The notes under the pieces are model-generated. The model did no database searches and had not been told where the DNA came from. It saw only the letters and a list, made by a program, of their open reading frames with translations. From assembly GCF_012027635.1 (NCBI RefSeq), contig NZ_SNUS01000001.1, forward strand, positions 1,488,001 to 1,552,000: 64,000 nucleotides of DNA, given 5' to 3'. Every line of letters begins with the position of its first letter. The first letter of the stretch is position 1. Both the position numbers and the translations under genes were made by a program. This stretch comes from Thermococcus sp. 21S9 (lineage in GTDB: Archaea; Methanobacteriota_B; Thermococci; Thermococcales; Thermococcaceae). Shown one piece after another: positions 1 through 64,000 of this stretch.

Positions 1-1
1 T

Positions 2-2028
<2,027 letters not shown>

Positions 2029-2033
2029 TTAAC

Positions 2034-2411
2034 TCAGAGCTCGGCCTCGATGCCGTCTTCCTCGTCCTCCTCGAGCTCCCTAATCTCGTAAACCTTGAGG
2101 GGGACCTTCTTGAGGGCCTTGCCAACAACTGCCTTGGCTATCCTCTCGGCGTGCTCTATCGTCTGGGCGTTGTAGACCTTGAGCGTTAGATACATACCGA
2201 CGAGGCCGACGTTTCCGATTACGAAGGCGCTCTCGAAGTGCGCCCCGCAGACGGGACACTGGGAGTAGCCGAGCTCAACGCGGACGAAATCGAGCTTCTC
2301 CCTGTTGAGTGCCTTCGTTACCTTGCTCACAGCCACGTTTATCGCGTCCTCGCTCGTCTCAACGTCCCTCACGATGATAGGCGCCTCGAGAACCACCAGA
2401 TAGTCCCCCAT
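2034..2411 (-). CDS. DUF555 / UPF0212 family protein
   Basis: Conserved archaeal protein of unknown function, recognised from the N-terminal GDYLVVLEAPI sequence and overall pattern of the DUF555 (UPF0212) family. It has a CPVC pair in the middle (YSQCPVCGAHFESA), suggesting a small metal site or thiol pair, and an acidic C-terminus. The ATG at 2411 is chosen because GGTGAG lies just upstream and family members start MGDY; the frame stays open 14 codons further up to 2453, but that stretch would run into the gene before it. It lies 10 bp downstream of the DUF357 gene, so the two are probably one transcript. Confidence 0.85.
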   Translation of the reverse strand: MGDYLVVLEAPIIVRDVETSEDAINVAVSKVTKALNREKLDFVRVELGYSQCPVCGAHFESAFVIGNVGLVGMYLTLKVYNAQTIEHAERIAKAVVGKALKKVPLKVYEIRELEEDEEDGIEAEL

Positions 2412-2421
2412 CTCGCTCACC

Positions 2422-2709
2422 TCACCCGAATGCAAAAAGCCTGTCGTCTTCACCCTTAAACACGCCGAGCCTCACGCCGGCATCTATGAAGCCGTGCGCG
2501 TAGTTCAGAGCGGCGAAGGCGGTAACGTAGTCGCCCTTCTCGTAGTAGTACCTTGCGTCCTCAAAATAGCTCTTCGCCATCGTCAGGAAGTCCATCGCGA
2601 CCGCGTGAAGAAGGCTCTTCTCGTGAACGGCTACCTCAAGTCGCTTGAGCGCCTCTTCGGTGATTCTAAAATACTTCTGGAGCTTCTCATCGGTTACCTC
2701 GCGCTCCAC
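2422..2709 (-). CDS. DUF357 family protein
   Basis: A 95-residue, all-helical protein matching the archaeal DUF357 family; the central segment [19 protein letters not shown] followed by ALNYAHG is characteristic and resembles a TPR-like helical hairpin. Function is unknown. The likely start is GTG at 2709; no strong ribosome binding site is visible. A good TATA box at 2742-2751 would place transcription start about 10 nt before this codon. It is the first gene of a two-gene unit with the DUF555 gene. Confidence 0.8.
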
Positions 2710-2741
2710 ACCGCTCGCCTCGGTCGTGCTTTGAAAGTCCT

Positions 2742-2751
2742 CTTATAAACC
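2742..2751 (-). promoter_or_regulatory. TATA box of the DUF357-DUF555 unit
   Basis: Minus-strand GTTTATAAG with an A/G-rich BRE-like stretch before it, about 37 nt upstream of the GTG start at 2709. The spacing fits an archaeal promoter with a short leader. Confidence 0.55.
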
Positions 2752-2849
2752 TTACCTCAGAAACTTTTGGAAAAAGCTTCACCAAAAGCTGGTGATTCCT
2801 CTTCAAAAAGTCCCCGCATAATATGATTTCAAAACCAAGCTGGTCGTTA

Positions 2850-3165
2850 GAGGCTTGAATTCATTTGACTTAGACTTTCCGCGCTGGTTCTACTTGAACC
2901 GCGCTCCGAAGGAGCGCAAAAGATGTGAACCTCTTATCAGAAGGAGGGCCTTTCAGAGAAATTCCCCTTCAAAAGAGCAACTCAAAAAGAAATCCACGTC
3001 AATACACAGCATTTTCAGGGGGAATCACGAACCTTGGTCAAACTTCGCGCAGGCGAAGTTTGCAAGGGGGGCAGTAGGGGCTGTCGCCCCCCTGGGGGTC
3101 CCGACGTCATCGCAACCCCGTACTCGTCGGGCGTTATCAAGTTCTTGAGAGCAAATTATAAGGGT
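2850..3165 (-). ncRNA. Candidate structured RNA locus in a gene-free stretch (2710-3248)
   Basis: No convincing protein gene lies between 2710 and 3248. The interval instead holds a series of perfect or near-perfect hairpins: 3100-3131 (7-bp CCCGACG/CGTCGGG), 3066-3092 (GGGGGG/CCCCCC with an inner CAG/CTG), 3039-3062 (10-bp stem, GCAG loop), and 2881-2904 overlapping 2901-2917. On the minus strand a TATA-like CTTATAAT at 3055+100 (3155-3162) predicts transcription from about 3132, exactly at the foot of the first hairpin. The region could be a novel RNA, or the 3' RNA-scaffold remnant of an IS200/IS605-type element. Strand and ends are inferred. Confidence 0.35.
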
Positions 3166-3248
3166 TGCTTTGTCACTTTCTTTCAGGCAGGAAAGTTTTT
3201 ATGCCTAAATTAAGTAGTAATTTATCAGATAACTCCGGAGGAAATAGT

Positions 3249-3941
3249 ATGAGAAACCGGAAGGCAACCATGGTAGTGCTCCTCATAATGGCCATTATCG
3301 TGATAGGTTATCACGGTACAGTGCATAACAACAAACAGAACGAGTATTCTTGTCCCGAACTCAGGTTTCAGGACAACATCACCGAAAAGGCTCTGGACTA
3401 CGCTCAAAGCTATCACCCTGGCTGGCAGTGGTCCATAGCGACCCTCTGCATCTGGCCGAACAATACCGCTACCGTTTTGGTTTACGGCAACTATACGATA
3501 AACTGCGAGGGACTAACGTGCTCCAGAAAAAGAGGCCTCCTCTACGCGGTGAACCTCAATCTAACCAATTTGGAGTTGGTGTCCTTTAAAAAAGTGCCTT
3601 CAAACGCCTACGATGAGTTAATCCACCGGTGTGAAGAGCTTAGAAACGAAACGGAGAAGAGGATTTTAGCATATTGCCGTTCTCATCTTGCCAGAAAATG
3701 TATGATTCTAACGTCCTGTCAATGGCCCAACGAAACAACTACATTCCTCCTTCACGTTAACTACACAACAGTTTGCAAGGGGTACAACTGCGAGGCTGAG
3801 AACGGGACGTTTTATGAAGTAACCTTTGACCCCAGCTGGAAAGTTCTCTCGGTTCGTAAAGTTTCCGATGGACACTTTGAATTAAGAACAAGATGTGACC
3901 TTGCATGGCTCTCCCTCTGGAGGAACGAGGTCAGGGGATAG
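3249..3941 (+). CDS. Exported or membrane-anchored protein with a tandem domain duplication
   Basis: Unrecognised 230-residue protein. Residues 6-22 form a single hydrophobic segment (signal anchor), followed by an external part with several Asn-X-Ser/Thr sequons. The outer part is an internal duplication: residues 44-128 and 134-216 align, with four cysteines conserved at matching places (67/157, 86/176, 91/181, 128/216) and shared WPN, NYT and C-x4-C patterns. Disulfide bonding is likely. The ATG at 3249 is chosen because GGAGG lies 9-13 nt upstream and the hydrophobic segment follows directly. A TATA-like TTTTTATG is at about 3195. No partner gene is evident. Confidence 0.75.
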   Translation: MRNRKATMVVLLIMAIIVIGYHGTVHNNKQNEYSCPELRFQDNITEKALDYAQSYHPGWQWSIATLCIWPNNTATVLVYGNYTINCEGLTCSRKRGLLYAVNLNLTNLELVSFKKVPSNAYDELIHRCEELRNETEKRILAYCRSHLARKCMILTSCQWPNETTTFLLHVNYTTVCKGYNCEAENGTFYEVTFDPSWKVLSVRKVSDGHFELRTRCDLAWLSLWRNEVRG

Positions 3942-3991
3942 ACCTCAAAGCATTTTTATAACCTTCACTCCAACCGAGAACGGTGCGAAAC

Positions 3992-4492
3992 ATGGGTGGA
4001 ACAGTGAGCAAGATAATCCGCTTCCGCGATGAAGAGGAGTTCATAGAGGATATAGACTTCGCCCTGGAGCGCTTTTCCTATCTGGCGAGCAAATACGGCC
4101 ACAACCCGGTTGGCGGAATCGTCCTCTGGGACAGTATAGCGGTTAGGGACGACGAGGGGATAAAGCTCTTCCGCGTCGGCGAGTTCCCCTACTTCGAGGG
4201 GACTCTCAGGTTAGACCTCGAAACGCTCCGCGTTATGGAGCGCTACTTCGACGAGCTTGAGAGCAGGTGGGACGAGCTCACCGTCGAGGAGATAAACTAC
4301 TTCGTCGAGATGCTCAACGAAGCTTTAGGTGAGGAGAGGGTTTACTACGACGCCTACTCGCTTGGCCTCGACAGGAACACCGCCTACATAATCCTCGATT
4401 TGGTTGCGCTCAACTACCTTGAGGGCGTTCTCGACGGGAGGGACAGGGAAATCTTTGAGGAGGCCGTTGAGGTTCTGCTCAAGTACATCTAA
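3992..4492 (+). CDS. Conserved hypothetical acidic protein
   Basis: A 166-residue, strongly acidic soluble protein with no signal peptide or membrane segment; I do not recognise a family. The second half is helical with repeated aromatic and acidic positions (YFVEMLNEALGEERVYYDAY). A TATA box (TTTTTATA, about 3954-3961) predicts transcription start near 3983-3987, so the message has almost no leader. ATG at 3992 is preferred; an in-frame GTG at 3983 is the alternative. It stands alone between the secreted protein and the queE pair. Confidence 0.75.
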   Translation: MGGTVSKIIRFRDEEEFIEDIDFALERFSYLASKYGHNPVGGIVLWDSIAVRDDEGIKLFRVGEFPYFEGTLRLDLETLRVMERYFDELESRWDELTVEEINYFVEMLNEALGEERVYYDAYSLGLDRNTAYIILDLVALNYLEGVLDGRDREIFEEAVEVLLKYI

Positions 4493-4554
4493 GCGGTTGA
4501 TGAATTATTTAATTGCAGAATTACATAATTCATTGATTGAACAATCGCGGGGTG

Positions 4555-4821
4555 ATGTCGGTGCTCTTCAAGAAGAGGGGTGTGTTCACCGAGGAGGACG
4601 CGAGGAAGGTAATCGAGGAGATGAGCAAACATCCGGAAGAGAAGGAGCTCATAGTGATGGCCGAAGCTGTTACGGCCGAGGCGAAAAGGCGCCTCTGGGA
4701 CTACGCGAGGGCAGTAAAGCTGATGGCCGATATGACGGGCGATGAGAGGGAGATTCGCGTTGAAATCCTCGAGGGCTACGTGAGCGAGAAGGTTAAGGGA
4801 ATAGACGTCGAGACCCTGTGA
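4555..4821 (+). CDS. Small conserved hypothetical protein upstream of queE
   Basis: About 88 residues, charged and helical, without motifs I recognise. The start is ambiguous: ATG at 4555 lies inside GGGGTGATG, while GTG at 4561 has that same GGTGAT as a well-spaced ribosome binding site. A TATA-like TTATTTAA is near 4505-4512. Only 9 bp separate its stop from the queE start, so the two are probably cotranscribed; whether it helps deazaguanine synthesis is unknown. Confidence 0.7.
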   Translation: MSVLFKKRGVFTEEDARKVIEEMSKHPEEKELIVMAEAVTAEAKRRLWDYARAVKLMADMTGDEREIRVEILEGYVSEKVKGIDVETL

Positions 4822-4830
4822 GGTGTGGCC

Positions 4831-5592
4831 ATGAGACTCATAATGGCCGAGGTTTTCAACAGCTGGCAGGGTGAAGGGGGAAGCGTTCCGGGAAGCGCCT
4901 TCGGGAGAAGGCAGATTTTCGTCCGCTTCGCCGGTTGCGACCTCCACTGTGCCTGGTGCGACTCAAAGGAGTTCATTGACGCCTCTCGCGTTTCTCGCTG
5001 GAGATACGAAGTCGAGCCCTTCACCGGAAGGTTCGAGTACAGGCCGAATCCCGCGGAGCTTGATGAGGTTGTTGAAGCCATTACTCGCCTCAACACGGGT
5101 GATATACACTCAATAAGCTACACCGGGGGGGAGCCAACCCTCCAGGTGAAACCCCTGAAGGCCCTCATGGGAAAGATGAAGGAGCTCGGCTTTGATAACT
5201 TCCTCGAAACGCACGGCGGGCTTCCAGAACTCATTAGGGAGGTCGCTCCACTCGCCGACTACGCGAGCGTTGACATAAAGGACGAGACCGCTAAAGCGAC
5301 CGAGGACTGGCGCTCATTGGTTCTCCGCGAGGTCGAGAGCATCAGGATTCTAAAGGAAGCAGGGGCAAAGGTCTACGCCAAGCTTGTCGTTACATCGGAG
5401 ACAAAGGTTGAGAACGTCCGCTGGTACGCCGAGCTTCTGAAGGGGCTTGCCCCGCTCGTAATCCAGCCAAGGGAGCCGATTGATATCAGCCAGGCAAGGC
5501 TGATGGAACTTTACCGCGAGGCCTCGCTCATCATGGGGCGGAAGAACGTTGGACTGAGCTTCCAGGTTCACAAGTACCTCAACGTTCTCTGA
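4831..5592 (+). CDS. queE: 7-carboxy-7-deazaguanine synthase (radical SAM)
   Basis: QueE converts 6-carboxy-tetrahydropterin to 7-carboxy-7-deazaguanine, on the way to the archaeosine base of archaeal tRNA. The 253-residue protein begins with the family hallmark EVFNSWQGEGG and has the radical SAM cluster motif C36-x3-C40-x2-C43, followed by SYTGGEPTLQ and a late ETHGG. The ATG at 4831 has GAGGTG five bases upstream; an in-frame GTG at 4825 lies inside that ribosome binding site and is less likely. The 3' end overlaps the convergent CGP-CTERM gene by 14 bp. Confidence 0.92.
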   Translation: MRLIMAEVFNSWQGEGGSVPGSAFGRRQIFVRFAGCDLHCAWCDSKEFIDASRVSRWRYEVEPFTGRFEYRPNPAELDEVVEAITRLNTGDIHSISYTGGEPTLQVKPLKALMGKMKELGFDNFLETHGGLPELIREVAPLADYASVDIKDETAKATEDWRSLVLREVESIRILKEAGAKVYAKLVVTSETKVENVRWYAELLKGLAPLVIQPREPIDISQARLMELYREASLIMGRKNVGLSFQVHKYLNVL

Positions 5593-7363
5593 GGAGGGCG
5601 AGCAGGGCGAGGAGGACCATTAGCCCGGGCCCGCAGATTGATTTGGATTCCCGTCTTTCTGGCGTTTTTACGGTGTTTGAGCCGGTGGAATTGGTGGTTC
5701 CCCCAGTACCCGCGGGAGAAGTCGTTAGGTTCGTGGAGGTGTTAGCATTCGGATTCTCACGAGGCGCCTTACTGTACTCCACGAGTTTCGGGTAAAGGGT
5801 GAAGTTGCCTCCCACCCTAAAGAGGCCGTAGACCGTGTCGTTGTCCAGGAAGGCGTATACCGGCCAGAGCGAGCACGTTGGGAGTATTCTTTTTCCAACT
5901 TTCGCGTATCCTGCGGGGAGCCCGTAAAAGCTGACCGAATATCGCGCGGGATAAACGAACACCCCACCCTTAACCGGAACGTATTCCAAGAGCGGGGTCG
6001 AGAGGAAGTACTTGGAGTAATGGGAGACGCTGGAAAGCCTGGTTTCCCTTGTTGAACTCCTCACCATTTTCTCCCAGGTTTCATAAGACACGGAACCTGC
6101 CTTAATCCACTCCTTTTTCCCGGGAATAAGGCGTATCAGCGTGATGTTTTTCGAGCCGTTCATTGAGACGCCCAGGTAGGGAGTTCCGTTCACAAAGGCC
6201 ACGCCGAGATGGAAGATTTCCTCATCGGCACCGCCGAAGTAGAAGGCCGGGTTGCCGTAGTCGTCCTCCTCCGGCGGGTTGAAGGTTCTCAGTATGGAAC
6301 TCAGGTTTACCTGGAAAAGTCTGCCGTCGTATCCAAAGAGGAGAACGTAGTGTATGTCCGCCGGAACGTTGGGGCCACCTGGGATGAGGATTCCGCTGGC
6401 GGACAGTTTCAGGAGGAAGAGGGCAAAGGTGCCGTTCGTGAACCCGCTGACGTTGACGCTGACATCATGAGGGGCGACGTAGACGTAGGAGTAGTTTCTC
6501 CCGCCTTCGAGCTCAACGGGTGGTTCCACCGGCTTGGGGAGTTCAAGGTTCGAGGGGGAGCAGACGTAGTAGTAGCATCCCCAATCCCCCTTCCTTCTCT
6601 CCGTTTTGAGCTTTAACACGGGCTCCATGCTCCCGTTGCGGTAGGCGAGAATAAGTGGCGGGGCGCTTGGGGTTGAGCCGTTGAAAACCAGGGGTATTAT
6701 CGGGGAGACGTAGTTCCCCGTCGCGCGAAATTCCTCGGGTATGAATTTATCGCAGTCCACGAACTCGGCCTGGGGGAAGTAGACGTAGATGGTTCCGTTG
6801 TAAACGAAGCCCCTCATTCTCGAAACGACGTCTGCCGTGCCGTTAAACTTCGCCAGGAGCGGTTTGAGGTCCGGGGAATAAGTGCAGTTCTGGGTGAACG
6901 TTCCGGTGATGTTGAGGGCCGAGAGGTACGTTTTGAGAACGCCGAACGGGAATGAGACGTTTAATCCCTCCAGCTCCACGACTGACCCGTTCAGGAGCTT
7001 TAGGGGGTAGGTTTTCAGCGGAACTCCATCAACACCGCCGAGCCTGCCGACAGTGCTTCCGTTCTCGACGGTGTAGTGAACCCTGAAGTCAAGGGCTTCG
7101 GCGTCCAGACACTGAAGCCTGTCGGTTAGGCTTGAAATAGGACACATTCCCTCGTAGAACTGGTAGAAGTAGTAAACGTCCAGCTCAAAGGCGATGGTGT
7201 TGTTGACGATGTAGGGTGTTGTGGCGAAGAGAACCGGGTCCGGCAGTTCGACCTCCGGCGGACAGGTTCCCTTTCCCGAAACTTCGTGGGTTTGATACAT
7301 CAGAGACACCATCAGGAGGAGCATCAGGACAATACCCTTCATTTTCGACATTTTACTCGCCAC
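5579..7363 (-). CDS. CGP-CTERM sorting-domain surface protein
   Basis: A large secreted protein (594 residues) with an N-terminal signal peptide (hydrophobic residues about 9-24) and many Asn-X-Ser/Thr sequons. It ends with a low-complexity Thr/Asn/Gly/Ser linker, then ICGPGLMVLLALLALL and RER. That tripartite tail (CGP motif, hydrophobic helix, basic end) is the Thermococcales CGP-CTERM sorting signal, so the protein is probably processed and lipid-anchored on the cell surface. The central region has no domain I recognise. GTG at 7363 has GGTGAG 8 nt upstream; however the TATA-like box at about 7382-7390 would start transcription so close that ATG at 7351 is a real alternative. Confidence 0.85.
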   Translation of the reverse strand: MASKMSKMKGIVLMLLLMVSLMYQTHEVSGKGTCPPEVELPDPVLFATTPYIVNNTIAFELDVYYFYQFYEGMCPISSLTDRLQCLDAEALDFRVHYTVENGSTVGRLGGVDGVPLKTYPLKLLNGSVVELEGLNVSFPFGVLKTYLSALNITGTFTQNCTYSPDLKPLLAKFNGTADVVSRMRGFVYNGTIYVYFPQAEFVDCDKFIPEEFRATGNYVSPIIPLVFNGSTPSAPPLILAYRNGSMEPVLKLKTERRKGDWGCYYYVCSPSNLELPKPVEPPVELEGGRNYSYVYVAPHDVSVNVSGFTNGTFALFLLKLSASGILIPGGPNVPADIHYVLLFGYDGRLFQVNLSSILRTFNPPEEDDYGNPAFYFGGADEEIFHLGVAFVNGTPYLGVSMNGSKNITLIRLIPGKKEWIKAGSVSYETWEKMVRSSTRETRLSSVSHYSKYFLSTPLLEYVPVKGGVFVYPARYSVSFYGLPAGYAKVGKRILPTCSLWPVYAFLDNDTVYGLFRVGGNFTLYPKLVEYSKAPRENPNANTSTNLTTSPAGTGGTTNSTGSNTVKTPERRESKSICGPGLMVLLALLALLRER

Positions 7364-7381
7364 AGTTGTTTCTCACCAAAC

Positions 7382-7390
7382 GTTTAAAAG
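7382..7390. promoter_or_regulatory. Shared TATA-like element between the CGP-CTERM gene and the candidate sRNA
   Basis: GTTTAAAAG reads as a TATA box on both strands (CTTTTAAAC on the minus strand). On the plus strand it predicts transcription from about 7411, the start of the candidate C/D sRNA; on the minus strand from about 7360, the start of the CGP-CTERM gene. Confidence 0.45.
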
Positions 7391-7407
7391 CGTTTGGTCA
7401 ACCTTCT

Positions 7408-7467
7408 TTGGCGATGATGACATTGGCCTTTGGGGTAACCGATGCCCGGAAAACCCACCTGAGCCAT
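7408..7467 (+). ncRNA. Candidate C/D box sRNA (2'-O-methylation guide)
   Basis: The stretch has a canonical C box (ATGATGA, 7414-7420) and D box (CTGA, 7459-7462). They are flanked by complementary ends TGGC (7409-7412) and GCCA (7463-7466) that would close the terminal kink-turn stem. The 38-nt distance between boxes is typical of archaeal C/D guides. A degenerate C' (CCGATGC, about 7440) is present; D' is not clear. The sequence just before the D box (GGAAAACCCAC) would pair with a GTGGGTTTTCC target. A TATA-like box 25 nt upstream agrees with the 5' end. No expression evidence is available. Confidence 0.55.
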
Positions 7468-7501
7468 AAAGTTTAAATTTTTGCATCTTCTCCTAATCTT
7501 G

Positions 7502-8533
7502 GTGGTAATAATCGAGGTTTTCCGGTGTGAGCACTGTGGAGCACCGCTCGATGTAACCCCAGAGGATATAATAGTGGTCTGTCACTATTGTGGTTATCCC
7601 AACGCCTATGACAAAGTTTTCACGGAGAAGAACGTCTTCTTCGTTGAGAGCCTTCCCAAAAAAGAAATCCTCCGCCTTTTCTGGGAGCGGGTTAAGAAAG
7701 ACCCCGACTACAGCGGGATACGGGGAAAGATAAAGGTTGTCAAGGTTGAAGGGGTTTACGTTCCTCTCTGGTTTGGAATTGTTAAAGGGCAGGGTCAGAT
7801 GAGATATGTCGTCTATGAGAAGGAGGGTAACCAGACCAGAGCCGTTGTTAAATCCAGGAAATTCGACATGAGTTCCCTTGTCTGCGTTCCTGCCAGGAGA
7901 AGCGTCTACGATATCGCAGTTGAGAACCTGGCACTAAAATTCGAGAGGTACGGATACGTTGCTTCAGAGAGAATAGAGGATTTGCTGGGGCGTATGATGG
8001 ACATCAAGCCGATAACGGATTTAACCCCTGATAAGTGGGATGGCCTTAAACTGGCGTTTCTGAACGCTGACTTTGGAAAGGACTACGCCAGAATTGCCCT
8101 TCAGGACCGGGCCTCGGATGTTGCCAAAGAGCGCCGTGTTCCCGATGATGTTGAACTCCGGTTCTTTAGGTTCGAGGGGGAGACCCTTGACATGGCCCTC
8201 GTGTTTTATCCCCTCTGGAAGGTTCATTATGATGTTGAGGGCGGGACGTACTTCGTCGCCTACGATGGTCACCGGGGAAAGGAAGTCTTGGCCGTTGAGC
8301 CCGTGAGGATATGGAGAAAGGTCTGGTACGCTTTGGTTTCTATAGTTGGAATCTCCCTCGCGGGGCTTTTCTCTTCCCTCTACGGGAACATTGGATACTG
8401 GAAGGCCCTCTCGGATGCAGGGAAGAGTGGACTGGGCATGCTTGTGCTTCCGGCGCTGGGAGCGTACATCGGCTTTGAGCTGGCAAGGGGCTATGGACGG
8501 AAAGTGGCTCGCGACGTGAGGGTTGAGAAATGA
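7502..8533 (+). CDS. Zinc-ribbon membrane protein (first of paralogous pair A)
   Basis: About 343 residues. An N-terminal zinc ribbon (C9-x2-C12 and C27-x2-C30 counted from the proposed GTG) precedes a soluble mixed domain and two to three C-terminal hydrophobic segments (about residues 275-325). It is clearly related to the gene at 55994-56986: both share the CxxCGAPL...CxYCGxP ribbon, a conserved VEGxYxPxW segment and the C-terminal membrane part. The start is uncertain; a TATA box (TTTAAA, 7472-7477) predicts transcription from about 7500, so GTG at 7502 would be leaderless. It overlaps the next gene by 4 bp (ATGA), implying coupled translation. Confidence 0.75.
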   Translation: MVIIEVFRCEHCGAPLDVTPEDIIVVCHYCGYPNAYDKVFTEKNVFFVESLPKKEILRLFWERVKKDPDYSGIRGKIKVVKVEGVYVPLWFGIVKGQGQMRYVVYEKEGNQTRAVVKSRKFDMSSLVCVPARRSVYDIAVENLALKFERYGYVASERIEDLLGRMMDIKPITDLTPDKWDGLKLAFLNADFGKDYARIALQDRASDVAKERRVPDDVELRFFRFEGETLDMALVFYPLWKVHYDVEGGTYFVAYDGHRGKEVLAVEPVRIWRKVWYALVSIVGISLAGLFSSLYGNIGYWKALSDAGKSGLGMLVLPALGAYIGFELARGYGRKVARDVRVEK

Positions 8534-9471
8534 AGGTCAGGTGTCCCCACTGCGGTGCGGAGTTTGAAGCCAGGGAAGAGGGCATCGTGGTGTGTCCCTA
8601 CTGTGGATTCCAGATAAAACTCGGCGAATCCAGAACGTTTACTTACCCCCTGCGGGTTGAAAATCCCTGGAACGTGCTGGCCTCGTTTATACGCCTTCAG
8701 CGTCTGTCCCCTGCCGATGTTGAATGGAAAGCCCGTATCATTGAGAGAGAACTCCTCTATGTTCCATTTTATGTCTTCTTCGTGAAGGCAAAAGGCGTTG
8801 CCAGAAGAGGCATAATTTCCAAAGAAGGGGCAGGTCACGTTGAGTTCTTCAACTATGCCACCGTGCCCGCAGTTGAGGGCTTTGACGAGCTCGTTAACTA
8901 CCCCTTACCCGTGAGGGGCAGGAAGTATTTCGATGGACACGTCAAAAGTAAGCTCCTTGAAAAGACGGTTGAAGCCTCCGAGGCTGTGAAACGACTCAGG
9001 GATGAACTCAGAAACGTTCTCAAGAACGAAGCTCGGCGATACTTTCACTGGAGCAACGTTGAGGTTGGAATGACGACGTTTGATGTTCATCTGGATGGAC
9101 TCGTTTATTATCCAATCTGGAGAATCAGGTATAAATATAGCTTTTTCACGTATCTGGCCTACGTTGATGGGGCAGACGGTAGAGTTCCCTACGCTGAGTT
9201 TCCGGTGTCACCGATTAAAAGAATGACGAACCTCTCCCTCGGATTTCTGCTCCTGGCTTCGGGGTTTTTAATCGGCAGGTTCCTGTATTCGTATGGTGTA
9301 ACAGCCCCAATTGGTTCCGTTGCAACTGCGATATGGGCTTCGTATCCCTCTTTGAAGAGGGCTTTTATGGTCAGGGGCAGGGTGAGTGAGCACAGGCTTT
9401 TATCTGAGGTTGCAGGGGATTACATCCCAGAGGACGAGGTCTTTAAGGCAATACGGCGCTTCCTGAGATAA
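8530..9471 (+). CDS. Zinc-ribbon membrane protein (second of paralogous pair A)
   Basis: A 313-residue protein with an N-terminal zinc ribbon (C5-x2-C8, C22-x2-C25), a soluble middle containing YYPIWRIRY, and two predicted membrane helices near residues 235-275. It is paralogous to the gene at 55096-55992, with the same ribbon, the FPxxxRGKxYF-like segment and a late YPLWxxRYxY-type motif. Translation is coupled to the preceding gene through ATGA. Function is unknown; by analogy with the second locus it may belong to a membrane-stress or membrane-scaffold system. Confidence 0.75.
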   Translation: MKVRCPHCGAEFEAREEGIVVCPYCGFQIKLGESRTFTYPLRVENPWNVLASFIRLQRLSPADVEWKARIIERELLYVPFYVFFVKAKGVARRGIISKEGAGHVEFFNYATVPAVEGFDELVNYPLPVRGRKYFDGHVKSKLLEKTVEASEAVKRLRDELRNVLKNEARRYFHWSNVEVGMTTFDVHLDGLVYYPIWRIRYKYSFFTYLAYVDGADGRVPYAEFPVSPIKRMTNLSLGFLLLASGFLIGRFLYSYGVTAPIGSVATAIWASYPSLKRAFMVRGRVSEHRLLSEVAGDYIPEDEVFKAIRRFLR

Positions 9472-9537
9472 CGCCGTCCGTCAAATTTTTAAATCCCCTC
9501 TTTTAGTTACCTTCGGAAAGATTAAGGGGGTGAGACC

Positions 9538-10863
9538 TTGCCGGCGGTCATAGAGGAGGTTGCAAAGGTTTCCTTTGAGAGGGTTGGAATGCACTCCCAC
9601 ATAAAGGGCCTCGGCCTCGACGAGAACGGAAGGGCCAAGTTCATCGCCGATGGCATGGTCGGTCAGGTTAAGGCGAGGGAAGCGGCCGGAATCGCCGTCG
9701 AGCTCATAAAGCGCGGAAAGCTCGCCGGCAAGGGAATCCTCCTCGTCGGCCCGACCGGGAGCGGTAAGACGGCGATAGCGATGGGCATAGCGAGGGAACT
9801 CGGTGATGACGTTCCCTTCGTCCAGATAGCGGGAAGTGAGATTTACTCGGCCGAGGTCAACAAGACGGAGTTCCTCAAGCAGGCGATGAGGCGGGCGATA
9901 GGCGTTAGAATCAGCGAGGAGAGGAAGGTCTACGAGGGCGAGGTCAAGAAGATTGAGATAAGGCGCACGAGGCACCCCTTCAACCCCTACGTCGAGATTC
10001 CGGAGAGCGTCATTATAACCCTCCGCACGAGGGACGACGAGAAGACGATAAGGGCCGGCAGGGAGATAGCCTACCAGCTCATGGAGCTGGGCGTTGAAGA
10101 GGGCGACGTCATACAGATTGACGCCGAAACTGGCAAGGTCTCGAAGGTCGGAACGACGAAGGAGGAAGAGGGGCTCTTCTTCAAGCGCAAGGTCAGCCTT
10201 CCGAGCGGGCCCGTACTCAAGATAAAGGAGTTCACCTACACCGTCACGCTCCACGACCTTGACGTTGCCAACGCCCGCGGAAACATCTTCGGCCTGCTCT
10301 TCAGCACCGGGGCGGAGATAAGCGACGACGTCAGGAGGCGCGTTGACGAGACCGTTAAGAGCTGGATTGAGGAGGGAAGGGCGACGCTCGTTCCGGGAGT
10401 GCTCTTCATAGACGAGGTCCACATGCTCGACATCGAGGCCTTCTCGTTCCTCGCGAGGGCCATGGAGAGCGAGCTCGCGCCGATTCTTATCCTGGCCACC
10501 AACAGGGGAAGGACGAAGATAAGGGGCACCGACATCGAGGCACCGCACGGAATCCCAGTTGACATGCTCGACAGACTGCTGATAATCAACACCGAACCTT
10601 ACAAGAAAGAGGAAATCAGGGAGATAGTCAAGATTCGCGCGAGGGAGGAGAAGATTGAGGTGAGCGAGGAGGCCATAGAGTACCTCGCGGAGCTCGGTGA
10701 GAAGACCAGCCTGCGCTACGCCGTCCAGCTTCTCGCGCCGGCGAGCGTCCTGGCCAAGGGTGGAAGAGTCGAGAGGGAGCACGTCGAGAAGGCCAAGGAG
10801 TACTTCGCCGATTTGAAGAGGAGCATCGAGTTCGTCGAGAAGCTCGAGGGAATGCTGAGCTGA
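9538..10863 (+). CDS. TIP49 (RuvB-like AAA+ ATPase)
   Basis: Archaeal relative of eukaryotic RuvBL1/2 (TBP-interacting protein TIP49), an AAA+ ATPase that forms hexameric rings and is linked to DNA and transcription-related remodelling. Residues 71-78 are the Walker A GPTGSGKT and 290-295 the Walker B with DEVH. A long insertion between about residues 120 and 235 corresponds to the family's domain II, and the sensor motif LATNRG follows. The TTG start at 9538 is preceded by a strong GGGGTGAG, and a TATA-like ATTTTTAAAT lies at about 9483-9492. Length (441) matches the family. It is followed by a T-rich stretch suitable for termination. Confidence 0.93.
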   Translation: MPAVIEEVAKVSFERVGMHSHIKGLGLDENGRAKFIADGMVGQVKAREAAGIAVELIKRGKLAGKGILLVGPTGSGKTAIAMGIARELGDDVPFVQIAGSEIYSAEVNKTEFLKQAMRRAIGVRISEERKVYEGEVKKIEIRRTRHPFNPYVEIPESVIITLRTRDDEKTIRAGREIAYQLMELGVEEGDVIQIDAETGKVSKVGTTKEEEGLFFKRKVSLPSGPVLKIKEFTYTVTLHDLDVANARGNIFGLLFSTGAEISDDVRRRVDETVKSWIEEGRATLVPGVLFIDEVHMLDIEAFSFLARAMESELAPILILATNRGRTKIRGTDIEAPHGIPVDMLDRLLIINTEPYKKEEIREIVKIRAREEKIEVSEEAIEYLAELGEKTSLRYAVQLLAPASVLAKGGRVEREHVEKAKEYFADLKRSIEFVEKLEGMLS

Positions 10864-10934
10864 TTTCCTCTTTTCTTTGGTTCCCTCAGGTAACACTTTT
10901 AAGCTTTTAATTCTTTAACACTCACGGTGGGAGT

Positions 10935-11615
10935 ATGGACAAAACAAACGCCATTGTTCTTGTTCTGATTCTCCTCGGAGCCCTCGTCAGCGGGTGCATC
11001 TCGACCCCGGGAACGACCCAAACCCAGACCTACGGTACCGGAAACGCCCCAACTTCTTCCCCCGGGACTCAAAATGGCGGAAGCTCGTCCTTCACGAGCG
11101 CCGTTGGAAGTGCAGAGATAAACGGGACCTTCTCCGGCTGGCTGACGGCCCCGATGGCGTACTTCGACGAGGTTGAGCGCCTCCTGAACTCGACCAACGT
11201 CACCCTCTACGCGTTCACAGCTGAAGTTGAGGGAAACATGAACGCGAGCATAACGGTCTACGTTCTCAAGCTCGTTCCAGCGTTCGTTCCGAGGGACGTC
11301 AACGTAAGCATCAACGGGCGGGAAATCAAAGGAGCAACGTGCGTTGCCTACTCCGACCCCCTCCCGGTTTCAATCTCAAGAAAAGAAGGAAACGGACTCG
11401 TCAGAACGACGGCTTATCTAAAGGTTCACCCCTCAGGAAACGTTACCTTCACGGCGAAGGTCAGCGTTGATGAGCTGAACAACGGCACCGAAAGGACCCT
11501 GCTCCAAGCAGGAGAGATGAAGTTCGTGGTCAGGGTCATCAAACCCAACGACTACGTTTTCACTGTTCTCTGCAACGGCACGAACGTCTCTTCAGGCGGA
11601 CTGACGTTGGGGTGA
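10935..11615 (+). CDS. Putative lipoprotein
   Basis: A 226-residue protein with a hydrophobic leader and the lipobox-like LVSGC (Cys21), so probably lipid-anchored outside the membrane. A Thr/Ser/Gly/Gln-rich linker (about residues 25-55) is followed by a domain with several N-glycosylation sequons. No family recognised. GGTGGGAG lies just before the ATG. The next gene starts 4 bp after its stop and encodes a small membrane protein, so the two form a likely operon. Confidence 0.75.
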   Translation: MDKTNAIVLVLILLGALVSGCISTPGTTQTQTYGTGNAPTSSPGTQNGGSSSFTSAVGSAEINGTFSGWLTAPMAYFDEVERLLNSTNVTLYAFTAEVEGNMNASITVYVLKLVPAFVPRDVNVSINGREIKGATCVAYSDPLPVSISRKEGNGLVRTTAYLKVHPSGNVTFTAKVSVDELNNGTERTLLQAGEMKFVVRVIKPNDYVFTVLCNGTNVSSGGLTLG

Positions 11616-11619
11616 GGGT

Positions 11620-11907
11620 ATGAGGAAGGTTCTCTACGCCCTCCCCTTTCTCCTCATCGGCCTCGGCGTTCTTATGGTGGAACTAACGGTTGACCGGCTA
11701 CTCGTCGTCGGGTTGAACTGGCTGACGTTCCTCATCGAATACAGGTACGGGGGAGAAGGCAGAGGAGGAGAGCTCGTCGCCATTGGCATCGCCACTTCCC
11801 TCGCGTTGCTCCCCGTATCATCGGCGATTTCAAAGGTCCTGGCGGTCTTCACTCTCCTCCTCGTCCTCGGTGGAAATTACGTGAAAGAGCTCTACGTCAG
11901 CCCATAA
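11620..11907 (+). CDS. Small membrane protein
   Basis: 95 residues with three hydrophobic stretches (about 4-24, 47-62 and 64-84). The ribosome binding site GGGGTGAGGG overlaps the end of the upstream lipoprotein gene, so translation is probably coupled. No known family. Its 3' end overlaps the convergent PIN-domain gene by 11 bp. Confidence 0.65.
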   Translation: MRKVLYALPFLLIGLGVLMVELTVDRLLVVGLNWLTFLIEYRYGGEGRGGELVAIGIATSLALLPVSSAISKVLAVFTLLLVLGGNYVKELYVSP

Positions 11908-12895
11908 TCTCCACCAGCTTCCTGCTCAGCTTGAGGTGGAAGATGAACTCGTTGTAAACTCTATCCTCCCGCTTGAAGACGAGCTTGAGCTCATCGAGGT
12001 TCGCCTTGCCTCCGAACTCGCCGAAGACGAGGATTCCGTTGAGCTCTATCACGCCGAAGACAGCCGAGAGGTTAAAGAGGAGCGTCCTGAGCTGGTAAGC
12101 CGAGACCTCGTGTCTTCCGAGCTCCTCCCGCGGATATTTGAAGAGGAAGTACTCGAGCCCCTCCATCTCCGCCACGTCGGTTATCGCTATGTCCGCCGTC
12201 AGGAAGACGAGCAGGGTGGGCGTCATTCTGTCGTACCTCTTGAGGGACTTGACGATAATCTCGTCGTTGTTGTGGGCCGGCTCGCTCACGCTCTCGGCGA
12301 TGATTATCCTTGGCTTCAGCCTCTCGAACTCCTTGAGGGCTATGTAGGCCGCTTTCCGGCTCCTCTTCGTCCGCCTGTTGCTGAACTCCCTCAGGAGGTG
12401 GGCGTTGAGAACCTCGCGTGAAATCTCCTCAAGCTGTTTGTGCCTGTACTTGTAGTTCATCGCGTCCTCGATTTCCTTCTTGACGCCCTCGGCGACGACT
12501 ATCTGATAACTGTCGAGCGGTCTGTATGAGGATATGAAGCGGTGGTAGAAGAGGTTCGTATCGGGCGCGAATGCAACGCCCTTCTTCAGCCTCTCGTAGA
12601 GCTCCAGGGTCTTCTCGAATTCGTCGAGGTTGTCGTAGCGGAGGATTCCTGCGGAGATGAAGCACTCGTAGAAGTCGCTCCACGTCGGCAGTTCTGAGGA
12701 GAGCCTTGGCGGAACACGGGCGTTGAAGGTCTTTCTGTCCGTCAGGACTTCGAGGTGGTAGCCCCTCTCGCTCGGCTCCGCCCGGAGGAGAGGAAGGCCG
12801 TAGAGCGGGTAACTCACCCGTAGCTCGCCCCTCTCAGCGAGGACGTTCATGAGGACCTGCAGTTCTGGCTTCACTATGACCTCAGCGGGCTTCAT
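11897..12895 (-). CDS. PIN-domain nuclease-like protein (UPF0278/COG1458-like)
   Basis: About 332 residues. The first 105 form a separate domain without recognised motifs. The PIN domain then starts with FAPDTNLFYHRF (first catalytic Asp, about residue 112). It continues with an acidic GVKKEIEDA segment, NNDEII, and the closing LTADIAITDVAE, so the acidic residues expected of an active PIN RNase are present. ATG at 12895 is preferred because GGGGG lies 6 nt upstream; ATG at 12901 is the alternative. The start lies inside the end of the CARF-like gene (14-bp overlap), so the two are translationally coupled. This suggests the nuclease and the sensor-like protein work together. Confidence 0.8.
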   Translation of the reverse strand: MKPAEVIVKPELQVLMNVLAERGELRVSYPLYGLPLLRAEPSERGYHLEVLTDRKTFNARVPPRLSSELPTWSDFYECFISAGILRYDNLDEFEKTLELYERLKKGVAFAPDTNLFYHRFISSYRPLDSYQIVVAEGVKKEIEDAMNYKYRHKQLEEISREVLNAHLLREFSNRRTKRSRKAAYIALKEFERLKPRIIIAESVSEPAHNNDEIIVKSLKRYDRMTPTLLVFLTADIAITDVAEMEGLEYFLFKYPREELGRHEVSAYQLRTLLFNLSAVFGVIELNGILVFGEFGGKANLDELKLVFKREDRVYNEFIFHLKLSRKLVEIMG

Positions 12896-13373
12896 CTCCA
12901 TCCCCCAGGAAGTTCTTGATGGGTTGCATATGGGTTGGAATCATCATGTAGGGCCTATCCGGGAAGTCCATGTCGAGCAGGCCCATGTAGACTATGAACG
13001 ACACGGGGAACTCCCGAATCTGGACTATCGCGGCCGCGACTAGGGCTTTCCTGCCGGAGGTTATGTCAAGGCCTATCCGGTAACCCTCGCGTTCGAGCTT
13101 CGAGAAGAGCTCCTTGAACTTCCTGTCGGCCTCAAAGAAGCCGTAGTCCTTAATTACCACGGTCTCAATCCTCGGTCTGAGATTATATGCCTCGGATATG
13201 ACCTCTATGGCCTTCACAACCTTTGGAAGGAGGTTCCTGTAGCGCTCCTCCGTGAATACGTAGACCCGCCGGATTTCCCGCTTTCCCTTGCCCTCCTTCA
13301 GGATTTTGTAGTAGGTGTTCACGACCGCCCAGGGCGAGCGACCGAGCAGGGTAACGTACGCTATGGGTGCCAT
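12882..13373 (-). CDS. CARF-like (CRISPR-associated Rossmann fold-type) protein
   Basis: A 163-residue single-domain protein. The N-terminal strand-loop VTLLGRSPWAVVNT and the later LDITSGRKALVAAA resemble the two signature motifs of CARF domains (a Gly/Ser-Pro loop after strand 1, and D-x-[ST]-G-[GR]-[RK] near the end), which bind cyclic oligoadenylates or cleave them in ring nucleases. This assignment is from motif pattern only. ATG at 13373 has GGTGGAG 8 nt upstream; GTG 13382 and ATG 13379 are alternatives. It lies between a DUF2284 gene (5 bp upstream) and a PIN nuclease gene (overlapping), in one operon. No cas gene or CRISPR array is in the window. Confidence 0.6.
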   Translation of the reverse strand: MAPIAYVTLLGRSPWAVVNTYYKILKEGKGKREIRRVYVFTEERYRNLLPKVVKAIEVISEAYNLRPRIETVVIKDYGFFEADRKFKELFSKLEREGYRIGLDITSGRKALVAAAIVQIREFPVSFIVYMGLLDMDFPDRPYMMIPTHMQPIKNFLGDGDEAR

Positions 13374-13378
13374 GTTCA

Positions 13379-13840
13379 TCACTCCACCAGTATCATTCCG
13401 TAAAGGGCGCTCTCTGAAAAGTCTATTTGAACCAGCGAGCTGATTTCAATCCCGATGGCGTCGAGGCTCGGCCGGACTTTCGTTGGCATTCTACAGGGCT
13501 CACCGCGCTCGAAGGGGCAGTCCGTGCAGAGGTTGCAGTTTCCCGGGAAGAGGGCCATCGCGTAGAGCTTTCCCTCCCTGAAGAGCTCCCCCTCGCGCTT
13601 GAGCAGGTAAAGGATTGCTTCCCTTTTCTCTTCCTCGAAGCGCTCCATGTCGATTTCGAACTTTACGAGGATGGCCCTGCTGAAGTGGCTCACCCACTCC
13701 CTTGCCTCTCTCCAGTCCGGAACGTGGGGAGGACAGCTCGGCCTCTTCCCGTACATCGGGCAGGTTCGACACTTCCAGACCGGCCTCGGGGAGACGACTA
13801 TTTTCTCGGCCGGTATCTCCTTCTCCCAGAGCACGCGCAT
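13379..13840 (-). CDS. DUF2284 predicted metal-binding protein
   Basis: 153 residues with two cysteine clusters: CRTCPMYGKRPSCPPH near the N-terminus and CNLCTDCPFERGEPC in the second half, the hallmark of the DUF2284 (COG5423) family, thought to bind metal or an Fe-S cluster. A TATA-like TTAAATA at about 13860-13868 predicts transcription beginning almost at the ATG (13840), so the message is probably leaderless. It is the first gene of a three-gene unit with the CARF-like and PIN genes. Its role is unknown. Confidence 0.85.
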   Translation of the reverse strand: MRVLWEKEIPAEKIVVSPRPVWKCRTCPMYGKRPSCPPHVPDWREAREWVSHFSRAILVKFEIDMERFEEEKREAILYLLKREGELFREGKLYAMALFPGNCNLCTDCPFERGEPCRMPTKVRPSLDAIGIEISSLVQIDFSESALYGMILVE

Positions 13841-13911
13841 GGTATGTTAAACGCCGGCGGAGTATTTAACGTTGGCGCAACCCTTTTACGGATGAAGACG
13901 CAGGTTTGAAC

Positions 13912-14463
13912 ATGAGGAGCTGGGTGCCGTTGCTAATAATCGCGCTTCTAATCGGGTCTGGCTGTATAGGCGGGGGAGGTGAGAAAACGACCGCACCTAA
14001 GACCCTTGAGGTCGGTTCAGTCTTCCACAACGGGAGCTACATTCCCGTTAAGTTCACCTGCGACGGCGAGGACATAAACCCGCCGATATTCATTGGGAAC
14101 ATCAGCGAGAAGGCGAAGAGCCTCGTCATAATCGTGGACGACCCCGATGCCCCCGCGGGAACCTTTACCCACTGGATTGCCTGGAACATTCCGCCGGTGG
14201 GCGAGATTCCCGAGGCGGTTCCCAAAGTTGGCGAGGTTGAGAAGCCGATTCCGATGGTTCAGGGGAGGAACGACTTCGGAAGGATAGGCTACGGTGGTCC
14301 CTGTCCGCCGAGGGGGAGCGTCCACCACTACCACTTCAAAGTCTACGCCCTCGACACGACGCTGAACATTCCGCCCGGGGCGACGAGAAAAGAACTGGAA
14401 AGGGCCATGGAAGGCCACGTTATTCAGTGGGGAGAGCTCGTGGGGCTCTATAAGAGGGGCTAA
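13912..14463 (+). CDS. PEBP-family (YbhB/YbcL-like) lipoprotein
   Basis: Phosphatidylethanolamine-binding-protein fold, recognised by VDDPDAPAGTFTHWIAWNIP-type sequence in the middle and YGGPCPPRGSVHHYHFKVYA in the second half. The N-terminus is a signal peptide with lipobox-like GSGC (Cys18), followed by a Gly-rich linker, so the domain is displayed outside the membrane. Family members bind small anionic ligands and some inhibit proteases; the ligand here is unknown. ATG at 13912 is preferred to the in-frame TTG at 13906. It overlaps the convergent PQ-loop gene by 4 bp. Confidence 0.85.
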   Translation: MRSWVPLLIIALLIGSGCIGGGGEKTTAPKTLEVGSVFHNGSYIPVKFTCDGEDINPPIFIGNISEKAKSLVIIVDDPDAPAGTFTHWIAWNIPPVGEIPEAVPKVGEVEKPIPMVQGRNDFGRIGYGGPCPPRGSVHHYHFKVYALDTTLNIPPGATRKELERAMEGHVIQWGELVGLYKRG

Positions 14464-14717
14464 CTTTTCTTTTCCGTCAACTTTACCACGAGGTTTATCG
14501 CACTCTGCAAAGCCGCGAGGAAGTTCAGGGCGAAGAATATCCAGTCCCCGATTATGTAGGAGTATATCGTCAGCAGGGTCGAGGCGGTCACGTAGATTAT
14601 TATGAACTGCATGTTCAGGGGACACTTTCTCGTCCTTATAGTCTCCAAGGTCTGAGGAACCCAAGCGCTCACGAGGAGCAACATTCCGAGCAGTCCGATT
14701 ATCTCTCCGCCGTTCAT
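14460..14717 (-). CDS. PQ-loop / SemiSWEET-like small membrane protein
   Basis: 85 residues forming three hydrophobic helices. The first ends in the PQ-loop signature SAWVPQTLETIRTRKC, and the rest matches the three-helix PQ-loop unit of SemiSWEET transporters and related small proteins. It would act as a dimer in the membrane; substrate unknown. ATG at 14717 is chosen because GGGTGAG lies immediately upstream, and the frame further up (to 14747) is non-conserved-looking. Confidence 0.75.
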   Translation of the reverse strand: MNGGEIIGLLGMLLLVSAWVPQTLETIRTRKCPLNMQFIIIYVTASTLLTIYSYIIGDWIFFALNFLAALQSAINLVVKLTEKKS

Positions 14718-14816
14718 GGTCTCACCCGGGATAAAAACGGGCTCCACTAAAAAAGGGTTGTGGCGGGGTTTCTGTCAAAAACGGCAGATAACACGGCTGG
14801 TTTTAACTTCCTCACG

Positions 14817-15272
14817 CTAAAGCTCGCTCGCGAGCATTGAGGTTGCCCAAGTCTTGACGTCCTCGTCGAGGATGTCCTCTATGAGCTTCATCGCCCTATC
14901 GAGTTCACCCTTCCTCGCGAGCCTGAGCGCGACCTCCGCCTGCACCTTCGACCTGTTGGCGAGGTCGGTTATATGCTCCGCTATGTAGAGGGCGTCGTCG
15001 AACTTACCCATCTCAAGGAACTCAAAGGCCAGACCCATCAGGTTCTTCGTCGGGTTCTTCGTTGAGAGTGCCGTCTCTATCGCCCTATCGAGGGCACCCC
15101 TGTAATCCTCCCCAGCCTTCGCCATCTCCACGACTATTCCGTTAACGGCCTTGGAACGGACGCTCCCGTCGGGTATTCCCCCAGCGAGCTTCATTGCCTC
15201 GTCGAATTTTCCTGCCCTCACGAGCTTCATGACCGCATCGTAAAGGGCCCGCGAGCGGTACCATGCCTGCAT
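14817..15272 (-). CDS. TPR-like helical repeat protein
   Basis: 151 residues of repeated amphipathic helix pairs of the type AGKFDEAMKLA, MGKFDDALYIA, KGELDRAMKLI, spaced by 30-40 residues. This is a TPR-like scaffold that probably mediates protein contacts. ATG at 15272 is favoured: GGGGG is upstream and a TATA-like CTTAAAT (about 15305-15311) would start transcription near 15282. It is divergent from the thioredoxin-like lipoprotein gene, sharing a promoter region of about 95 bp. Confidence 0.75.
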   Translation of the reverse strand: MQAWYRSRALYDAVMKLVRAGKFDEAMKLAGGIPDGSVRSKAVNGIVVEMAKAGEDYRGALDRAIETALSTKNPTKNLMGLAFEFLEMGKFDDALYIAEHITDLANRSKVQAEVALRLARKGELDRAMKLIEDILDEDVKTWATSMLASEL

Positions 15273-15366
15273 GAAAACCCCCATACCATTATGACCCCGC
15301 CCGATTTAAGGGTTCTGGTTGTGTTAACTTTATAACCTCCCCATCGGATAGAACACCGGTGGTCTG

Positions 15367-15972
15367 ATGAAAAAGGCTGGAGTGCTCCTACTGTTGCTGG
15401 TTCTCCTCGGTTTCTCCGCGGGCTGTATCGGGAGCAACGGCACAACGAGCACTTCTTCAACATCGACAACTGCAAAACCTACCTACGTTGACGTCAACGG
15501 CACGAGGATTTACCTGAACGAGGTTCACTTCTACATGTACGGCATGAAGACCTGCCCCCACTGCCGGCACATGCACGAGTGGATTCCCCAAGAGTACGGT
15601 GAGAAGGCCTTAACCTACTACGAGCTCGTGGACAACCAGACGAACATGATGCTCTTCAACGAGCTCGCCCAGCTCACGGGCATAACCGGCGTTCCGGCGA
15701 TAGCGATTACCTACAACGGAACCCTCTACGCGGTCATAGAGGGAGAGTTCAACGTGACTGCAACTCCCGAAATAATCGCGACGGCAATCAAGAACGACGG
15801 CGTGTTACTCCTAACCGGCAAGACCTACCTGCTCTCCTACAAGGACCCCAAGGCCAAGCTCGTCATCAATGCCCTTTACACCATATTCGTGAAGCATCAG
15901 TCGGTGGATGTCCAGAAGATTTTCAATGAGCTGAAGGCCAACTCAACCTCGACCGGAAACTCGACGGGCTGA
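15367..15972 (+). CDS. Thioredoxin-fold lipoprotein (CPHC)
   Basis: 201 residues. A lipobox-like FSAGC (Cys20) and a Ser/Thr linker anchor an external thioredoxin-fold domain with the redox motif C63-P-H-C66 (YGMKTCPHCRHMHEW) and the cis-proline segment TGVPAIAI. It likely exchanges disulfides outside the membrane. The next gene is a CcdA-like membrane protein, which would supply electrons, and a CPYC protein follows on the other strand. A TATA box (CTTTATAACC, 15327-15336) fits a start near 15360. Confidence 0.85.
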   Translation: MKKAGVLLLLLVLLGFSAGCIGSNGTTSTSSTSTTAKPTYVDVNGTRIYLNEVHFYMYGMKTCPHCRHMHEWIPQEYGEKALTYYELVDNQTNMMLFNELAQLTGITGVPAIAITYNGTLYAVIEGEFNVTATPEIIATAIKNDGVLLLTGKTYLLSYKDPKAKLVINALYTIFVKHQSVDVQKIFNELKANSTSTGNSTG

Positions 15973-15998
15973 CCTTTCGTTTTCAACCTTTCGTTTTG

Positions 15999-16019
15999 GA
16001 AAGGGTGAAAAGCCCTTTC
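15999..16019 (+). other. Hairpin and direct repeat before the ccdA-like gene
   Basis: GAAAGGG (15999-16005) and CCCTTTC (16013-16019) form a 7-bp stem with a 7-nt loop, 15 bp before the ccdA-like start. Just upstream the 10-mer CCTTTCGTTT occurs twice (15973 and 15987). It could be a transcription attenuator or terminator between the two genes, or a regulator site. Confidence 0.35.
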
Positions 16020-16033
16020 GGGTATTCTAAACC

Positions 16034-16759
16034 ATGAAGAGCGAAATCAAGGCCCTCGCGATAATCCTGCTGGCTTCCTTCGGCTTGAGCGCCGTCGTTC
16101 TCTACCTCCTGGGCATTCCGGGCTTTATCCCCAAGTTCTACGCCCTGGCGATGAGCGACTCAATAAACCCCTGCACCTTCGTGATTTACACCATGCTCCT
16201 CATCGCGATATCAGTGAGGGAAGTGTCGCGGAGAAGGCTTTACATAATCGGTTCGGCCTTTATCCTGGCCGTTTACGTCTCGTACTACCTCCTCGGTGTC
16301 GGCCTGCTCTTCCTTGGGCAGTACATTCCCCTGTGGCTCGCTGGAATCTTCGCGATAGGCTTCGGAGTCTACACGATAGTCACTGGGATAATGGAGCGCT
16401 CGAGGATAGGCGACAAGGGGAAGATAAGAAAGAAGATATTCAGCGCCGACGCCACCTTTGCCGGTTCCTTTGCCCTCGGCGTCATTGTCTCGACGACGCT
16501 CCTGCCCTGTTCCGCCGGCAGTTACCTCGTCTACGCGACGATAATAGCCCACGGAAGCAGGGCCCTCGCGTTCTTCCTCCTGGCCCTCTACAACGTCATC
16601 TTCGTGCTCCCCCTCGTCGTAATACTCCTCGCCATGGGGAGCGTGAGCGAGAGCAAGCGCTTCTCACAGGCGATGGTCAGGCACAGCATGGAGCTCTCCG
16701 TCATCGCGGGATTTCTGCTCATTGCGATAGGAGTTTGGGTTTTATCTGGGGGTTCCTAA
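16034..16759 (+). CDS. CcdA/DsbD-like membrane electron-transfer protein
   Basis: 241 residues with six to seven membrane helices. Two cysteines lie in the pattern expected of the CcdA family: Cys47 in DSINPCTF at the end of one helix, and Cys159 in TLLPCSAG in another. CcdA proteins carry reducing equivalents from cytosolic thioredoxin-like proteins to extracytoplasmic thiol proteins. The partner candidates are adjacent: the CPHC lipoprotein upstream and the cytosolic CPYC protein downstream on the opposite strand (18-bp convergent overlap). Confidence 0.85.
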   Translation: MKSEIKALAIILLASFGLSAVVLYLLGIPGFIPKFYALAMSDSINPCTFVIYTMLLIAISVREVSRRRLYIIGSAFILAVYVSYYLLGVGLLFLGQYIPLWLAGIFAIGFGVYTIVTGIMERSRIGDKGKIRKKIFSADATFAGSFALGVIVSTTLLPCSAGSYLVYATIIAHGSRALAFFLLALYNVIFVLPLVVILLAMGSVSESKRFSQAMVRHSMELSVIAGFLLIAIGVWVLSGGS

Positions 16760-17098
16760 CCCGAGCCGTCCCCTGACCCTTTTCTCGAACTCCGCGAAGT
16801 TCGGAACCCCTATGAACTCCACCCTGTTGTCGATGAGTATCGTCGGCGTTCCAAGGATGTTGTGTTCCATGGCCTTCCTCTGCCCCTCGGACGTGGCAAC
16901 GCTGAGCTCCCTGGCCACGACACCCTCATACTTTCCCTCAAGTTCTTTGGCCATCTGGACGGCAATCGGGCAGTATGGACATCCCGGGGCTGTTATGACC
17001 TCGATGACGACCTTACGTTTCGGCTTTACCTCAATCATGCCCGCTCGCTTCATAAGTTCCAGCATCTTCTTTCTCCTTATCATCTCCAGCTCGTCCAT
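16742..17098 (-). CDS. Glutaredoxin/thioredoxin-like protein (CPYC)
   Basis: 118-residue cytosolic protein with a helical N-terminal extension of about 28 residues, then a thioredoxin fold carrying C40-P-Y-C43 and the cis-proline segment LGTPTILI. The CPYC motif and size resemble the single-domain half of the Pyrococcus glutaredoxin-like protein. The start ATG at 17098 has GGTGAT four bases upstream; the frame extends further but without support. It may reduce the CcdA-like protein encoded on the other strand. Confidence 0.85.
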   Translation of the reverse strand: MDELEMIRRKKMLELMKRAGMIEVKPKRKVVIEVITAPGCPYCPIAVQMAKELEGKYEGVVARELSVATSEGQRKAMEHNILGTPTILIDNRVEFIGVPNFAEFEKRVRGRLGLGTPR

Positions 17099-17164
17099 GC
17101 TATCACCTGGGGGAGAAATCCTTAGAAAAATTAAAACGCTAACGGCGGAAATCTGCAAAACTCT

Positions 17165-17740
17165 TCAATCAACGGCGTTCAGGTGAATTGCGAGCAGGAC
17201 CGCGAAGAGCACCGCGAGCGCTATATGGGCCTTCTTCCAGCGCTGGTACATCTTCACGTATCTGGCAACCTCCTCCTTCCGTCCGGCCTTTGCAAGGGCG
17301 AGTATCTTTCTGTTTATCGCCCGTCCAATGAAGCCGAGGACGTTGAGGGCAATGAGGGTTACCCCCATCGCAAGACCGGCGATGCCACCGATTCCTGCGT
17401 AGTTCCCGCAGGAGAGGAAGTGGACGAAGACCAGAACCGTTCCCGTTATCGTCAGGGCGTGATGAACCGTCATTGGGGATACCGGGCCTATGAAAGTCAC
17501 GTACGGGTGCTCGGGCTGGATTTCAAAGCCCCACTTATCGTCCTTGCGGTGCTTTATCAGGAGCTTTCGCTTCGTGAGGGCGTAGTAGGCAACGCCCACG
17601 CCAATCAGCACAACGCCGAGCACCGCGAACGCTGTATAGCCGGCATCGTACTCGTTCTCGTCCTCCCCGTACTCGTCGGCGAGGGCAAGGGGGAGGAGCA
17701 GAAGCATCAAAACGAAAAAGACGGCGAGCTTTTTCCGCAT
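17165..17740 (-). CDS. b-type cytochrome-like membrane protein
   Basis: 191 residues: a signal peptide ending at LALA|D, an acidic linker, and four further hydrophobic helices. Histidines lie within or at the ends of helices (VHHALTITGTVLVFVHF and KKAHIALAVLFAVLLAIHL), a pattern suited to heme b ligation as in cytochrome b561 or DUF4405-type proteins, although heme binding is inferred. The C-terminal helix resembles the two small membrane proteins at 59.1-59.8 kb. It follows the metal-motif gene on the same strand by 11 bp. Confidence 0.65.
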   Translation of the reverse strand: MRKKLAVFFVLMLLLLPLALADEYGEDENEYDAGYTAFAVLGVVLIGVGVAYYALTKRKLLIKHRKDDKWGFEIQPEHPYVTFIGPVSPMTVHHALTITGTVLVFVHFLSCGNYAGIGGIAGLAMGVTLIALNVLGFIGRAINRKILALAKAGRKEEVARYVKMYQRWKKAHIALAVLFAVLLAIHLNAVD

Positions 17741-17751
17741 GTTAACACCTC

Positions 17752-18564
17752 TCAGATTGTTTTACTGCCCAGTCCGCATATGCTCGCAAAAGGACAAACC
17801 GAGCAGTCCTCGGTGTAGGGTTTGAGCGGGGGTTCGCCCTTTACGGCCCTCGTTATCTCCCTCGCCCTTTCCATGGCCTCATCGTCGCCCTGGAGCACGA
17901 GAGTGATGCTTCCCTCGGCCCCTCCCGCGCCACCGGAGGCTATGGGTACCGCCTCCACTCCTGCAAGTATCTTGTACGCCTCGACCTCCGTCACAGGGTG
18001 GGAGTGGGGTATCGGAACCAGCGCCGCGTAGAGGCCCGTTCCCCAGTCGAAGGAGTATATGCCCGTGAGCTTGGCGCTTTCCTCAACCGGAGTTGGCACG
18101 AACTTTTCAAGGCTCACAGGGGTGATTGTGAAAACCCCTTTCGTTATCGTCCATCCGAAGGTCTTGCCTATCGTTCCCCCATCCGGAGCCGCGGCAAAAA
18201 CCGCGACATTCCAGTTTATGTCGATGGCGTTGGCGCCTTTGATGAAGACGTCCTTCGGGCCCATTCTCCTGAGGGCCTCCTGAGGGTCGTCGAAGGGCTC
18301 TCCTCGGTACAGAACGAGGTGCTTTGGCCACGTTTTCTTCGGAGTGACGCAGGTTCTTCCGTTGCTTATCGTTCCAATCGTCCATTTCTCCTTCTCTATT
18401 TCCTCACCCAGTATCTCTTCCGCAATGTATGCGGCCGTTGTTCCGGTTGCTATGTAAACGAAGCCCTTCTTCAGTGCGCGCTGAACTTCCGGCATGGCGA
18501 CAACGGCCTTCGCTATGAGCCTCTTGCTCTCGGGTGGCGTAAGGGTAACGAGCGCCCTTTTCAC
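17752..18564 (-). CDS. Conserved archaeal protein with C-terminal cysteine cluster
   Basis: 270 residues, soluble, unknown function. The first half has YIATGTTAAYIAEE and TISNGRTCVT; the centre is rich in glycine (GGAGGAEGS); the C-terminus ends with CSVCPFASICG, a C-x2-C-x5-C cluster likely to hold metal or Fe-S. I do not know a biochemical role for this family. GTG at 18564 is chosen because GGTGAT lies five bases upstream; GTG at 18573 would overlap that site. Its stop is 11 bp before the cytochrome-like gene, so they may be cotranscribed. Confidence 0.75.
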   Translation of the reverse strand: MKRALVTLTPPESKRLIAKAVVAMPEVQRALKKGFVYIATGTTAAYIAEEILGEEIEKEKWTIGTISNGRTCVTPKKTWPKHLVLYRGEPFDDPQEALRRMGPKDVFIKGANAIDINWNVAVFAAAPDGGTIGKTFGWTITKGVFTITPVSLEKFVPTPVEESAKLTGIYSFDWGTGLYAALVPIPHSHPVTEVEAYKILAGVEAVPIASGGAGGAEGSITLVLQGDDEAMERAREITRAVKGEPPLKPYTEDCSVCPFASICGLGSKTI

Positions 18565-18634
18565 GTCAATCACCTGGCTAAAATATGCATCGAAAGGTAT
18601 AAACCTTCTCTTAGAGGGTCCGAGAAGCCTTAGC

Positions 18635-19021
18635 TCAGCCGAATAGCTCTATGCAGACCCTGCACTCGGCGGGGTTCACCTCGGGGTCTATCCTGGCGTG
18701 GAAGGAGCAGACGTAACCCTTGCCGAGCATCTTGAGGGCTATGCCGATGAGCCTCATGTGAATGTCGTACTCGCTCGGCCGGAATTCAACTATCTCGTCC
18801 GCGAGGTTCTTGAGGTCCTCGTCAATCTCCCTGAACTTTGAAACGTCTACGAGAGCACCCCTGTCCATGTTGAGGTAGCGCGAAACCGCCGACTGGGTGA
18901 CGTGAAGAAGCTCCGCTATCTCGGTCTGCTTCAATCCCCTCTCCCGGAGGTGCTCCACGAGGCGTCTCCTGAGGGAGGGGTAAACGTAGCGGGATGCGAC
19001 CTCGAAGGCGTTGACCTTCAT
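18635..19021 (-). CDS. HTH transcriptional regulator with three C-terminal cysteines (COG2522-like)
   Basis: 128 residues. Residues 30-52 form a clear helix-turn-helix (LKQTEIAELLHVTQSAVSRYL). A helical middle is followed by a C-terminal CSFHAR...ECRVC segment with cysteines spaced C-x15-C-x2-C, a possible metal, Fe-S or redox/NO-sensing site. A TATA-like CCTTAAGTA (about 19046-19054) predicts a leaderless start at the ATG 19021. It is divergent from hcp, with the palindrome 19159-19172 in between. This makes it the best local candidate for the regulator of the ATGAC-N4-GTCAT regulon; that link is inference. Confidence 0.8.
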   Translation of the reverse strand: MKVNAFEVASRYVYPSLRRRLVEHLRERGLKQTEIAELLHVTQSAVSRYLNMDRGALVDVSKFREIDEDLKNLADEIVEFRPSEYDIHMRLIGIALKMLGKGYVCSFHARIDPEVNPAECRVCIELFG

Positions 19022-19131
19022 ATGCAAAACATGACCCGCGGAATACTTAAGGCTTTTGGTCCTTTTGAAAACTTAATCGGCTTATTTTTGTTGATTTGTA
19101 AACCAAGAGCTGGCCTTGTTCTGGATAAAAA

Positions 19132-19139
19132 ATTTAAAT
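19132..19139 (+). promoter_or_regulatory. TATA box of hcp
   Basis: ATTTAAAT preceded by an A-rich BRE-like stretch, about 26 nt before the centre of the palindrome at 19159-19172 and 55 nt before the hcp start codon. The predicted transcript start falls inside the palindrome. Confidence 0.55.
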
Positions 19140-19158
19140 CACTTACCATAACATTCAT

Positions 19159-19172
19159 ATGACAAGTGTCAT
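19159..19172. promoter_or_regulatory. Palindromic operator candidate at hcp
   Basis: ATGACAAGTGTCAT, a perfect 5-bp inverted repeat (ATGAC/GTCAT) around four bases. It overlaps the predicted transcription start of hcp, a position where a bound protein would block transcription. The same ATGAC-N4-GTCAT pattern occurs at 20636, 59115 and 59552, always in the same promoter position. Confidence 0.7.
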
Positions 19173-19191
19173 AATAAGGGGGTGTGGAAAG

Positions 19192-20565
19192 ATGGCCGTG
19201 AAGGTTCCGAACAGCGGAAAGGAAGCAGGCGTTCTGATGAGGTGCGACCAGTGTTCAATGAGCCTGCCGGGAGGGTGTACCTTCAGGGGAATCTGTGGCA
19301 AGGACCCTGACCTTAACTCCCTCCAGGAGGCCCTCATCTACGGAATAAAGGGAACCGCCGCCTACTATTATCACGCCTACGAGCTCGGCTACAGGGACGA
19401 TGAAATCGGCTTCTTCCTGTCAAAGGCCCTCTACTCAACGCTCACCAACGTGAACTTCGACAAGAACCGCTTCCTTGAGCTCATCCTCGAGAACGGCAGG
19501 ATACACCTCAAGGCTATGGAGCTTCTCGACAGGGCCTACACAGAGACCTACGGAAACCCGGAGCCGGTCAAGGTTCCGACCGGAACCGACGAGGGGCACG
19601 GAATTCTCGTCACCGGCCACACCTACAGGGCGCTCTACGAACTCCTCAAGCAGATTAGGGAGATGGGCCTCGAGGACCAGATTAGGGTCTACACACACTC
19701 CGAGATGCTCCCGGCCCATTCCTACCCGGAGTTCAGGAAGTTCAAGTCCCTCTACGGCAACTGGGGCGGTTCCTGGGTTTACCAGAGGAAGGAGTTCACC
19801 GAGTTCCCGGGAGCAATCCTCGGAACCAGCAACTGTGTCCAGCAACCACCGAAGAGCTACGCTGACAGGATTTTCACCACCGACATAGCGGGCCTTGAGG
19901 GCGTTCCCCACCTCGAGAACGACTACGAGCCCCTCATCAAGCGCGCGCTCGAGACGCCGAAGATGGAAAGGAAGGAGGACGGCTACATCGTCACCGGTTT
20001 CCACCACACCAACGTGCTCCCGCTCATGGACAAGCTCATCGAGCTGATAAACGAGGGCAAGATAAGGCACGTCTTCGTCATAGGTGGCTGTGACGTCCCC
20101 AACCCGAAGATGAGCTACTACGAGAAGCTCACCGCGATGGTGCCCGAAGATGCCATAATCCTCTCGGCCGCGTGCGGTAAGTTCCGCTACAACAGGCGCG
20201 ACTACGGCGAAATCGAGGGAATACCGCGCTTCATGGACTTTGGCCAGTGTAACAACGTCTACTCGATAATCCAGATTGCCGGGGCGCTCGCGAAGGAGCT
20301 GGACGTCGGTCTCAACGAGCTTCCGGTCAGCATAGTCCTCAGCTGGATGGAGCAGAAGGCCATTGGAATCCTCTACAGCCTGCTATACCTCGGAATCAAG
20401 GGCATCTACATTGGACCAAAGGCTCCGGAGTTCTTCACGCCGAACGTCTTCGAGACCCTCAGGAAGAAGTTCGACCTCAGGCTCATAAGCGAGCCCGAGA
20501 AGGACCTGAAGAGAATGCTCAACTCCACCACCGCTGTGAGCGAGGACTCGCCCCTTCTCGACTGA
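19192..20565 (+). CDS. hcp: Hydroxylamine reductase / hybrid cluster protein (class III)
   Basis: Hybrid cluster protein, a cytosolic Fe-S enzyme with hydroxylamine reductase and, in better-studied systems, NO reductase or S-nitrosylase activity; it is a marker of nitrosative stress. The N-terminal cluster motif is C18-x2-C21-x7-C29-x5-C35. Later residues typical of the hybrid Fe-S-O cluster are present (GHTYRALYEL, SNCVQQP, GGCDVPNP, SAACGKFR). At 457 residues it is short, as in class III enzymes that lack part of the N-terminal domain. The ATG at 19192 has GGGGGTGTGG upstream. A palindrome overlies its predicted transcription start. Confidence 0.93.
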   Translation: MAVKVPNSGKEAGVLMRCDQCSMSLPGGCTFRGICGKDPDLNSLQEALIYGIKGTAAYYYHAYELGYRDDEIGFFLSKALYSTLTNVNFDKNRFLELILENGRIHLKAMELLDRAYTETYGNPEPVKVPTGTDEGHGILVTGHTYRALYELLKQIREMGLEDQIRVYTHSEMLPAHSYPEFRKFKSLYGNWGGSWVYQRKEFTEFPGAILGTSNCVQQPPKSYADRIFTTDIAGLEGVPHLENDYEPLIKRALETPKMERKEDGYIVTGFHHTNVLPLMDKLIELINEGKIRHVFVIGGCDVPNPKMSYYEKLTAMVPEDAIILSAACGKFRYNRRDYGEIEGIPRFMDFGQCNNVYSIIQIAGALAKELDVGLNELPVSIVLSWMEQKAIGILYSLLYLGIKGIYIGPKAPEFFTPNVFETLRKKFDLRLISEPEKDLKRMLNSTTAVSEDSPLLD

Positions 20566-20619
20566 TTTCGTATTCTCCTTTTCTTCATGTTCTTCTGTAC
20601 ACATTTCTGCCCAGAAAGA

Positions 20620-20628
20620 CTTAAATAT
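20620..20628 (+). promoter_or_regulatory. TATA box of the DUF438 gene
   Basis: CTTAAATAT lies about 25 nt before the predicted transcript start and directly upstream of the palindrome at 20636-20649. Confidence 0.55.
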
Positions 20629-20635
20629 GTCCCTC

Positions 20636-20649
20636 ATGACATTTGTCAT
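20636..20649. promoter_or_regulatory. Palindromic operator candidate at the DUF438 gene
   Basis: ATGACATTTGTCAT, the second copy of ATGAC-N4-GTCAT, placed between the TATA box (20620-20628) and the ribosome binding site GGTGGT (20653-20658). Confidence 0.7.
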
Positions 20650-20661
20650 GAAGGTGGTATC

Positions 20662-22002
20662 ATGACCGAATTGCTCTCAAACCGCGGGCAGAAGAAGGAA
20701 GCCCTGAAGGCCCTTCTCCTCAGGATTCATAACGGTGAGGACGTTAATTCGCTCAAGGAGGAATTCCGGGCAGTTCTAAGCTCGATATCTCCCCTTGAGA
20801 TTCCAATCATCGAGCAGGAGCTCGTGAAGGAAGGCGTTTCCGCCAAGGACATCGCCAAGATGTGCGACCTTCACGTCGAGCTCTTCAGGGAGGCCGTGAA
20901 GGGAACGGACGAGGTTGAGGAGAAGGAACTTCCCGAGGGACATCCCCTCTGGGTTCGCTACATGGAGAACAGGGAAATCCTCAAGGACGCTGAGATGCTG
21001 AACCTCTACGCGAGAACCCTCGCAACGACGAGAGACGAGCGCATGAGAGAGGAAATCCTTGGAGTTCTGGAGGAGCTCGTGGGGAACCTCCGAAAGGTCG
21101 GCTTCACCCACTACAACCGCGACGAGATGCTGACGTTTCCCTACATTGAGAGGAGGGGTTTGACGGCCATAGCAACCGTTCTCTGGACGAAACACGACGA
21201 GATAAGGTTCATGCTAAAGCACCTTTACGGACTTCTGGCCCGGAGGGATGAGATGCCCTGGGAGGAGTTCGTGGAGCGCTTCAAAGCGAAAGCGGGCGAG
21301 ACATCCTTTGCGCTGAGCGATATGGTCTTCAGGGAGAACAACATCTACTATCCAACCCTCAAAGCCCTCCTCAGCGACGGCGAGTGGAAGGCTATACGAA
21401 TGCAGGACGACGAGATTGGTTACTACAAGGTGAACCCGCCTGTATGGGACCCCGGAGAGGACGTTAAACCTCTCCACCCCTGGCAAATTAACCCGGAGCT
21501 GAGCGCGGAGGAACTGCTAAGCCTTCCAAAGGAGGTTCAGCAGGCCCTTAGGGGCCAGCCCCTGGAGTTTGACAAAGGCCAGCTGAGGCGCGAGGGGGAC
21601 ATCGACCTCGGCACGGGCTTCGTGAGCGTCGAGGAGATTAAGGCGATATTCGAGGCCCTTCCCGTTGACGTTACCTTCATCGACAGGGACGACCGCGTTC
21701 GGTTCTTCTCCCCGGGCGAGAGGATATTCACGAGGACACCATCGATTCTCGGAAGGCCGGTCCAGCTCTGCCACCCTCCGAAGAGCGTTCACATCGTTAA
21801 CAAAATTCTGAGGGCCTTCAAGGAGGGCAGAAAAAGGGAGGCAACGTTCTGGCTCAGGCTTGGCCCGAAGTACGTCTACATCAAGTACGTGCCCCTCTTT
21901 GACAGGAACGGAAACTACCTAGGAACCCTTGAGATTACGATGGACATCGGAGAGTATAAGAGGATAGAGGGCGAGAAGAGACTGCTCGACTGGAGGGATT
22001 GA
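20662..22002 (+). CDS. DUF438 / hemerythrin / PAS protein
   Basis: 446-residue multidomain protein. Residues about 10-80 match DUF438. Residues about 110-250 form a helical hemerythrin-like (HHE) domain with scattered His and Glu ligands (GFTHYNRDEM, TKHDEIRFMLKHL, RENNIYYP), able to bind a diiron centre for O2 or NO. Residues about 325-446 are a PAS domain (LPVDVTFIDRDDRVRFFSPGER). No output domain is visible, so it may be a sensor or NO/O2 scavenger. It sits between hcp and the M24-fold gene; only 1 base separates it from the latter. Its promoter carries the ATGAC-N4-GTCAT palindrome, tying it to hcp. Confidence 0.88.
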   Translation: MTELLSNRGQKKEALKALLLRIHNGEDVNSLKEEFRAVLSSISPLEIPIIEQELVKEGVSAKDIAKMCDLHVELFREAVKGTDEVEEKELPEGHPLWVRYMENREILKDAEMLNLYARTLATTRDERMREEILGVLEELVGNLRKVGFTHYNRDEMLTFPYIERRGLTAIATVLWTKHDEIRFMLKHLYGLLARRDEMPWEEFVERFKAKAGETSFALSDMVFRENNIYYPTLKALLSDGEWKAIRMQDDEIGYYKVNPPVWDPGEDVKPLHPWQINPELSAEELLSLPKEVQQALRGQPLEFDKGQLRREGDIDLGTGFVSVEEIKAIFEALPVDVTFIDRDDRVRFFSPGERIFTRTPSILGRPVQLCHPPKSVHIVNKILRAFKEGRKREATFWLRLGPKYVYIKYVPLFDRNGNYLGTLEITMDIGEYKRIEGEKRLLDWRD

Positions 22003-22003
22003 G

Positions 22004-23080
22004 ATGCGCGGGGATGAGAGAATCTTTAAAAAACGGGTTGAGCGCTTTCAGGGGCTTTTGAGGGAGAAAGAGATAGACGGTGCCGTCATCAGGACGCTGT
22101 CCAGCTTCATATACTTCACAGGAACCAAGTGGCTCAGGCCGAGCCTGTTCATACCCGCTGAGGGAGAGCCGGTCGTTTTTGTCGTTAAGGGAGAGGCAAA
22201 GCTGTTCAAGGAGAGGAGCTGGGTTGAGAACGTTGTGGAATACCAGCGCGTTGAAGACCTCATGGCCGGTGTCGTCAGCTGGGTTCACAGGAACGGCATG
22301 GAGAGGGTCGGCCTCGAGTTCGGGGTCGAGAGGGACGCGTATCTCATCTTCCTCAAGCTCTTCCAGAGGCTCAACCCAACGGTGGAAGTTGTCGATGTGC
22401 TCGACCTCACGATGAGCCTGAGGATGATAAAGGACGAGTGGGAGCTTGACAACATCAGGAAGGCGGGGGAGATAGCACGGAAGGGAATGAAGGTGGCCGA
22501 GGAAGTCATAAAGCCCGGTGTCAGTGAGCTGGAGATAGCGGCGGAGGTAATGAGGGAGCTCATGCTCAGCGGAAGCGAGGAGCCCAAGGTGTACGTCTCA
22601 ACGACTCCAAGGGCCCACGCCGAGCCTTTCCGCGACCTGAAGGTTCCCGAGAACGGAGTCGTTACCGTCGTTATCGGAACCGACTGGAACCACTACTACG
22701 CCAACACCGCGAGGACTTTCATCGTTGGTGAACCCGGCGAGAGAGTTAAGAAGGCGATAGAAGTCAAGAGAGATGCCTACGAACTCGCCCTGCAGGAAAC
22801 GAGGGTTGGGGTTTCGCTGAACGCCGTTGAGAAGAAGCTGTTTACCTTTTTCCGGGAGAGGGGCTTTGAGGGCTCTTACATAGCCGGTTACACCCACGGC
22901 GTTGGCCTGCTCATCGAGGAACTCCCCATGCCGACGATAGTCGTGCCCACGAGGGCCGAAAAGGTCCGCGAGAACATGGTTCTGAGCGTTATCCACTCCC
23001 CGCTCATGATTCCGGAGGGAGCAATAAAGCACGAGGACACCTACATCGTCAAAAAGGATGGGTTGGAGAAGGTGACCTAA
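22004..23080 (+). CDS. M24-fold (prolidase/creatinase-like) protein with degenerate metal site
   Basis: 358 residues with the two-domain architecture of Xaa-Pro dipeptidases: an N-terminal creatinase-type domain (about 1-130) and a pita-bread C-terminal domain. Compared with prolidases, the first metal Asp is replaced in VVTVVIGTDW, the second Asp is Asn in NHYYANTART, and the Glu of the EPG motif is missing in VLSVIHSP. The His of YTHGVGL and the last Glu of KHEDTY remain. A dimetal peptidase activity is therefore unlikely; creatinase-like or regulatory roles are possible. It is translated one base after the DUF438 stop, so it belongs to that operon and probably to the palindrome-controlled regulon. 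Confidence 0.82.
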   Translation: MRGDERIFKKRVERFQGLLREKEIDGAVIRTLSSFIYFTGTKWLRPSLFIPAEGEPVVFVVKGEAKLFKERSWVENVVEYQRVEDLMAGVVSWVHRNGMERVGLEFGVERDAYLIFLKLFQRLNPTVEVVDVLDLTMSLRMIKDEWELDNIRKAGEIARKGMKVAEEVIKPGVSELEIAAEVMRELMLSGSEEPKVYVSTTPRAHAEPFRDLKVPENGVVTVVIGTDWNHYYANTARTFIVGEPGERVKKAIEVKRDAYELALQETRVGVSLNAVEKKLFTFFRERGFEGSYIAGYTHGVGLLIEELPMPTIVVPTRAEKVRENMVLSVIHSPLMIPEGAIKHEDTYIVKKDGLEKVT

Positions 23081-23538
23081 AACACCCTTGCGTAGCCCCA
23101 CTTCTTCACGCTCGTTAGGATTGAGGTTTCCGTGCTCTTTATCCCCTCTATTCTGCCGAGCTTTTCAACGAGGAAGTTCTCGAGTTCCTGCAAATCCCTC
23201 ACGGTTACCTGCATCAGTATGTCGTGGGCCCCGGTCGCTATGCCCAGGACGTCCACCTCGGGAAGCTCCTTCAACTTCTCAACGGCTTCCTTTATCTTGC
23301 TCGGTTCCACGTCAACGGCTATGAACGCCACAACTGAGTAGCCCGCCTTGAAGGGGTTTATGAGGGCGACGAACTTCCTTATGATTCCCCTCTCAACAAG
23401 CTTTTTAACCCTGAGCCTGACCGTTGATTCCGGCACCTTAAGCCTTCTCGCTATCTCCGAGTAGCTGGCCCTCCCGTCCTCCTGGAGGATGTGGAGTATC
23501 GCCCTGTCGAGTTCGTCAAGTCGTTCAATCTCAGCCAT
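23077..23538 (-). CDS. Lrp/AsnC-family transcriptional regulator
   Basis: 153 residues: an N-terminal helix-turn-helix (LDELDRAILHILQEDGRASYSEIARRL then STVRLRVKKL) and a C-terminal RAM/ACT-like effector domain (GIATGAHDILMQVTV). Family members sense amino acids. A minus-strand TATA-like CTTTAAAAATA at about 23571-23581 serves it. It is divergent from the class III aminotransferase gene (115-bp shared region), so it may control that gene and itself. It overlaps the convergent M24-fold gene by 4 bp. Confidence 0.92.
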   Translation of the reverse strand: MAEIERLDELDRAILHILQEDGRASYSEIARRLKVPESTVRLRVKKLVERGIIRKFVALINPFKAGYSVVAFIAVDVEPSKIKEAVEKLKELPEVDVLGIATGAHDILMQVTVRDLQELENFLVEKLGRIEGIKSTETSILTSVKKWGYARVF

Positions 23539-23653
23539 TTTAGCCCACCAATTTTGAATTTTTGTGATGTTATTTTTAAAGTTTTCCGCTAATTTCGCAA
23601 AAATTAACCGAAATTCCTATTAATTCCAAACACATATGGTTAACGGTGGTTCC

Positions 23654-24991
23654 ATGTTGCCCCCAAAGGATGAGGTTATCAATGGTTACTCCCGCTACAT
23701 TTCGCGCGCATCCCACGTTACCTACGCCCCAATCGTCCCCTACAAAGCTCGAAACGCCCTCGTCTGGGATGTGAAGGGAAAGGAGTACATAGACTTCCTG
23801 AGCGATGCGGCCGTTCAGAACGTCGGGCACAACAACCCGAGGGTCGTTGAGGCCGTCAAAAAGACCGCCGAGAGGTTGCTTCACTTCACCTTCATCTACG
23901 GCTTTCCGGTGGAGCCTTACCTGCTCGCCAAGAAGCTGAGCGAACTTGCCCCGGTTGAGAACGCGAAGGTTGCCTTCGGCCTCAGCGGGAGCGACGCCAA
24001 TGACGGGGCCATAAAGTTCGCGAGGGCCTACACTGGAAGGAGGTCTGTAATCGGCTACCTCAGGAGCTACTACGGCTCTACCTACGGTGCCATGAGCGTT
24101 ACCGGTCTCGATTTTGAGGTTCGTTCGAAGGTCGGCCAGCTCAGCGACATTCACTTCATACCGTATCCAAACTGCTACCGCTGTCCCTTCGGGAAAGAAC
24201 CGGGGAAGTGCCGTATGGAGTGCCTTGAGTACCTCAAGGAGAAGTTCGAGGGAGAGGTTCATGCGGAAGGCGTCGCTCTTCTCTTGGCGGAGCCGATACA
24301 GGGCGATGCGGGAATGGTGGTTCCCCCCGAGGGCTACTTCAGGAAGCTCAAAAGGCTCCTCGACGAACACGGCATCCTCCTCGGCGTTGACGAAGTCCAG
24401 AGCGGTCTCGGGAGGACGGGTAAGTGGTTTGCCATCGAGCACTTCGGCGTTGAGCCCGATTTAATAACCCTCGCAAAGCCCCTTGGCGGGGGACTTCCGA
24501 TAAGCGCAATCGTCGGAAGGGCCGAGATAATGGATTCCCTTCCCCCTCTCGGTCATGCGTTCACCCTCTCGGGAAACCCCGTCGCGAGTGCCGCGGCTTT
24601 AGCCGTCATCGAGGAAATCGAGGAGAAGAACCTCCTCCAGAGGGCTGAAACGCTTGGAAGGAAGGCCAGGGACAGGCTTGAAAGAATGAGGAAACGGCAC
24701 GAGCTCATCGGTGACGTCCGCGGACTTGGCCTGATGCTCGGCGTTGACCTCGTTAAGGACAGGGAAACCAAGGAAAGGGCTTACGACGAGGCCAAGAAGG
24801 TCGTCTGGAGGGCCTACGAGCTGGGCCTAATCGTCGCCTTTCTCCAAGGCAATGTGCTGAGGATTCAGCCCCCTCTGACAATAGAGGAGGAGCTCCTTGA
24901 TGAGGGCCTTGACAGGCTTGAGGAAGCAATCGAGGACGTGGAGGAAGGCAGGGTTCCCGATGAAGTCCTGGAAAAGGTGCAGGGATGGTAA
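23654..24991 (+). CDS. Class III PLP-dependent aminotransferase / amino-acid racemase family
   Basis: 445-residue class III aminotransferase, the group that in Thermococcales includes ornithine and 4-aminobutyrate aminotransferases and broad amino-acid racemases. Key features are [13 protein letters not shown], the cofactor-contacting [13 protein letters not shown], and the PLP lysine in [12 protein letters not shown] small [17 protein letters not shown] segment (about residues 173-192) is an inserted cysteine-rich loop common to this archaeal subgroup. ATG at 23654 has GGTGGT just upstream, favoured over ATG 23636. Substrate cannot be decided from sequence alone. The divergent Lrp gene suggests regulation by amino acids. 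Confidence 0.88.
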
Positions 24992-25002
24992 AAGAAAGAA
25001 AG

Positions 25003-25662
25003 TCATTCCTTCTTCTCGGCCTTTTCGGCCGTCTCTTCCTTCTTCTCGGCGGGTTTGGTGGCTTTGGTGGCGGGTTTGGCGGGCGTGGGCTTCTTGGGTG
25101 GTCGTATGCCGTAGCCGAGTATCTTGAACTCGAAAACCTCTCCGTCGCGGAGGTGGTAGCGGTAGGTTCCATCGCCGAGCTTCTCAATCTTAACGACCGG
25201 GAAGCGGTAGTCGCCGTACCTCTCATTGAGCTCCCTGACCTTGTCAGGGTGAATCGGCACCCAGTTGAAGAGCTCGAGGGCATCCTCAGTTCCGTCGGTC
25301 GTCAGGATGTATGCCTCGCTGAAGCCGAGCGCCCCCGTCGGGCAGACGTCGACGCAGAACTGGCAGAACGTACAGCGGCCGTAGTCAACCTTCGGGTGGG
25401 GTCTCTTCTCCATCTTGCCGTCCACTTCGAGCCAGGTCATCTCTATTGCCCTCGCCGGGCATATCTGACCGCAGAAGTTACAGCCGACGCACTTCTTCCA
25501 GTCGAGCGTGTGGAATCCCCTGTACTTTGGAGCGGGCTCTATCTTCTCGAAGGGTATCTTTATCGTCACGGGCTTCTTGAAGAGGTACTTGATGCCCATC
25601 CAGGGCTTGACGAAGGACTTCTTGAGCTTGACCTTTTCCTCACCAACGACTCTCGCGGGCAT
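25003..25662 (-). CDS. mbxN: MBX/MBS complex ferredoxin-like subunit N
   Basis: NuoI-like electron-transfer subunit of the membrane-bound sulfane-sulfur reductase (MBX, also called MBS). It carries two [4Fe-4S] motifs, CVGCNFCGQICP and CTFCQFCVDVCP, which relay electrons from ferredoxin. The C-terminal 35 or so residues are a Lys/Pro/Ala/Glu-rich low-complexity tail. ATG at 25662 is preferred, with GGTGAT of the upstream coding end as ribosome binding site; ATG 25668 and GTG 25671 are alternatives. Last gene of the 13-gene operon. Confidence 0.93.
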   Translation of the reverse strand: MPARVVGEEKVKLKKSFVKPWMGIKYLFKKPVTIKIPFEKIEPAPKYRGFHTLDWKKCVGCNFCGQICPARAIEMTWLEVDGKMEKRPHPKVDYGRCTFCQFCVDVCPTGALGFSEAYILTTDGTEDALELFNWVPIHPDKVRELNERYGDYRFPVVKIEKLGDGTYRYHLRDGEVFEFKILGYGIRPPKKPTPAKPATKATKPAEKKEETAEKAEKKE

Positions 25663-25667
25663 CGTCA

Positions 25668-26852
25668 TCACCTGTCTATGTCGGGCGGACAGTTGTCAAG
25701 GGTCTTCAATATGACCGGCACGTCGGCGAGGCGGGCTCCCTTGAGGAGCTCCTCAAGCACCGTAACTCCGTGGCTCTGGCTCGGTCCGCGTATGTGGACG
25801 CGGTAGGGCTTGTGGCTTCCGTCGCTGACGACGTAGGCTCCGAAGTCTCCCTTGGTGCTCTCCACATGGGCGAAGGCGTCTCCGGCTGGAACCTTGAACC
25901 TCGGCAGGTTCTTGAGCTTGGGGTCCTTGACCATGTACGGTCCGCTCGGTGGTCCCATGTCGAGGAGCTGTTCGAGTATGTAGAGGTCCTGCTCCAGCTC
26001 GTACCTCCTGACGAGAACCCTCGCGAGGCTGTCGCCCTTCTTCAGTATGGGCACCTCGAAGTCGAGCTCTGGGTAGAGGTAATAGGGGTCGTCCTTCCTG
26101 ACGTCGTAGGGAACTCCAACGGCCCTGAGGTTCGGCCCGGTGACGGCGTGCTTGAGGGCAAACTTCTTGTCCATAACTCCGACGCCTTCAGTCCTCTCGA
26201 AGGTTATGTAGTTGTCAAAGAGTATCTCATCGAAGTCCTTGAGCTTGGACTTGATGTATTCAACAGTGTCCCTCAACTGCCTCAGCCACTTGTCACCGGG
26301 TATGTCCCTTCTGACTCCTCCCGGGACTGTGTAGATGTGGTAAACCCTTCCGCCGGTGAGCTCCTCGAAGAGGCGCATGAGCCTCTCACGGTAGGCAGCG
26401 GCCCACTGACCCGGTGTGTAGAGACCTATCTCGTTTCCAAAGCCCATTATCCAGAACATCCACGCCGCTACCCTCGCCATCTCAAGAACGGTTGTCCTAA
26501 TCCATATCGCCCTCTCTGGAACCTCCCAGCCGATGATTTCATCGACGGCCATCGAGTAGATGTTCTCGGGCACGTCGCTCTCGGGAACACAGATACGGAG
26601 GAGCAGGGCGATGTTGGTGAAGTAGGGCCTCTGCTCGGCAAGCTTCTCGAAACCTCTGTGAAGGAATCCTGGGTTGACTATGGCCTTCTCTATCCTGTTG
26701 CCGTCCATTTTGAGGATTATGCTGAAGTTCTCGGTTGCCATGTGCTGTGGACCGAAGAACAACTCGTAGGTGTCCTTCGCTATCGGGGTGAGGTACATGT
26801 CGTGCTTTCTCGCCTCTTCCTTAAGCTCCTTTGGAACCTCCAAATTCGCCAT
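25668..26852 (-). CDS. mbxL: MBX/MBS complex catalytic-type subunit L
   Basis: NuoD / hydrogenase-large-subunit homologue of the sulfane-sulfur reductase. In hydrogenases this subunit binds NiFe through two CxxC motifs; here each is reduced to a single cysteine (RICVPESD, Cys88, and DNCPPDIDR, Cys388), matching MBX rather than MBH. The protein probably uses these two cysteines in polysulfide chemistry next to the terminal Fe-S cluster. ATG at 26852 has GAGGTGAT upstream. Confidence 0.94.
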   Translation of the reverse strand: MANLEVPKELKEEARKHDMYLTPIAKDTYELFFGPQHMATENFSIILKMDGNRIEKAIVNPGFLHRGFEKLAEQRPYFTNIALLLRICVPESDVPENIYSMAVDEIIGWEVPERAIWIRTTVLEMARVAAWMFWIMGFGNEIGLYTPGQWAAAYRERLMRLFEELTGGRVYHIYTVPGGVRRDIPGDKWLRQLRDTVEYIKSKLKDFDEILFDNYITFERTEGVGVMDKKFALKHAVTGPNLRAVGVPYDVRKDDPYYLYPELDFEVPILKKGDSLARVLVRRYELEQDLYILEQLLDMGPPSGPYMVKDPKLKNLPRFKVPAGDAFAHVESTKGDFGAYVVSDGSHKPYRVHIRGPSQSHGVTVLEELLKGARLADVPVILKTLDNCPPDIDR

Positions 26853-26862
26853 GAGCATCACC

Positions 26863-27450
26863 TCATATCACGTAGTTCGTCTTACTCTCGTCGTACCTGT
26901 CGAAATCGTCACCGTAGATAGCCTTGACGTAGCTCAGCGTGTTGAAGTCTTTCCTGAACGGGTGCTTCTCGTACTCCCTCGGCTCGAGGATGAACGGGCC
27001 GAGCCTCGGGTTGCCCTTGAAGTTTATGCCGAAGAACTCGTGTGCCTCCCTCTCGTAGGTCTCCGCCACCGGCCAGATGTCCATTACGGTGGGCATCTCC
27101 GCGTTCTCCCTTGGAATCCTCGTCTTGACGAAGGCGTGAACGCTCTCCGTTACGCTCCAGAGCTGGTAAACGAGCTCGAACTCCTTCTCCTTGAGCCAGT
27201 CGACGACACTTATCTGGAGGAGTATCTCAAATTTCTCGCTCGCCAGCTCAAGGAACTCGTGTATCCTCTCGGCGGGAACCTTGAACTCTATCCTTCTCTC
27301 GCGCCTGACGCTTCCCTCCGCGTAGGGAGCCTTCTCGAGGAGTTCCTTCACGAGCCTGCCCTCCTTGGTGTTCGGGAGTTCGGGCTTCTTCTCCTCGGCC
27401 TTCTCAACGGTTTCAACCTTGTTCTCAACCTTGTTATCGTTCACAGCCAT
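26863..27450 (-). CDS. mbxK: MBX/MBS complex subunit K
   Basis: NuoC-like 30-kDa subunit of the peripheral arm (195 residues). After a charged N-terminal extension (about 35 residues, Lys/Glu-rich) comes the NuoC domain with VWSVTESVHAFVKTRIPRE-type and ETYEREAHEFFGI sequences typical of the family. ATG at 27450 follows GAGGTGG, and the start overlaps the end of mbxJ by 10 bp. Confidence 0.93.
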   Translation of the reverse strand: MAVNDNKVENKVETVEKAEEKKPELPNTKEGRLVKELLEKAPYAEGSVRRERRIEFKVPAERIHEFLELASEKFEILLQISVVDWLKEKEFELVYQLWSVTESVHAFVKTRIPRENAEMPTVMDIWPVAETYEREAHEFFGINFKGNPRLGPFILEPREYEKHPFRKDFNTLSYVKAIYGDDFDRYDESKTNYVI

Positions 27451-28019
27451 GCCAACCACCTCTTGGCGTCCTTCTCACGCCATCCCTCTCCAAAGAGCTC
27501 GTCCTGGTTCTTCCTGTACCACTCGTAGTTCTCCCTATACCTCTTCCAGCCGTCCGCTTCACCACTCTCTATCTTCCTCATTATCTCCTGGATTCCGTCC
27601 ATCACCGCCTCGGGCCTCGGCATACAACCGGCTATGGCCACGTCGATGGGGATGTACTTGTCAAGCTGTTTGACGACGTTGTAGGAGTCCCAGTAGACGC
27701 CACCGTTTATCGGGCAGGAGCCGTGGGCGAGGATGTACTTGGGGTCTGGCATCATCTCGTAGGTTATGATGATTCTCTTCAGCGTTTTTGGTGTGACGTA
27801 GCCCGTAATCAGGAACAGGTCGGCCATCCTCGGGGCGGGGTTTGGCATCATACCGAATCTCTCGAGGTCGTATCTGGCGTTGAAGAGGGGTGGCATCTCT
27901 ATACCGCCACATCCCGTACAGAACGCCACTATCCACAGGCTCTTCTTTCTCGCCCATCTAAAGAGGGGCTCAAAGAGCTTGAACTCCTTGAGCTCGTAGC
28001 TTATGAAGTCCTCTCCCAT
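27441..28019 (-). CDS. mbxJ: MBX/MBS complex subunit J
   Basis: NuoB/PSST-like subunit holding the terminal [4Fe-4S] cluster nearest the active site: cysteines 34, 37, 102 and 132 (FCTGCGG, GSCPINGG, GCMPRP) match the ligand pattern. Interfaces with MbxL. GGTGGTGAAAG precedes the ATG at 28019, just after mbxM. Confidence 0.95.
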   Translation of the reverse strand: MGEDFISYELKEFKLFEPLFRWARKKSLWIVAFCTGCGGIEMPPLFNARYDLERFGMMPNPAPRMADLFLITGYVTPKTLKRIIITYEMMPDPKYILAHGSCPINGGVYWDSYNVVKQLDKYIPIDVAIAGCMPRPEAVMDGIQEIMRKIESGEADGWKRYRENYEWYRKNQDELFGEGWREKDAKRWLAWL

Positions 28020-28022
28020 CTT

Positions 28023-28922
28023 TCACCACCCCATCGTGAGGATTACGGCTATTATTCCCAGTATCGTCGGCCACTTCCAGAAGAACTTCGCGGCCTGGTC
28101 GATGGTGAAGCGCGGGTAGATGCTGGCGACGAATATCGCTATGAAGAGCACCGCTATCTGCTTGACGAGGAGCTCGAGCAAGTTACTCGCTCCGCCGAGG
28201 AAGAGCACCGCGAAGAACGCTGTCTCGGCGAAGAGCTGAACCGCGTGCTGGGTGAAGAGCAGTGCCGCGTGCTTGCCACCGTACTCGACCATTGGACCCA
28301 TGGAGATTTCCGCCGGGGCCGCGATGACGTCGAAGGGCTCAAGGCCAAGCATTGCCTGGAATACTATGTCGAAGACTATGAACGCGAGGAACAGCGCCGG
28401 AACGGTTATGCTCCAGCCGTGAATCTGCTGGAGTGCCACTATGTTGCTAAGCTTGAAGGTTCCCCAGTGCTGGATTAACGCTATCAGCGCGAGACCGTAC
28501 GGTAACTGCATGGCGACCATGGTGAGCAGACCACGCTGGACACCGACGGCCGAGTACGGGTTGCCCGAGCTCATTGCACCGAGCATTATTCCGAGCATCG
28601 GCACCTCAAGGAGATACGCTACGACGATGAGGTCTGCGTTACTGCTGAAGAGCTGGAAGTTGGCGATGGGTATGAAGAGGAGCGCCGCTATGCTCGCTCC
28701 GAGCGCAAACACTGGACCGAAGTCGTAGATGAAGCCGTGGCTTATGCTCTCCTTCTTTCCGAGCAACTTGAGGGTATCGATGAGGGGCTGGTATATCGGA
28801 GGTCCTACGCGCCTCTGGATTCTCGCCATGGCCTTCCTCTCGATACCCATGAAGATGAACCCCATGAAGGTGGCGTAGATTATCATGCCGATTGCCTCAA
28901 GGGCGAGCTTCCAGTCAAACAT
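28023..28922 (-). CDS. mbxM: MBX/MBS complex membrane subunit M
   Basis: NuoH-like membrane subunit (299 residues, about eight helices) linking the peripheral arm to the membrane ion-pumping modules. Family markers include ERKAMARIQRRVGPP near the N-terminus, the acidic loop LLEVPMLGIMLG, and EPFDVIAAPAEI. It begins one base after the mbxH' stop region. Confidence 0.95.
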   Translation of the reverse strand: MFDWKLALEAIGMIIYATFMGFIFMGIERKAMARIQRRVGPPIYQPLIDTLKLLGKKESISHGFIYDFGPVFALGASIAALLFIPIANFQLFSSNADLIVVAYLLEVPMLGIMLGAMSSGNPYSAVGVQRGLLTMVAMQLPYGLALIALIQHWGTFKLSNIVALQQIHGWSITVPALFLAFIVFDIVFQAMLGLEPFDVIAAPAEISMGPMVEYGGKHAALLFTQHAVQLFAETAFFAVLFLGGASNLLELLVKQIAVLFIAIFVASIYPRFTIDQAAKFFWKWPTILGIIAVILTMGW

Positions 28923-30770
28923 TCACAACACCCCCCACAGTGCCAGGATTAGGAGTATGACCGCCAGATACCAGGCGTAACTCTGGACGTTTCCGTTGTA
29001 GAACCCTTCCCTCAGGGAGTCCGCAAAGTCCTCGAACATGCCGGCAAGGCGCTCGTAGAACCTGTCCCAGCTGTACTTGAGCCAGAAGTCCAAAGCTTCC
29101 GCCAGTGGCCTGTAGAAGTTCCTCCTTATGCTGAGGTTGTAGTCCTCGGTGACGGGGTTACCCGACTGGTAGGTGTCGGTGACGGGGACCTTCCTGGCCT
29201 TCGCTCCGTAGATGAATATGAGTCCCGCTATTGCAAGGCCAAGGACGAGAATTACCGTCACGAGGAGGGCGTTGTAGGTTCCTGTTGGTGTCACAAGCTT
29301 GAAGTAGTCACCGCCGACGGGGTTTCCAAGGAACTTTCCAAGGTACTTCGTGACGAGGCCCGGGGCGATACCGAAGACGAGGTTCGGGATAGCCAGTATC
29401 GCCATGCCTATAAGGAGCGGGAGCGGTGCTTCCTTGACGTCCTCAAGGTCGTTCGGTCTCTGACCGAACCAGACCGCGTAGAGGAACCTGACGACGTAGG
29501 CGAAGGCCAGACCGCTTCCAAGGAATATCGCGCCGGCAACGAGGGGCATGTGCGCGCTTATGGCAGCTTCATAGAGGAGCCACTTGCTGGCAAAGCCTGC
29601 CATCGGCGGGATTCCGGCGAGGCTGAGGACTGCTATGAGGGCCATCGCGAAGGTTATGGGCATCTTCTCAGCAAGACCACCGAAGTCCTCGAACTTGGTC
29701 TTGCCGGTTCTCAGGATAAGCGCCGCGACAACGAGCCAGAACAGGCCCTTGAAGACCGCGTGGCTGAGGACGTGGAAGAGGGCTCCAACGAATCCAAGTG
29801 AGGTGCCGATACCGAGACCCAGGAGGATGTAGCCGACTTGGCTGATTGATGAATAGGCGAAGAGCTTCCTGATGTCCTCTTGGAGGACCGCGAGGAAGCC
29901 AGCGACGACGACGGTTATCGCACCGAGCCACGCTATGATGTACCCAAACACGAGGTGGCCGTGCCAGACTCCGAGGGCGTAGTAGAGCTTGGCACCCATC
30001 AGGATGTAGAGGAGCAGGAATCCATAGGCTCCCGCCTTGCTGAGAGCTCCGCTGAAGAAGGTAGTGTAGCTCTGGTCAACCTCGCTGTAGGCACCGGGTG
30101 CCCAGACGTGGAGCGGAACGGCACCGGCTTTGACGCCGAAGGCAGTCAGGAACAGCAGGAACACGAGTGCCGTGAGGCTCTTGCTCATGCTTCCGAGCAT
30201 TGCGTCCATGTAAAGGGCCTGTCTGATTGCCCCGAAGTCGAGCGCTCCGGTCTTTGCGTAGAGTATTCCAATCGCAATGAGCATCGCGTAGGCTCCGATG
30301 ACGCTGAGCACGAAGTACTTGAGGGACTCGTGCCTGTTCCTCTTGAGCACCATCATGAAGCTCGCGAAGGTCATGAGCTCCCAGAACAGGAAGAAACCCA
30401 CGAAGTCCTGGCTGAGGAAGACTCCGAGGACACCTGTGTAGCTCATGAGAGCGAAGAGCCACTCGTAAGAGCTCCTTGAGGTGCTGGCCATTCCAAAGGC
30501 CATCGCAACGCCGACGAGCGAGGCTATTACCGCGAAGTACCAGCTTATCATATTGAGCTGGAAGACTAACTTGAAGCCTCCTACCGTTATTGTGTGAGTC
30601 ACGGTTCCGGAGGCGCTACTGCTTATCGTCTGGTAGTACTTAGCGAGTATTCCCAGGGGAACCGCTGCACCAATGATTCCAACAATCTCGCGTATTCCCC
30701 TGATGTCGAGGGCCCAGGCTATGAAGCCCGCCACCAGAGGTGCGAAGAGCATTATCATGAGCTCGTTCAT
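28923..30770 (-). CDS. mbxH': MBX/MBS complex membrane subunit H'
   Basis: Second Mrp-D/NuoL-like antiporter-type subunit (615 residues, about 14-16 helices). The GAYSEVDQSYTTFFSGALSKAGAYG region carries the lysine and glutamate residues of the ion channel, and the C-terminal part adds a long amphipathic segment and a final helix. Its presence beside mbxH distinguishes MBX from the related MBH hydrogenase, which has one such subunit. It overlaps mbxH by 4 bp. Confidence 0.94.
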   Translation of the reverse strand: MNELMIMLFAPLVAGFIAWALDIRGIREIVGIIGAAVPLGILAKYYQTISSSASGTVTHTITVGGFKLVFQLNMISWYFAVIASLVGVAMAFGMASTSRSSYEWLFALMSYTGVLGVFLSQDFVGFFLFWELMTFASFMMVLKRNRHESLKYFVLSVIGAYAMLIAIGILYAKTGALDFGAIRQALYMDAMLGSMSKSLTALVFLLFLTAFGVKAGAVPLHVWAPGAYSEVDQSYTTFFSGALSKAGAYGFLLLYILMGAKLYYALGVWHGHLVFGYIIAWLGAITVVVAGFLAVLQEDIRKLFAYSSISQVGYILLGLGIGTSLGFVGALFHVLSHAVFKGLFWLVVAALILRTGKTKFEDFGGLAEKMPITFAMALIAVLSLAGIPPMAGFASKWLLYEAAISAHMPLVAGAIFLGSGLAFAYVVRFLYAVWFGQRPNDLEDVKEAPLPLLIGMAILAIPNLVFGIAPGLVTKYLGKFLGNPVGGDYFKLVTPTGTYNALLVTVILVLGLAIAGLIFIYGAKARKVPVTDTYQSGNPVTEDYNLSIRRNFYRPLAEALDFWLKYSWDRFYERLAGMFEDFADSLREGFYNGNVQSYAWYLAVILLILALWGVL

Positions 30771-32254
30771 GCTCCCACCCCCATCAACGGGACGTTCTTA
30801 ATGTACTGGGCGACGTTGAAGATGTCGCTTCCCGCCTTCTGGGAGATGCTCCAGAGGTAGTTCGGGTAGATTCCGATGGCAATCACGAGTATCACCAGGG
30901 CAACCACTATGGCCACGAGCGGGATGCTCTCTGAAATCCTCTCACCCTCTCCCTCGAACCAGATGGTGTGAATCAGCCTGAAGTAATAGACCGCCTCCAC
31001 GACGCTGGCGCCAAGGACGAGGAAAGCAGCCCAGGTGTAGCCCACTTGAAGTGTTGCGAGGATTATCCTGAGCTTGCTCCAGAAGATGTTGAACAGTGGT
31101 ATTCCAACGGCGGCAAAGGCACCAACTGTTATTCCAAAGGCGGTAACTGGCATCCTCTTGCCGAGCCCGCGGAAGTTCTCAATCTCGGCCCCTCCGAGCT
31201 GTATCGCGACGTAGCCGACGCCGAGGAACAGGAGGACCTTGATTATGGCGTGGTTTATCATCTGGAAGACTCCTGCATCAACGCCCGCCTGGGTTCCGAG
31301 GGCAAAGGCGAGAGCTATGAGTCCGACCTGGCTGATTGACGAGTAGGCTATCATCCTCTTGACGTTCCTCTGCCTCAACGCCGAGAACTCCGCTACGACG
31401 ACTGTGAGGGTGGCCATAACCACGAGGAGCTTGAGGACGTTGTGCCAGGTTCCGACAGAGCTCATGAGGTAGAGAACCCTGGCCATCGCGTAGAGGCCGG
31501 CCTTGACGACGAAGGCCGAGAACATGGCCGTTACCGGATGAGGTGAGGCCTGGTAGGCGTCGGGTGCCCACGCGTTGAGCGGGAAGAGCTCCGCCTCGAC
31601 GGCGAGGCCAAAGATTATGAGCGCCAGTCCGACCTGGGCAACGGTCGGGTTGATGTGGCCGGCGAGCTGGGCTATCTGGGCCATGTTGAGCGTTCCGGTG
31701 GCACCGTAGATTAGCGCGACGCCGATAAGGAAGAAGCTCGAGCCGATTCCTCCGAGAATCATGTACTTGAGTGATGCTTCAGCAGCTTCACCGGTCTTGT
31801 TGTAAGCTGTCAGCGCGTAGGCCGTTATGGCGGTTATCTCCATGAAGACAAAGAGGTTGAAGATGTCGCCGGTCGCTATCATTCCAGTGGCTCCGAGCAT
31901 CAGCAGAAGGAACAGCATGGCGTACTTGTCTATGGGCTCAACGTCGACTGCCTTGAAGTTGAAGACGGCCATGAGGAAGCTCGCCAAGGCCACTATGAGC
32001 ACGAAGAGCGAGGCGAAGTAGCCAAGGTAGAGGTTAATTCCGACCGGGGGCTTCCAGCCACCGGCGATGACGATTATTGGCTTTCCGGTTGAGTAAACCT
32101 CCTGGAAGACCCACGCCGCTATTCCGGTCTGTATCGCGGTGATTATCAGCACGTAGGTCTTTATCGCCTTCTTTCCGAGCCCCTTAATCAGGGGGACGAA
32201 GAAGGCACCGAGGAGGGGTAACGCTATGAGGAGTGAAGCGTACTGCCCGTTCAT
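30767..32254 (-). CDS. mbxH: MBX/MBS complex membrane subunit H
   Basis: Mrp-D/NuoN-like ion-translocating subunit (495 residues, 14 helices). ATGDIFNLFVFMEITAI includes the conserved glutamate, and APDAYQASPHPVTAMFSAFVVKAG the channel lysine region. Start and stop overlap neighbours by 4 bp, indicating tight coupling in the operon. Confidence 0.95.
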   Translation of the reverse strand: MNGQYASLLIALPLLGAFFVPLIKGLGKKAIKTYVLIITAIQTGIAAWVFQEVYSTGKPIIVIAGGWKPPVGINLYLGYFASLFVLIVALASFLMAVFNFKAVDVEPIDKYAMLFLLLMLGATGMIATGDIFNLFVFMEITAITAYALTAYNKTGEAAEASLKYMILGGIGSSFFLIGVALIYGATGTLNMAQIAQLAGHINPTVAQVGLALIIFGLAVEAELFPLNAWAPDAYQASPHPVTAMFSAFVVKAGLYAMARVLYLMSSVGTWHNVLKLLVVMATLTVVVAEFSALRQRNVKRMIAYSSISQVGLIALAFALGTQAGVDAGVFQMINHAIIKVLLFLGVGYVAIQLGGAEIENFRGLGKRMPVTAFGITVGAFAAVGIPLFNIFWSKLRIILATLQVGYTWAAFLVLGASVVEAVYYFRLIHTIWFEGEGERISESIPLVAIVVALVILVIAIGIYPNYLWSISQKAGSDIFNVAQYIKNVPLMGVGA

Positions 32255-32607
32255 CCTCTCAACCTCCTTATCTCCTCAACGTTAAGGGTTCCGTAACGCT
32301 TGTAGAGGACTATAACAGCGCTGAGGGCCATAGCAGTGGTGGCAACGCCTATGACTATCGCCGTCAGAACGAGCGCCTGCGGAATCGGGTCAACGGCCTG
32401 GTTGGGTCCTATCCCCTCGCTCAGAATCGGCGCGCTCCTTCCGGAGATGTAGCCTATACTGACGAGGAGCAGGTTGACGCCGGTTTCCATAATGCTGAGC
32501 CCGATGAGCATCTTGAGGATGTTCTTCTTGACGAGTATCGCGTACAGGCCTATGAGCACGAGGGCGATTGAGCCGAAGTAGAACGCGCTGATGTGTGGCA
32601 CGCTCAT
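32251..32607 (-). CDS. mbxG: MBX/MBS complex subunit G (MnhC-like)
   Basis: 118-residue MnhC/NuoK-like subunit with three membrane helices (about 4-24, 28-50, 76-100) and the LIGLSIMETGVNLLLV motif including the conserved Glu. Part of the Na+/H+ antiporter module. Overlaps both neighbours by 4 bp. Confidence 0.94.
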   Translation of the reverse strand: MSVPHISAFYFGSIALVLIGLYAILVKKNILKMLIGLSIMETGVNLLLVSIGYISGRSAPILSEGIGPNQAVDPIPQALVLTAIVIGVATTAMALSAVIVLYKRYGTLNVEEIRRLRG

Positions 32608-33320
32608 TCGCTCACCTCCTCCTTGAGCATGTTGTCGATGATTCCGCTGAGCTCGGTGCCGACCTTGAGGCCTATGATGGTGTATATTATCGGTATGAAT
32701 CCACCGCTGAAGAGCCTGCCGATGTTATCGTGTCCCCAGCCCCATGTCTGCCATATCCAGTCGAAGAGGAAGTAACCGCCTATCGCGAGGCCTATGAGAC
32801 CAACGATGACGTAGCTCATTCCAACGAGCCCCTCGGTCTTCTCAAAGGCCTTGTGCGGAATCTCGTATACGGTGAACGCCATGTACATGAGCAGGAACGC
32901 CGTCGCTATGGTGGCTCCTCCCGGGAAACCTCCACCCGGGGTCAGGTGTCCGTGGATGAAGATGTAGGCGCCGAACAGTATCACGAACGGAACGAGAAGC
33001 CTGGTTCCTGTTGTGAGAACTATCGAACCCTCTGTCTTCGCGGTTCTCCTCTTCTTCCTCTCCCAGAGAAGGGCTCCGACGCCGGTCGAGGCTATGAAGA
33101 GGACGGTGACCTCACCGAGGGTATCGAAGCCACGGTAGTTGACGACGACTGCCGTCACCGCGTTGACGGCACCGGTCTGTTCCTTCACGTGGTTGAGGTA
33201 GTACTGACCGACGAGCATCTTGTCCTGGCCGAAGGGAACTCCGGCGAGCCCCTGGGCGAGCCAGTAGCCGATGATAAGCAGGGTAATTATCGCGAGACCC
33301 CTCTTCAGTATGCTCACCAT
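32604..33320 (-). CDS. mbxF: MBX/MBS complex subunit F (MnhB-like, probably with fused E part)
   Basis: 238 residues, six to seven helices. The N-terminal ~90 residues resemble the MbhE-type segment (VVVNYRGFDTLGEVTVLFIA), and the C-terminal part is MnhB-like (PFVILFGAYIFIHGHLTPGGGFPGG). This agrees with MBX operons having no separate E gene. ATG at 33320 is preferred, overlapping the end of mbxD by 7 bp, with GGTGG upstream. Confidence 0.9.
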   Translation of the reverse strand: MVSILKRGLAIITLLIIGYWLAQGLAGVPFGQDKMLVGQYYLNHVKEQTGAVNAVTAVVVNYRGFDTLGEVTVLFIASTGVGALLWERKKRRTAKTEGSIVLTTGTRLLVPFVILFGAYIFIHGHLTPGGGFPGGATIATAFLLMYMAFTVYEIPHKAFEKTEGLVGMSYVIVGLIGLAIGGYFLFDWIWQTWGWGHDNIGRLFSGGFIPIIYTIIGLKVGTELSGIIDNMLKEEVSE

Positions 33321-33598
33321 CTTACCCACCACCCGGGCCTCTCTTCCTCCTCGGTCTCAAAGCGCTGGGTTCTCTTTATGGCGAAGATGAATATCGCACC
33401 GCTGAGCGCGGCACCTATGGCCGCTTCGGTCATTGCCACGTCCGGCGCCTGAAGGATTAGGAACAGTATCGAGGCGAACAGGCTTACGGCGGCCATTCCA
33501 ACGGCGGCCGCGAGCAGGTCCCTCCACTCAACGGCGAGTATTGCCGAGATTATCATAACGCCGATTATGATGTAGTTGATACAGGTTACGCAGTTCAT
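33314..33598 (-). CDS. mbxD: MBX/MBS complex subunit D (DUF4040)
   Basis: 94-residue small membrane subunit corresponding to the DUF4040 portion of MnhA. The segment LQAPDVAMTEAAIGAALSGAIF is diagnostic. The ATG at 33598 follows GGAGGTGAG and overlaps mbxC by 4 bp. Confidence 0.93.
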   Translation of the reverse strand: MNCVTCINYIIIGVMIISAILAVEWRDLLAAAVGMAAVSLFASILFLILQAPDVAMTEAAIGAALSGAIFIFAIKRTQRFETEEEERPGWWVRW

Positions 33599-33990
33599 TC
33601 GCTCACCTCCTCAGAGGTCTCGGAAGCCTCCTCTACCTGAGCCTTGCTCGCGAGGTGCTCGGCGTACTTGTCAACGACGCTACCGTGCCAGAGCGGAATT
33701 CCACGCTTGTACGCGGCCCTTATGAGGGCGTGGGCGCTTATCGGGTTGGTGAGCAATAGGAATCCAGCGACAGCTACCGTCTGCACTATCCACGCCGGGG
33801 AGTAGCCCTTGCCGACCGCCCAGAGGCCGGTTCCGACGATAACGCCGAGGCTTCCGAGGGTGGCGCTCTTCGTTGAGGTCTGCATCCTGTTGTAAACGTC
33901 AGGCATCCTGATTAGGCCAAGCGCCGACAGGAAGTAGAAGAACGTTCCGATTAGAACGAGGACTTCACCGATTATTGCGAGCACGCTCAT
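33595..33990 (-). CDS. mbxC: MBX/MBS complex subunit C (MnhG-like)
   Basis: 131-residue MnhG-like subunit, three helices, with GLIRMPDVYNRMQTSTKSATLG typical of the family and an acidic Ser/Glu-rich C-terminus. Overlaps mbxB and mbxD by 4 bp each. Confidence 0.93.
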   Translation of the reverse strand: MSVLAIIGEVLVLIGTFFYFLSALGLIRMPDVYNRMQTSTKSATLGSLGVIVGTGLWAVGKGYSPAWIVQTVAVAGFLLLTNPISAHALIRAAYKRGIPLWHGSVVDKYAEHLASKAQVEEASETSEEVSE

Positions 33991-34241
33991 AGGCCTCCCT
34001 CCAGGTAGCGGGCGAAGGCTATGACTCCACCGAAGGCGAGGAGCGCGTAGACGAGGGCAACGCTGATGTAAATCATCCTTCCATAGTAGAGCGCAAAGAG
34101 CACCATAAGTCCGGTGGTTATGGTCGTCATGATGTCCACTGCCACAAGTCTGTCAACTGTCGTCGGTCCCCTGAAGACCCTGTAGGTGCTGAGGAGCGTT
34201 GCTATCGCAATCAGGGCGAGATAAATGTTAATCCCTATCAT
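33987..34241 (-). CDS. mbxB: MBX/MBS complex subunit B (MnhF-like)
   Basis: 84-residue MnhF-like subunit with three helices and the family sequence YRVFRGPTTVDRLVAVDI. Overlaps mbxA and mbxC by 4 bp. Confidence 0.93.
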   Translation of the reverse strand: MIGINIYLALIAIATLLSTYRVFRGPTTVDRLVAVDIMTTITTGLMVLFALYYGRMIYISVALVYALLAFGGVIAFARYLEGGL

Positions 34242-34771
34242 CCGAATATCACCCTCAAGAACTTTTCAAAGGGTCTTGTTATGGCCTCGGAGGCCTTTTC
34301 AACGTGCTCAGAATCGTCCTTGGCGTTGAGCACCTCGTCCGGAACCCAAATCCAGTGGATGAAGTAGTCGTCCTCATCGACGTCGAGGGTTATCGTTCCG
34401 GGTGTAAGGGTTATCGAGTTCGCGAGCGAGAGCTTTCCGGTGTCGCTGTTGAGGACGGTTTTGCACTTGACGATTCCGGGCCTTATTGGCCTCGCCGGGT
34501 GGAGCACCCTGTAAGCAACGTCGAGGTTGGCCATTATCATAGCCCACAGGAAGTACGGTATGTAAGCTATTGCGTAGGCGACCCTCTTTGGATGGAGGTT
34601 TGCCAGTCCTGCTTTGGTGAAGACGTCGTGCGTCAGTGCCGCTACTATTAAAGCTATAACGGCTCCGGTTATCAACTCCTGGCTGTCAAGGCTGGCCGTG
34701 ACGACCAGCCACAGAATAAACAGCACGATAAAAGTGTAGGCGAACTTGCTGGCGCGACTTGCTTCTTCCAT
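34238..34771 (-). CDS. mbxA: MBX/MBS complex subunit A (MnhE-like)
   Basis: MnhE-like first subunit (177 residues) with N-terminal helices and a conserved soluble part (KTVLNSDTGKLSLANSITLTPGT followed by DVDEDDYFIHW). It helps form the sodium/proton antiporter module that conserves energy from ferredoxin-driven sulfur reduction. ATG at 34771 has GGAGGG upstream; an in-frame ATG at 34801 would add ten residues and also lies after the predicted transcript start. The promoter has two SurR-type sites. Confidence 0.92.
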   Translation of the reverse strand: MEEASRASKFAYTFIVLFILWLVVTASLDSQELITGAVIALIVAALTHDVFTKAGLANLHPKRVAYAIAYIPYFLWAMIMANLDVAYRVLHPARPIRPGIVKCKTVLNSDTGKLSLANSITLTPGTITLDVDEDDYFIHWIWVPDEVLNAKDDSEHVEKASEAITRPFEKFLRVIFG

Positions 34772-34819
34772 ACTCAACCCTCCGGAGGTTGATGCACTCA
34801 TTTGGAGTGACTATCGAAG

Positions 34820-34828
34820 GTTGCCAAC
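34820..34828. promoter_or_regulatory. SurR-type site, promoter-proximal (mbx)
   Basis: GTTGCCAAC fits the GTTnnnAAC consensus of the redox-responsive regulator SurR. It lies just downstream of the mbx TATA box and before the predicted transcript start (about 34811), where binding should repress. SurR repression of mbx without sulfur is established in Pyrococcus furiosus. Confidence 0.7.
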
Positions 34829-34833
34829 CATAA

Positions 34834-34841
34834 CTTATAAA
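34834..34841 (-). promoter_or_regulatory. TATA box of the mbx operon
   Basis: Minus-strand TTTATAAG preceded by a purine-rich GTAAGG. It gives an expected start near 34811, upstream of both possible mbxA start codons, and lies between the two GTTnnnAAC sites. Confidence 0.65.
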
Positions 34842-34862
34842 CCTTACCTGGGAAGAAGAAAG

Positions 34863-34871
34863 GTTTAGAAC
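34863..34871. promoter_or_regulatory. SurR-type site, upstream (mbx)
   Basis: GTTTAGAAC, a second exact GTTnnnAAC match, 22 bp upstream of the TATA box and 43 bp from the proximal site. Two sites in one promoter suggest cooperative or dual control. Confidence 0.6.
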
Positions 34872-34997
34872 TTTTGGTTAAAATAGGGGTCTCTAATTTG
34901 TCCCATAGTCCGAAAAAGCGTCTACGGGCGTTCGTTCTTCGAGAAGAGGTAACAAAATCTTTTGGAGAAAGAGTGAATACGGACCAAAAAAATTCGG

Positions 34998-35498
34998 TCA
35001 ATAGATGGATATTCTCTTGACGCCTTCGAGCTTCGAGAGCTCGTTGATAAGGTCGCCCGGGATGGGCTTCTCGGTTATGATGGTCAGCGTTGCCTCCGGG
35101 TAGAGCTCCGGGTCCTCCGCGACGACCTGGACTATGTTGATGTCGCGCTCCGCTATCTTCTGCGCAATCTTGGCAAGGATTCCTATTGCCCTCGGCTCCG
35201 GCTCAATCTCGATGACGCCGTAGCCAACGTGCCTGCCGACGTACTTCATGTGAACCGTCGGCTCAAGGTTGGTGTATATCTCCTTGAGCTCCGGAACCTT
35301 GAGTATCATGGCAACGGTTTCCTTGACGACACGTCTGTCAACGTCGAGGGCCTTGGCTATCTTGGTGTAGGGCACCTCGATGTCCCCTGCCTTTATCTTC
35401 ATGTCCTCTGAAACCTTGAGACCGTACTTGAGAAGCGTCTTGGCGATTTGCTTTCTGACGGGATACTCATCAAAGTAATGTTCAATCTTCCCCCACAT
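34998..35498 (-). CDS. ACT-domain predicted regulator of amino acid metabolism (COG2150-like)
   Basis: 166 residues. The first half is helical with a winged-helix-like segment (PYTKIAKALDVDRRVVKETV). The second half is an ACT domain (RAIGILAKIAQKIAERDINIVQVVAEDPEL), which binds small ligands such as amino acids. Probable DNA-binding regulator; target unknown. It is separated from the mbx promoter region by about 125 bp without another gene. Confidence 0.82.
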   Translation of the reverse strand: MWGKIEHYFDEYPVRKQIAKTLLKYGLKVSEDMKIKAGDIEVPYTKIAKALDVDRRVVKETVAMILKVPELKEIYTNLEPTVHMKYVGRHVGYGVIEIEPEPRAIGILAKIAQKIAERDINIVQVVAEDPELYPEATLTIITEKPIPGDLINELSKLEGVKRISIY

Positions 35499-35655
35499 GA
35501 GCTACCACCCAGTTCAGTTCACCAGTAGACTCTTTAATCCAATAGTATTAAAATGTTTCCATGCCCGCATGTCTTCAAGGGGGGAATTTAAAAGTCTTCC
35601 GGACGGATGTTTTGTCCATCAACGGGTTTTTAAACGCACCGTTAAACTCACGACC

Positions 35656-36915
35656 ATGATAGAGCTACGCCTTCCCCACGTGACCTTTGAGGATTTGGGA
35701 GACACAATCCGGCTAATCTGGCGTGAGACCCTTTACGCGGACTTTCCAAAGCGAGAGCTTGAGAGGGTCATCCGAAAGAAGTACCGCGTCTCGCCTCAAA
35801 TCACGGCCCGAAACGGTGCGTTAATCATAGACACGGATTACGAGAAGGTCGAAGGCTTCGTAGCGCTCTACATTCAAAACAACCTCGGAGCACTTCTCAG
35901 GAACCGCTACACGAAGAGGAAGGTACTCTACATTCACGAGGCCATGGACGTTCCGCTCCTCGGCTACAACGCCTTCGGACTGATAGATAGGGGGACGAAC
36001 CTAATCCAGGTAAGGGGTGTGAGCGGGTGCAATCTGAGCTGTATCTTCTGCTCCGTTGACGAGGGACCGTACTCAAGGACGAGAAAGCTCGACTACGTCG
36101 TTGATATCGACTATTTGATGAAGTGGTTCGACGATGTCGCGAGGATAAAGGGGAAGGGTCTGGAGGCACACCTCGACGGCCAGGGAGAGCCTCTCATCTA
36201 TCCCTTCAGAGTGGAACTCGTTCAGGCGTTGAGGGAGCACCCGAACGTCTCGGTAATCTCGATGCAGAGCAACGGGACGCTTCTCAACGATAAGCTCGTC
36301 GAGGAGCTGGCCGAGGCAGGTCTCGACAGGGTGAACCTTTCGATTCACTCCCTCGACCCGGACAAGGCGAAGATGCTCATGGGCAGGAAGGACTACGACC
36401 TTGAACACGTTCTGGAGATGGCTGAGGCCCTCGTCAATGAGGGGATAGACGTCCTCATTGCCCCGGTCATAATCTTCGGAATCAACGACGACGAGGCGGA
36501 GGCGTTCATAGAGTTCGCGAGGAAAATCGGCGCCGGAAAGCGCTGGCCGGCTCTCGGCTTCCAGAACTACATTCCCTACAAGTTCGGCAGGAACCCGGTC
36601 ATAGCCAAGACGGTCCCCTTCAAGGAGTTCTACGCCTGGCTGAGGGGGCTTGAAGAGAAGACCGGAATGAAACCCCTTGTCCTGAAGCCGAGCCACTTTG
36701 GTATGGAGAAGCGCGAGTTTATACCGCTTGCCTTCCGGCCCGGGGAGGTCGTAAAGGCTGAGGTCGTTCTTCCGGGCAGGATTGAAGGAGAGATGCTCGC
36801 GAAGGCCAGGAACAGGCTCATCGAGGTCGTTGGGACGAAGGCGGAAGTCGGGGACAGAATCAAGGTGAGAATCGTGAGGACGAGGCACGGTATCTACATT
36901 GGAACTGAGATTTAA
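35656..36915 (+). CDS. Radical SAM enzyme with C-terminal TRAM-like domain (COG2100-like)
   Basis: 419 residues. After an N-terminal domain of about 115 residues comes a radical SAM core with C125-x3-C129-x2-C132 (GVSGCNLSCIFCS) and a following HLDGQGEPLIYP glycine-rich motif. The last 60 residues look like a TRAM-type beta barrel that binds RNA, as in tRNA-modifying methylthiotransferases, so an RNA substrate is plausible but unproven. A TATA box (TTTTTAAA, about 35624-35631) lies 28 nt before ATG 35656, indicating a leaderless message; the frame upstream of it is not supported. Confidence 0.85.
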   Translation: MIELRLPHVTFEDLGDTIRLIWRETLYADFPKRELERVIRKKYRVSPQITARNGALIIDTDYEKVEGFVALYIQNNLGALLRNRYTKRKVLYIHEAMDVPLLGYNAFGLIDRGTNLIQVRGVSGCNLSCIFCSVDEGPYSRTRKLDYVVDIDYLMKWFDDVARIKGKGLEAHLDGQGEPLIYPFRVELVQALREHPNVSVISMQSNGTLLNDKLVEELAEAGLDRVNLSIHSLDPDKAKMLMGRKDYDLEHVLEMAEALVNEGIDVLIAPVIIFGINDDEAEAFIEFARKIGAGKRWPALGFQNYIPYKFGRNPVIAKTVPFKEFYAWLRGLEEKTGMKPLVLKPSHFGMEKREFIPLAFRPGEVVKAEVVLPGRIEGEMLAKARNRLIEVVGTKAEVGDRIKVRIVRTRHGIYIGTEI

Positions 36916-36961
36916 GAAAACTTTTTAAAGTAATTTTTCAAACTATTTCCCGGTGAGCCCA

Positions 36962-37624
36962 ATGAAACGCATCTTTTTAGTGTTGGGCATCGCGGTGCTG
37001 ATGGTTCTTTCTATCGTTGGGATTGCCGTTGCCAGCGAGTCCTATGTCATCTCTGACTACAGAGGGGCTTCTATGAGTGGGGGAACTACAATCGTTGACC
37101 ACAGTTACAACTGGACCTCAGCCCCGAAGGACCCCCACATCGTTTACATATCCGTCTGGGCACCGAATCCCTATAAGACGTACATTGAGAACGCTCTCGT
37201 CAGGGTCGTCAGGGAGCACGGGCTCACACCGGTCATAACCGATGACGTTATGGAACACGACATGAAGGGCAGGCTCGTGCTCGTTTACGTTCCAATGACG
37301 GGGGAGAGCAACGACGTCCTCTACAAGGAGATATCTCTCTCGGGAATCCTCTACTACTCCCACGCCGGCGATGCCAAGTCTGCCGTCGATACTATCAACC
37401 ACGGCCTTGAGTTCTCAGAAAGCGCAATCTCGAAATCCGCCGAGAAGTTCTGCCAGGCCAGCATGAACCGGCTCATGGAACTCAGGATAGCGAACCAGAC
37501 CTGTGGCGTGGCCTACTGGTGGAACCTGAGGGCAAAGGTCGGAAAGCTCAGCAAGGGCAATCCCTACGAGATGATTGCTAACGAGATGGCTTCGGAGTTG
37601 GATAATTTCCTCAAGAGTGATTGA
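36962..37624 (+). CDS. Exported hypothetical protein
   Basis: 220 residues with a clear signal peptide (hydrophobic residues 4-24, VAS|E cleavage region). The mature part has two sequons and two cysteines (FCQASMN and NQTCGVAYWW) and no recognised domain. GGTGAG five bases before the ATG at 36962 supports the start. A TATA-like TTTTTAAAG is at about 36923-36931. Confidence 0.7.
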   Translation: MKRIFLVLGIAVLMVLSIVGIAVASESYVISDYRGASMSGGTTIVDHSYNWTSAPKDPHIVYISVWAPNPYKTYIENALVRVVREHGLTPVITDDVMEHDMKGRLVLVYVPMTGESNDVLYKEISLSGILYYSHAGDAKSAVDTINHGLEFSESAISKSAEKFCQASMNRLMELRIANQTCGVAYWWNLRAKVGKLSKGNPYEMIANEMASELDNFLKSD

Positions 37625-37709
37625 CCCTTTTGCGTCTTTTCTCACATTTTCCTGGAAGTCCTGGATAATCTTTATTTAGGTCGCGGTTCAACTATTGTTG
37701 GGGACGACC

Positions 37710-38201
37710 ATGAAGAAAATTTTGGGTCTGGCCGTGACGATAGTCTTTTTGGGGATATTCCTCGCGGGGGTTGTGCCGTCTCTGGAACAGCTCACCCAGC
37801 AGGCACAGCAGACGGCACAGCTTCCAGGGCAGATTGAATACTCTGCGAACGGTACCCTTCCCCCGGGGAACATCTCGAATGAATCAAACCCCCTTAACCT
37901 CACTGGAGGGGTATACAACGTTAGTGACCTAAACGTTAGCGGGCTTTTGGACCCAACCCAATGGTACGTGGGGAACAATGCACTCAGCATGAACTATGCC
38001 CGGAAGGTATACAATGATACCCTAAACATCGTTGAAAATTCAACTCAGAAATCTGAAACAATACTGGGCAGGTTCCTTGGAGTGTTCCGCAACCTGTTTG
38101 GGGACAACAGCAGTTTATCTCACCTCCTCAATTCCACAGTGTCTGAGTTTGAAAAAATTGGGGATTCCCTAAAACATGCCCTTGGCAACAGGGGTTACTA
38201 A
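37710..38201 (+). CDS. Small exported, sequon-rich hypothetical protein
   Basis: 163 residues with an N-terminal hydrophobic helix (about 4-24) and then a Gln/Asn/Ser-rich polar domain bearing nine or more Asn-X-Ser/Thr sequons, so probably heavily N-glycosylated if exported. No family recognised. A TATA-like TTTATTTA (37671-37678) fits the ATG at 37710. It overlaps wecB, a nucleotide-sugar gene, by 4 bp on the opposite strand. Confidence 0.65.
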   Translation: MKKILGLAVTIVFLGIFLAGVVPSLEQLTQQAQQTAQLPGQIEYSANGTLPPGNISNESNPLNLTGGVYNVSDLNVSGLLDPTQWYVGNNALSMNYARKVYNDTLNIVENSTQKSETILGRFLGVFRNLFGDNSSLSHLLNSTVSEFEKIGDSLKHALGNRGY

Positions 38202-39331
38202 ATAAACCGTGAGCTTCTCACCCTCAGCTCTCCCCTTTCGTGGAGGTTCAGAAGGATTTCCGCTATCCTCTCTCCAGCTTTTCCGTCGCCGAAGGGGTTC
38301 GGAGCGTTCGCCATCTTCTCGTAGAACTCTTTGTCTTTCATCAGCTGTCTAAGGTAACTGAGGGCGCGGTCCTTTTCGAGGCCGACGAGCATGTTTCCAC
38401 CGGCCTCGACGGTCTCAGGCCTCTCGGTGTTGTAGCGGAGGGTTAGGCAGGGTACGCCGAGGATTATGGTCTCCTCCTGTATTCCCCCCGAATCGGTCAT
38501 TATCGCGAAGGCGTTCTTCTCAAGCCTGAGGAAGTCAAGGTAGCCGAGGGGTTTCGTGACGGTCAGGTTCTCAATGGCCTCAACCCGTTCCAAGAGCCCG
38601 AATTCCTCGAGCCTCTTCCTCGTGCGTGGGTGCATTGGGTATACCGCCCTCATCGGCAGGCTTTCGAGGATTTGGACGAGCTTCTCAAGGTTCTTCCGGC
38701 TGTCGGTGTTCTCCGCACGGTGGGCCGTAATGAGGATGTACTCCTTGGGTCTGAGGCCAAGCCTCTCTAGCACGTCGCTCTTCTTCTCAGCCACCTCAGA
38801 ATTCTGAAGGACCGCATCGACGACAGTGTTACCGACGACGTAGACGTTCTCGGTTATCCCCTCGCGCTCGAGGTTTTTCCTCGCTTCCTCCGTCGGGGGG
38901 AAGAGGACCTCGCTCGCGTGGTCTGCAAGAATCCTGTTTATCTCCTCCGGCATCGTCCTGTCGAAGCTCCTAAGGCCGGCTTCGACGTGGGCCACAGGAA
39001 TCTTCAGCTTGACGCTCGCCAGAGCTCCAGCCAGAACAGTGTTGGTGTCGCCCTGAACGAGCGTTACGTCCGGCTTCTCTTCCATCAGAACCCGCTCAAT
39101 TTTTATCATCGCCTTCCCTGTCTGCTCCGCCTGAGTCCCGGAGCCGACTTCAAGGTGGTAATCTATCTCCGGGAGCTCCAGCTCCTCGAGGAAGACACTG
39201 CTCATCTCGTAGTCGTAGTGCTGGCCCGTATGGATTAGAATGGGCTCTACGCCCCTCTCAAGGAACGCCCTTATAACAGGAGAGAGCTTTATTATCTCCG
39301 GTCTCGTTCCGAACACGAAGGCTGGCTTCAA
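38198..39331 (-). CDS. wecB: UDP-N-acetylglucosamine 2-epimerase (non-hydrolysing)
   Basis: 377-residue WecB/MnaA epimerase converting UDP-GlcNAc to UDP-ManNAc. Motifs include FGTRPEIIKLSPV, HTGQHYDYEMS, VQGDTNTVLAGAL, HVEAGLRS and the nucleotide-binding TDSGGIQEE near the C-terminus. It overlaps wecC by 4 bp; together they make UDP-ManNAcA for surface or protein glycans. Confidence 0.95.
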   Translation of the reverse strand: MKPAFVFGTRPEIIKLSPVIRAFLERGVEPILIHTGQHYDYEMSSVFLEELELPEIDYHLEVGSGTQAEQTGKAMIKIERVLMEEKPDVTLVQGDTNTVLAGALASVKLKIPVAHVEAGLRSFDRTMPEEINRILADHASEVLFPPTEEARKNLEREGITENVYVVGNTVVDAVLQNSEVAEKKSDVLERLGLRPKEYILITAHRAENTDSRKNLEKLVQILESLPMRAVYPMHPRTRKRLEEFGLLERVEAIENLTVTKPLGYLDFLRLEKNAFAIMTDSGGIQEETIILGVPCLTLRYNTERPETVEAGGNMLVGLEKDRALSYLRQLMKDKEFYEKMANAPNPFGDGKAGERIAEILLNLHERGELRVRSSRFI

Positions 39332-40599
39332 AACTCTCCCCTCCCGATGCCCTTAAAAAGGAAGCCCCTCGGCGGGTTCTCCACCACGTGCCGGCCGTCT
39401 ATGAGAATCCTTGTTCTCATGAGCTTCCCGAGACTCTCCCAGTTGAGGGACTTGAAGGCCGTGTGGTCGGTCGCTATAACGACCGCATCCGCGTTTTCAA
39501 CCGCTTCCTCGACGCTCCCGCTCGTGCCCGGGATGAAGGGGTCGTAGGTTTTAACGGCCTTCACGTCGTCTTTTATCGCTTCAACGAACGCCAGAGCCGG
39601 CGAGTTCCTCGTGTCGTCGCTGTCGCCCTTGTATGCCAGTCCGAGAACCGCTATGGTGGCGTCTTCCGGCGGGATGTTCAGCTCCTTTAAAGCGGAGAAG
39701 AGCAAATCCTTCGTGAAGAGGGGCATTGAATCGTTTATCTCCCTCGCAAGCTTTATGAGTCCGAAATCCTCCTTAGCTGGCCAGAGGAGGAGGTGCGGGT
39801 CCTTTGGGAGGCAGTGGCCTCCAACTCCAATGCTCGGAATGTGAATTCTCACACGGGGATGGGTGTTGGCCAGCTCAATAGCCTCGAAGACGTTTATCCC
39901 GTACTGGTGGGCCAGAAATGCGAACTCGTTGGCGAGAGCTATGTTGACATCCCGGAAGGTGTTCTCCATCAGCTTGACGACTTCACTGACGGTTGAGCTG
40001 GTTTTAAAGGTCTGTCCTCTGACGAAGGAGCGGTAGAGTTTCTCCGCTATCTCGGCGCTCTCGGGAGTTATCCCGCCGAAAATTCTCGAATTGTAAACGA
40101 GCTCCTTGAAAATCCTGCCCGGCATTACCCTCTCCGGGGCGTGGACCATGTAGAAGTCCTTCCCAGCCTTGAATCCCGTCAGTTCCTCGATGAGCTTCGC
40201 CATCTTGACGGTCGTTAACGGTGGCACCGTGCTCTCGATTACGATCAGGGAACCCTTTTTCATGGCCTTTGCAACCGTTCTGACGGCGCTCTCGAGGTAG
40301 CTCAGGTTTGGTGTCTTGTCGTCGTTGAGCGGTGTCTGGACGCAGATTATGTAGGCGTCCTTCCCGGCTATGTCGTCCGGGTTTGACGTCGCCCGCAGGT
40401 TTCCGCTCTCGACTGCTTTCCTGAGTAGCTCGTCTATCTTGGGCTCAACGATGTGTGCCTTTCCCAAGTTTATTTTCTCGACAACTTCTTCCCTTATTTC
40501 ATAACCTATGACTTTGAAACCGGCGTTTGCGAACATTATCGCCGTTGGAAGACCAATGTAACCGAGGCCGATGACGGCTATCTCCTTAATCCCTTTCAT
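39328..40599 (-). CDS. wecC: UDP-N-acetyl-D-mannosamine dehydrogenase
   Basis: 423-residue UDP-sugar dehydrogenase that oxidises UDP-ManNAc to UDP-ManNAcA with two NAD+. It has the Rossmann motif GLGYIGLPTA at the N-terminus, the conserved ESTVPPLTT loop, catalytic GVGGHCLPKDPH, and a C-terminal GLAYKGDSDDTRNSP domain. ATG at 40599 follows GGTGGG; the upstream frame (to 40647) is less likely. A minus-strand TATA-like CTTTTATCC is at about 40632-40640. Confidence 0.94.
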   Translation of the reverse strand: MKGIKEIAVIGLGYIGLPTAIMFANAGFKVIGYEIREEVVEKINLGKAHIVEPKIDELLRKAVESGNLRATSNPDDIAGKDAYIICVQTPLNDDKTPNLSYLESAVRTVAKAMKKGSLIVIESTVPPLTTVKMAKLIEELTGFKAGKDFYMVHAPERVMPGRIFKELVYNSRIFGGITPESAEIAEKLYRSFVRGQTFKTSSTVSEVVKLMENTFRDVNIALANEFAFLAHQYGINVFEAIELANTHPRVRIHIPSIGVGGHCLPKDPHLLLWPAKEDFGLIKLAREINDSMPLFTKDLLFSALKELNIPPEDATIAVLGLAYKGDSDDTRNSPALAFVEAIKDDVKAVKTYDPFIPGTSGSVEEAVENADAVVIATDHTAFKSLNWESLGKLMRTRILIDGRHVVENPPRGFLFKGIGRGEF

Positions 40600-40892
40600 C
40601 AGTCCCACCGGAGTGGCTTGGAACGGCCGGATAAAAGCCTTTTTCACGTAACGATTTTGAAAACGTTGGAACCGTTGTCAGGGGGTCTCCCCCTTTCCGG
40701 AGTATGTGGACACTGTTGTTCACTTTAACTGGTGGCGGTGCCCCATTGAAAACCCACATCATGGAAGGAAAGCGTTAGAAAGCGTTTTTCATTAAACGGG
40801 GCCCGATGAAACGTGTGAAAAGAAGCTTCCGCAACCGTTTTTCGGAAAGCCTTATATTGGACAGAGTCGTTCACTCAACGGCGGGTGGTAGA

Positions 40893-41993
40893 ATGAAGGT
40901 ATGGATTGACATCACGAACGCACCTCACGTTCACTTCTTCAAGGGCCTGATTAAGGAACTCGAGAAGACGGGCCACGAAGTTTTAATCACGACGAGAGAG
41001 TTCGACGGTCTCACCGGAATCCTCGACATGTTCGGCTTCGACTACTACGTGGTCGGAAAGCACGGGGGTTCCACCCTCGAGGGCAAGCTCATGGCGAGTG
41101 CCGAGAGGGTTTACAAGCTGAGCAAGCTAATAATCGAGGAGAAACCCGACCTCGCGGTTTACAAGCACTCGGTCGAGGCACCGAGGGTTGCCTTTGGCCT
41201 TGGGATTCCGAGCATAGGCTTCGTCGACAATGAGACCGCTGTGGCTCAAAACAAGCTCATACTACCCTTCACGAAGCTCCTCCTCTTCCCGAAGGCGATA
41301 GACGCCTACGAGCTCCTCAAGTGTGGTGCCGACCCCAATGGCATGAAACCCGTGAACGGCTTCTCTGAATTGGCGCACCTCTACGGGTTCAGGCCCGATA
41401 GAAGGGTCCTCAGGGAGCTCGGGCTGAAGAGGAACGACTATATCGTCATGCGCACCGAGCCCGTCAAGGCCAACTACTTCAACGGGCCGGAGAAGAGCGT
41501 CCTTGAGGACGTTATTCCCCTCCTGCCCGAGATGCCCATCGTTCTCTTCCCGAGGACGAAGGAGCAGAGGAAAAGGTTTGAGCGCTTTGACAATGTGATA
41601 ATGCCCGAAAAGCCTGTCGACAGCCTCAGCCTGCTCTACTACGCGAGGCTCATGATTGGGGCTGGGGGGACGATGAACAGGGAAGCGATAGCCCTCGGAA
41701 CACCGACGATATCAACATACCCCGGAAAACTCCTTGCGGTGACGAGGTGGCTCGTCGAGCTCGGCGTCAAGTTCCACTCAACGGACCCAGTAGAGGTTGC
41801 AGAGGTCGCGGAAAGGATGATAGAGACCAACGGAAGTTACAGGAACTACATAAGGAGCGTTGTCGCCGGTCTGGAAAACCCAATGGACGCGATACTGAGG
41901 GAAATAGAAACCTACGAGGAGAGCGGGACCTTTGAGGTCTCAGAGACCGGCAACCTTCGGAGTTATGTACGCCTCGATGAAGGCCGCAATTAG
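40893..41993 (+). CDS. DUF354 family (glycosyltransferase-like) protein
   Basis: 366 residues of the archaeal DUF354 family (COG1817), which has a GT-B-like two-Rossmann fold. It starts with VWIDITNAPHVHFFKGLI and has the C-terminal MIGAGGTMNREAIALGTPTIS motif similar to UDP-sugar binding loops of the epimerase/glycosyltransferase superfamily. A nucleotide-sugar role beside wecBC is likely but unproven. GGTGGTAGA precedes the ATG at 40893; TATA-like CTTATATT is at about 40850. The 3' end overlaps the SpoIIM-like gene on the other strand by 54 bp, the longest overlap here. Confidence 0.82.
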   Translation: MKVWIDITNAPHVHFFKGLIKELEKTGHEVLITTREFDGLTGILDMFGFDYYVVGKHGGSTLEGKLMASAERVYKLSKLIIEEKPDLAVYKHSVEAPRVAFGLGIPSIGFVDNETAVAQNKLILPFTKLLLFPKAIDAYELLKCGADPNGMKPVNGFSELAHLYGFRPDRRVLRELGLKRNDYIVMRTEPVKANYFNGPEKSVLEDVIPLLPEMPIVLFPRTKEQRKRFERFDNVIMPEKPVDSLSLLYYARLMIGAGGTMNREAIALGTPTISTYPGKLLAVTRWLVELGVKFHSTDPVEVAEVAERMIETNGSYRNYIRSVVAGLENPMDAILREIETYEESGTFEVSETGNLRSYVRLDEGRN

Positions 41994-42485
41994 GAGCATT
42001 CCAACCGTCACCGCGTAGAGCTTTAGGGCTCTTTTCATTCCATCTTTAAAGCCCCTCGCAGGTTCTTCAGCCTCACGAATGCTCCTGTACCAGACTATTC
42101 CCGCGGTTCCTGCTAAGACGAAGGCCGGAATCTCTACGACGCCGTGGGGGACGAGTCCCAGTATAACCTTGGTTGCCGGCGTGCCCACCTCTACAAGGAA
42201 ACCTGCCACGATTCCAACAACCAGGCCGTTGAAGAGTATCATCACCCAGGGTCCGAGTCCGAAGAAGAGACCCGAGACGAGAACGAGGAGCGAAACTCCC
42301 GCGTTGTGTGTGAAAATCATCAGAAAGTTATCAAAGGGGTTATCCGATAGCCCCCCTATCTCCTTGGCGAGTTTCACCACGTACTCCCCAGCACGCTCGG
42401 GCTGAAGGTACGCGTAAGCCACGCCGAGAAATGTCCCCACGAAGAACGTTGCAAGGAGAAGTAAAAAGGTTCGTTTGACCCTCAC
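41940..42485 (-). CDS. SpoIIM-like (stage II sporulation protein M family) membrane protein
   Basis: About 181 residues, five helices, with the family hallmarks NPFDNFLMIFTHNAGVSL and VPHGVVEIPAFVLAGTAG. Function in archaea is unknown. GTG at 42485 is preferred, with GGGTGA five bases upstream; GTG 42494 (GTGA overlap with the preceding gene) is possible. Probably cotranscribed with the lipoate-ligase-domain gene. Confidence 0.82.
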   Translation of the reverse strand: MRVKRTFLLLLATFFVGTFLGVAYAYLQPERAGEYVVKLAKEIGGLSDNPFDNFLMIFTHNAGVSLLVLVSGLFFGLGPWVMILFNGLVVGIVAGFLVEVGTPATKVILGLVPHGVVEIPAFVLAGTAGIVWYRSIREAEEPARGFKDGMKRALKLYAVTVGMLLIAAFIEAYITPKVAGL

Positions 42486-42490
42486 TACCG

Positions 42491-42775
42491 TCACCCTTCG
42501 AGGGCTTTCTTGAGGGCAATCTTGAAGTCCTCGACGTTCACGTAGGGCATCTCGACATCGAGGCGCATCGCGAAGAACTCGTCAATCAGGTGCTCGAGCT
42601 CGTCAAGGCGGTGTCCTTCAAGCTTCTTCTCGAGCTCGTGGACGGTTTCCTCCGGGTGAACGAAGAAGTCTCCCGTAATCCTGACGTGCTCAGCAATCCC
42701 GTTCTCCTCGTCGAACTCAATCCTTATGAGGCCCTTCTTGGCCTTGTGCTCACCGACGTGGTGCTTCATACCCAT
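42491..42775 (-). CDS. Lipoate-protein ligase C-terminal-domain protein (LplB-like)
   Basis: 94 residues that match the stand-alone C-terminal domain of lipoate-protein ligases: KGLIRIEFDEENGIAEHVRI then GDFFVHPEET and LEKKLEGH. In some archaea the ligase is split into LplA (catalytic) and this LplB accessory domain, which is required for lipoate activation. No lplA is in the window. ATG at 42775 or 42769; a TATA-like CCTTTAAAAAG lies at about 42802-42812. Confidence 0.82.
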   Translation of the reverse strand: MGMKHHVGEHKAKKGLIRIEFDEENGIAEHVRITGDFFVHPEETVHELEKKLEGHRLDELEHLIDEFFAMRLDVEMPYVNVEDFKIALKKALEG

Positions 42776-42814
42776 CCCCGTTGTAAACTCGCGGGAGAAC
42801 TTTTTAAAGGTTAG

Positions 42815-44761
<1,947 letters not shown>

Positions 44762-44801
44762 ATAATGCACTCATCTTTTCTCTTTTCTCCGGACCAGGCC
44801 A

Positions 44802-44838
44802 GGTATCGCCCCCGATACTAAGTATCGGTACCGATACT
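44802..44838. repeat. Cluster of GTATCG/CGATAC half sites forming overlapping palindromes
   Basis: Four half sites in 37 bp: GGTATCG (44802), CCGATAC (44812), GTATCGG (44822) and CCGATAC (44831). They make a perfect 17-bp palindrome (44812-44828) overlapping a perfect 18-bp one (44821-44838). The last half site runs into TTAAAG, a TATA-like element. Position between argS and the RelB-like gene suggests a dimer-binding operator array. Confidence 0.55.
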
Positions 44839-44953
44839 TAAAGGTTCCCAAAACGATGTATGCAGATTATAATAATTTTGTTGCATCATTTGGTTGAGCG
44901 AATCGAGGGGAAAATTAAAATATCATGCCGAAAGAATTTGAAGCGGTGGGAAC

Positions 44954-45172
44954 ATGGAGCGGGTAAGCGATGCTAACGTGCGTTACGTTATAGAGGAGCT
45001 TGAGCGTCTGAAGGTGGAAATCCAGCGTCTTGAGGCTATGCTGGTTCCCATTGTGAGGGGCGAACTCTCCAAGGAAGAACTTGAGGAGATAGAGAGGGAG
45101 GCAAGAGATTTTAAGGAAGAAGACTGGATTGACGCGGACGAGCTTGAGCGGATTCTGGAGGAGGACTCATGA
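44954..45172 (+). CDS. RelB-like antitoxin
   Basis: 72-residue acidic protein, highly helical (VIEELERLKVEIQRLEAML), ending in an acidic toxin-binding tail. It matches the archaeal antitoxin partner of RelE toxins and is joined by ATGA overlap to the relE remnant. A TATA-like ATTAAAATAT (about 44912-44921) and GGTGGG support expression. Since the toxin is broken, the antitoxin may be a relic or may still counter a relative encoded elsewhere. Confidence 0.7.
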   Translation: MERVSDANVRYVIEELERLKVEIQRLEAMLVPIVRGELSKEELEEIEREARDFKEEDWIDADELERILEEDS

Positions 45173-45394
45173 CTTTCGAAGTCAAAATAAAGAAGGAGGC
45201 AGTTAAGGCTCTAAAGTTCTTACCAAAGGCCAACCTCAGAAAATTTCTGGAGTTAAAAAGGCTCCGGAGACCTCGATATTTACCGTGTTAGAATCGGCGA
45301 ATACCGCGTTATCTATTCTGTGAACTGGAAGGCCCGTAGGATTTTAATCCACAGGCTTAAGAAAAAGAGAAGACGCATACAAATAGCTCAATGA
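45169..45394 (+). pseudogene. relE-family toxin, frameshifted with internal deletion
   Basis: The ATG overlaps the antitoxin stop. The first 31 codons read like a RelE toxin (FEVKIKKEAVKALKFLP, LRKFLEL), then this frame meets a stop at about 45289. From about 45258 another frame gives the conserved RelE end GSGDLDIYRVRIGEYRVIYSV followed by KARRILIHRL, closing at 45394. Compared with the usual 85-90 residues roughly 12-15 codons are missing at the junction, so a deletion that is not a multiple of three inactivated the gene. The end overlaps prf1 by 7 bp. Confidence 0.75.
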
Positions 45395-46635
45395 ATCTTG
45401 TACCTCAGGAACGCTCCAAGCCCGCCGAAAGCCTTGTAGAACTGCTGGCCCTCCTCGGTGTCGAGGGAGATGATTTCCACATTCGAGCCGGCTTCCTCGG
45501 CCATCTTTATGAGCTCCTCCGCGACGTCCCACTTCTCGAAGGTTATGTTCTGACTGCCACACTTTGGACAGTGGGTCAGCTTCTTCTTGTAGACGTGGAA
45601 CTCCTGCTCGCTCATCGTCTTCTCTTCGCTCCAGCCACAGTTGTTGCACTTGGCCTTGACGCGGACCTTGTCGTAGCCCTCACTGATGAGGAGCGTATCA
45701 ACGGCGCCGAGCTCGAGGGCCTGGCGAACCTCCTTCTCACCGTAGGTTATCATTCCGGTGTCCTTGACGAGGTGCTTGAAGAAGTCCTGAATAAGCTTCC
45801 TCTCCTTCACTGCCTCGTGGTCTCTGAGTATATCGCTGGCCTTCTCCACGAGCTCCCTTAGGCCGTACTCGCCGTGGTAGCTTATGTCAACGACGCCGAT
45901 GACCTTCTTCCTCAGCTCGTGGTGGAGGTAGTCGCCTTCAACGAACTCCTCCTTGGTCGGCCCGGGACCGCCGATGATGATTCCCCTCAGCTCACCTTTC
46001 TCGAGGAGTGGAAGGAACGCCTGATTGGCGTGCTCGCCGATGCGCTTCATGAACTCGTGCGTCTCCTGCTCGCGAATCCTCTCGTAACGTCTCGCCGACT
46101 GACCACCTGCCCTCGTCTTTCCTGGGACGTTCGAGGTGAGCTCGTCTATAACCTCAATCCTCTTGCCCCTGAGGAGGCCTATCGTCGCCTCGTTCTTCTC
46201 GACGGTTATGAGGCCGTACGCGTCCTTAACGCGGAGCATCTCCTCAAGCGGTTCGGTGACGAAGGTCTGGTCACAGCGGTAGAGGCGAACCTTGAGAGGC
46301 TCGGGCGGAACAATGGCCCAGAGTCTTATGTCGCTGACTCCCTCCTGCTCGCTGACGTTGCCGACGAAGAGAGCGAGACCGTTCTCCGGAGTCTTGCGGT
46401 AGAGCTTGAGGTGTTGCATCGCCCTTTCAAGTGCTCCCAAAACGTTCTTTCGAGTTGACTTGCTCTTGATGTTTTGGGCAGTTCCGTACTCCTCGCGGAG
46501 CTGTTGCATGACCTTGTTGATGTCGTAGCCAGCCGGGATGTAGAGGCTGACGAGTTCGGTCGCTCGACCTCGATAGTTCTTCAGCTCCTCAACCTTCTTC
46601 TTGAGCTCGTACATTTCCGCTGACTTGTGAGACAT
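45388..46635 (-). CDS. prf1: Peptide chain release factor aRF1
   Basis: 415-residue archaeal class I release factor. It recognises all three stop codons with its N-domain (NIKS, 55-58) and triggers peptide release with GGQ (177-179, in [17 protein letters not shown]). The C-domain carries an inserted zinc ribbon (CNNCGW ... CPKCGS) as in archaeal and eukaryotic eRF1. ATG at 46635 has GGGGTGATG upstream; ATG and GTG further up are less likely. Confidence 0.96.
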
Positions 46636-46693
46636 GAGCATCACCCCTTCTCTTCCCGTTTCCGGTTAAAAGGGGCCACTTATAAAAGTTGGC

Positions 46694-46939
46694 CTAGAAG
46701 AGGGATAGGATTATGAGTATAAACGCGCCAATGACTCCACCCACGGCCAGGATTAGCAGTGTCAGCCAGTTTATTGGGACATGCGTGACCCCAAGGAAAT
46801 TCAGGATGCCGATTATGATGAGGCCTGTAATCGCGTTCACCGCGAGCCACTTGAGAATAGCTATGGTGAGGGCTAAGATTGCCCACCCAACGAGCGCGAG
46901 AAGGAAAAGGAGAACCAGAAGGAGGATAAAATCGGGCAT
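46694..46939 (-). CDS. BofA-like membrane protein
   Basis: 81 residues, three hydrophobic segments, with the NAITGLIIIGILNFLGV segment of the BofA (pro-sigmaK processing inhibitor) family. BofA inhibits a site-2 protease in Bacillus; here an M50 site-2 protease gene lies 1.7 kb away, but a link is only suggestive. GAGGTG precedes the ATG at 46939, and the HEAT-repeat gene lies 9 bp upstream, so the two form one transcript. Confidence 0.75.
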   Translation of the reverse strand: MPDFILLLVLLFLLALVGWAILALTIAILKWLAVNAITGLIIIGILNFLGVTHVPINWLTLLILAVGGVIGAFILIILSLF

Positions 46940-46948
46940 GGTAACACC

Positions 46949-47509
46949 TCAGAGTTTTTCTAAGGTCTCCCTTGCTATCTGTCCAAGGGGAACCCACTTT
47001 TTGCCCTCGAAGGGAAGAACTACCTTATCTTCCACCCCGGTGAGTTCCTCTACGAGGGGTTTGAGCTCGCTGAGCCCGAGTTCCCCTATGACGACCAGCA
47101 GAAAGCCCTTCTCGTCCCTTTTGCCCTCGCGAAGGCCCCGCTTTATCTCCTCAACTATCCAGGAGCGGTACTTTCGGGCCAGTTCAGGATAGGTTTTGAT
47201 GATGTCGTAGGCGAGCACCATGGCGTTTTCCCTGATGTAGGGATTCCTGTGGTGGATTAAGTTCATAAGTTTCTTGAAGTTGTTCTCGTCAAGGTACTTG
47301 GAAACGCTGTCCTTGTTGGTTTCGAGAATCTGGGTCAACGCGAGGAGAGCATCCCCGACGATTCCGGGGTTGTCGTCGTCGAGAAGCTCAACTATCGCAC
47401 CCATAACCTTCTTGTCTTTTATGGCATCCTGAACGAGGAGCTCAAACTGTCCCGATTCGAGCATTGTTCTAACTTTCTTCTTTTTGGAGCCGAAGGATAG
47501 GAATCCCAT
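46949..47509 (-). CDS. HEAT-repeat-like protein
   Basis: 186 residues, all helical, with repeats of the type IVELLDDDNPGIVGDALLALTQIL and LIHHRNPYIRENAMVLAYDII, typical HEAT/armadillo scaffolds. Partner unknown. ATG at 47509 has GGTGAT five bases upstream. It precedes the BofA-like gene and follows the short pilin-like genes on the same strand. Confidence 0.78.
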   Translation of the reverse strand: MGFLSFGSKKKKVRTMLESGQFELLVQDAIKDKKVMGAIVELLDDDNPGIVGDALLALTQILETNKDSVSKYLDENNFKKLMNLIHHRNPYIRENAMVLAYDIIKTYPELARKYRSWIVEEIKRGLREGKRDEKGFLLVVIGELGLSELKPLVEELTGVEDKVVLPFEGKKWVPLGQIARETLEKL

Positions 47510-47529
47510 ATGAATCACCGACGTTGTTT

Positions 47530-47709
47530 TTAATCGCTCAAGTTATTAATAGTTTTGTTAATATCGGACTCAACTACACTTTGCTGGGTGCCGACTTTTT
47601 TCAGGGTTCCAGTTCTCGGGTCAAAAAAGGTCCGGAACAAAACCAGTATCAGAACCAGGACAATTGCGATAACAAAGATGTACTCAAGTGATGCTTGCCC
47701 TCGTCTCAT
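47530..47709 (-). CDS. Class III signal peptide (type IV pilin-like) protein, 59 residues
   Basis: Very short gene, easily missed. The N-terminus MRRGQASLEYIFVIAIVLVL has a short basic leader, the Q-[AG]-S-[LI]-E-[FY] motif cleaved by archaeal class III signal peptidase, and a hydrophobic pilin helix to about residue 25. A polar C-terminal part with two sequons follows. GGAGG lies about 8 nt before the ATG. It stands 80 bp downstream of a second pilin-like gene on the same strand. Pilin-like assembly or adhesion function is inferred. Confidence 0.8.
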   Translation of the reverse strand: MRRGQASLEYIFVIAIVLVLILVLFRTFFDPRTGTLKKVGTQQSVVESDINKTINNLSD

Positions 47710-47789
47710 TTTTCAACCTCCAAAATCCGAAAAGAAAAATGTTAAGGATACATGGCTATAATACCTCGAGTTTCGTACTACGCTCCACT

Positions 47790-47966
47790 TCAGCTGCTGT
47801 TGGTCATGTTCTGAAGGGTGCTGTTGATAGCCTGCTCGGCAGTGTTGGCGGTCGTGCTGGCAGTCTTGCCCCTGTTCTGGAGCTGCCTGACGACTATCAG
47901 GATTATAACCAGCGCGGCAGCAATCATGAAGAGGTACTCAATTGCACCCTGGGCCTTCCTCATCAT
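47790..47966 (-). CDS. Class III signal peptide (type IV pilin-like) protein, 58 residues
   Basis: Starts MMRKAQGAIEYLFMIAAALV: a basic leader, the QGAIEY cleavage motif of class III signal peptides, then a hydrophobic helix, and a short Thr/Asn/Gln/Ser tail. GGAGGTGAT, a near-perfect ribosome binding site, lies five bases before the ATG, and a strong TATA box (TATATATA, 48017-48026) is upstream, suggesting high expression. Probably the first gene of a pilin-like pair. Confidence 0.82.
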   Translation of the reverse strand: MMRKAQGAIEYLFMIAAALVIILIVVRQLQNRGKTASTTANTAEQAINSTLQNMTNSS

Positions 47967-48016
47967 GGCAAATCACCTCCAGAGGTTTACTTCAACCTAA
48001 ACTCGACTAAAAAGGC

Positions 48017-48026
48017 TTATATATAT
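48017..48026 (-). promoter_or_regulatory. TATA box of the pilin-like genes
   Basis: Minus-strand AAATATATATAA gives an expected transcript start near 47996 and a 30-nt leader containing GGAGGTGAT. The strongest TATA element seen in the window. Confidence 0.6.
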
Positions 48027-48088
48027 TTCTGCCCAATACTGAGGAGAATCATACCCAATATTGCAAGGACTCCAAGAGGTGTCCATTC

Positions 48089-48649
48089 ATGTTGGTAAGC
48101 TTTCATTGCGAATCATCAAGCATTGAAGATTGCGTTGAAGAAATCAACAAAAAGTCAGAGAATATACTACGCGACCTTCCGGGTTTTGTAAATTCTGCAA
48201 AGATACTGCTGAGCTTTGGAGCCTTCATGAACCTGGGTGTAGTGCTTGCCGTGGACAAGTCACTTCCGGCATACAAGGTTGTCAGGGCGGATTTTTCCTC
48301 GGGGAGGAACAAGGATGACGCCATTAACAAGACCCTCGAGAAGCTTAACGCCATAATCCCCGACAGGGCTAAAATCGTCGATTTTGAGGTTAAAACCTAC
48401 ACCACGCCCGTGACGAGGAGGACGTATGCGGTGGGGGTTGTGGTTTACAACGTCTTCGAGCGCAAGAAGCCCATCGGGGAGTACACACTAAAGGAAAGAA
48501 GGAAACTAATAGCGATGGTCCTTGAGGCCTTCAACTACAACCCCAAGGTTCTCAACATCTCCGAACTCGCAAGGGTCTTTGGAGTCTCCAGGGACAGCAT
48601 ATACTACGATATCGAGCAGATACTCAAAGAGGCGGGCAAATCTAAGTAG
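48089..48649 (+). CDS. HTH-containing protein divergent from pilin-like genes
   Basis: 186 residues. The C-terminal 40 residues form a helix-turn-helix (NISELARVFGVSRDSIYYDIEQIL); the N-terminal ~140 residues form an unrecognised mixed alpha/beta domain. GAGGTG lies about 6 nt before the ATG. Divergent orientation from the pilin-like pair, sharing a 122-bp gap, makes it a candidate regulator of surface-structure genes. It overlaps the site-2 protease gene by 8 bp at its 3' end. Confidence 0.72.
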   Translation: MLVSFHCESSSIEDCVEEINKKSENILRDLPGFVNSAKILLSFGAFMNLGVVLAVDKSLPAYKVVRADFSSGRNKDDAINKTLEKLNAIIPDRAKIVDFEVKTYTTPVTRRTYAVGVVVYNVFERKKPIGEYTLKERRKLIAMVLEAFNYNPKVLNISELARVFGVSRDSIYYDIEQILKEAGKSK

Positions 48650-49925
48650 TCCAAATCGGCCTCGGTGTTGCGGTGAGCACGAATATTATCGCCACGAGCA
48701 CTGACAGTGCTATCCTTTTCTTGGATATTGGAGATACCTCGTCGAGTGCTCCGGGATTTCCAGCGGAGCCAATGAGTAGGACGAGTAGCCCCCAGATGAA
48801 CCAGCCACTCCAGAGGTAGCTCATCCCGATGAGAACGAAGGCCGTGACGTAAGTCACTATTCTGTGCGCCCTCTCGCTGATGAACGCCCTCAGGACGTGC
48901 CCCCCGTCAAGCTGGGCAACCGGAATCAGGTTGAGGAACGTGACGAGCAGTCCGACCCAGCCGGCCATCGCAATGGGATGAAGGAATATCACGTAGTTGT
49001 CCGGTATGTGAAGCACCGCTTTTGTCAGGGCCTCGAAGATGAGATTTGTTCCAAAGTAGACCCCTCCCTCCGTCTGGGGCACCATACTCTGGGGAACCAC
49101 AATCGAGAGCTTCAGACCTATGGCCGTAACTGGAATCGAAACGAGGAAACCCGCTATCGGCCCGCTAACGCCAAGGTCTATCGCCGCGTCCCTCGTCGGC
49201 AGGGGAGACTTAACCCTTATCACAGCGCCGAGGGTTCCTATCAAACTAAACGGAAACGGTATGAAGTAGGGCATCGTTGCACGGACGCCATGGTAAGCGG
49301 CGGCTATCTTGTGGCCAAGTTCGTGGGTACCGAGTATTGCCATGACGCTGACAGAGAACGAGAGTGCAATGAGGTAGGGGTCCCTCATCCCGGGAAGTCC
49401 GTAATAATCGAGGGCGGAGATGTAGTTGAGGGCCAGCATGTAGCCGGCGAATAGGGTCGTTGCTATTGTTGCGAGCAGGAAGACCCAGGGTAGCCACTTG
49501 TTGTCTGGCTTGACCTCTCCCGCGGGAAACACGAACAGGAGGACTTTGCCATCACGCTTTTTCAGCGCAACCCAGTAGCCGAGCTTCTCCATCTCGCTCA
49601 GAACTCTCTCAAAGTTCGGCTCAAGGATATCCTCAACCTCGAAAACGAAGACCCTCCCGTCGAAGCCCGCAAACCGGAGGTTGTAAAACGTCCTGAGTTT
49701 GGCCTCAACCTCCGGCGGAAGGCCCGGCGTCTCGGCAACGTGAATCTCAGGTGTGGGTGTGGATTCAAGCGGTGGATGCGACGGTTTTTTGATGCCTTCT
49801 CCCGCGTAGCCCACGAGAATCATGTCCCCTCCGCAACGGGGGCATGAGCGCTCAAGAAGAGGCTCGGTGGAATCCCTCTCCTCGCGGTAGCCACAGTTAA
49901 GGCACTCGTAGATTCCCCTCGGCAT
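48642..49925 (-). CDS. M50-family site-2 protease with N-terminal zinc ribbon
   Basis: 427-residue intramembrane metalloprotease. A zinc ribbon (C8-x2-C11, C28-x2-C31) and a soluble region of about 110 residues precede the membrane core. The catalytic motif is HELGH (201-205) and the third ligand motif is the later NLIPVAQLDGGH. Such proteases release membrane-tethered regulators or clear signal peptides. The zinc ribbon suggests a regulatory or substrate-binding role. Confidence 0.9.
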   Translation of the reverse strand: MPRGIYECLNCGYREERDSTEPLLERSCPRCGGDMILVGYAGEGIKKPSHPPLESTPTPEIHVAETPGLPPEVEAKLRTFYNLRFAGFDGRVFVFEVEDILEPNFERVLSEMEKLGYWVALKKRDGKVLLFVFPAGEVKPDNKWLPWVFLLATIATTLFAGYMLALNYISALDYYGLPGMRDPYLIALSFSVSVMAILGTHELGHKIAAAYHGVRATMPYFIPFPFSLIGTLGAVIRVKSPLPTRDAAIDLGVSGPIAGFLVSIPVTAIGLKLSIVVPQSMVPQTEGGVYFGTNLIFEALTKAVLHIPDNYVIFLHPIAMAGWVGLLVTFLNLIPVAQLDGGHVLRAFISERAHRIVTYVTAFVLIGMSYLWSGWFIWGLLVLLIGSAGNPGALDEVSPISKKRIALSVLVAIIFVLTATPRPIWTT

Positions 49926-49966
49926 CTTTTACCTCCTAAATTAAAGTTGAGGGGCGAGTTAAAAAG

Positions 49967-50359
49967 TTAGTCCTCGACCTCAACCTCACCCGAGTCGGCG
50001 TCAACCCTGACTTTCATTCCGCTCCTTAGCTTTGAAACATCTATTCCCTGAACCATTGGGATGCCCGCTATTATCGCACCCGTTGCCACTATCGTCTCGG
50101 CTTCCCCGACTAGTATTGCCTTCGGCGCCTTTCCGTTCTTTTTGAGGGCGTAGATTACGTAGGAGCCAACGGTGGAGCCCTTTCCGCGCGGGAAGGCGAG
50201 GATTTTGCCCGCTATGCTCTGGCCTCTTATGTCGCTCTCCGCGTCGGTAACGATTCCAGTCTCGGGGTCAACCCCGCCGAGGAAGGAGAGCGGTTTTTTT
50301 GACACTATCAGCTCGCCCTCGGCCTTCCCTCCGACGACCTTCCTTCCCTTCAGCTTCAT
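49967..50359 (-). CDS. Phosphomevalonate dehydratase, small subunit (aconitase X, DUF126)
   Basis: 130-residue swivelling-domain subunit of aconitase X. The archaeal enzyme dehydrates (R)-mevalonate 5-phosphate to trans-anhydromevalonate 5-phosphate in the archaeal mevalonate pathway for membrane lipids. Characteristic segments are PLSFLGGVDPETG and GKILAFPRGKGSTVGSYVIY. It follows the large-subunit gene by 9 bp. Confidence 0.9.
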   Translation of the reverse strand: MKLKGRKVVGGKAEGELIVSKKPLSFLGGVDPETGIVTDAESDIRGQSIAGKILAFPRGKGSTVGSYVIYALKKNGKAPKAILVGEAETIVATGAIIAGIPMVQGIDVSKLRSGMKVRVDADSGEVEVED

Positions 50360-50368
50360 TCTACCACC

Positions 50369-51529
50369 TCACGGGGCTTCTTTTATGAGCCTCTCGGCGT
50401 CGTCGAGCCTTACGCTAAAGCCGAAGGAGCGGAAGTAGAAGGCACTCTTCCCGCTGTTGGTGGCTATGCCTCTGTACCAGCCCTTAATCGGCGACACGAC
50501 GAAGCACGAATCAGCTATAATCCGTCCATTGTAGCGCTCTATCGTTTCGGTGTAGCCGAGCGAGTCAGATAAAGCCTTTACGGCCCTGCTCGCGGTTATG
50601 AAGAGCGGTATCTTTAGAGGCCTTCCGCGCATTCTCAGAAGTTCGGCTATCTCCTTGATTTCCATGAGGGAAGCATGCGGACAGCCGATGAGAATCATAT
50701 CTATCTCACTCCAATCGTCGGAGAAACTCTCCCTGACGGCCCTAAGGTCAGCATCCTCGACTGTTATCGTCTCTATCCCGTCGGAAATCGCGGTTTTGTA
50801 TTCGGGCGTTTCGCCTTCGACGTGGTAGAGCGCTATCGAACCGGTAGCGGCCATAGAAGCGCCGAGCTCCTTGAGGTAGTCCAGGCTCTCCGGTTTCAGG
50901 CCGGTTATGTAGGGCACGTCGTTTCTGAGGGCCTTTCCGAGGTGATAGCCAAGAGCGGAGTAGTCAACGAACGTCTTGACTTTAGCCTCTACCTTCACCT
51001 TCACGGTCGCCTTCCTGTTCTCGTCGAGGTGGAGTCCGTATTCCGGCGTTTTGCCGACTATGGCGGAGGCCAAGCTTGACGGCCCACCTTCGCGGTTGGT
51101 TCTGGCACCTATTATCGAGTTTGCAAAGGAAACGGCCGAGCTCTCGCTCCAAGCTAAGTGGTCGCCGAACTTCGGAAGGTTCGCCCCGTAGTAGGGGGTA
51201 CAGGTGGAGGTCACCTCTATCCCCATCGTGCGGTAGAGCTCCAAAACCTCCCTCTGCTTCTCCATGAACTCATCGTCGCCTATGCCTGCAGGATTAAGCG
51301 TCGTGTAGACGCTGACCTTCGCTCCTGCCTCCACGAAGTCCCTCAGGAACTCAATGCCGGCCTCGCCGAGGTTTTTGTAGGAAACGCCGGCAATCTGGGC
51401 GCTCTTTATGGGAATCAACCGCTCCGCCCCGTAGATGTCTCCCAAAGCGACGAGGATTTCCATCGCCTTCTGGAGCGCGTAGCCGTACTCGCCGGCCAAA
51501 ATCAGTTCCTCTTCCTTCGTCAGGTACAT
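50369..51529 (-). CDS. Phosphomevalonate dehydratase, large subunit (aconitase X, DUF521)
   Basis: 386-residue catalytic subunit carrying the [4Fe-4S] cluster. Matching features are TSTCTPYY, ARTNREGGPSSLASAI, and ILIGCPHASLMEI with likely cluster cysteines. It pairs with the DUF126 small subunit immediately downstream. A minus-strand TATA box (TTTATAT, 51561-51567) and GGTGGTGTC before the ATG support the start at 51529. Confidence 0.92.
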   Translation of the reverse strand: MYLTKEEELILAGEYGYALQKAMEILVALGDIYGAERLIPIKSAQIAGVSYKNLGEAGIEFLRDFVEAGAKVSVYTTLNPAGIGDDEFMEKQREVLELYRTMGIEVTSTCTPYYGANLPKFGDHLAWSESSAVSFANSIIGARTNREGGPSSLASAIVGKTPEYGLHLDENRKATVKVKVEAKVKTFVDYSALGYHLGKALRNDVPYITGLKPESLDYLKELGASMAATGSIALYHVEGETPEYKTAISDGIETITVEDADLRAVRESFSDDWSEIDMILIGCPHASLMEIKEIAELLRMRGRPLKIPLFITASRAVKALSDSLGYTETIERYNGRIIADSCFVVSPIKGWYRGIATNSGKSAFYFRSFGFSVRLDDAERLIKEAP

Positions 51530-51582
51530 GACACCACCGAACTGAGAACGGCCTTGAAGAATATAAAGCCCGCTCCGAAAGA

Positions 51583-51590
51583 TTTATAAA
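51583..51590 (+). promoter_or_regulatory. TATA box of tRNA-Met
   Basis: TTTATAAA about 36 nt before the mature tRNA 5' end, predicting a 10-nt leader. Divergent to the aconitase X promoter 20 bp away. Confidence 0.6.
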
Positions 51591-51622
51591 GTCTCCCTGA
51601 ATGACTAACTAACGGGTCAGAC

Positions 51623-51700
51623 AGCGGGGTGGGGCAGCTAGGAGTGCCCGCCGGGCTCATAACCCGGAGGTCGGAGGTTCAAATCCTCCCCCCGCTACCA
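51623..51700 (+). tRNA. Initiator tRNA-Met (CAT), CCA encoded
   Basis: A complete cloverleaf: acceptor AGCGGGG/CCCCGCT, D-stem GGGC/GCCC, anticodon stem CCGGG/CCCGG with loop CTCATAA (anticodon CAT, 51658-51660), T-stem GGAGG/CCTCC with loop TTCAAAT, discriminator A and genomic CCA (51698-51700). The A1-T72 pair and three consecutive G-C pairs at the foot of the anticodon stem are archaeal initiator features. No intron. Confidence 0.95.
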
Positions 51701-51801
51701 GATTTCTCGCGTTCTCATACCGGTATCTTGAAGCTCTATCAAGTTCCATCGAGGCCGATGTTCTTTTTAACCCTTCGAACTATTTCTCAACGGTGGTTTC
51801 G

Positions 51802-52818
51802 ATGGAGCGCGTCGTTGAGATTCTGAGGGAGATTCTGGAGATTCCGTCCCCGACCGGCTACACGAGAGAGGTCCTCTCGCACATCGAGAAGAAACTGGGC
51901 GGGGCCGGGATAAAGACCCGCTACACCAACAAGGGAGCACTTCTCGCCTACAACCACCCGGAGCCAGAACTCGTCATAGCGGGCCACGTGGACACGCTTG
52001 GCGCGATGGTGAAGGGGATTTTACCTGACGGACACCTGAGCTTCACGAGAATCGGCGGGCTTCTCCTCCCGACGTTCGAGGGCGAATACTGCACGATAAT
52101 AACCCGCTCCGGGAAGAGGTTCAGGGGGACGCTCCTCCTCAGGAACCCGAGCGTTCACGTCAACAGGGACGCCGGAAAGAAGGAGCGCAAGGAGGAGAAC
52201 ATGTACATTCGCCTCGACGCGGAGGTCGAGAAGAAGGAGGACACCGAGAAGCTCGGCATAAGACCGGGCGACTTCGTAGCCTTCGACCCGAAGTTCGAGT
52301 ACGTGAACGGCTTCGTCAAGGCCCACTTTTTGGACGACAAGGCGAGCGTCGCGGTGATGATTGACCTTCTCCTTGAGCTGGCGGACGAGCTTGAAAAGCT
52401 CCCCGTGGCGTTCTTCTTCTCGCCCTACGAGGAGGTCGGCCACGGCGGTTCTGCAGGTTATCCATCAACGACGAGGGAGTTGCTCGTCGTTGACATGGGC
52501 GTCGTCGGAGAGGGGGTTTATGGGAAGGAAACTGCCGTTTCAATAGGAGCCAAAGACTCAAGCGGGCCCTACGACTATGAAATGACGACCAAACTCATCG
52601 AGCTGGCCGAGAAGAACGACATCCCGTATGTGGTCGACGTCTTCCCCTACTACGGCTCCGACGGTTCAGCCGCTTTGCGGGCCGGCTGGGACTTCAGAGT
52701 TGCCCTCATCGGGCCGGGAGTTCATGCCAGCCACGGGATGGAGAGGACGCACGTCAAGGGCCTGCTCGCGACGAAGGAGCTGATAAGGGCCTACATAGAG
52801 GATAAGTTTGGAGTTTAA
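51802..52818 (+). CDS. M42-family (TET-type) aminopeptidase
   Basis: 338-residue dimetal aminopeptidase of the M42 family, which forms tetrahedral dodecamers that degrade peptides. Metal ligands appear intact: the His/Asp pair in AGHVDTLG, the bridging Asp in FLDDKAS, Glu residues in YEEVGHGG, Asp in VVDMGV and the final His in GVHASHGMER. GGTGGT four bases before ATG 51802 supports the start. Confidence 0.92.
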   Translation: MERVVEILREILEIPSPTGYTREVLSHIEKKLGGAGIKTRYTNKGALLAYNHPEPELVIAGHVDTLGAMVKGILPDGHLSFTRIGGLLLPTFEGEYCTIITRSGKRFRGTLLLRNPSVHVNRDAGKKERKEENMYIRLDAEVEKKEDTEKLGIRPGDFVAFDPKFEYVNGFVKAHFLDDKASVAVMIDLLLELADELEKLPVAFFFSPYEEVGHGGSAGYPSTTRELLVVDMGVVGEGVYGKETAVSIGAKDSSGPYDYEMTTKLIELAEKNDIPYVVDVFPYYGSDGSAALRAGWDFRVALIGPGVHASHGMERTHVKGLLATKELIRAYIEDKFGV

Positions 52819-52841
52819 TTTGGTATTCTTTTCCCTTTGGC

Positions 52842-53411
52842 TCACACTGCCGTCATGTTCAGGTTAACGGAGTCCACTGCGCCGAGTGCAATGCCCGCGA
52901 CGAGTAGAATGACCGCTGAGACCCATCCCGGGAGTTCCAGAACGGCAATGGGGAGGAGAACCCTGAGAAGAAATCCTGTAGGGGTAGTGAAGTCCAGCCA
53001 CCACGTGGCGGGCCTTTCCAGAGTTGAGAGGGCCTCCACAAGGTCGCCGTCGAAGGCGTCCGTGTTCACAATCCCCACCAGAAGTCCGGCTCTGACGTCC
53101 GTTTCCAGGGGATAGCTACCCACGTAAACGAACCTTGGGAGTTTCTCCGGAAAGCGTGAGAGCCCTTTGAGAGCCATCGCAATGTTGCCGTCGTCGGTAA
53201 AGACCCTTGTCCTCCCGAGGTTGACCTGGAAAGGAGAGTTTCTGATGGAGGATATAGCGCGGGTTTCCCTGTAAAGCCAGTACCCCACAACCCCAGCAGT
53301 CATTGCAACGGCCATTGCAACCGCGAACGTTTGGGATAGTGGCTTGAAGACCCATAACACAACGAGCAGAAAACCGACGTTGAGCCCTACGAACTCTGGG
53401 AGGGGCTTCAT
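52842..53411 (-). CDS. Membrane protein of unknown function
   Basis: 189 residues: two helices near the N-terminus (about 8-25, 31-45), a soluble loop of about 80 residues, and two C-terminal helices (about 140-180). No recognised family. GGTGGTCAGG directly precedes the ATG at 53411. Confidence 0.7.
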   Translation of the reverse strand: MKPLPEFVGLNVGFLLVVLWVFKPLSQTFAVAMAVAMTAGVVGYWLYRETRAISSIRNSPFQVNLGRTRVFTDDGNIAMALKGLSRFPEKLPRFVYVGSYPLETDVRAGLLVGIVNTDAFDGDLVEALSTLERPATWWLDFTTPTGFLLRVLLPIAVLELPGWVSAVILLVAGIALGAVDSVNLNMTAV

Positions 53412-53497
53412 CCTGACCACCTTCGGTCGCCCGAGAGCGGTTAAATGACGGGATTCGGGTATTTAAGGGTTTCTTCGTTATTTTTATCGCCCTAAAT

Positions 53498-53534
53498 GTC
53501 ACAAACCTCAAATTAAACTTTTGGAATTTGTGAC
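53498..53534. repeat. Inverted repeat GTCACAAA / TTTGTGAC
   Basis: An 8-bp perfect inverted repeat (53498-53505 and 53527-53534) separated by 21 AT-rich bases in the gap between the unknown membrane protein and the SPFH gene. Might be an operator or the trace of an old insertion; nothing else supports either. Confidence 0.3.
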
Positions 53535-53582
53535 TTGTTGTTGTCCAGAACAGTGTCTAAGCAAATATAATGAAAGAGGGGG

Positions 53583-54590
53583 TCATTCAATCTTCGCACC
53601 GCAGACCGGGCAGAACTTCGCCCCCTCGGGAACTATGTGGCCGTTGGGACACCGCTTGATTTCGTGCCCGCAGTAGGGGCAGAAGCGTGCCCCCGGTGGA
53701 ATAGGTTTACCACAGTAGGGGCATATCTCCTGTTGCGCTGGCTGGGAGGGAGCCGTTTGCTGTGGTTGCTGGGGAGCTGGAGGTGCGCCGGCATAGGGCT
53801 GGGCCGGGGCCTGCTGGACGGGCTGAGCTGGCTGGGCCGGTTGCTGGAAGAGCTGGGGAACGAGCACCATTCCGGTCCCGACACTCGCGCCGGGGCTCTT
53901 TCCGAGCTCTGCTGCAACTTGCTTGACGGTGTCCATCTGCATAACCGCCTGAGCATTGCCCGTCTGCATGAGCCAGAAGAGCCTCTGGCGCCACTCATCG
54001 GTGGTGTTAACGCCCTCAATCTTAACATCGACCAGCTCGAGGCCCAACCTGCGGAAGTCCTCCATGAGCTTTATCTTAACCTGCGTGCTGACCATGTCAA
54101 GGTTCTGGAAGAGGTCGACTATCGAGTAAGCGCTGAGATGCTTCATCATGCCCTCGTTGAAGTAAGCCCTGATGAACTTGGTAACGTCACTGGCATCATA
54201 CAAGCTCTGACCGCCGACAACCTCGGTGATGAAGAGAACCGGGTCCGCGACCTTGAACCAGTAGACACCGTAGTACTTGACCGGCGCTAATTCTTTCGTC
54301 TGCGTTTCGCCACCGTAGCGCCCCTGGAACTGCTTCATGCTGACGAAGATTATCGTTGCCTTGAAGGGGCTGTTGCTCCCGCCGACGAGCTTGTATAGGA
54401 GTGGCAAATTCTGCGTCGTCAGCGTGTGCCTTCCGGGCCCGAGAACGTCGTAGATTTTGCCGTCGCGCATGAAGACTGCCACTTCGTACTCGTGGACTAT
54501 GAGCTGGGCACCCCACTTTATGACCTCGTTCGGGTACCTCCAGATTATCTCGTCCTCACCCGGGTTGACCCATTCGATTACCTCAACCAT
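53583..54590 (-). CDS. SPFH/Band-7 protein with C-terminal zinc ribbons (COG4260/YdjI-like)
   Basis: 335 residues. Residues about 1-230 form an SPFH (stomatin/prohibitin-like) domain. A Pro/Gln/Ala-rich linker follows, then two zinc ribbons (CPYCGKPIPPGARFCPYCG and CPNGHIVPEGAKFCPVCG). There is no N-terminal membrane helix, as in Bacillus YdjI. Such proteins assemble on membranes. It is the last gene of a four-gene operon with a coiled-coil protein and two zinc-ribbon membrane proteins. ATG at 54590 has GGTGAG upstream and begins 1 bp after the preceding stop. Confidence 0.87.
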   Translation of the reverse strand: MVEVIEWVNPGEDEIIWRYPNEVIKWGAQLIVHEYEVAVFMRDGKIYDVLGPGRHTLTTQNLPLLYKLVGGSNSPFKATIIFVSMKQFQGRYGGETQTKELAPVKYYGVYWFKVADPVLFITEVVGGQSLYDASDVTKFIRAYFNEGMMKHLSAYSIVDLFQNLDMVSTQVKIKLMEDFRRLGLELVDVKIEGVNTTDEWRQRLFWLMQTGNAQAVMQMDTVKQVAAELGKSPGASVGTGMVLVPQLFQQPAQPAQPVQQAPAQPYAGAPPAPQQPQQTAPSQPAQQEICPYCGKPIPPGARFCPYCGHEIKRCPNGHIVPEGAKFCPVCGAKIE

Positions 54591-54591
54591 T

Positions 54592-55086
54592 TCACTCACC
54601 CACCGCGAAGCTCATCCTCTGACTGAGGACTTCCTCAAAGTTCACGAGCTTGTCGTCGAGGTTGAGAACTGCCATGCCAAGGGCCTGAGGATTCGCCACC
54701 TGGGCGTTTAACGCTTTGGCCTCGTTAAGTATCTCCTCAGCGAGCTCAATCATCTTGGCGTCGTACTCGATGAGCCTTTCGAGTTCCTTCTCCTTGAACT
54801 TGACCCTGTCAAAGTAACCGCGGTAGCCGGCCTCGGCGTGCTTCACTCTGCTCTCAAGCATCATGAGCTTCTTCCTCAGGTTTTCAATGCCCATAAGCTG
54901 TTGGCAGTTCACCATGGCGCACCTCTGCAGGGCCCTTTCAAGTTCCCTCTTTGCCTGCCCCAGAAGGTCGGCCACCTTTCCCCTAATCAATCTGTCGTCT
55001 TCCCTGAGGAGTTCCTTCTTCTTGTAGCCGTGGAAGCCCGGCACGATAAGTTCAAGCTTCTCCACAATCGATGTTTCCTTCCCCAT
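54592..55086 (-). CDS. Coiled-coil protein in the SPFH operon (possibly PspA-like)
   Basis: 164 residues, almost entirely helical and highly charged, with heptad-like runs (LRKKLMMLESRVKHAEAGY, VKFKEKELERLIEYDAKMI). No membrane segment. It may play the role of the PspA/IM30-type protein YdjF in the Bacillus set, but the sequence is not clearly PspA. Stop and start are 1 bp from the SPFH gene, so coexpression is certain. Confidence 0.7.
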   Translation of the reverse strand: MGKETSIVEKLELIVPGFHGYKKKELLREDDRLIRGKVADLLGQAKRELERALQRCAMVNCQQLMGIENLRKKLMMLESRVKHAEAGYRGYFDRVKFKEKELERLIEYDAKMIELAEEILNEAKALNAQVANPQALGMAVLNLDDKLVNFEEVLSQRMSFAVGE

Positions 55087-55095
55087 CTTATCACC

Positions 55096-55992
55096 TCAAA
55101 TCGGCTGGAAGTAGAGGTTTCCGGAGCGACCCTTTATTACACCGCTCACGATTCTCTTCTTCACGGCGCCTTTAGAGCCTATCCCCCACGCGCCGACCGC
55201 CCCGGGAATTAGGCCACCCAGCAGGCCGAAGGGCGTTCCAAAGATTGCCGACGCTATGAACCCGAGAACCGCCCCAGCCCCGATTACGCCCATCGCCATC
55301 GCACTGGCCTTCTTTCTGGCACCGCTTTCAAGGGGGTATTCCGCTGAGACGACCCTTCCGTCGGTTCCGTCAACGTAGCCCCAGTATTCCTTTCCGGCAT
55401 ACTCGTAGCGGAGCTCCCAGAGCGGGTAGTGGACGAGACCGAGGTACCTTACTTCGAGTTCGAGCTCGTCCTCGCTGACGCTCTTGTCTTCTTGCCTCGC
55501 CTCCCCAATTAGGGCGTTTATCAGCGCGACCCTCGCGAGCTCTTCGGCCTTCTCCTTCGGAACTTCGGGCTCGTAGTAGTGACCCTTCTTGACGACGTCC
55601 TCACTGAAGAAGACCTTGCCCCTAATCGGGAACGGGTAGCCTTCAAGGAGGGTCTTGAAGGGCGAACCCGCGGGAATCCCCATGAACTGAACTTCCTCAA
55701 CGGTCGGCCAGAGCTTACTTTTTCCGTGCAGGTAGAAGAAGTAAACCGGAACCCAGTGGAGTTCTTTCTTGGTTATCTTTGCCCCCGTTATGTCGGCCGG
55801 AGCGCCGTACTGCCTTGAGAGGAACTTCAGCAGAACGCCACCGGCGTCCTTTCTCATCGGCGGGAAGAAGAAGTGCTCGCCGGTTTCCTTCGTGTGAACG
55901 TGGAAGGTCGTTCCGCAGTAGGGGCAGGTGGCGACCTCAACGGTGTCGGGAACCTTGAAGGTTGCGGAGCAAGTGGGGCAGGTAACCTCCAT
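55096..55992 (-). CDS. Zinc-ribbon membrane protein (second of paralogous pair B)
   Basis: 298 residues with an N-terminal zinc ribbon (C5-x2-C8, C23-x2-C26), a soluble central domain (FPIRGKVFF, HYPLWELRYEYAG) and a Gly/Ala-rich pair of membrane helices near residues 235-275. It is paralogous to the gene at 8530-9471. ATG at 55992 has GGGGTGG upstream. Resembles the YdjG-type zinc-ribbon anchor of the Bacillus SPFH/PspA set. Confidence 0.78.
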   Translation of the reverse strand: MEVTCPTCSATFKVPDTVEVATCPYCGTTFHVHTKETGEHFFFPPMRKDAGGVLLKFLSRQYGAPADITGAKITKKELHWVPVYFFYLHGKSKLWPTVEEVQFMGIPAGSPFKTLLEGYPFPIRGKVFFSEDVVKKGHYYEPEVPKEKAEELARVALINALIGEARQEDKSVSEDELELEVRYLGLVHYPLWELRYEYAGKEYWGYVDGTDGRVVSAEYPLESGARKKASAMAMGVIGAGAVLGFIASAIFGTPFGLLGGLIPGAVGAWGIGSKGAVKKRIVSGVIKGRSGNLYFQPI

Positions 55993-55993
55993 T

Positions 55994-56986
55994 TCAACCA
56001 CCCCTCTCAATGCGCTGGCCCTCGAGGACCTTGAAGCCGAAGTATCCGCTCAGAACCGAGCCGAGCCCTATCGCTATCCCCGTCAGCGCGTAAGCGCTCG
56101 CCGCGGCACCGTAGGCCCCACCGATGGCCCCTATCAGGATTCCGAGGGCGACGCCACCCATGTACTCCGCCCGCCTGAGGGTTGACATCGGTTCCGTCGA
56201 GGCGACCCTCTTCCCGTCCCAGCCAGCGAAAACCGAGTGGTATATCGAGTTCTCGAACTTGTAATAAACCGTCCACATCGGCAGGAGAACGAGACGGGTG
56301 TTGCTCGGTTCCTCGGCCTTCACGTCAAAGCGGTCTATTCTGTCGGCCTTGGCAGAGTAGCGGTTTCTAATGACGTCTATCGCATCTTCGCGCATCATGA
56401 GCTTCGCCTGCTCTTCGTCCATCTCAGTGTTGAGTATCTCAAGCTTGAGCTTCTCCCACTGCCCCTCGTCGAGGTCGAGCAGGCGCCTTTCCTCCGGTCT
56501 CGTCTTGGAGTAGTGCTTTATGATGTCGTCAACTCCAAAGCTCGCCACCTGCCTTCTGGCCGGGCCTATCAGGTGCAGGGTCTCGCTCACAACGTCGTGG
56601 TAGTGCCTCTCGACGGTGTGGCACCGCGTTTCCGTGTTTCCCTGGCTGTCGGTGTAGGTTTCACACTCTTCCTCTCGGACGGTGTAGTCCACATCACCGC
56701 TCACGTAAACGTCACCGACCCAGTATGGTGCGTAGTGGCCCTCAACACCGACAACCTGAATCGAGTCCTTAATCCGCTTGAGGTCGAAGTCCTTCTCGAC
56801 CATACGCCAGAACGCTTCCGCGATTTGGTTCTTGTTGAGCGAAGGAACAAGGAACATGTCCTCAGTCCTGAGGTTTCCGGTCAGGTGGTTCGGAAAACCG
56901 CAGTACGGACAGACGGCAACTATGGTTTCAGGGGACACCTCAAGTGGAGCCCCACAGCGTTCACATTTGAAGGCCTCCATAGGCAT
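55994..56986 (-). CDS. Zinc-ribbon membrane protein (first of paralogous pair B)
   Basis: 330 residues with an N-terminal zinc ribbon (C8-x2-C11, C26-x2-C29), a soluble domain with a cysteine- and His-containing loop (REEECETYTD, ETRCHTVERHYHD), and C-terminal glycine-rich helices (about 275-315). Paralogue of the gene at 7502-8533. Several ATGs lie close together (56992, 56986, 56980); 56986 best fits the weak GTGAT. First gene of the SPFH operon. Confidence 0.78.
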   Translation of the reverse strand: MPMEAFKCERCGAPLEVSPETIVAVCPYCGFPNHLTGNLRTEDMFLVPSLNKNQIAEAFWRMVEKDFDLKRIKDSIQVVGVEGHYAPYWVGDVYVSGDVDYTVREEECETYTDSQGNTETRCHTVERHYHDVVSETLHLIGPARRQVASFGVDDIIKHYSKTRPEERRLLDLDEGQWEKLKLEILNTEMDEEQAKLMMREDAIDVIRNRYSAKADRIDRFDVKAEEPSNTRLVLLPMWTVYYKFENSIYHSVFAGWDGKRVASTEPMSTLRRAEYMGGVALGILIGAIGGAYGAAASAYALTGIAIGLGSVLSGYFGFKVLEGQRIERGG

Positions 56987-57184
56987 GGGCATCACTCGTC
57001 TTAGTTATGTTGAAACTCCTTTTAAGGATGTCTCAGGGCCTTCGAACCTCAATCCAAACATCCGGTTTGAACTTCAAAATTCGAACTTTTTTCTGAATCT
57101 TGGCAAATATGGAAACCAGAAGGTTTAAGAAGCGAACTTCCTGATTTTGGTTATGAATCTACAAGTGCGTTTAGGTGATGGACA

Positions 57185-57499
57185 ATGATGGTAACAGGCA
57201 CCAAATCATCTGGAAGGGGCACATTCCTCTGGAGAATCAATCCCTTTGAGGTTATAGCTTCAATCTGGAAGGACGTCGTCGAGGGCTCCAAGGTCGCGGT
57301 TCCCCACGCCGTTGGCACCATGAAGACGAGCCACGGTTCAGTGGTGGAACTCGAACTCAGCGTGGTTCTCTACCCCTCGGAGAAGAGGCTCGTCGTGAAG
57401 GACGGTGATGAGGTGCACTTCCTGTTTCCGGTAAGCCCAGCCGAGGGCCCCGAGGGACTCTACGTTAAGCTGATAGAGGCTCTGGGGATGATAGCATGA
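57185..57499 (+). CDS. Conserved hypothetical protein
   Basis: 104 residues, soluble, with a beta-rich pattern (SVVELELSVVLYPSEKRLVVKDGDEVHFLFPV). No family recognised. GGTGAT lies five bases before the ATG. It overlaps the next gene by 4 bp and heads a three-gene unit ending in the ODP-like gene. Confidence 0.7.
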   Translation: MMVTGTKSSGRGTFLWRINPFEVIASIWKDVVEGSKVAVPHAVGTMKTSHGSVVELELSVVLYPSEKRLVVKDGDEVHFLFPVSPAEGPEGLYVKLIEALGMIA

Positions 57500-58290
57500 A
57501 GCGCAAGGAAGCCAGCGTTGAGATAAAGTCCGGTATGGAATCCGTTGAGGCCATACTCCACGACCCGGCACAGTTCATAACAAACTGGCCCTACGTGGTC
57601 AAGGTAAGGGGCAGAAATCCCGTCGTGGCCGAGATAATGCTACCCCGCTTCGTCTTCAAGTTCAGGGACACCTACGAGTTTGAGTTCCACGAAGACTACA
57701 ACAGCCACATCTACGAGGGAAGGGGAAAGAGGGGCAACCTGACGGTTGTGATAACCCTCAAGGAATGGCAGAAGTATGTTTCAGCAGACGTTGAGCTCTC
57801 CTACTCAGGTAGGGGCGAGTTCTTCCTCGGGAAGACCCTGGAGATACTCGTCGAGGGGATAGCCAGAAACCTCAAGGAGCTGGCGGAGGCTTCAAAGCCA
57901 CTCGAGGTCGGCAAGAAGACCGAAAAGGCCATACTCGAAGTGGATTTCTCCGACCCCATGAGCGTCGCCAACTTCTTAGCTAAGGCCAAGATGGTTCACA
58001 GCGGTCTACACGTCATCCCCGAGGGAGGCTTCTTCAACGTTCTCAACGAGATTCTTGAGAAGGCGGGCAGTGAGGTTCTCTACCTCTCGGGAATAACGTC
58101 CGATGGAACCAGCGGTTTCAAGGTGCTCGTTAGGGGCAGTCAGGTTCTGGCCGTTGAGTTAAGGAACGGAAGCGAGGTTAAGACCCTCAAGGTTGAGGGA
58201 GAGGACGGTGTTAGGGAAGCCGTTGAGCTCCTTTCAAAGGTTTCCGGGGCCTACATGGTGAACGCGTGGGTCCCCGCTGGAGGTGTTTGA
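57496..58290 (+). CDS. Protein with a START/SRPBCC-like N-terminal half
   Basis: 264 residues. Residues 1-130 have the curved-sheet pattern of SRPBCC/START-like ligand-binding domains (VEAILHDPAQFITNWPYVVKV ... VELSYSGRG); residues 140-264 form a second alpha/beta domain. Ligand unknown. Start overlaps the preceding gene (ATGA); the next gene begins 1 bp after its stop. Confidence 0.6.
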   Translation: MKRKEASVEIKSGMESVEAILHDPAQFITNWPYVVKVRGRNPVVAEIMLPRFVFKFRDTYEFEFHEDYNSHIYEGRGKRGNLTVVITLKEWQKYVSADVELSYSGRGEFFLGKTLEILVEGIARNLKELAEASKPLEVGKKTEKAILEVDFSDPMSVANFLAKAKMVHSGLHVIPEGGFFNVLNEILEKAGSEVLYLSGITSDGTSGFKVLVRGSQVLAVELRNGSEVKTLKVEGEDGVREAVELLSKVSGAYMVNAWVPAGGV

Positions 58291-58291
58291 G

Positions 58292-59065
58292 ATGATTAGG
58301 AACATGAACAGCTACCCGCTCTACGACGACGGGGAGCACAAGGTTTACTGGCTTGGAATTGAGGAGAGCGAGGACGAGAAGGGAATACTGACCAACCAGT
58401 ACCTCGTCATTGACGGAAACGAGGGCGCGCTTATAGAGCCCGGCGGGTTCTTCGTGTTCTCCCGCGTGCTCAAGAACGTCTCCTCCCTGATTCCCCCAAC
58501 ACAGATTAAGTACCTCATGTACTCGCACCAGGACCCCGACGTAGTTGCGGGTCTAAACCTCTGGTTCGAGTACGCGCCACTGGCGAAGGTCGTCATCTCG
58601 GAGCTGTGGGTGCGCTTCATTCCGCACCTTGCCGTAATGAGCGCGGGCAGAACGGTAGGAATCCCTGATAAGGGTGCCGAGTTCAAACTGGGAAACTCGA
58701 CCATAAGGGCAGTTCCAGCCCACTACCTCCACAGTCCCGGCAACTTCGCCTTCTACGACGAGAAGAGCGGAATCCTGTTCAGCTCGGACATTGGAGCCGC
58801 TGCATTCTCGAAGGACGAGTGGTACCTCTTCGTTGAGGACTTTGACGAGCACACAAAGCACATGGAGGGCTTCCATAAGAGGTATATGAGCTCAACGAAG
58901 GCCCTCAGGGCATGGGTCCGCTCGGTAAGGAAGCTTAAACCCAAGATGATAGCGCCACAGCACGGGGCGATATTCAGGGACGAGGACGTTGGCAGGTTCC
59001 TTGACTGGCTCGATTCGCTTGAGGTTGGAATCGACGCCTTCGAAGAGGAGTTCTACGGGGACTGA
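58292..59065 (+). CDS. Oxygen-binding diiron protein (ODP)-like / FDP-type beta-lactamase fold
   Basis: 257-residue metallo-beta-lactamase-fold protein related to flavodiiron proteins but lacking the flavodoxin domain. Ligand motifs for a diiron site are present: SHQDPD, HYLHSPGN, SSDIG and PQHG. ODP-type proteins bind O2, and flavodiiron relatives reduce O2 or NO. GGAGGTG lies six bases before ATG 58292. It is followed closely by the two small palindrome-controlled membrane proteins, which strengthens an O2/NO-response role. Confidence 0.85.
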   Translation: MIRNMNSYPLYDDGEHKVYWLGIEESEDEKGILTNQYLVIDGNEGALIEPGGFFVFSRVLKNVSSLIPPTQIKYLMYSHQDPDVVAGLNLWFEYAPLAKVVISELWVRFIPHLAVMSAGRTVGIPDKGAEFKLGNSTIRAVPAHYLHSPGNFAFYDEKSGILFSSDIGAAAFSKDEWYLFVEDFDEHTKHMEGFHKRYMSSTKALRAWVRSVRKLKPKMIAPQHGAIFRDEDVGRFLDWLDSLEVGIDAFEEEFYGD

Positions 59066-59114
59066 GTTCCCCCAACCTTTGGTTTTAAATGAAAATTTTT
59101 CAAAGTGCTTTTAA

Positions 59115-59128
59115 ATGACGTACGTCAT
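59115..59128. promoter_or_regulatory. Palindromic operator candidate at small membrane gene 1
   Basis: ATGACGTACGTCAT, here a fully symmetrical 14-bp palindrome, immediately after the TATA-like CTTTTAAAT (59108-59116) and 19 bp before the start codon. Third copy of ATGAC-N4-GTCAT. Confidence 0.7.
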
Positions 59129-59146
59129 CTAATCCCCGGTGGTCCC

Positions 59147-59440
59147 ATGAACCCGATGGAGAAGGCGTTCGAAGAGGCTATGAAAAACCCCAAACTCCGG
59201 AAGAAACTGCGAGTGAAGGCCTTCCTCTCGCTCCTGCTCCTCGTAGGGTTCCTTGGAGTGGTCTTCATAACAATCGGAACAATAATCGCGAGCAAGAACG
59301 GAACGTTCCTTGGAATGACTCACCTGGACTTTCTCAAGCTACGCGCCCGCTACGGTCTCTTCATGATGACCCTGATAACAATACACATAATCATGAACAG
59401 GAGCATAATGCGGAGGGAGTTGCGACTCCTCTTTGGCTGA
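59147..59440 (+). CDS. Small two-helix membrane protein (DUF4405/b561-like), copy 1
   Basis: 97 residues, two membrane helices (about 25-50 and 68-87) ending in RYGLFMMTLITIHIIMN. The pattern [HR]YG-x2-M-x2-LI-x-IH is shared with the next gene; the helix histidine could ligate heme. ATG 59147 follows GGTGGT. Promoter carries the palindrome. Confidence 0.72.
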   Translation: MNPMEKAFEEAMKNPKLRKKLRVKAFLSLLLLVGFLGVVFITIGTIIASKNGTFLGMTHLDFLKLRARYGLFMMTLITIHIIMNRSIMRRELRLLFG

Positions 59441-59551
59441 TTCGTTTAATTTTTATCAAACTTCATACGTTTTTTGAGGAGCACTTGACATCAAGCCAGT
59501 GATTGGTTAACAAGAAAACACTTTCCTTTTACAAAAGATTTTTAAAAGTCC

Positions 59552-59565
59552 ATGACACTCGTCAT
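59552..59565. promoter_or_regulatory. Palindromic operator candidate at small membrane gene 2
   Basis: ATGACACTCGTCAT, fourth copy of ATGAC-N4-GTCAT, just downstream of TTTTTAAAAG (59539-59548) and before GGTGGT (59570-59575). Confidence 0.7.
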
Positions 59566-59579
59566 AACCGGTGGTAGAG

Positions 59580-59837
59580 ATGGCAGGAAACGGAAAGAGA
59601 ATAGTCAAGACGAAGGCAATAATATCGTCGATACTGATAGCCCTCTACGTCGGAGCAGTGTTTCTGACGATATCGAGCGCAATCGCCGCACACAGGGGAA
59701 GCTTCCTCGGCGAGCCCGCTAAGAAACTCCTCCAGCTCCACGTGCACTACGGAATGGTCATGCTGGCCCTCATAGCAATCCACCTGTACCTGAACTGGGG
59801 AATGTTCAAGAACGAGCTGAAGGTTCTCAGGTCTTAA
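59580..59837 (+). CDS. Small two-helix membrane protein (DUF4405/b561-like), copy 2
   Basis: 85 residues, paralogue of the preceding gene: two helices (about 12-36 and 55-75), with HVHYGMVMLALIAIHLYLN containing three histidines suited to heme ligation. Both copies have their own palindrome, so they are separate transcription units under one regulator. Its stop overlaps the maturation protease gene by 4 bp. Confidence 0.72.
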   Translation: MAGNGKRIVKTKAIISSILIALYVGAVFLTISSAIAAHRGSFLGEPAKKLLQLHVHYGMVMLALIAIHLYLNWGMFKNELKVLRS

Positions 59838-60286
59838 TCCCCCGCTACAATTTTTTCGATGAGCTCAACAGCTTTGGGAACGGCTTTTTTGACCTCCTCG
59901 CTGAGCTCGGTTCCGAGGTCAATCTCCTTCGCAACTATCCCAACGAAGTGAACCTCCGCCTTAGCGAGCCTCTCGTCGAGCTTCATGAGAAGCTTAAGGC
60001 CGTCTATCGCCCCCATGAAGTGCGCGCTCCTTATCTCGGCCCTTAGCTTCTCGAAGACATCCTCCCCTTTGAGGTGTATAACTTCTCCCGGCTTGAAAGT
60101 CTCGCTTAGAATCGCGTCAACGATTATAATCCTCTCCTCGCCGTTGTAGTGGCTTGATAGCATGAAGATGTCGGTTCCAACCTCAAGGACGTTGTAGCCC
60201 TTCTCGGCGAGGATTCTGCCAACCTTGAGCCCAACCCCGTCGTCCTTCATCAGCTCGTTTCCAAGGGCAAGTATGAGCGTTCTCAT
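59834..60286 (-). CDS. Hydrogenase maturation protease (HycI/HyaD family)
   Basis: 150 residues. These endopeptidases remove the C-terminal tail of the NiFe-hydrogenase large subunit after metal insertion. The N-terminal LALGNELMKDDGVG loop includes the conserved acidic nickel-sensing residue, and VDAILSET holds another. The neighbouring hydA ends in DPCISCSVH plus a short tail, the expected substrate. ATG at 60286 with GGAGAGGAG upstream. Confidence 0.88.
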   Translation of the reverse strand: MRTLILALGNELMKDDGVGLKVGRILAEKGYNVLEVGTDIFMLSSHYNGEERIIIVDAILSETFKPGEVIHLKGEDVFEKLRAEIRSAHFMGAIDGLKLLMKLDERLAKAEVHFVGIVAKEIDLGTELSEEVKKAVPKAVELIEKIVAGD

Positions 60287-60396
60287 CTCCTCTCCCCGCA
60301 TTAATTGCCACAGGGGTTTATGAGTCTTATCGAAACCCTTATATACTCTTTGCAGTAGTTACAATCGTCTCAAAATGAAAAGGGAGGGATGTTCCG

Positions 60397-61122
60397 ATGA
60401 TGAGAAAGATTGCACCGCTGTTTCTGGTGCTTGTTGTTTTCTCAGCGGGTTGCCTCGTCCAGACAGGTGGCAAGACCGCATCATCAAGCTTTACCCTCAA
60501 CGTGACCTACACGCCGTTTAAAGTGCCCCTCAACGTGACGGTTGTCGCGATTAACGTGAGCGCTAACTTCATCGGCTACAAGAGCCTTGTCATAAACGAT
60601 GTCTACCCTGCCGTACTGATAAAAGTGGGCCCGGATGTAAAGAACGTTTCCGCCTTCAGAATCTCGAAGGACGTTTACATGATTCCCCCGTACCTGTTTA
60701 ATAACTCCCTACGGACGTACTCCGCAACGGTGTGGCTCAAGAACGGTTCCATTGCGATAGCGAACATAAAGTTCTCTGGAACTCCAACAAAAGTCGTTGA
60801 CATGGTAGTCAACTACGATGTCGAGAAGAACGGGACGCACTACATCGTCAGGCCCATAGGTTGGTCCCTGAAACGGATAACCCTCTGGAACGAGACCTTC
60901 AACGTAACGGTTGAACTGCCGGAGCCAATTCAAATCGTCAACGCCCCCACTGTCGAATTCAAGAACGATACCTACGTCCTGCCCGAGGTCTGCAAAACGA
61001 CGAGCGGTGGAGTTACAGTAATCTACAGATACTCCATCGGCGAGATTCACATTGTCGGGCCGATGGAAGATGCCTTCGTCGGGAAGGTGTACTTCCCCTG
61101 CGAGAAGATGGCGGAGAAGTGA
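60397..61122 (+). CDS. Putative lipoprotein, sequon-rich
   Basis: 241 residues with a signal peptide and lipobox-like FSAGC (Cys19), then a beta-rich outer domain with at least six sequons. No family recognised. TATA box CTTATATAC (about 60340-60348) and GGAGGG before the ATG. It lies between the maturation protease and the vapBC remnant. Confidence 0.72.
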   Translation: MMRKIAPLFLVLVVFSAGCLVQTGGKTASSSFTLNVTYTPFKVPLNVTVVAINVSANFIGYKSLVINDVYPAVLIKVGPDVKNVSAFRISKDVYMIPPYLFNNSLRTYSATVWLKNGSIAIANIKFSGTPTKVVDMVVNYDVEKNGTHYIVRPIGWSLKRITLWNETFNVTVELPEPIQIVNAPTVEFKNDTYVLPEVCKTTSGGVTVIYRYSIGEIHIVGPMEDAFVGKVYFPCEKMAEK

Positions 61123-61123
61123 T

Positions 61124-61370
61124 TCAGGAAATCAGCTCAACTTTTTCTTTCTTTGCCGGTTCGAAGAAGTCCTCGTCGAGAGTAGCCAAGGCAAAGCCGT
61201 GCTCGATGCAGGTCGCGAGAATTAGTGCATCGTTCGGGAGCATGGCGTACTTTTCGATTAGTTCCATTGCTTTGAAGACTGTTCTCTGAGAGGATTCGAT
61301 AAATCCAAAACCCTTCAGTGCCTTGAAAACGGCTCTAATACTCCACAAGGAGAGAGCTGTCAATCAGCAA
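61124..61370 (-). pseudogene. vapC-family PIN toxin, frameshifted and internally deleted
   Basis: A TTG at 61370 begins LIDSSLLVEY, the typical PIN-domain start with the first catalytic Asp, but that frame stops at once. A second frame from about 61340 gives FKALKGFGFIESSQRTVFKA, then DALILATCIEHGFALATLDEDF, the C-terminal half of a VapC toxin with its last acidic residues. Total coding content is about 85 residues instead of about 130, so the middle is lost. Overlaps the antitoxin remnant as in live vapBC operons. Confidence 0.72.
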
Positions 61371-61544
61371 TTCCCTCATAAATCTCCCTCTTGAGCTCTT
61401 TCCAGCTCTTGTCGGTTTTCATGATTCCTTTGAGCTTTTTCATGTTCTCAAACAGTTCGTCTTTGTGGGAAAGATACCAAGCCATAGCCTCGACGTCCTT
61501 CTTAAACGTCCCTGAATAACAACATCCACGATTTCTTCGGCCAT
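61360..61544 (-). pseudogene. vapB-like antitoxin remnant, frameshifted
   Basis: ATG 61544 starts MAEEIVDVVIQG, but the frame then leads away; the following antitoxin-like sequence FKKDVEAMAWYLSHKDELF and KSWKELKREIYEGIAD lies in another frame ending at 61360. A small indel near 61505 explains this. An internal ATG (about 61487) could still give a short C-terminal peptide. TATA-like TTTTTTATAG is at about 61576-61585. Confidence 0.6.
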
Positions 61545-61598
61545 AGTAACCCCTGATGAGTTCTATCTTCGACTCTCTATAAAAAATTTGAGAAGAGC

Positions 61599-62885
61599 TC
61601 AGAGCTTCGCTACATGGACAGAACAGGAGATGCACGGGTCGTAAGCCCTTACCACCATCTCGGTGAGGAACTTAATCCTCTCGGGGTCGTCGTTGTAGTG
61701 CTTCTCGGCCATCATCCTGACGTGCTCCTCCATCATGGCGAGGTTGAAGGCCGTTGGCGTTATGATGTCCGCGTAGGCGACCTTTCCGTCCTTCACTTCG
61801 AGCGCGTAGACGAGGATTCCGCGTGGTGCCTCGGTCGTGCTGACGCCGAAGCCGTCCCTAACTTCTACCTCGTCCCTCGGCCTTATCGGCCACTTTGCGA
61901 GGGCCTCGTCAAGCAAATCGATTCCGCGCTCGATGAAGTAAACGAGCTCAAGGGCCTGGGCAAGATTGTTGGCGAAGGGGTTCGTTGGGCGGAGAAGCTC
62001 CTTATGAGCATCGTAGAGTTCCTTCGCCCTGCCGTAGAGGAGTTTCCAGTTGTTGACGACGCGCGAGATGGCACCGACCATGAAGGGCTTTCCGTGGTAG
62101 TGGGAGTGCTTGGCGAAGCTGTGCTCGACTACGAACTCCTTTATGTGCTCCTTATAACTCTCGCTCGGGAACTCGTTTCCGTCACTGGCCTTTATGTAGT
62201 CGCCGTAGATGCCATAAACATCGTTCCTTGGCTTCACGGCGAGGTGCGTTATCGGTCCCTCGACCTCTTTGTACTGCTCAAGCTTGGCGAAGAGCTCGAA
62301 GGTGTATTCGGCCTTTGGAAGGGCTTCCTTAAGTTTATTCTTCATCCTCTCAAGGGTTTCCCTGCCCGGAAGCTTTCCGAAACCACCGAGGACGACGTTC
62401 TCCTGGTGTATGGCCCTCGCGCCGAGCTCGTCCATCATCCAGCTTCCGAGGTTCTTGAGGTCGAGCGCTATGCCTATCTCCTTCTTGTACTTATCGACCA
62501 TGTGGAGCGGTCCGGAGTAGCCGAGGTAGTCCGGCAGGACGAGGAGGTAGAGGTGGAGTGCGTGGCTCTCAATCATGTCCCCTATGTAGAGGACCTCCCT
62601 CAGGGCCTGAATCTCCTCGCGTGGGGTGAAGCCTATCGCCTTCTCGGCCGCTTCCACGGCGGTGAGCTTGTGCGCCGCTGAACAGAAGGAGCATATCCTT
62701 GGGTAAACCGCGAGGGCCTCGTCGAGCTTCTTGCCGATGGTTATGGCCTCGAAGAACCTCGGCCCCTCTATGATGTTGAGCTTGACCTCCTTGACGCCAT
62801 CCTCGCCGATGACTATCTCGACGCCACCCTTGCCCTCTACCCTTGCGATGTGGTCAACGGTGATTGGCAGGTAAACGTTTTTCAT
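61599..62885 (-). CDS. hydA: Cytosolic NiFe hydrogenase (sulfhydrogenase I type) alpha subunit
   Basis: 428-residue large catalytic subunit. NiFe ligands are C65/C68 (RICSFC) and C418/C421 (DPCISC). After SVH the short tail VAKL is the piece removed by the maturation protease. The sequence agrees closely with Pyrococcus sulfhydrogenase I alpha. The enzyme interconverts H2 and NADPH. ATGA overlap with hydD. It is the last gene of the hydBGDA-type operon. Confidence 0.96.
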
Positions 62886-63676
62886 GAGCCATCACCCTCA
62901 AAGATTTTCTCAACCATCTCCTCAAGCTTCTCGTTGTGGGCGTTGAAAATCTTCATCCTCTCAAGGATTTCCTCCTTGGTGAGGCCCTTCTCCTTGAAGA
63001 CCCTCGCGAGGGAGTCGAACCAGGCAACGTCGTAGCCTATCGCGCCCCTGCAACCGATGCACGCTATTCCAAAGCCCGGACACCTCGCGTCACAGCCGGC
63101 CCTCGTTATCGGACCGAGGCAGGGCTCACCCTTCTCGAGGAGCACGCACGGGTTGCCCTTCAGCCTGCACTCGAGGCAGACCGGGTAGTCTATATCTTCT
63201 GGCCACGAGCCGACGAGGAACGTTCCGAGGGCGTAGAGGAAGTCCTTCTTCTCCGGCGGACAGCCGTAGATGTTGTAGTCTACCTTGATGTACTTCGAGA
63301 CGGGCTCGGCCATCTTGGGCTGGAACTTGACCTTTCCGTCGCCGTAGACGGTCTTCCAGAGCTCCTCAAGGGGCTTGTCCTTCTCCCAGCTCTGAACCCC
63401 GCCCTGAACGGCGCAGGAACCGACGGCCACCACTATCTTCGCGTTCTCGCGGATTTTCTTGACGAGCTCAACCTCTTCCTCAGTCGAGACGCTACCCTCG
63501 ATGAACGCGATATCGACGGGCTCGTCCTCGACGCTGTTCCTGTCGAGCATGTACCAGCAGACTATCTCGGCCTTGGGAAGGAGCTTGAGCAGTTCGTCCA
63601 TCATCGCCAGCTGGAGCTGACAGCCGTAACAGCTCGTTAGAGCGTAAAATCCAATCCTAACTTTCTTCTCCTCCAT
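62882..63676 (-). CDS. hydD: Cytosolic NiFe hydrogenase delta (small) subunit
   Basis: 264-residue small subunit carrying three [4Fe-4S] clusters. C16/C19 (SCYGCQLQL) and C88 (GSCAVQGG) belong to the proximal cluster; the C-terminal part has further cysteines ([33 protein letters not shown]). It passes electrons between HydA and the flavin module. ATG at 63676 has GAGGTGG upstream. Confidence 0.95.
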
Positions 63677-63686
63677 CGCCACCACC

Positions 63687-63998
63687 TCAGTCCAGCAGGC
63701 CGGGCGTTGATATTATGTCGAAGTAGCCGAAGACCGGGCCATCTTTGCAGATGTACTTCCAGCTCGTGCTCGTTCCGGCAACGCAGTGGCCACACTTTCC
63801 TATTCCGCACTTCATCTTCCTCTCCAGCGTCACGTAGATGTTCTCCGGGCGGTAGCCGTAGTTGATGAGGGCCTCGAAGACCGACTTGTACATCCTCGGC
63901 GGACCGCAGATAGCCACTGCCGTCTTCTTCGGGTTGGTGTTGGCCTCGACTATGAACTTCTGGGGCCTTCCGTGCCTTCCGGGCCAGTCGGGGTCGCG
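63687..63998 (-). CDS. hydG: Cytosolic NiFe hydrogenase gamma (flavoprotein) subunit, C-terminal part
   Basis: The frame is open to the right edge; about 103 residues are visible. They hold the end of an NAD(P)-binding reductase domain ([20 protein letters not shown]) and the [2Fe-2S] motif CGIGKCGHC with a later Cys ([13 protein letters not shown]). It connects NAD(P)H to the hydrogenase. The stop lies 10 bp before the hydD start. Confidence 0.93.
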
Positions 63999-64000
63999 CG

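Follow-up and report, generated by a model that had tools for sequence, protein, structure and literature searches.

In bacteria, the gene of the hybrid cluster protein, hcp, is placed under the control of HcpR, NsrR, NorR, DNR, or NarP, and the section on hcp in the same study names no regulator for archaeal hcp (PMC1274295). Reduction of NO is given as the likeliest role of the protein (PMC13056359). HcpR, a CRP/FNR-type regulator of anaerobic bacteria, resembles the system described below in controlling hcp and NO-related genes via a palindromic operator, and its gene often adjoins hcp, as does the gene of our candidate regulator (PMC1274295). NsrR, an Rrf2-family regulator with an Fe-S NO sensor, governs hcp and NO detoxification in the manner of a repressor (PMC1274295, PMC4432287).

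Here, we analyze a window of 64,000 nucleotides from Thermococcus sp. 21S9 together with genomes of the same family. The palindrome ATGACRNNYGTCAT is probably the operator of an autoregulated NO/O2-defence repressor regulon in Thermococcaceae, bound by a 128-aa helix-turn-helix (HTH) protein. The sequence supports this reading by the conservation of the site, the set of its targets, the copy in the promoter of the regulator, the link between the site and the regulator gene, and invariant cysteine and histidine residues in the regulator.

Operator Copies in the Window and the Genome

The preliminary description had located one palindrome upstream of hcp and another upstream of the DUF438-hemerythrin-PAS gene, each preceded by a TATA box. 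Both palindromes (19159–19172 and 20636–20649) were confirmed by sequence inspection, and TATA-like boxes are seen upstream of them (19133–19140 and 20620–20627). The claim that the arms are identical holds as well; the accompanying claim that the central four bases differ does not, as the arms of the two copies agree over six bases (ATGACA/TGTCAT) and the differences are confined to the central two. The likely gene starts are 19192 for hcp and 20662 for DUF438. The features of the window are collected in Table 1.

Table 1. Sites, promoter elements, and genes of the proposed regulon in the window.
Feature	Position	Strand	Basis
Candidate regulator, 128-aa HTH protein, divergent from hcp	18635..19021	-	Pfam HTH_3, HTH_5 above cut-off
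Half-degenerate operator ATTCCGCGGGTCAT, regulator promoter, adjoining/overlapping TATA box	19031..19044	-	
TATA-like box of hcp, TTTAAATC	19133..19140	+	By eye; distance 26 to site
Operator ATGACAAGTGTCAT 5' of hcp	19159..19172	.	Sequence inspection, pattern scan
hcp, class III-size hybrid cluster protein, proposed target	19192..20565	+	NCBIfam TIGR01703, 642 bits, above cut-off
TATA-like box of DUF438, CTTAAATA	20620..20627	+	By eye; distance 16 to site
Operator ATGACATTTGTCAT 5' of DUF438-hemerythrin-PAS gene	20636..20649	.	Sequence inspection, pattern scan
DUF438-hemerythrin-PAS gene, proposed target	20662..22002	+	Pfam
M24/creatinase-fold gene directly 3' of DUF438	22004..23080	+	Pfam
ODP-family metallo-beta-lactamase-fold gene adjoining sites 59115 and 59552	58283..59065	+	PF19583, 254.9 bits
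Operator-like site ATGACGTACGTCAT, overlapping TATA-like box	59115..59128	.	Pattern scan
Small membrane-protein gene 1, probable target	59147..59440	+	No Pfam match above cut-off
Operator-like site ATGACACTCGTCAT	59552..59565	.	Pattern scan
Small DUF4405/cytochrome b561-like membrane-protein gene 2, probable target	59580..59837	+	

Exact copies of ATGACNNNNGTCAT occur four times in the window (at 19159, 20636, 59115, and 59552), each a short distance 5' of a gene start and overlapping or downstream of a TATA-like box. The 1.92-Mb genome contains five copies, four of them in the window, vs. none for the reversed control. The fifth copy, at genome position 84965, is situated within an ORF and was rejected as an operator, as was the ORF-internal one-mismatch site at 1602115. 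The stricter pattern ATGACANNTGTCAT is found in this genome only at the two reported places (19159 and 20636). Two-mismatch sites number 29; the reversed control yields 8 sites with up to two mismatches.

Conservation of the Site in the Family

The strict pattern ATGACANNTGTCAT is present in 62 of 94 family genomes and the reversed control in one of them. The consensus palindrome across the family is ATGACRNNYGTCAT. Promoter regions, spanning 220 bases ahead of each gene and its first 30 bases, were scanned with ATGACRNNYGTCAT and five control patterns; tblastn matches covering less than 60% of the query (small membrane proteins exempt), matches whose first aligned query residue lay past 25, and genes with less than 100 bases of upstream sequence were left out. 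Fragments of hcp in G045, G068, G069, and G090 and of DUF438 in several incomplete genomes were not counted. Among 47 genomes with 100 or more upstream bases, 45 have an exact site before hcp, and the control patterns do not match there even with one mismatch. A recount limited to 60 bases ahead of the predicted start, with tolerance for mispredicted starts, gave 46 of 48 genomes, the exceptions being G076 (one mismatch) and G072 (two mismatches); G051, with an exact site and 49 bases of upstream sequence, is among the 48 hcp genes and outside the 47. For the DUF438-hemerythrin genes, the exact site is found in 50 of 67 genomes. None of the five controls has an exact match before any class of genes scanned, and the swapped-arm control matches with one mismatch before 4/67 DUF438, 2/69 regulator, and 1/17 'odp' genes. 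The information content of the operator arms has no value as proof, being a product of selection, as exact sites alone were aligned.

These counts and controls (46/48 for hcp and 50/67 for DUF438) support the original proposal that the palindrome is the operator of an hcp and DUF438 regulon. The preliminary description had named two findings that would speak against it, namely, absence of the motif from the hcp promoters of relatives and its occurrence at background frequency; the motif is exact in 46 of 48 such promoters, and the five controls give zero exact matches. A chance word or a dispersed repeat might be suspected, given that ATGA and TCAT are common around start codons, but the excess over the control (62/94 vs. 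1/94), the zero exact control matches before the scanned genes, and the flanks, which vary between different targets while the position of the site is kept, reduce this explanation to a negligible probability, and we consider both variants ruled out by the control patterns.

A scan of named genome contigs returned four loci, three in Thermococcus MAGs and one weak match in Halosimplex. Outside the family, the site was found in 3 of 21 genomes vs. 5 of 21 for the control, hence the operator is at background there.

Position of the Site within Promoters

The distance from the start of the TATA-like box to the site is 34–38 bases for 38 of 45 hcp genes and 26 bases for four, including the one in this genome (by eye); for DUF438 it is 16 bases in 44 of 50 cases, again including this genome. 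In archaea, repressor sites usually overlap the TATA box or lie 3' of it, with activator sites usually upstream of BRE/TATA. The location near the expected transcription start or on the TATA box thus favours repression, judging by general knowledge of archaeal promoters.

Two further elements were observed in relatives. The first is a second palindrome, TGGRCA-N4-TGYCCA, in promoters of DUF438 and flavodiiron genes, mostly ending 22 bases 5' of the operator. Its six-base arms (TGGGCA-N4-TGCCCA, or the matched variants TGGACA/TGTCCA) are fully symmetric in 28 of 65 promoters, six of these with the matched variants; the counts are descriptive only since the script preselected TGG- or CCA-like words. 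At the DUF438 promoter of the window, the near half alone is left (TGCCCA, 20608–20613), and the single one-mismatch match elsewhere is at chance level. This element is possibly an activator site. The second is a further one-mismatch operator copy, ATGACATAAGTCAT, situated roughly 80 bases away from the site of hcp on the regulator side in many relatives (e.g., L013 1423); a copy of this type is absent from the regulator–hcp intergenic region of this window.

The HTH protein might instead act at the same sites as an activator or a dual regulator. Archaeal regulators are generally known to act both ways depending on position, and the second upstream element shows that these promoters receive more than one input; the sites, however, overlap the TATA box or follow it, the usual position for repressors, and we consider repression to be the better reading and activation or dual control unlikely.

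Candidate Regulator: Distribution and Own Promoter

Strong orthologues of the candidate regulator are present in 69 of 94 genomes, and in 44 genomes the regulator gene and hcp are divergent neighbours within 700 bases. Almost all strict ATGACANNTGTCAT sites in the family (108/109) occur in genomes with an orthologue. By genome, the regulator and the strict site are both present in 61 cases, the regulator only in 8, the site only in 1, and neither in 24 (Fisher p = 1.6e-14; p values are only indicative, because the genomes are related). The site-only genome is G051, where the site is 18 bases from a contig end and the divergent regulator gene may therefore simply be missing. The relaxed site is found in 68 of 69 genomes with the regulator vs. 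6 of 25 others, the latter being G051 and G065 (contig edges), G081 (79% complete), and G019, G042, and G062 (one each). Conversely, G072 has the regulator and no exact site.

The promoter of the regulator gene carries its own version of the operator. A TTTAAATATTCCRNNYGTCAT-like sequence, identified with a regular expression, precedes 63 of 69 regulator genes; one arm is full, and the other is degenerate and merged with the TATA box. Judged by eye, four more promoters (G005, G007, G009, and G063) also match, their spacing differing slightly, and two (G028 and G049) do not; in G028, the regulator gene immediately follows TusA-DUF1858 in the same orientation. The count of exact sites upstream of regulator genes (41/69) was left aside, as it mostly reflects the intergenic region common to hcp. 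In most cases (52/63), the left arm reads ATTCC opposite GTCAT. The latter observation bears on the possibility that the palindrome forms an RNA hairpin in the 5' leader, an idea in line with the complementary arms and the position before the start codon. In the usual site of the regulator gene complementarity is lost with no compensating change, and this site overlaps the TATA box and so would not be transcribed whole; we therefore rejected the hairpin, which has only a very small probability.

The regulator gene could also be merely one more target of some other DNA-binding protein, as it carries a copy of the site and hence would look like a target in either case. Against this, the presence of sites follows the HTH gene (61/8/1/24), and the one other local regulator compared, the Lrp-type gene at 23077–23538, does not follow the sites: it occurs in 67 of 94 genomes and shows no clear association (56/11/18/9 in the same order, p = 0.09), so we rejected it as the binder on the basis of distribution. 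We regard a different binder as quite unlikely, and binding of the operator by the 128-aa HTH protein as likely, judging from sequence comparisons.

Sequence and Structure of the Regulator

Four residues of the C-terminal pattern C-x2-H-x11-C-x2-C (C105, H108, C120, and C123) are invariant in all 69 orthologues, as are Q43, A45, V46, S47, R48, and Y49 in the HTH region. The AlphaFold2 model (mean pLDDT 90.7, pTM 0.85) is all helical. Sequence and fold searches of PDB yielded HTH-level matches only (Foldseek best E 1.7; VIA-align Z at most 4.2), giving no evidence of a new fold. The HTH half is 32% identical over 97 residues to an HTH-ThiN protein (L322:631-1518; E 8e-13 in a single comparison). 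The ThiN domain is present in the relatives in L322 and L324 and, according to the Pfam scan, absent from the 128-aa regulator, which matches instead the HTH plus CxxH..CxxC pattern of stand-alone proteins in L323–L325, as seen from sequences and profile matches.

In further families of the class, the CxxH..CxxC tail is present in some of the stand-alone relatives and HTH-ThiN proteins and missing from others; at nine loci with such relatives, the operator is absent even with one mismatch. As some such tails occur in the wider family beside quite different neighbours, the cysteine site could be a structural zinc site and not a sensor. Two of the stand-alone relatives with the tail (L324 5590-5982 and L325 6514-6900) have neighbours resembling, by eye, quinolinate synthase and a cysteine-desulfurase-like enzyme, and are possibly other Fe-S-linked regulators.

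Other Members of the Proposed Regulon

Most exceptions among the DUF438 genes have a common arrangement. Sixteen of the 17 site-less genes begin about 4–15 bases from where a flavodiiron gene match ends, and the flavodiiron genes for which upstream sequence is available have an exact site in 15 of 15 cases, starting 26–28 bases before the gene; the sixteenth (G003) begins at a contig end and has no upstream sequence. In the flavodiiron protein, ODP and flavodoxin domains were identified; its best NCBIfam match, the anaerobic nitric oxide reductase flavorubredoxin, scores 264 bits and stays under the cut-off of 635. This genome has no close orthologue of the relatives' flavodiiron protein, the best match being 31% identical. 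The seventeenth exception, G017, has no regulator orthologue, and its DUF438 promoter retains a TATA-like box and a ribosome site while the palindrome is gone; this is one natural case and does not amount to a statistic. In addition, fragments of the regulator (G027, G082, and G011) or of DUF438 (G019) were found in genomes without strict sites, which suggests joint decay of the regulator and its targets.

The TusA-DUF1858 gene of relatives, absent from this genome, is divergent from the DUF438 or the flavodiiron gene. An exact site is located within 220 bases in all 53 cases, in the region common to the partner gene. A proximal site of its own has at most one mismatch in 50 of 53 cases and is exact in only seven.

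The M24 gene had also been included in the regulon. It has no site of its own in any of 56 cases and would join the regulon only through its place immediately after DUF438, with which it is probably co-transcribed.

Exact sites precede small membrane-protein gene 1 also in G025 and G005 (3/41 in all) and gene 2 also in G022. With 3/41 and 3/46 exact sites, the genes being partly the same, these small membrane proteins are targets in few genomes only. The DUF4405 match of gene 2 (22.2 bits) is below the cut-off of 26.7. The two genes are situated between the ODP-family gene and a gene for a HycI-type hydrogenase maturation protease (57185–60301 of the window). No own site was found for the ODP gene of the window, and the site is absent from two ODP orthologues at 99–100% identity and one at 86%; the 14/17 exact count recorded under 'odp' stems from shared regions and flavodiiron genes rather than from orthologues of ODP.

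Single sites were observed in other contexts. In G009, an exact site (L100 3199) is 5' of a ferritin-like gene with EncFtn-like and rubrerythrin matches, divergent from a gene that by eye resembles a hydrogenase maturation protease. Exact sites in G005 and G007 (L093 3057 and L097 2689) follow a gene that looks MTAP-like by eye, and no target gene is apparent for them.

Proposed Mechanism and Signal

For the mechanism, we infer binding, dimer formation, repression, a metal centre, and the signal as follows. The 128-aa HTH protein would bind ATGACRNNYGTCAT as a dimer and block TBP/TFB or RNA polymerase; as the sites either coincide with the TATA box or follow it closely, in the region where transcription should start, a bound protein should block initiation. 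Via the weaker, half-degenerate site it would damp its own gene. The C-x2-H-x11-C-x2-C residues would hold a metal or Fe-S centre, whose reaction with NO, O2, or products of these would release the DNA and induce hcp and the DUF438-hemerythrin gene (plus M24) and, in relatives, also the NorV-like flavodiiron and TusA-DUF1858 proteins. The notion of an Fe-S cluster as the NO sensor is modelled on NsrR.

The targets, Hcp, the NorV-like flavodiiron protein, and hemerythrin, make NO the likeliest signal, with O2 or redox stress as alternatives. That the regulon senses something other than NO, such as O2, peroxide, hydroxylamine, or the iron or sulfur state, is a serious, if lesser, possibility: flavodiiron, ODP, and hemerythrin domains also occur in O2 and iron proteins, and the ferritin-like gene of G009 carries a site. 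On the other hand, NO is favoured by the presence of hcp, by a flavodiiron protein that most resembles NorV, and by the likeliest role assigned to Hcp (PMC13056359).

Comparison with Known Systems

Bacterial NO-defence regulons are well known; here, a concrete operator and a candidate regulator are proposed for an archaeal hcp. The possible sensor site of the regulator and the list of its targets are directly testable in cultured Thermococcales, and the regulon provides functional leads for DUF438, DUF1858, and DUF4405-like proteins. It suggests that a dedicated NO/O2 response is kept in anaerobic hyperthermophiles. No literature on the motif or the regulator was found in a search of titles and abstract starts, with most subscription journals outside its scope, and an earlier description is possible.

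SurR is a regulator of the ArsR type with the operator GTTn3AAC. Like our candidate, SurR (PF0095) is a redox-responsive regulator of Thermococcales; it differs in gene, family, and targets, which are hydrogen and sulfur genes (PMC6316755). The operators of HcpR, WTGTGAnnnnnnTCACAW or GTAACnnnnGTTAC, are different from ATGACRNNYGTCAT (PMC1274295), and the Pfam scan of the candidate regulator gives HTH families only, with no CRP/FNR-type domains. NsrR differs in fold class and operator, and no Rrf2 match was obtained for the regulator at E 0.001 in the Pfam scan; the Fe-S cluster of NsrR reacts with NO, and in the regulator described here an invariant C-x2-H-x11-C-x2-C is seen. The proposed system operates in the manner of the bacterial regulons; as its regulator belongs to another family, we do not file it under HcpR, NsrR, or the others. 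The HTH-ThiN proteins (ThiR) have a related HTH half, and some of them elsewhere keep CxxH..CxxC; their targets are thiamine genes, in contrast to the NO/O2-defence genes proposed as targets here. There is about an even chance that the stand-alone relative of the HTH-ThiN HTH half, with its labile metal or Fe-S tail, its Hcp/NorV-like/DUF438-hemerythrin/TusA-DUF1858 regulon, and the input from a second palindrome, represents an undescribed class of archaeal NO/O2 sensors.
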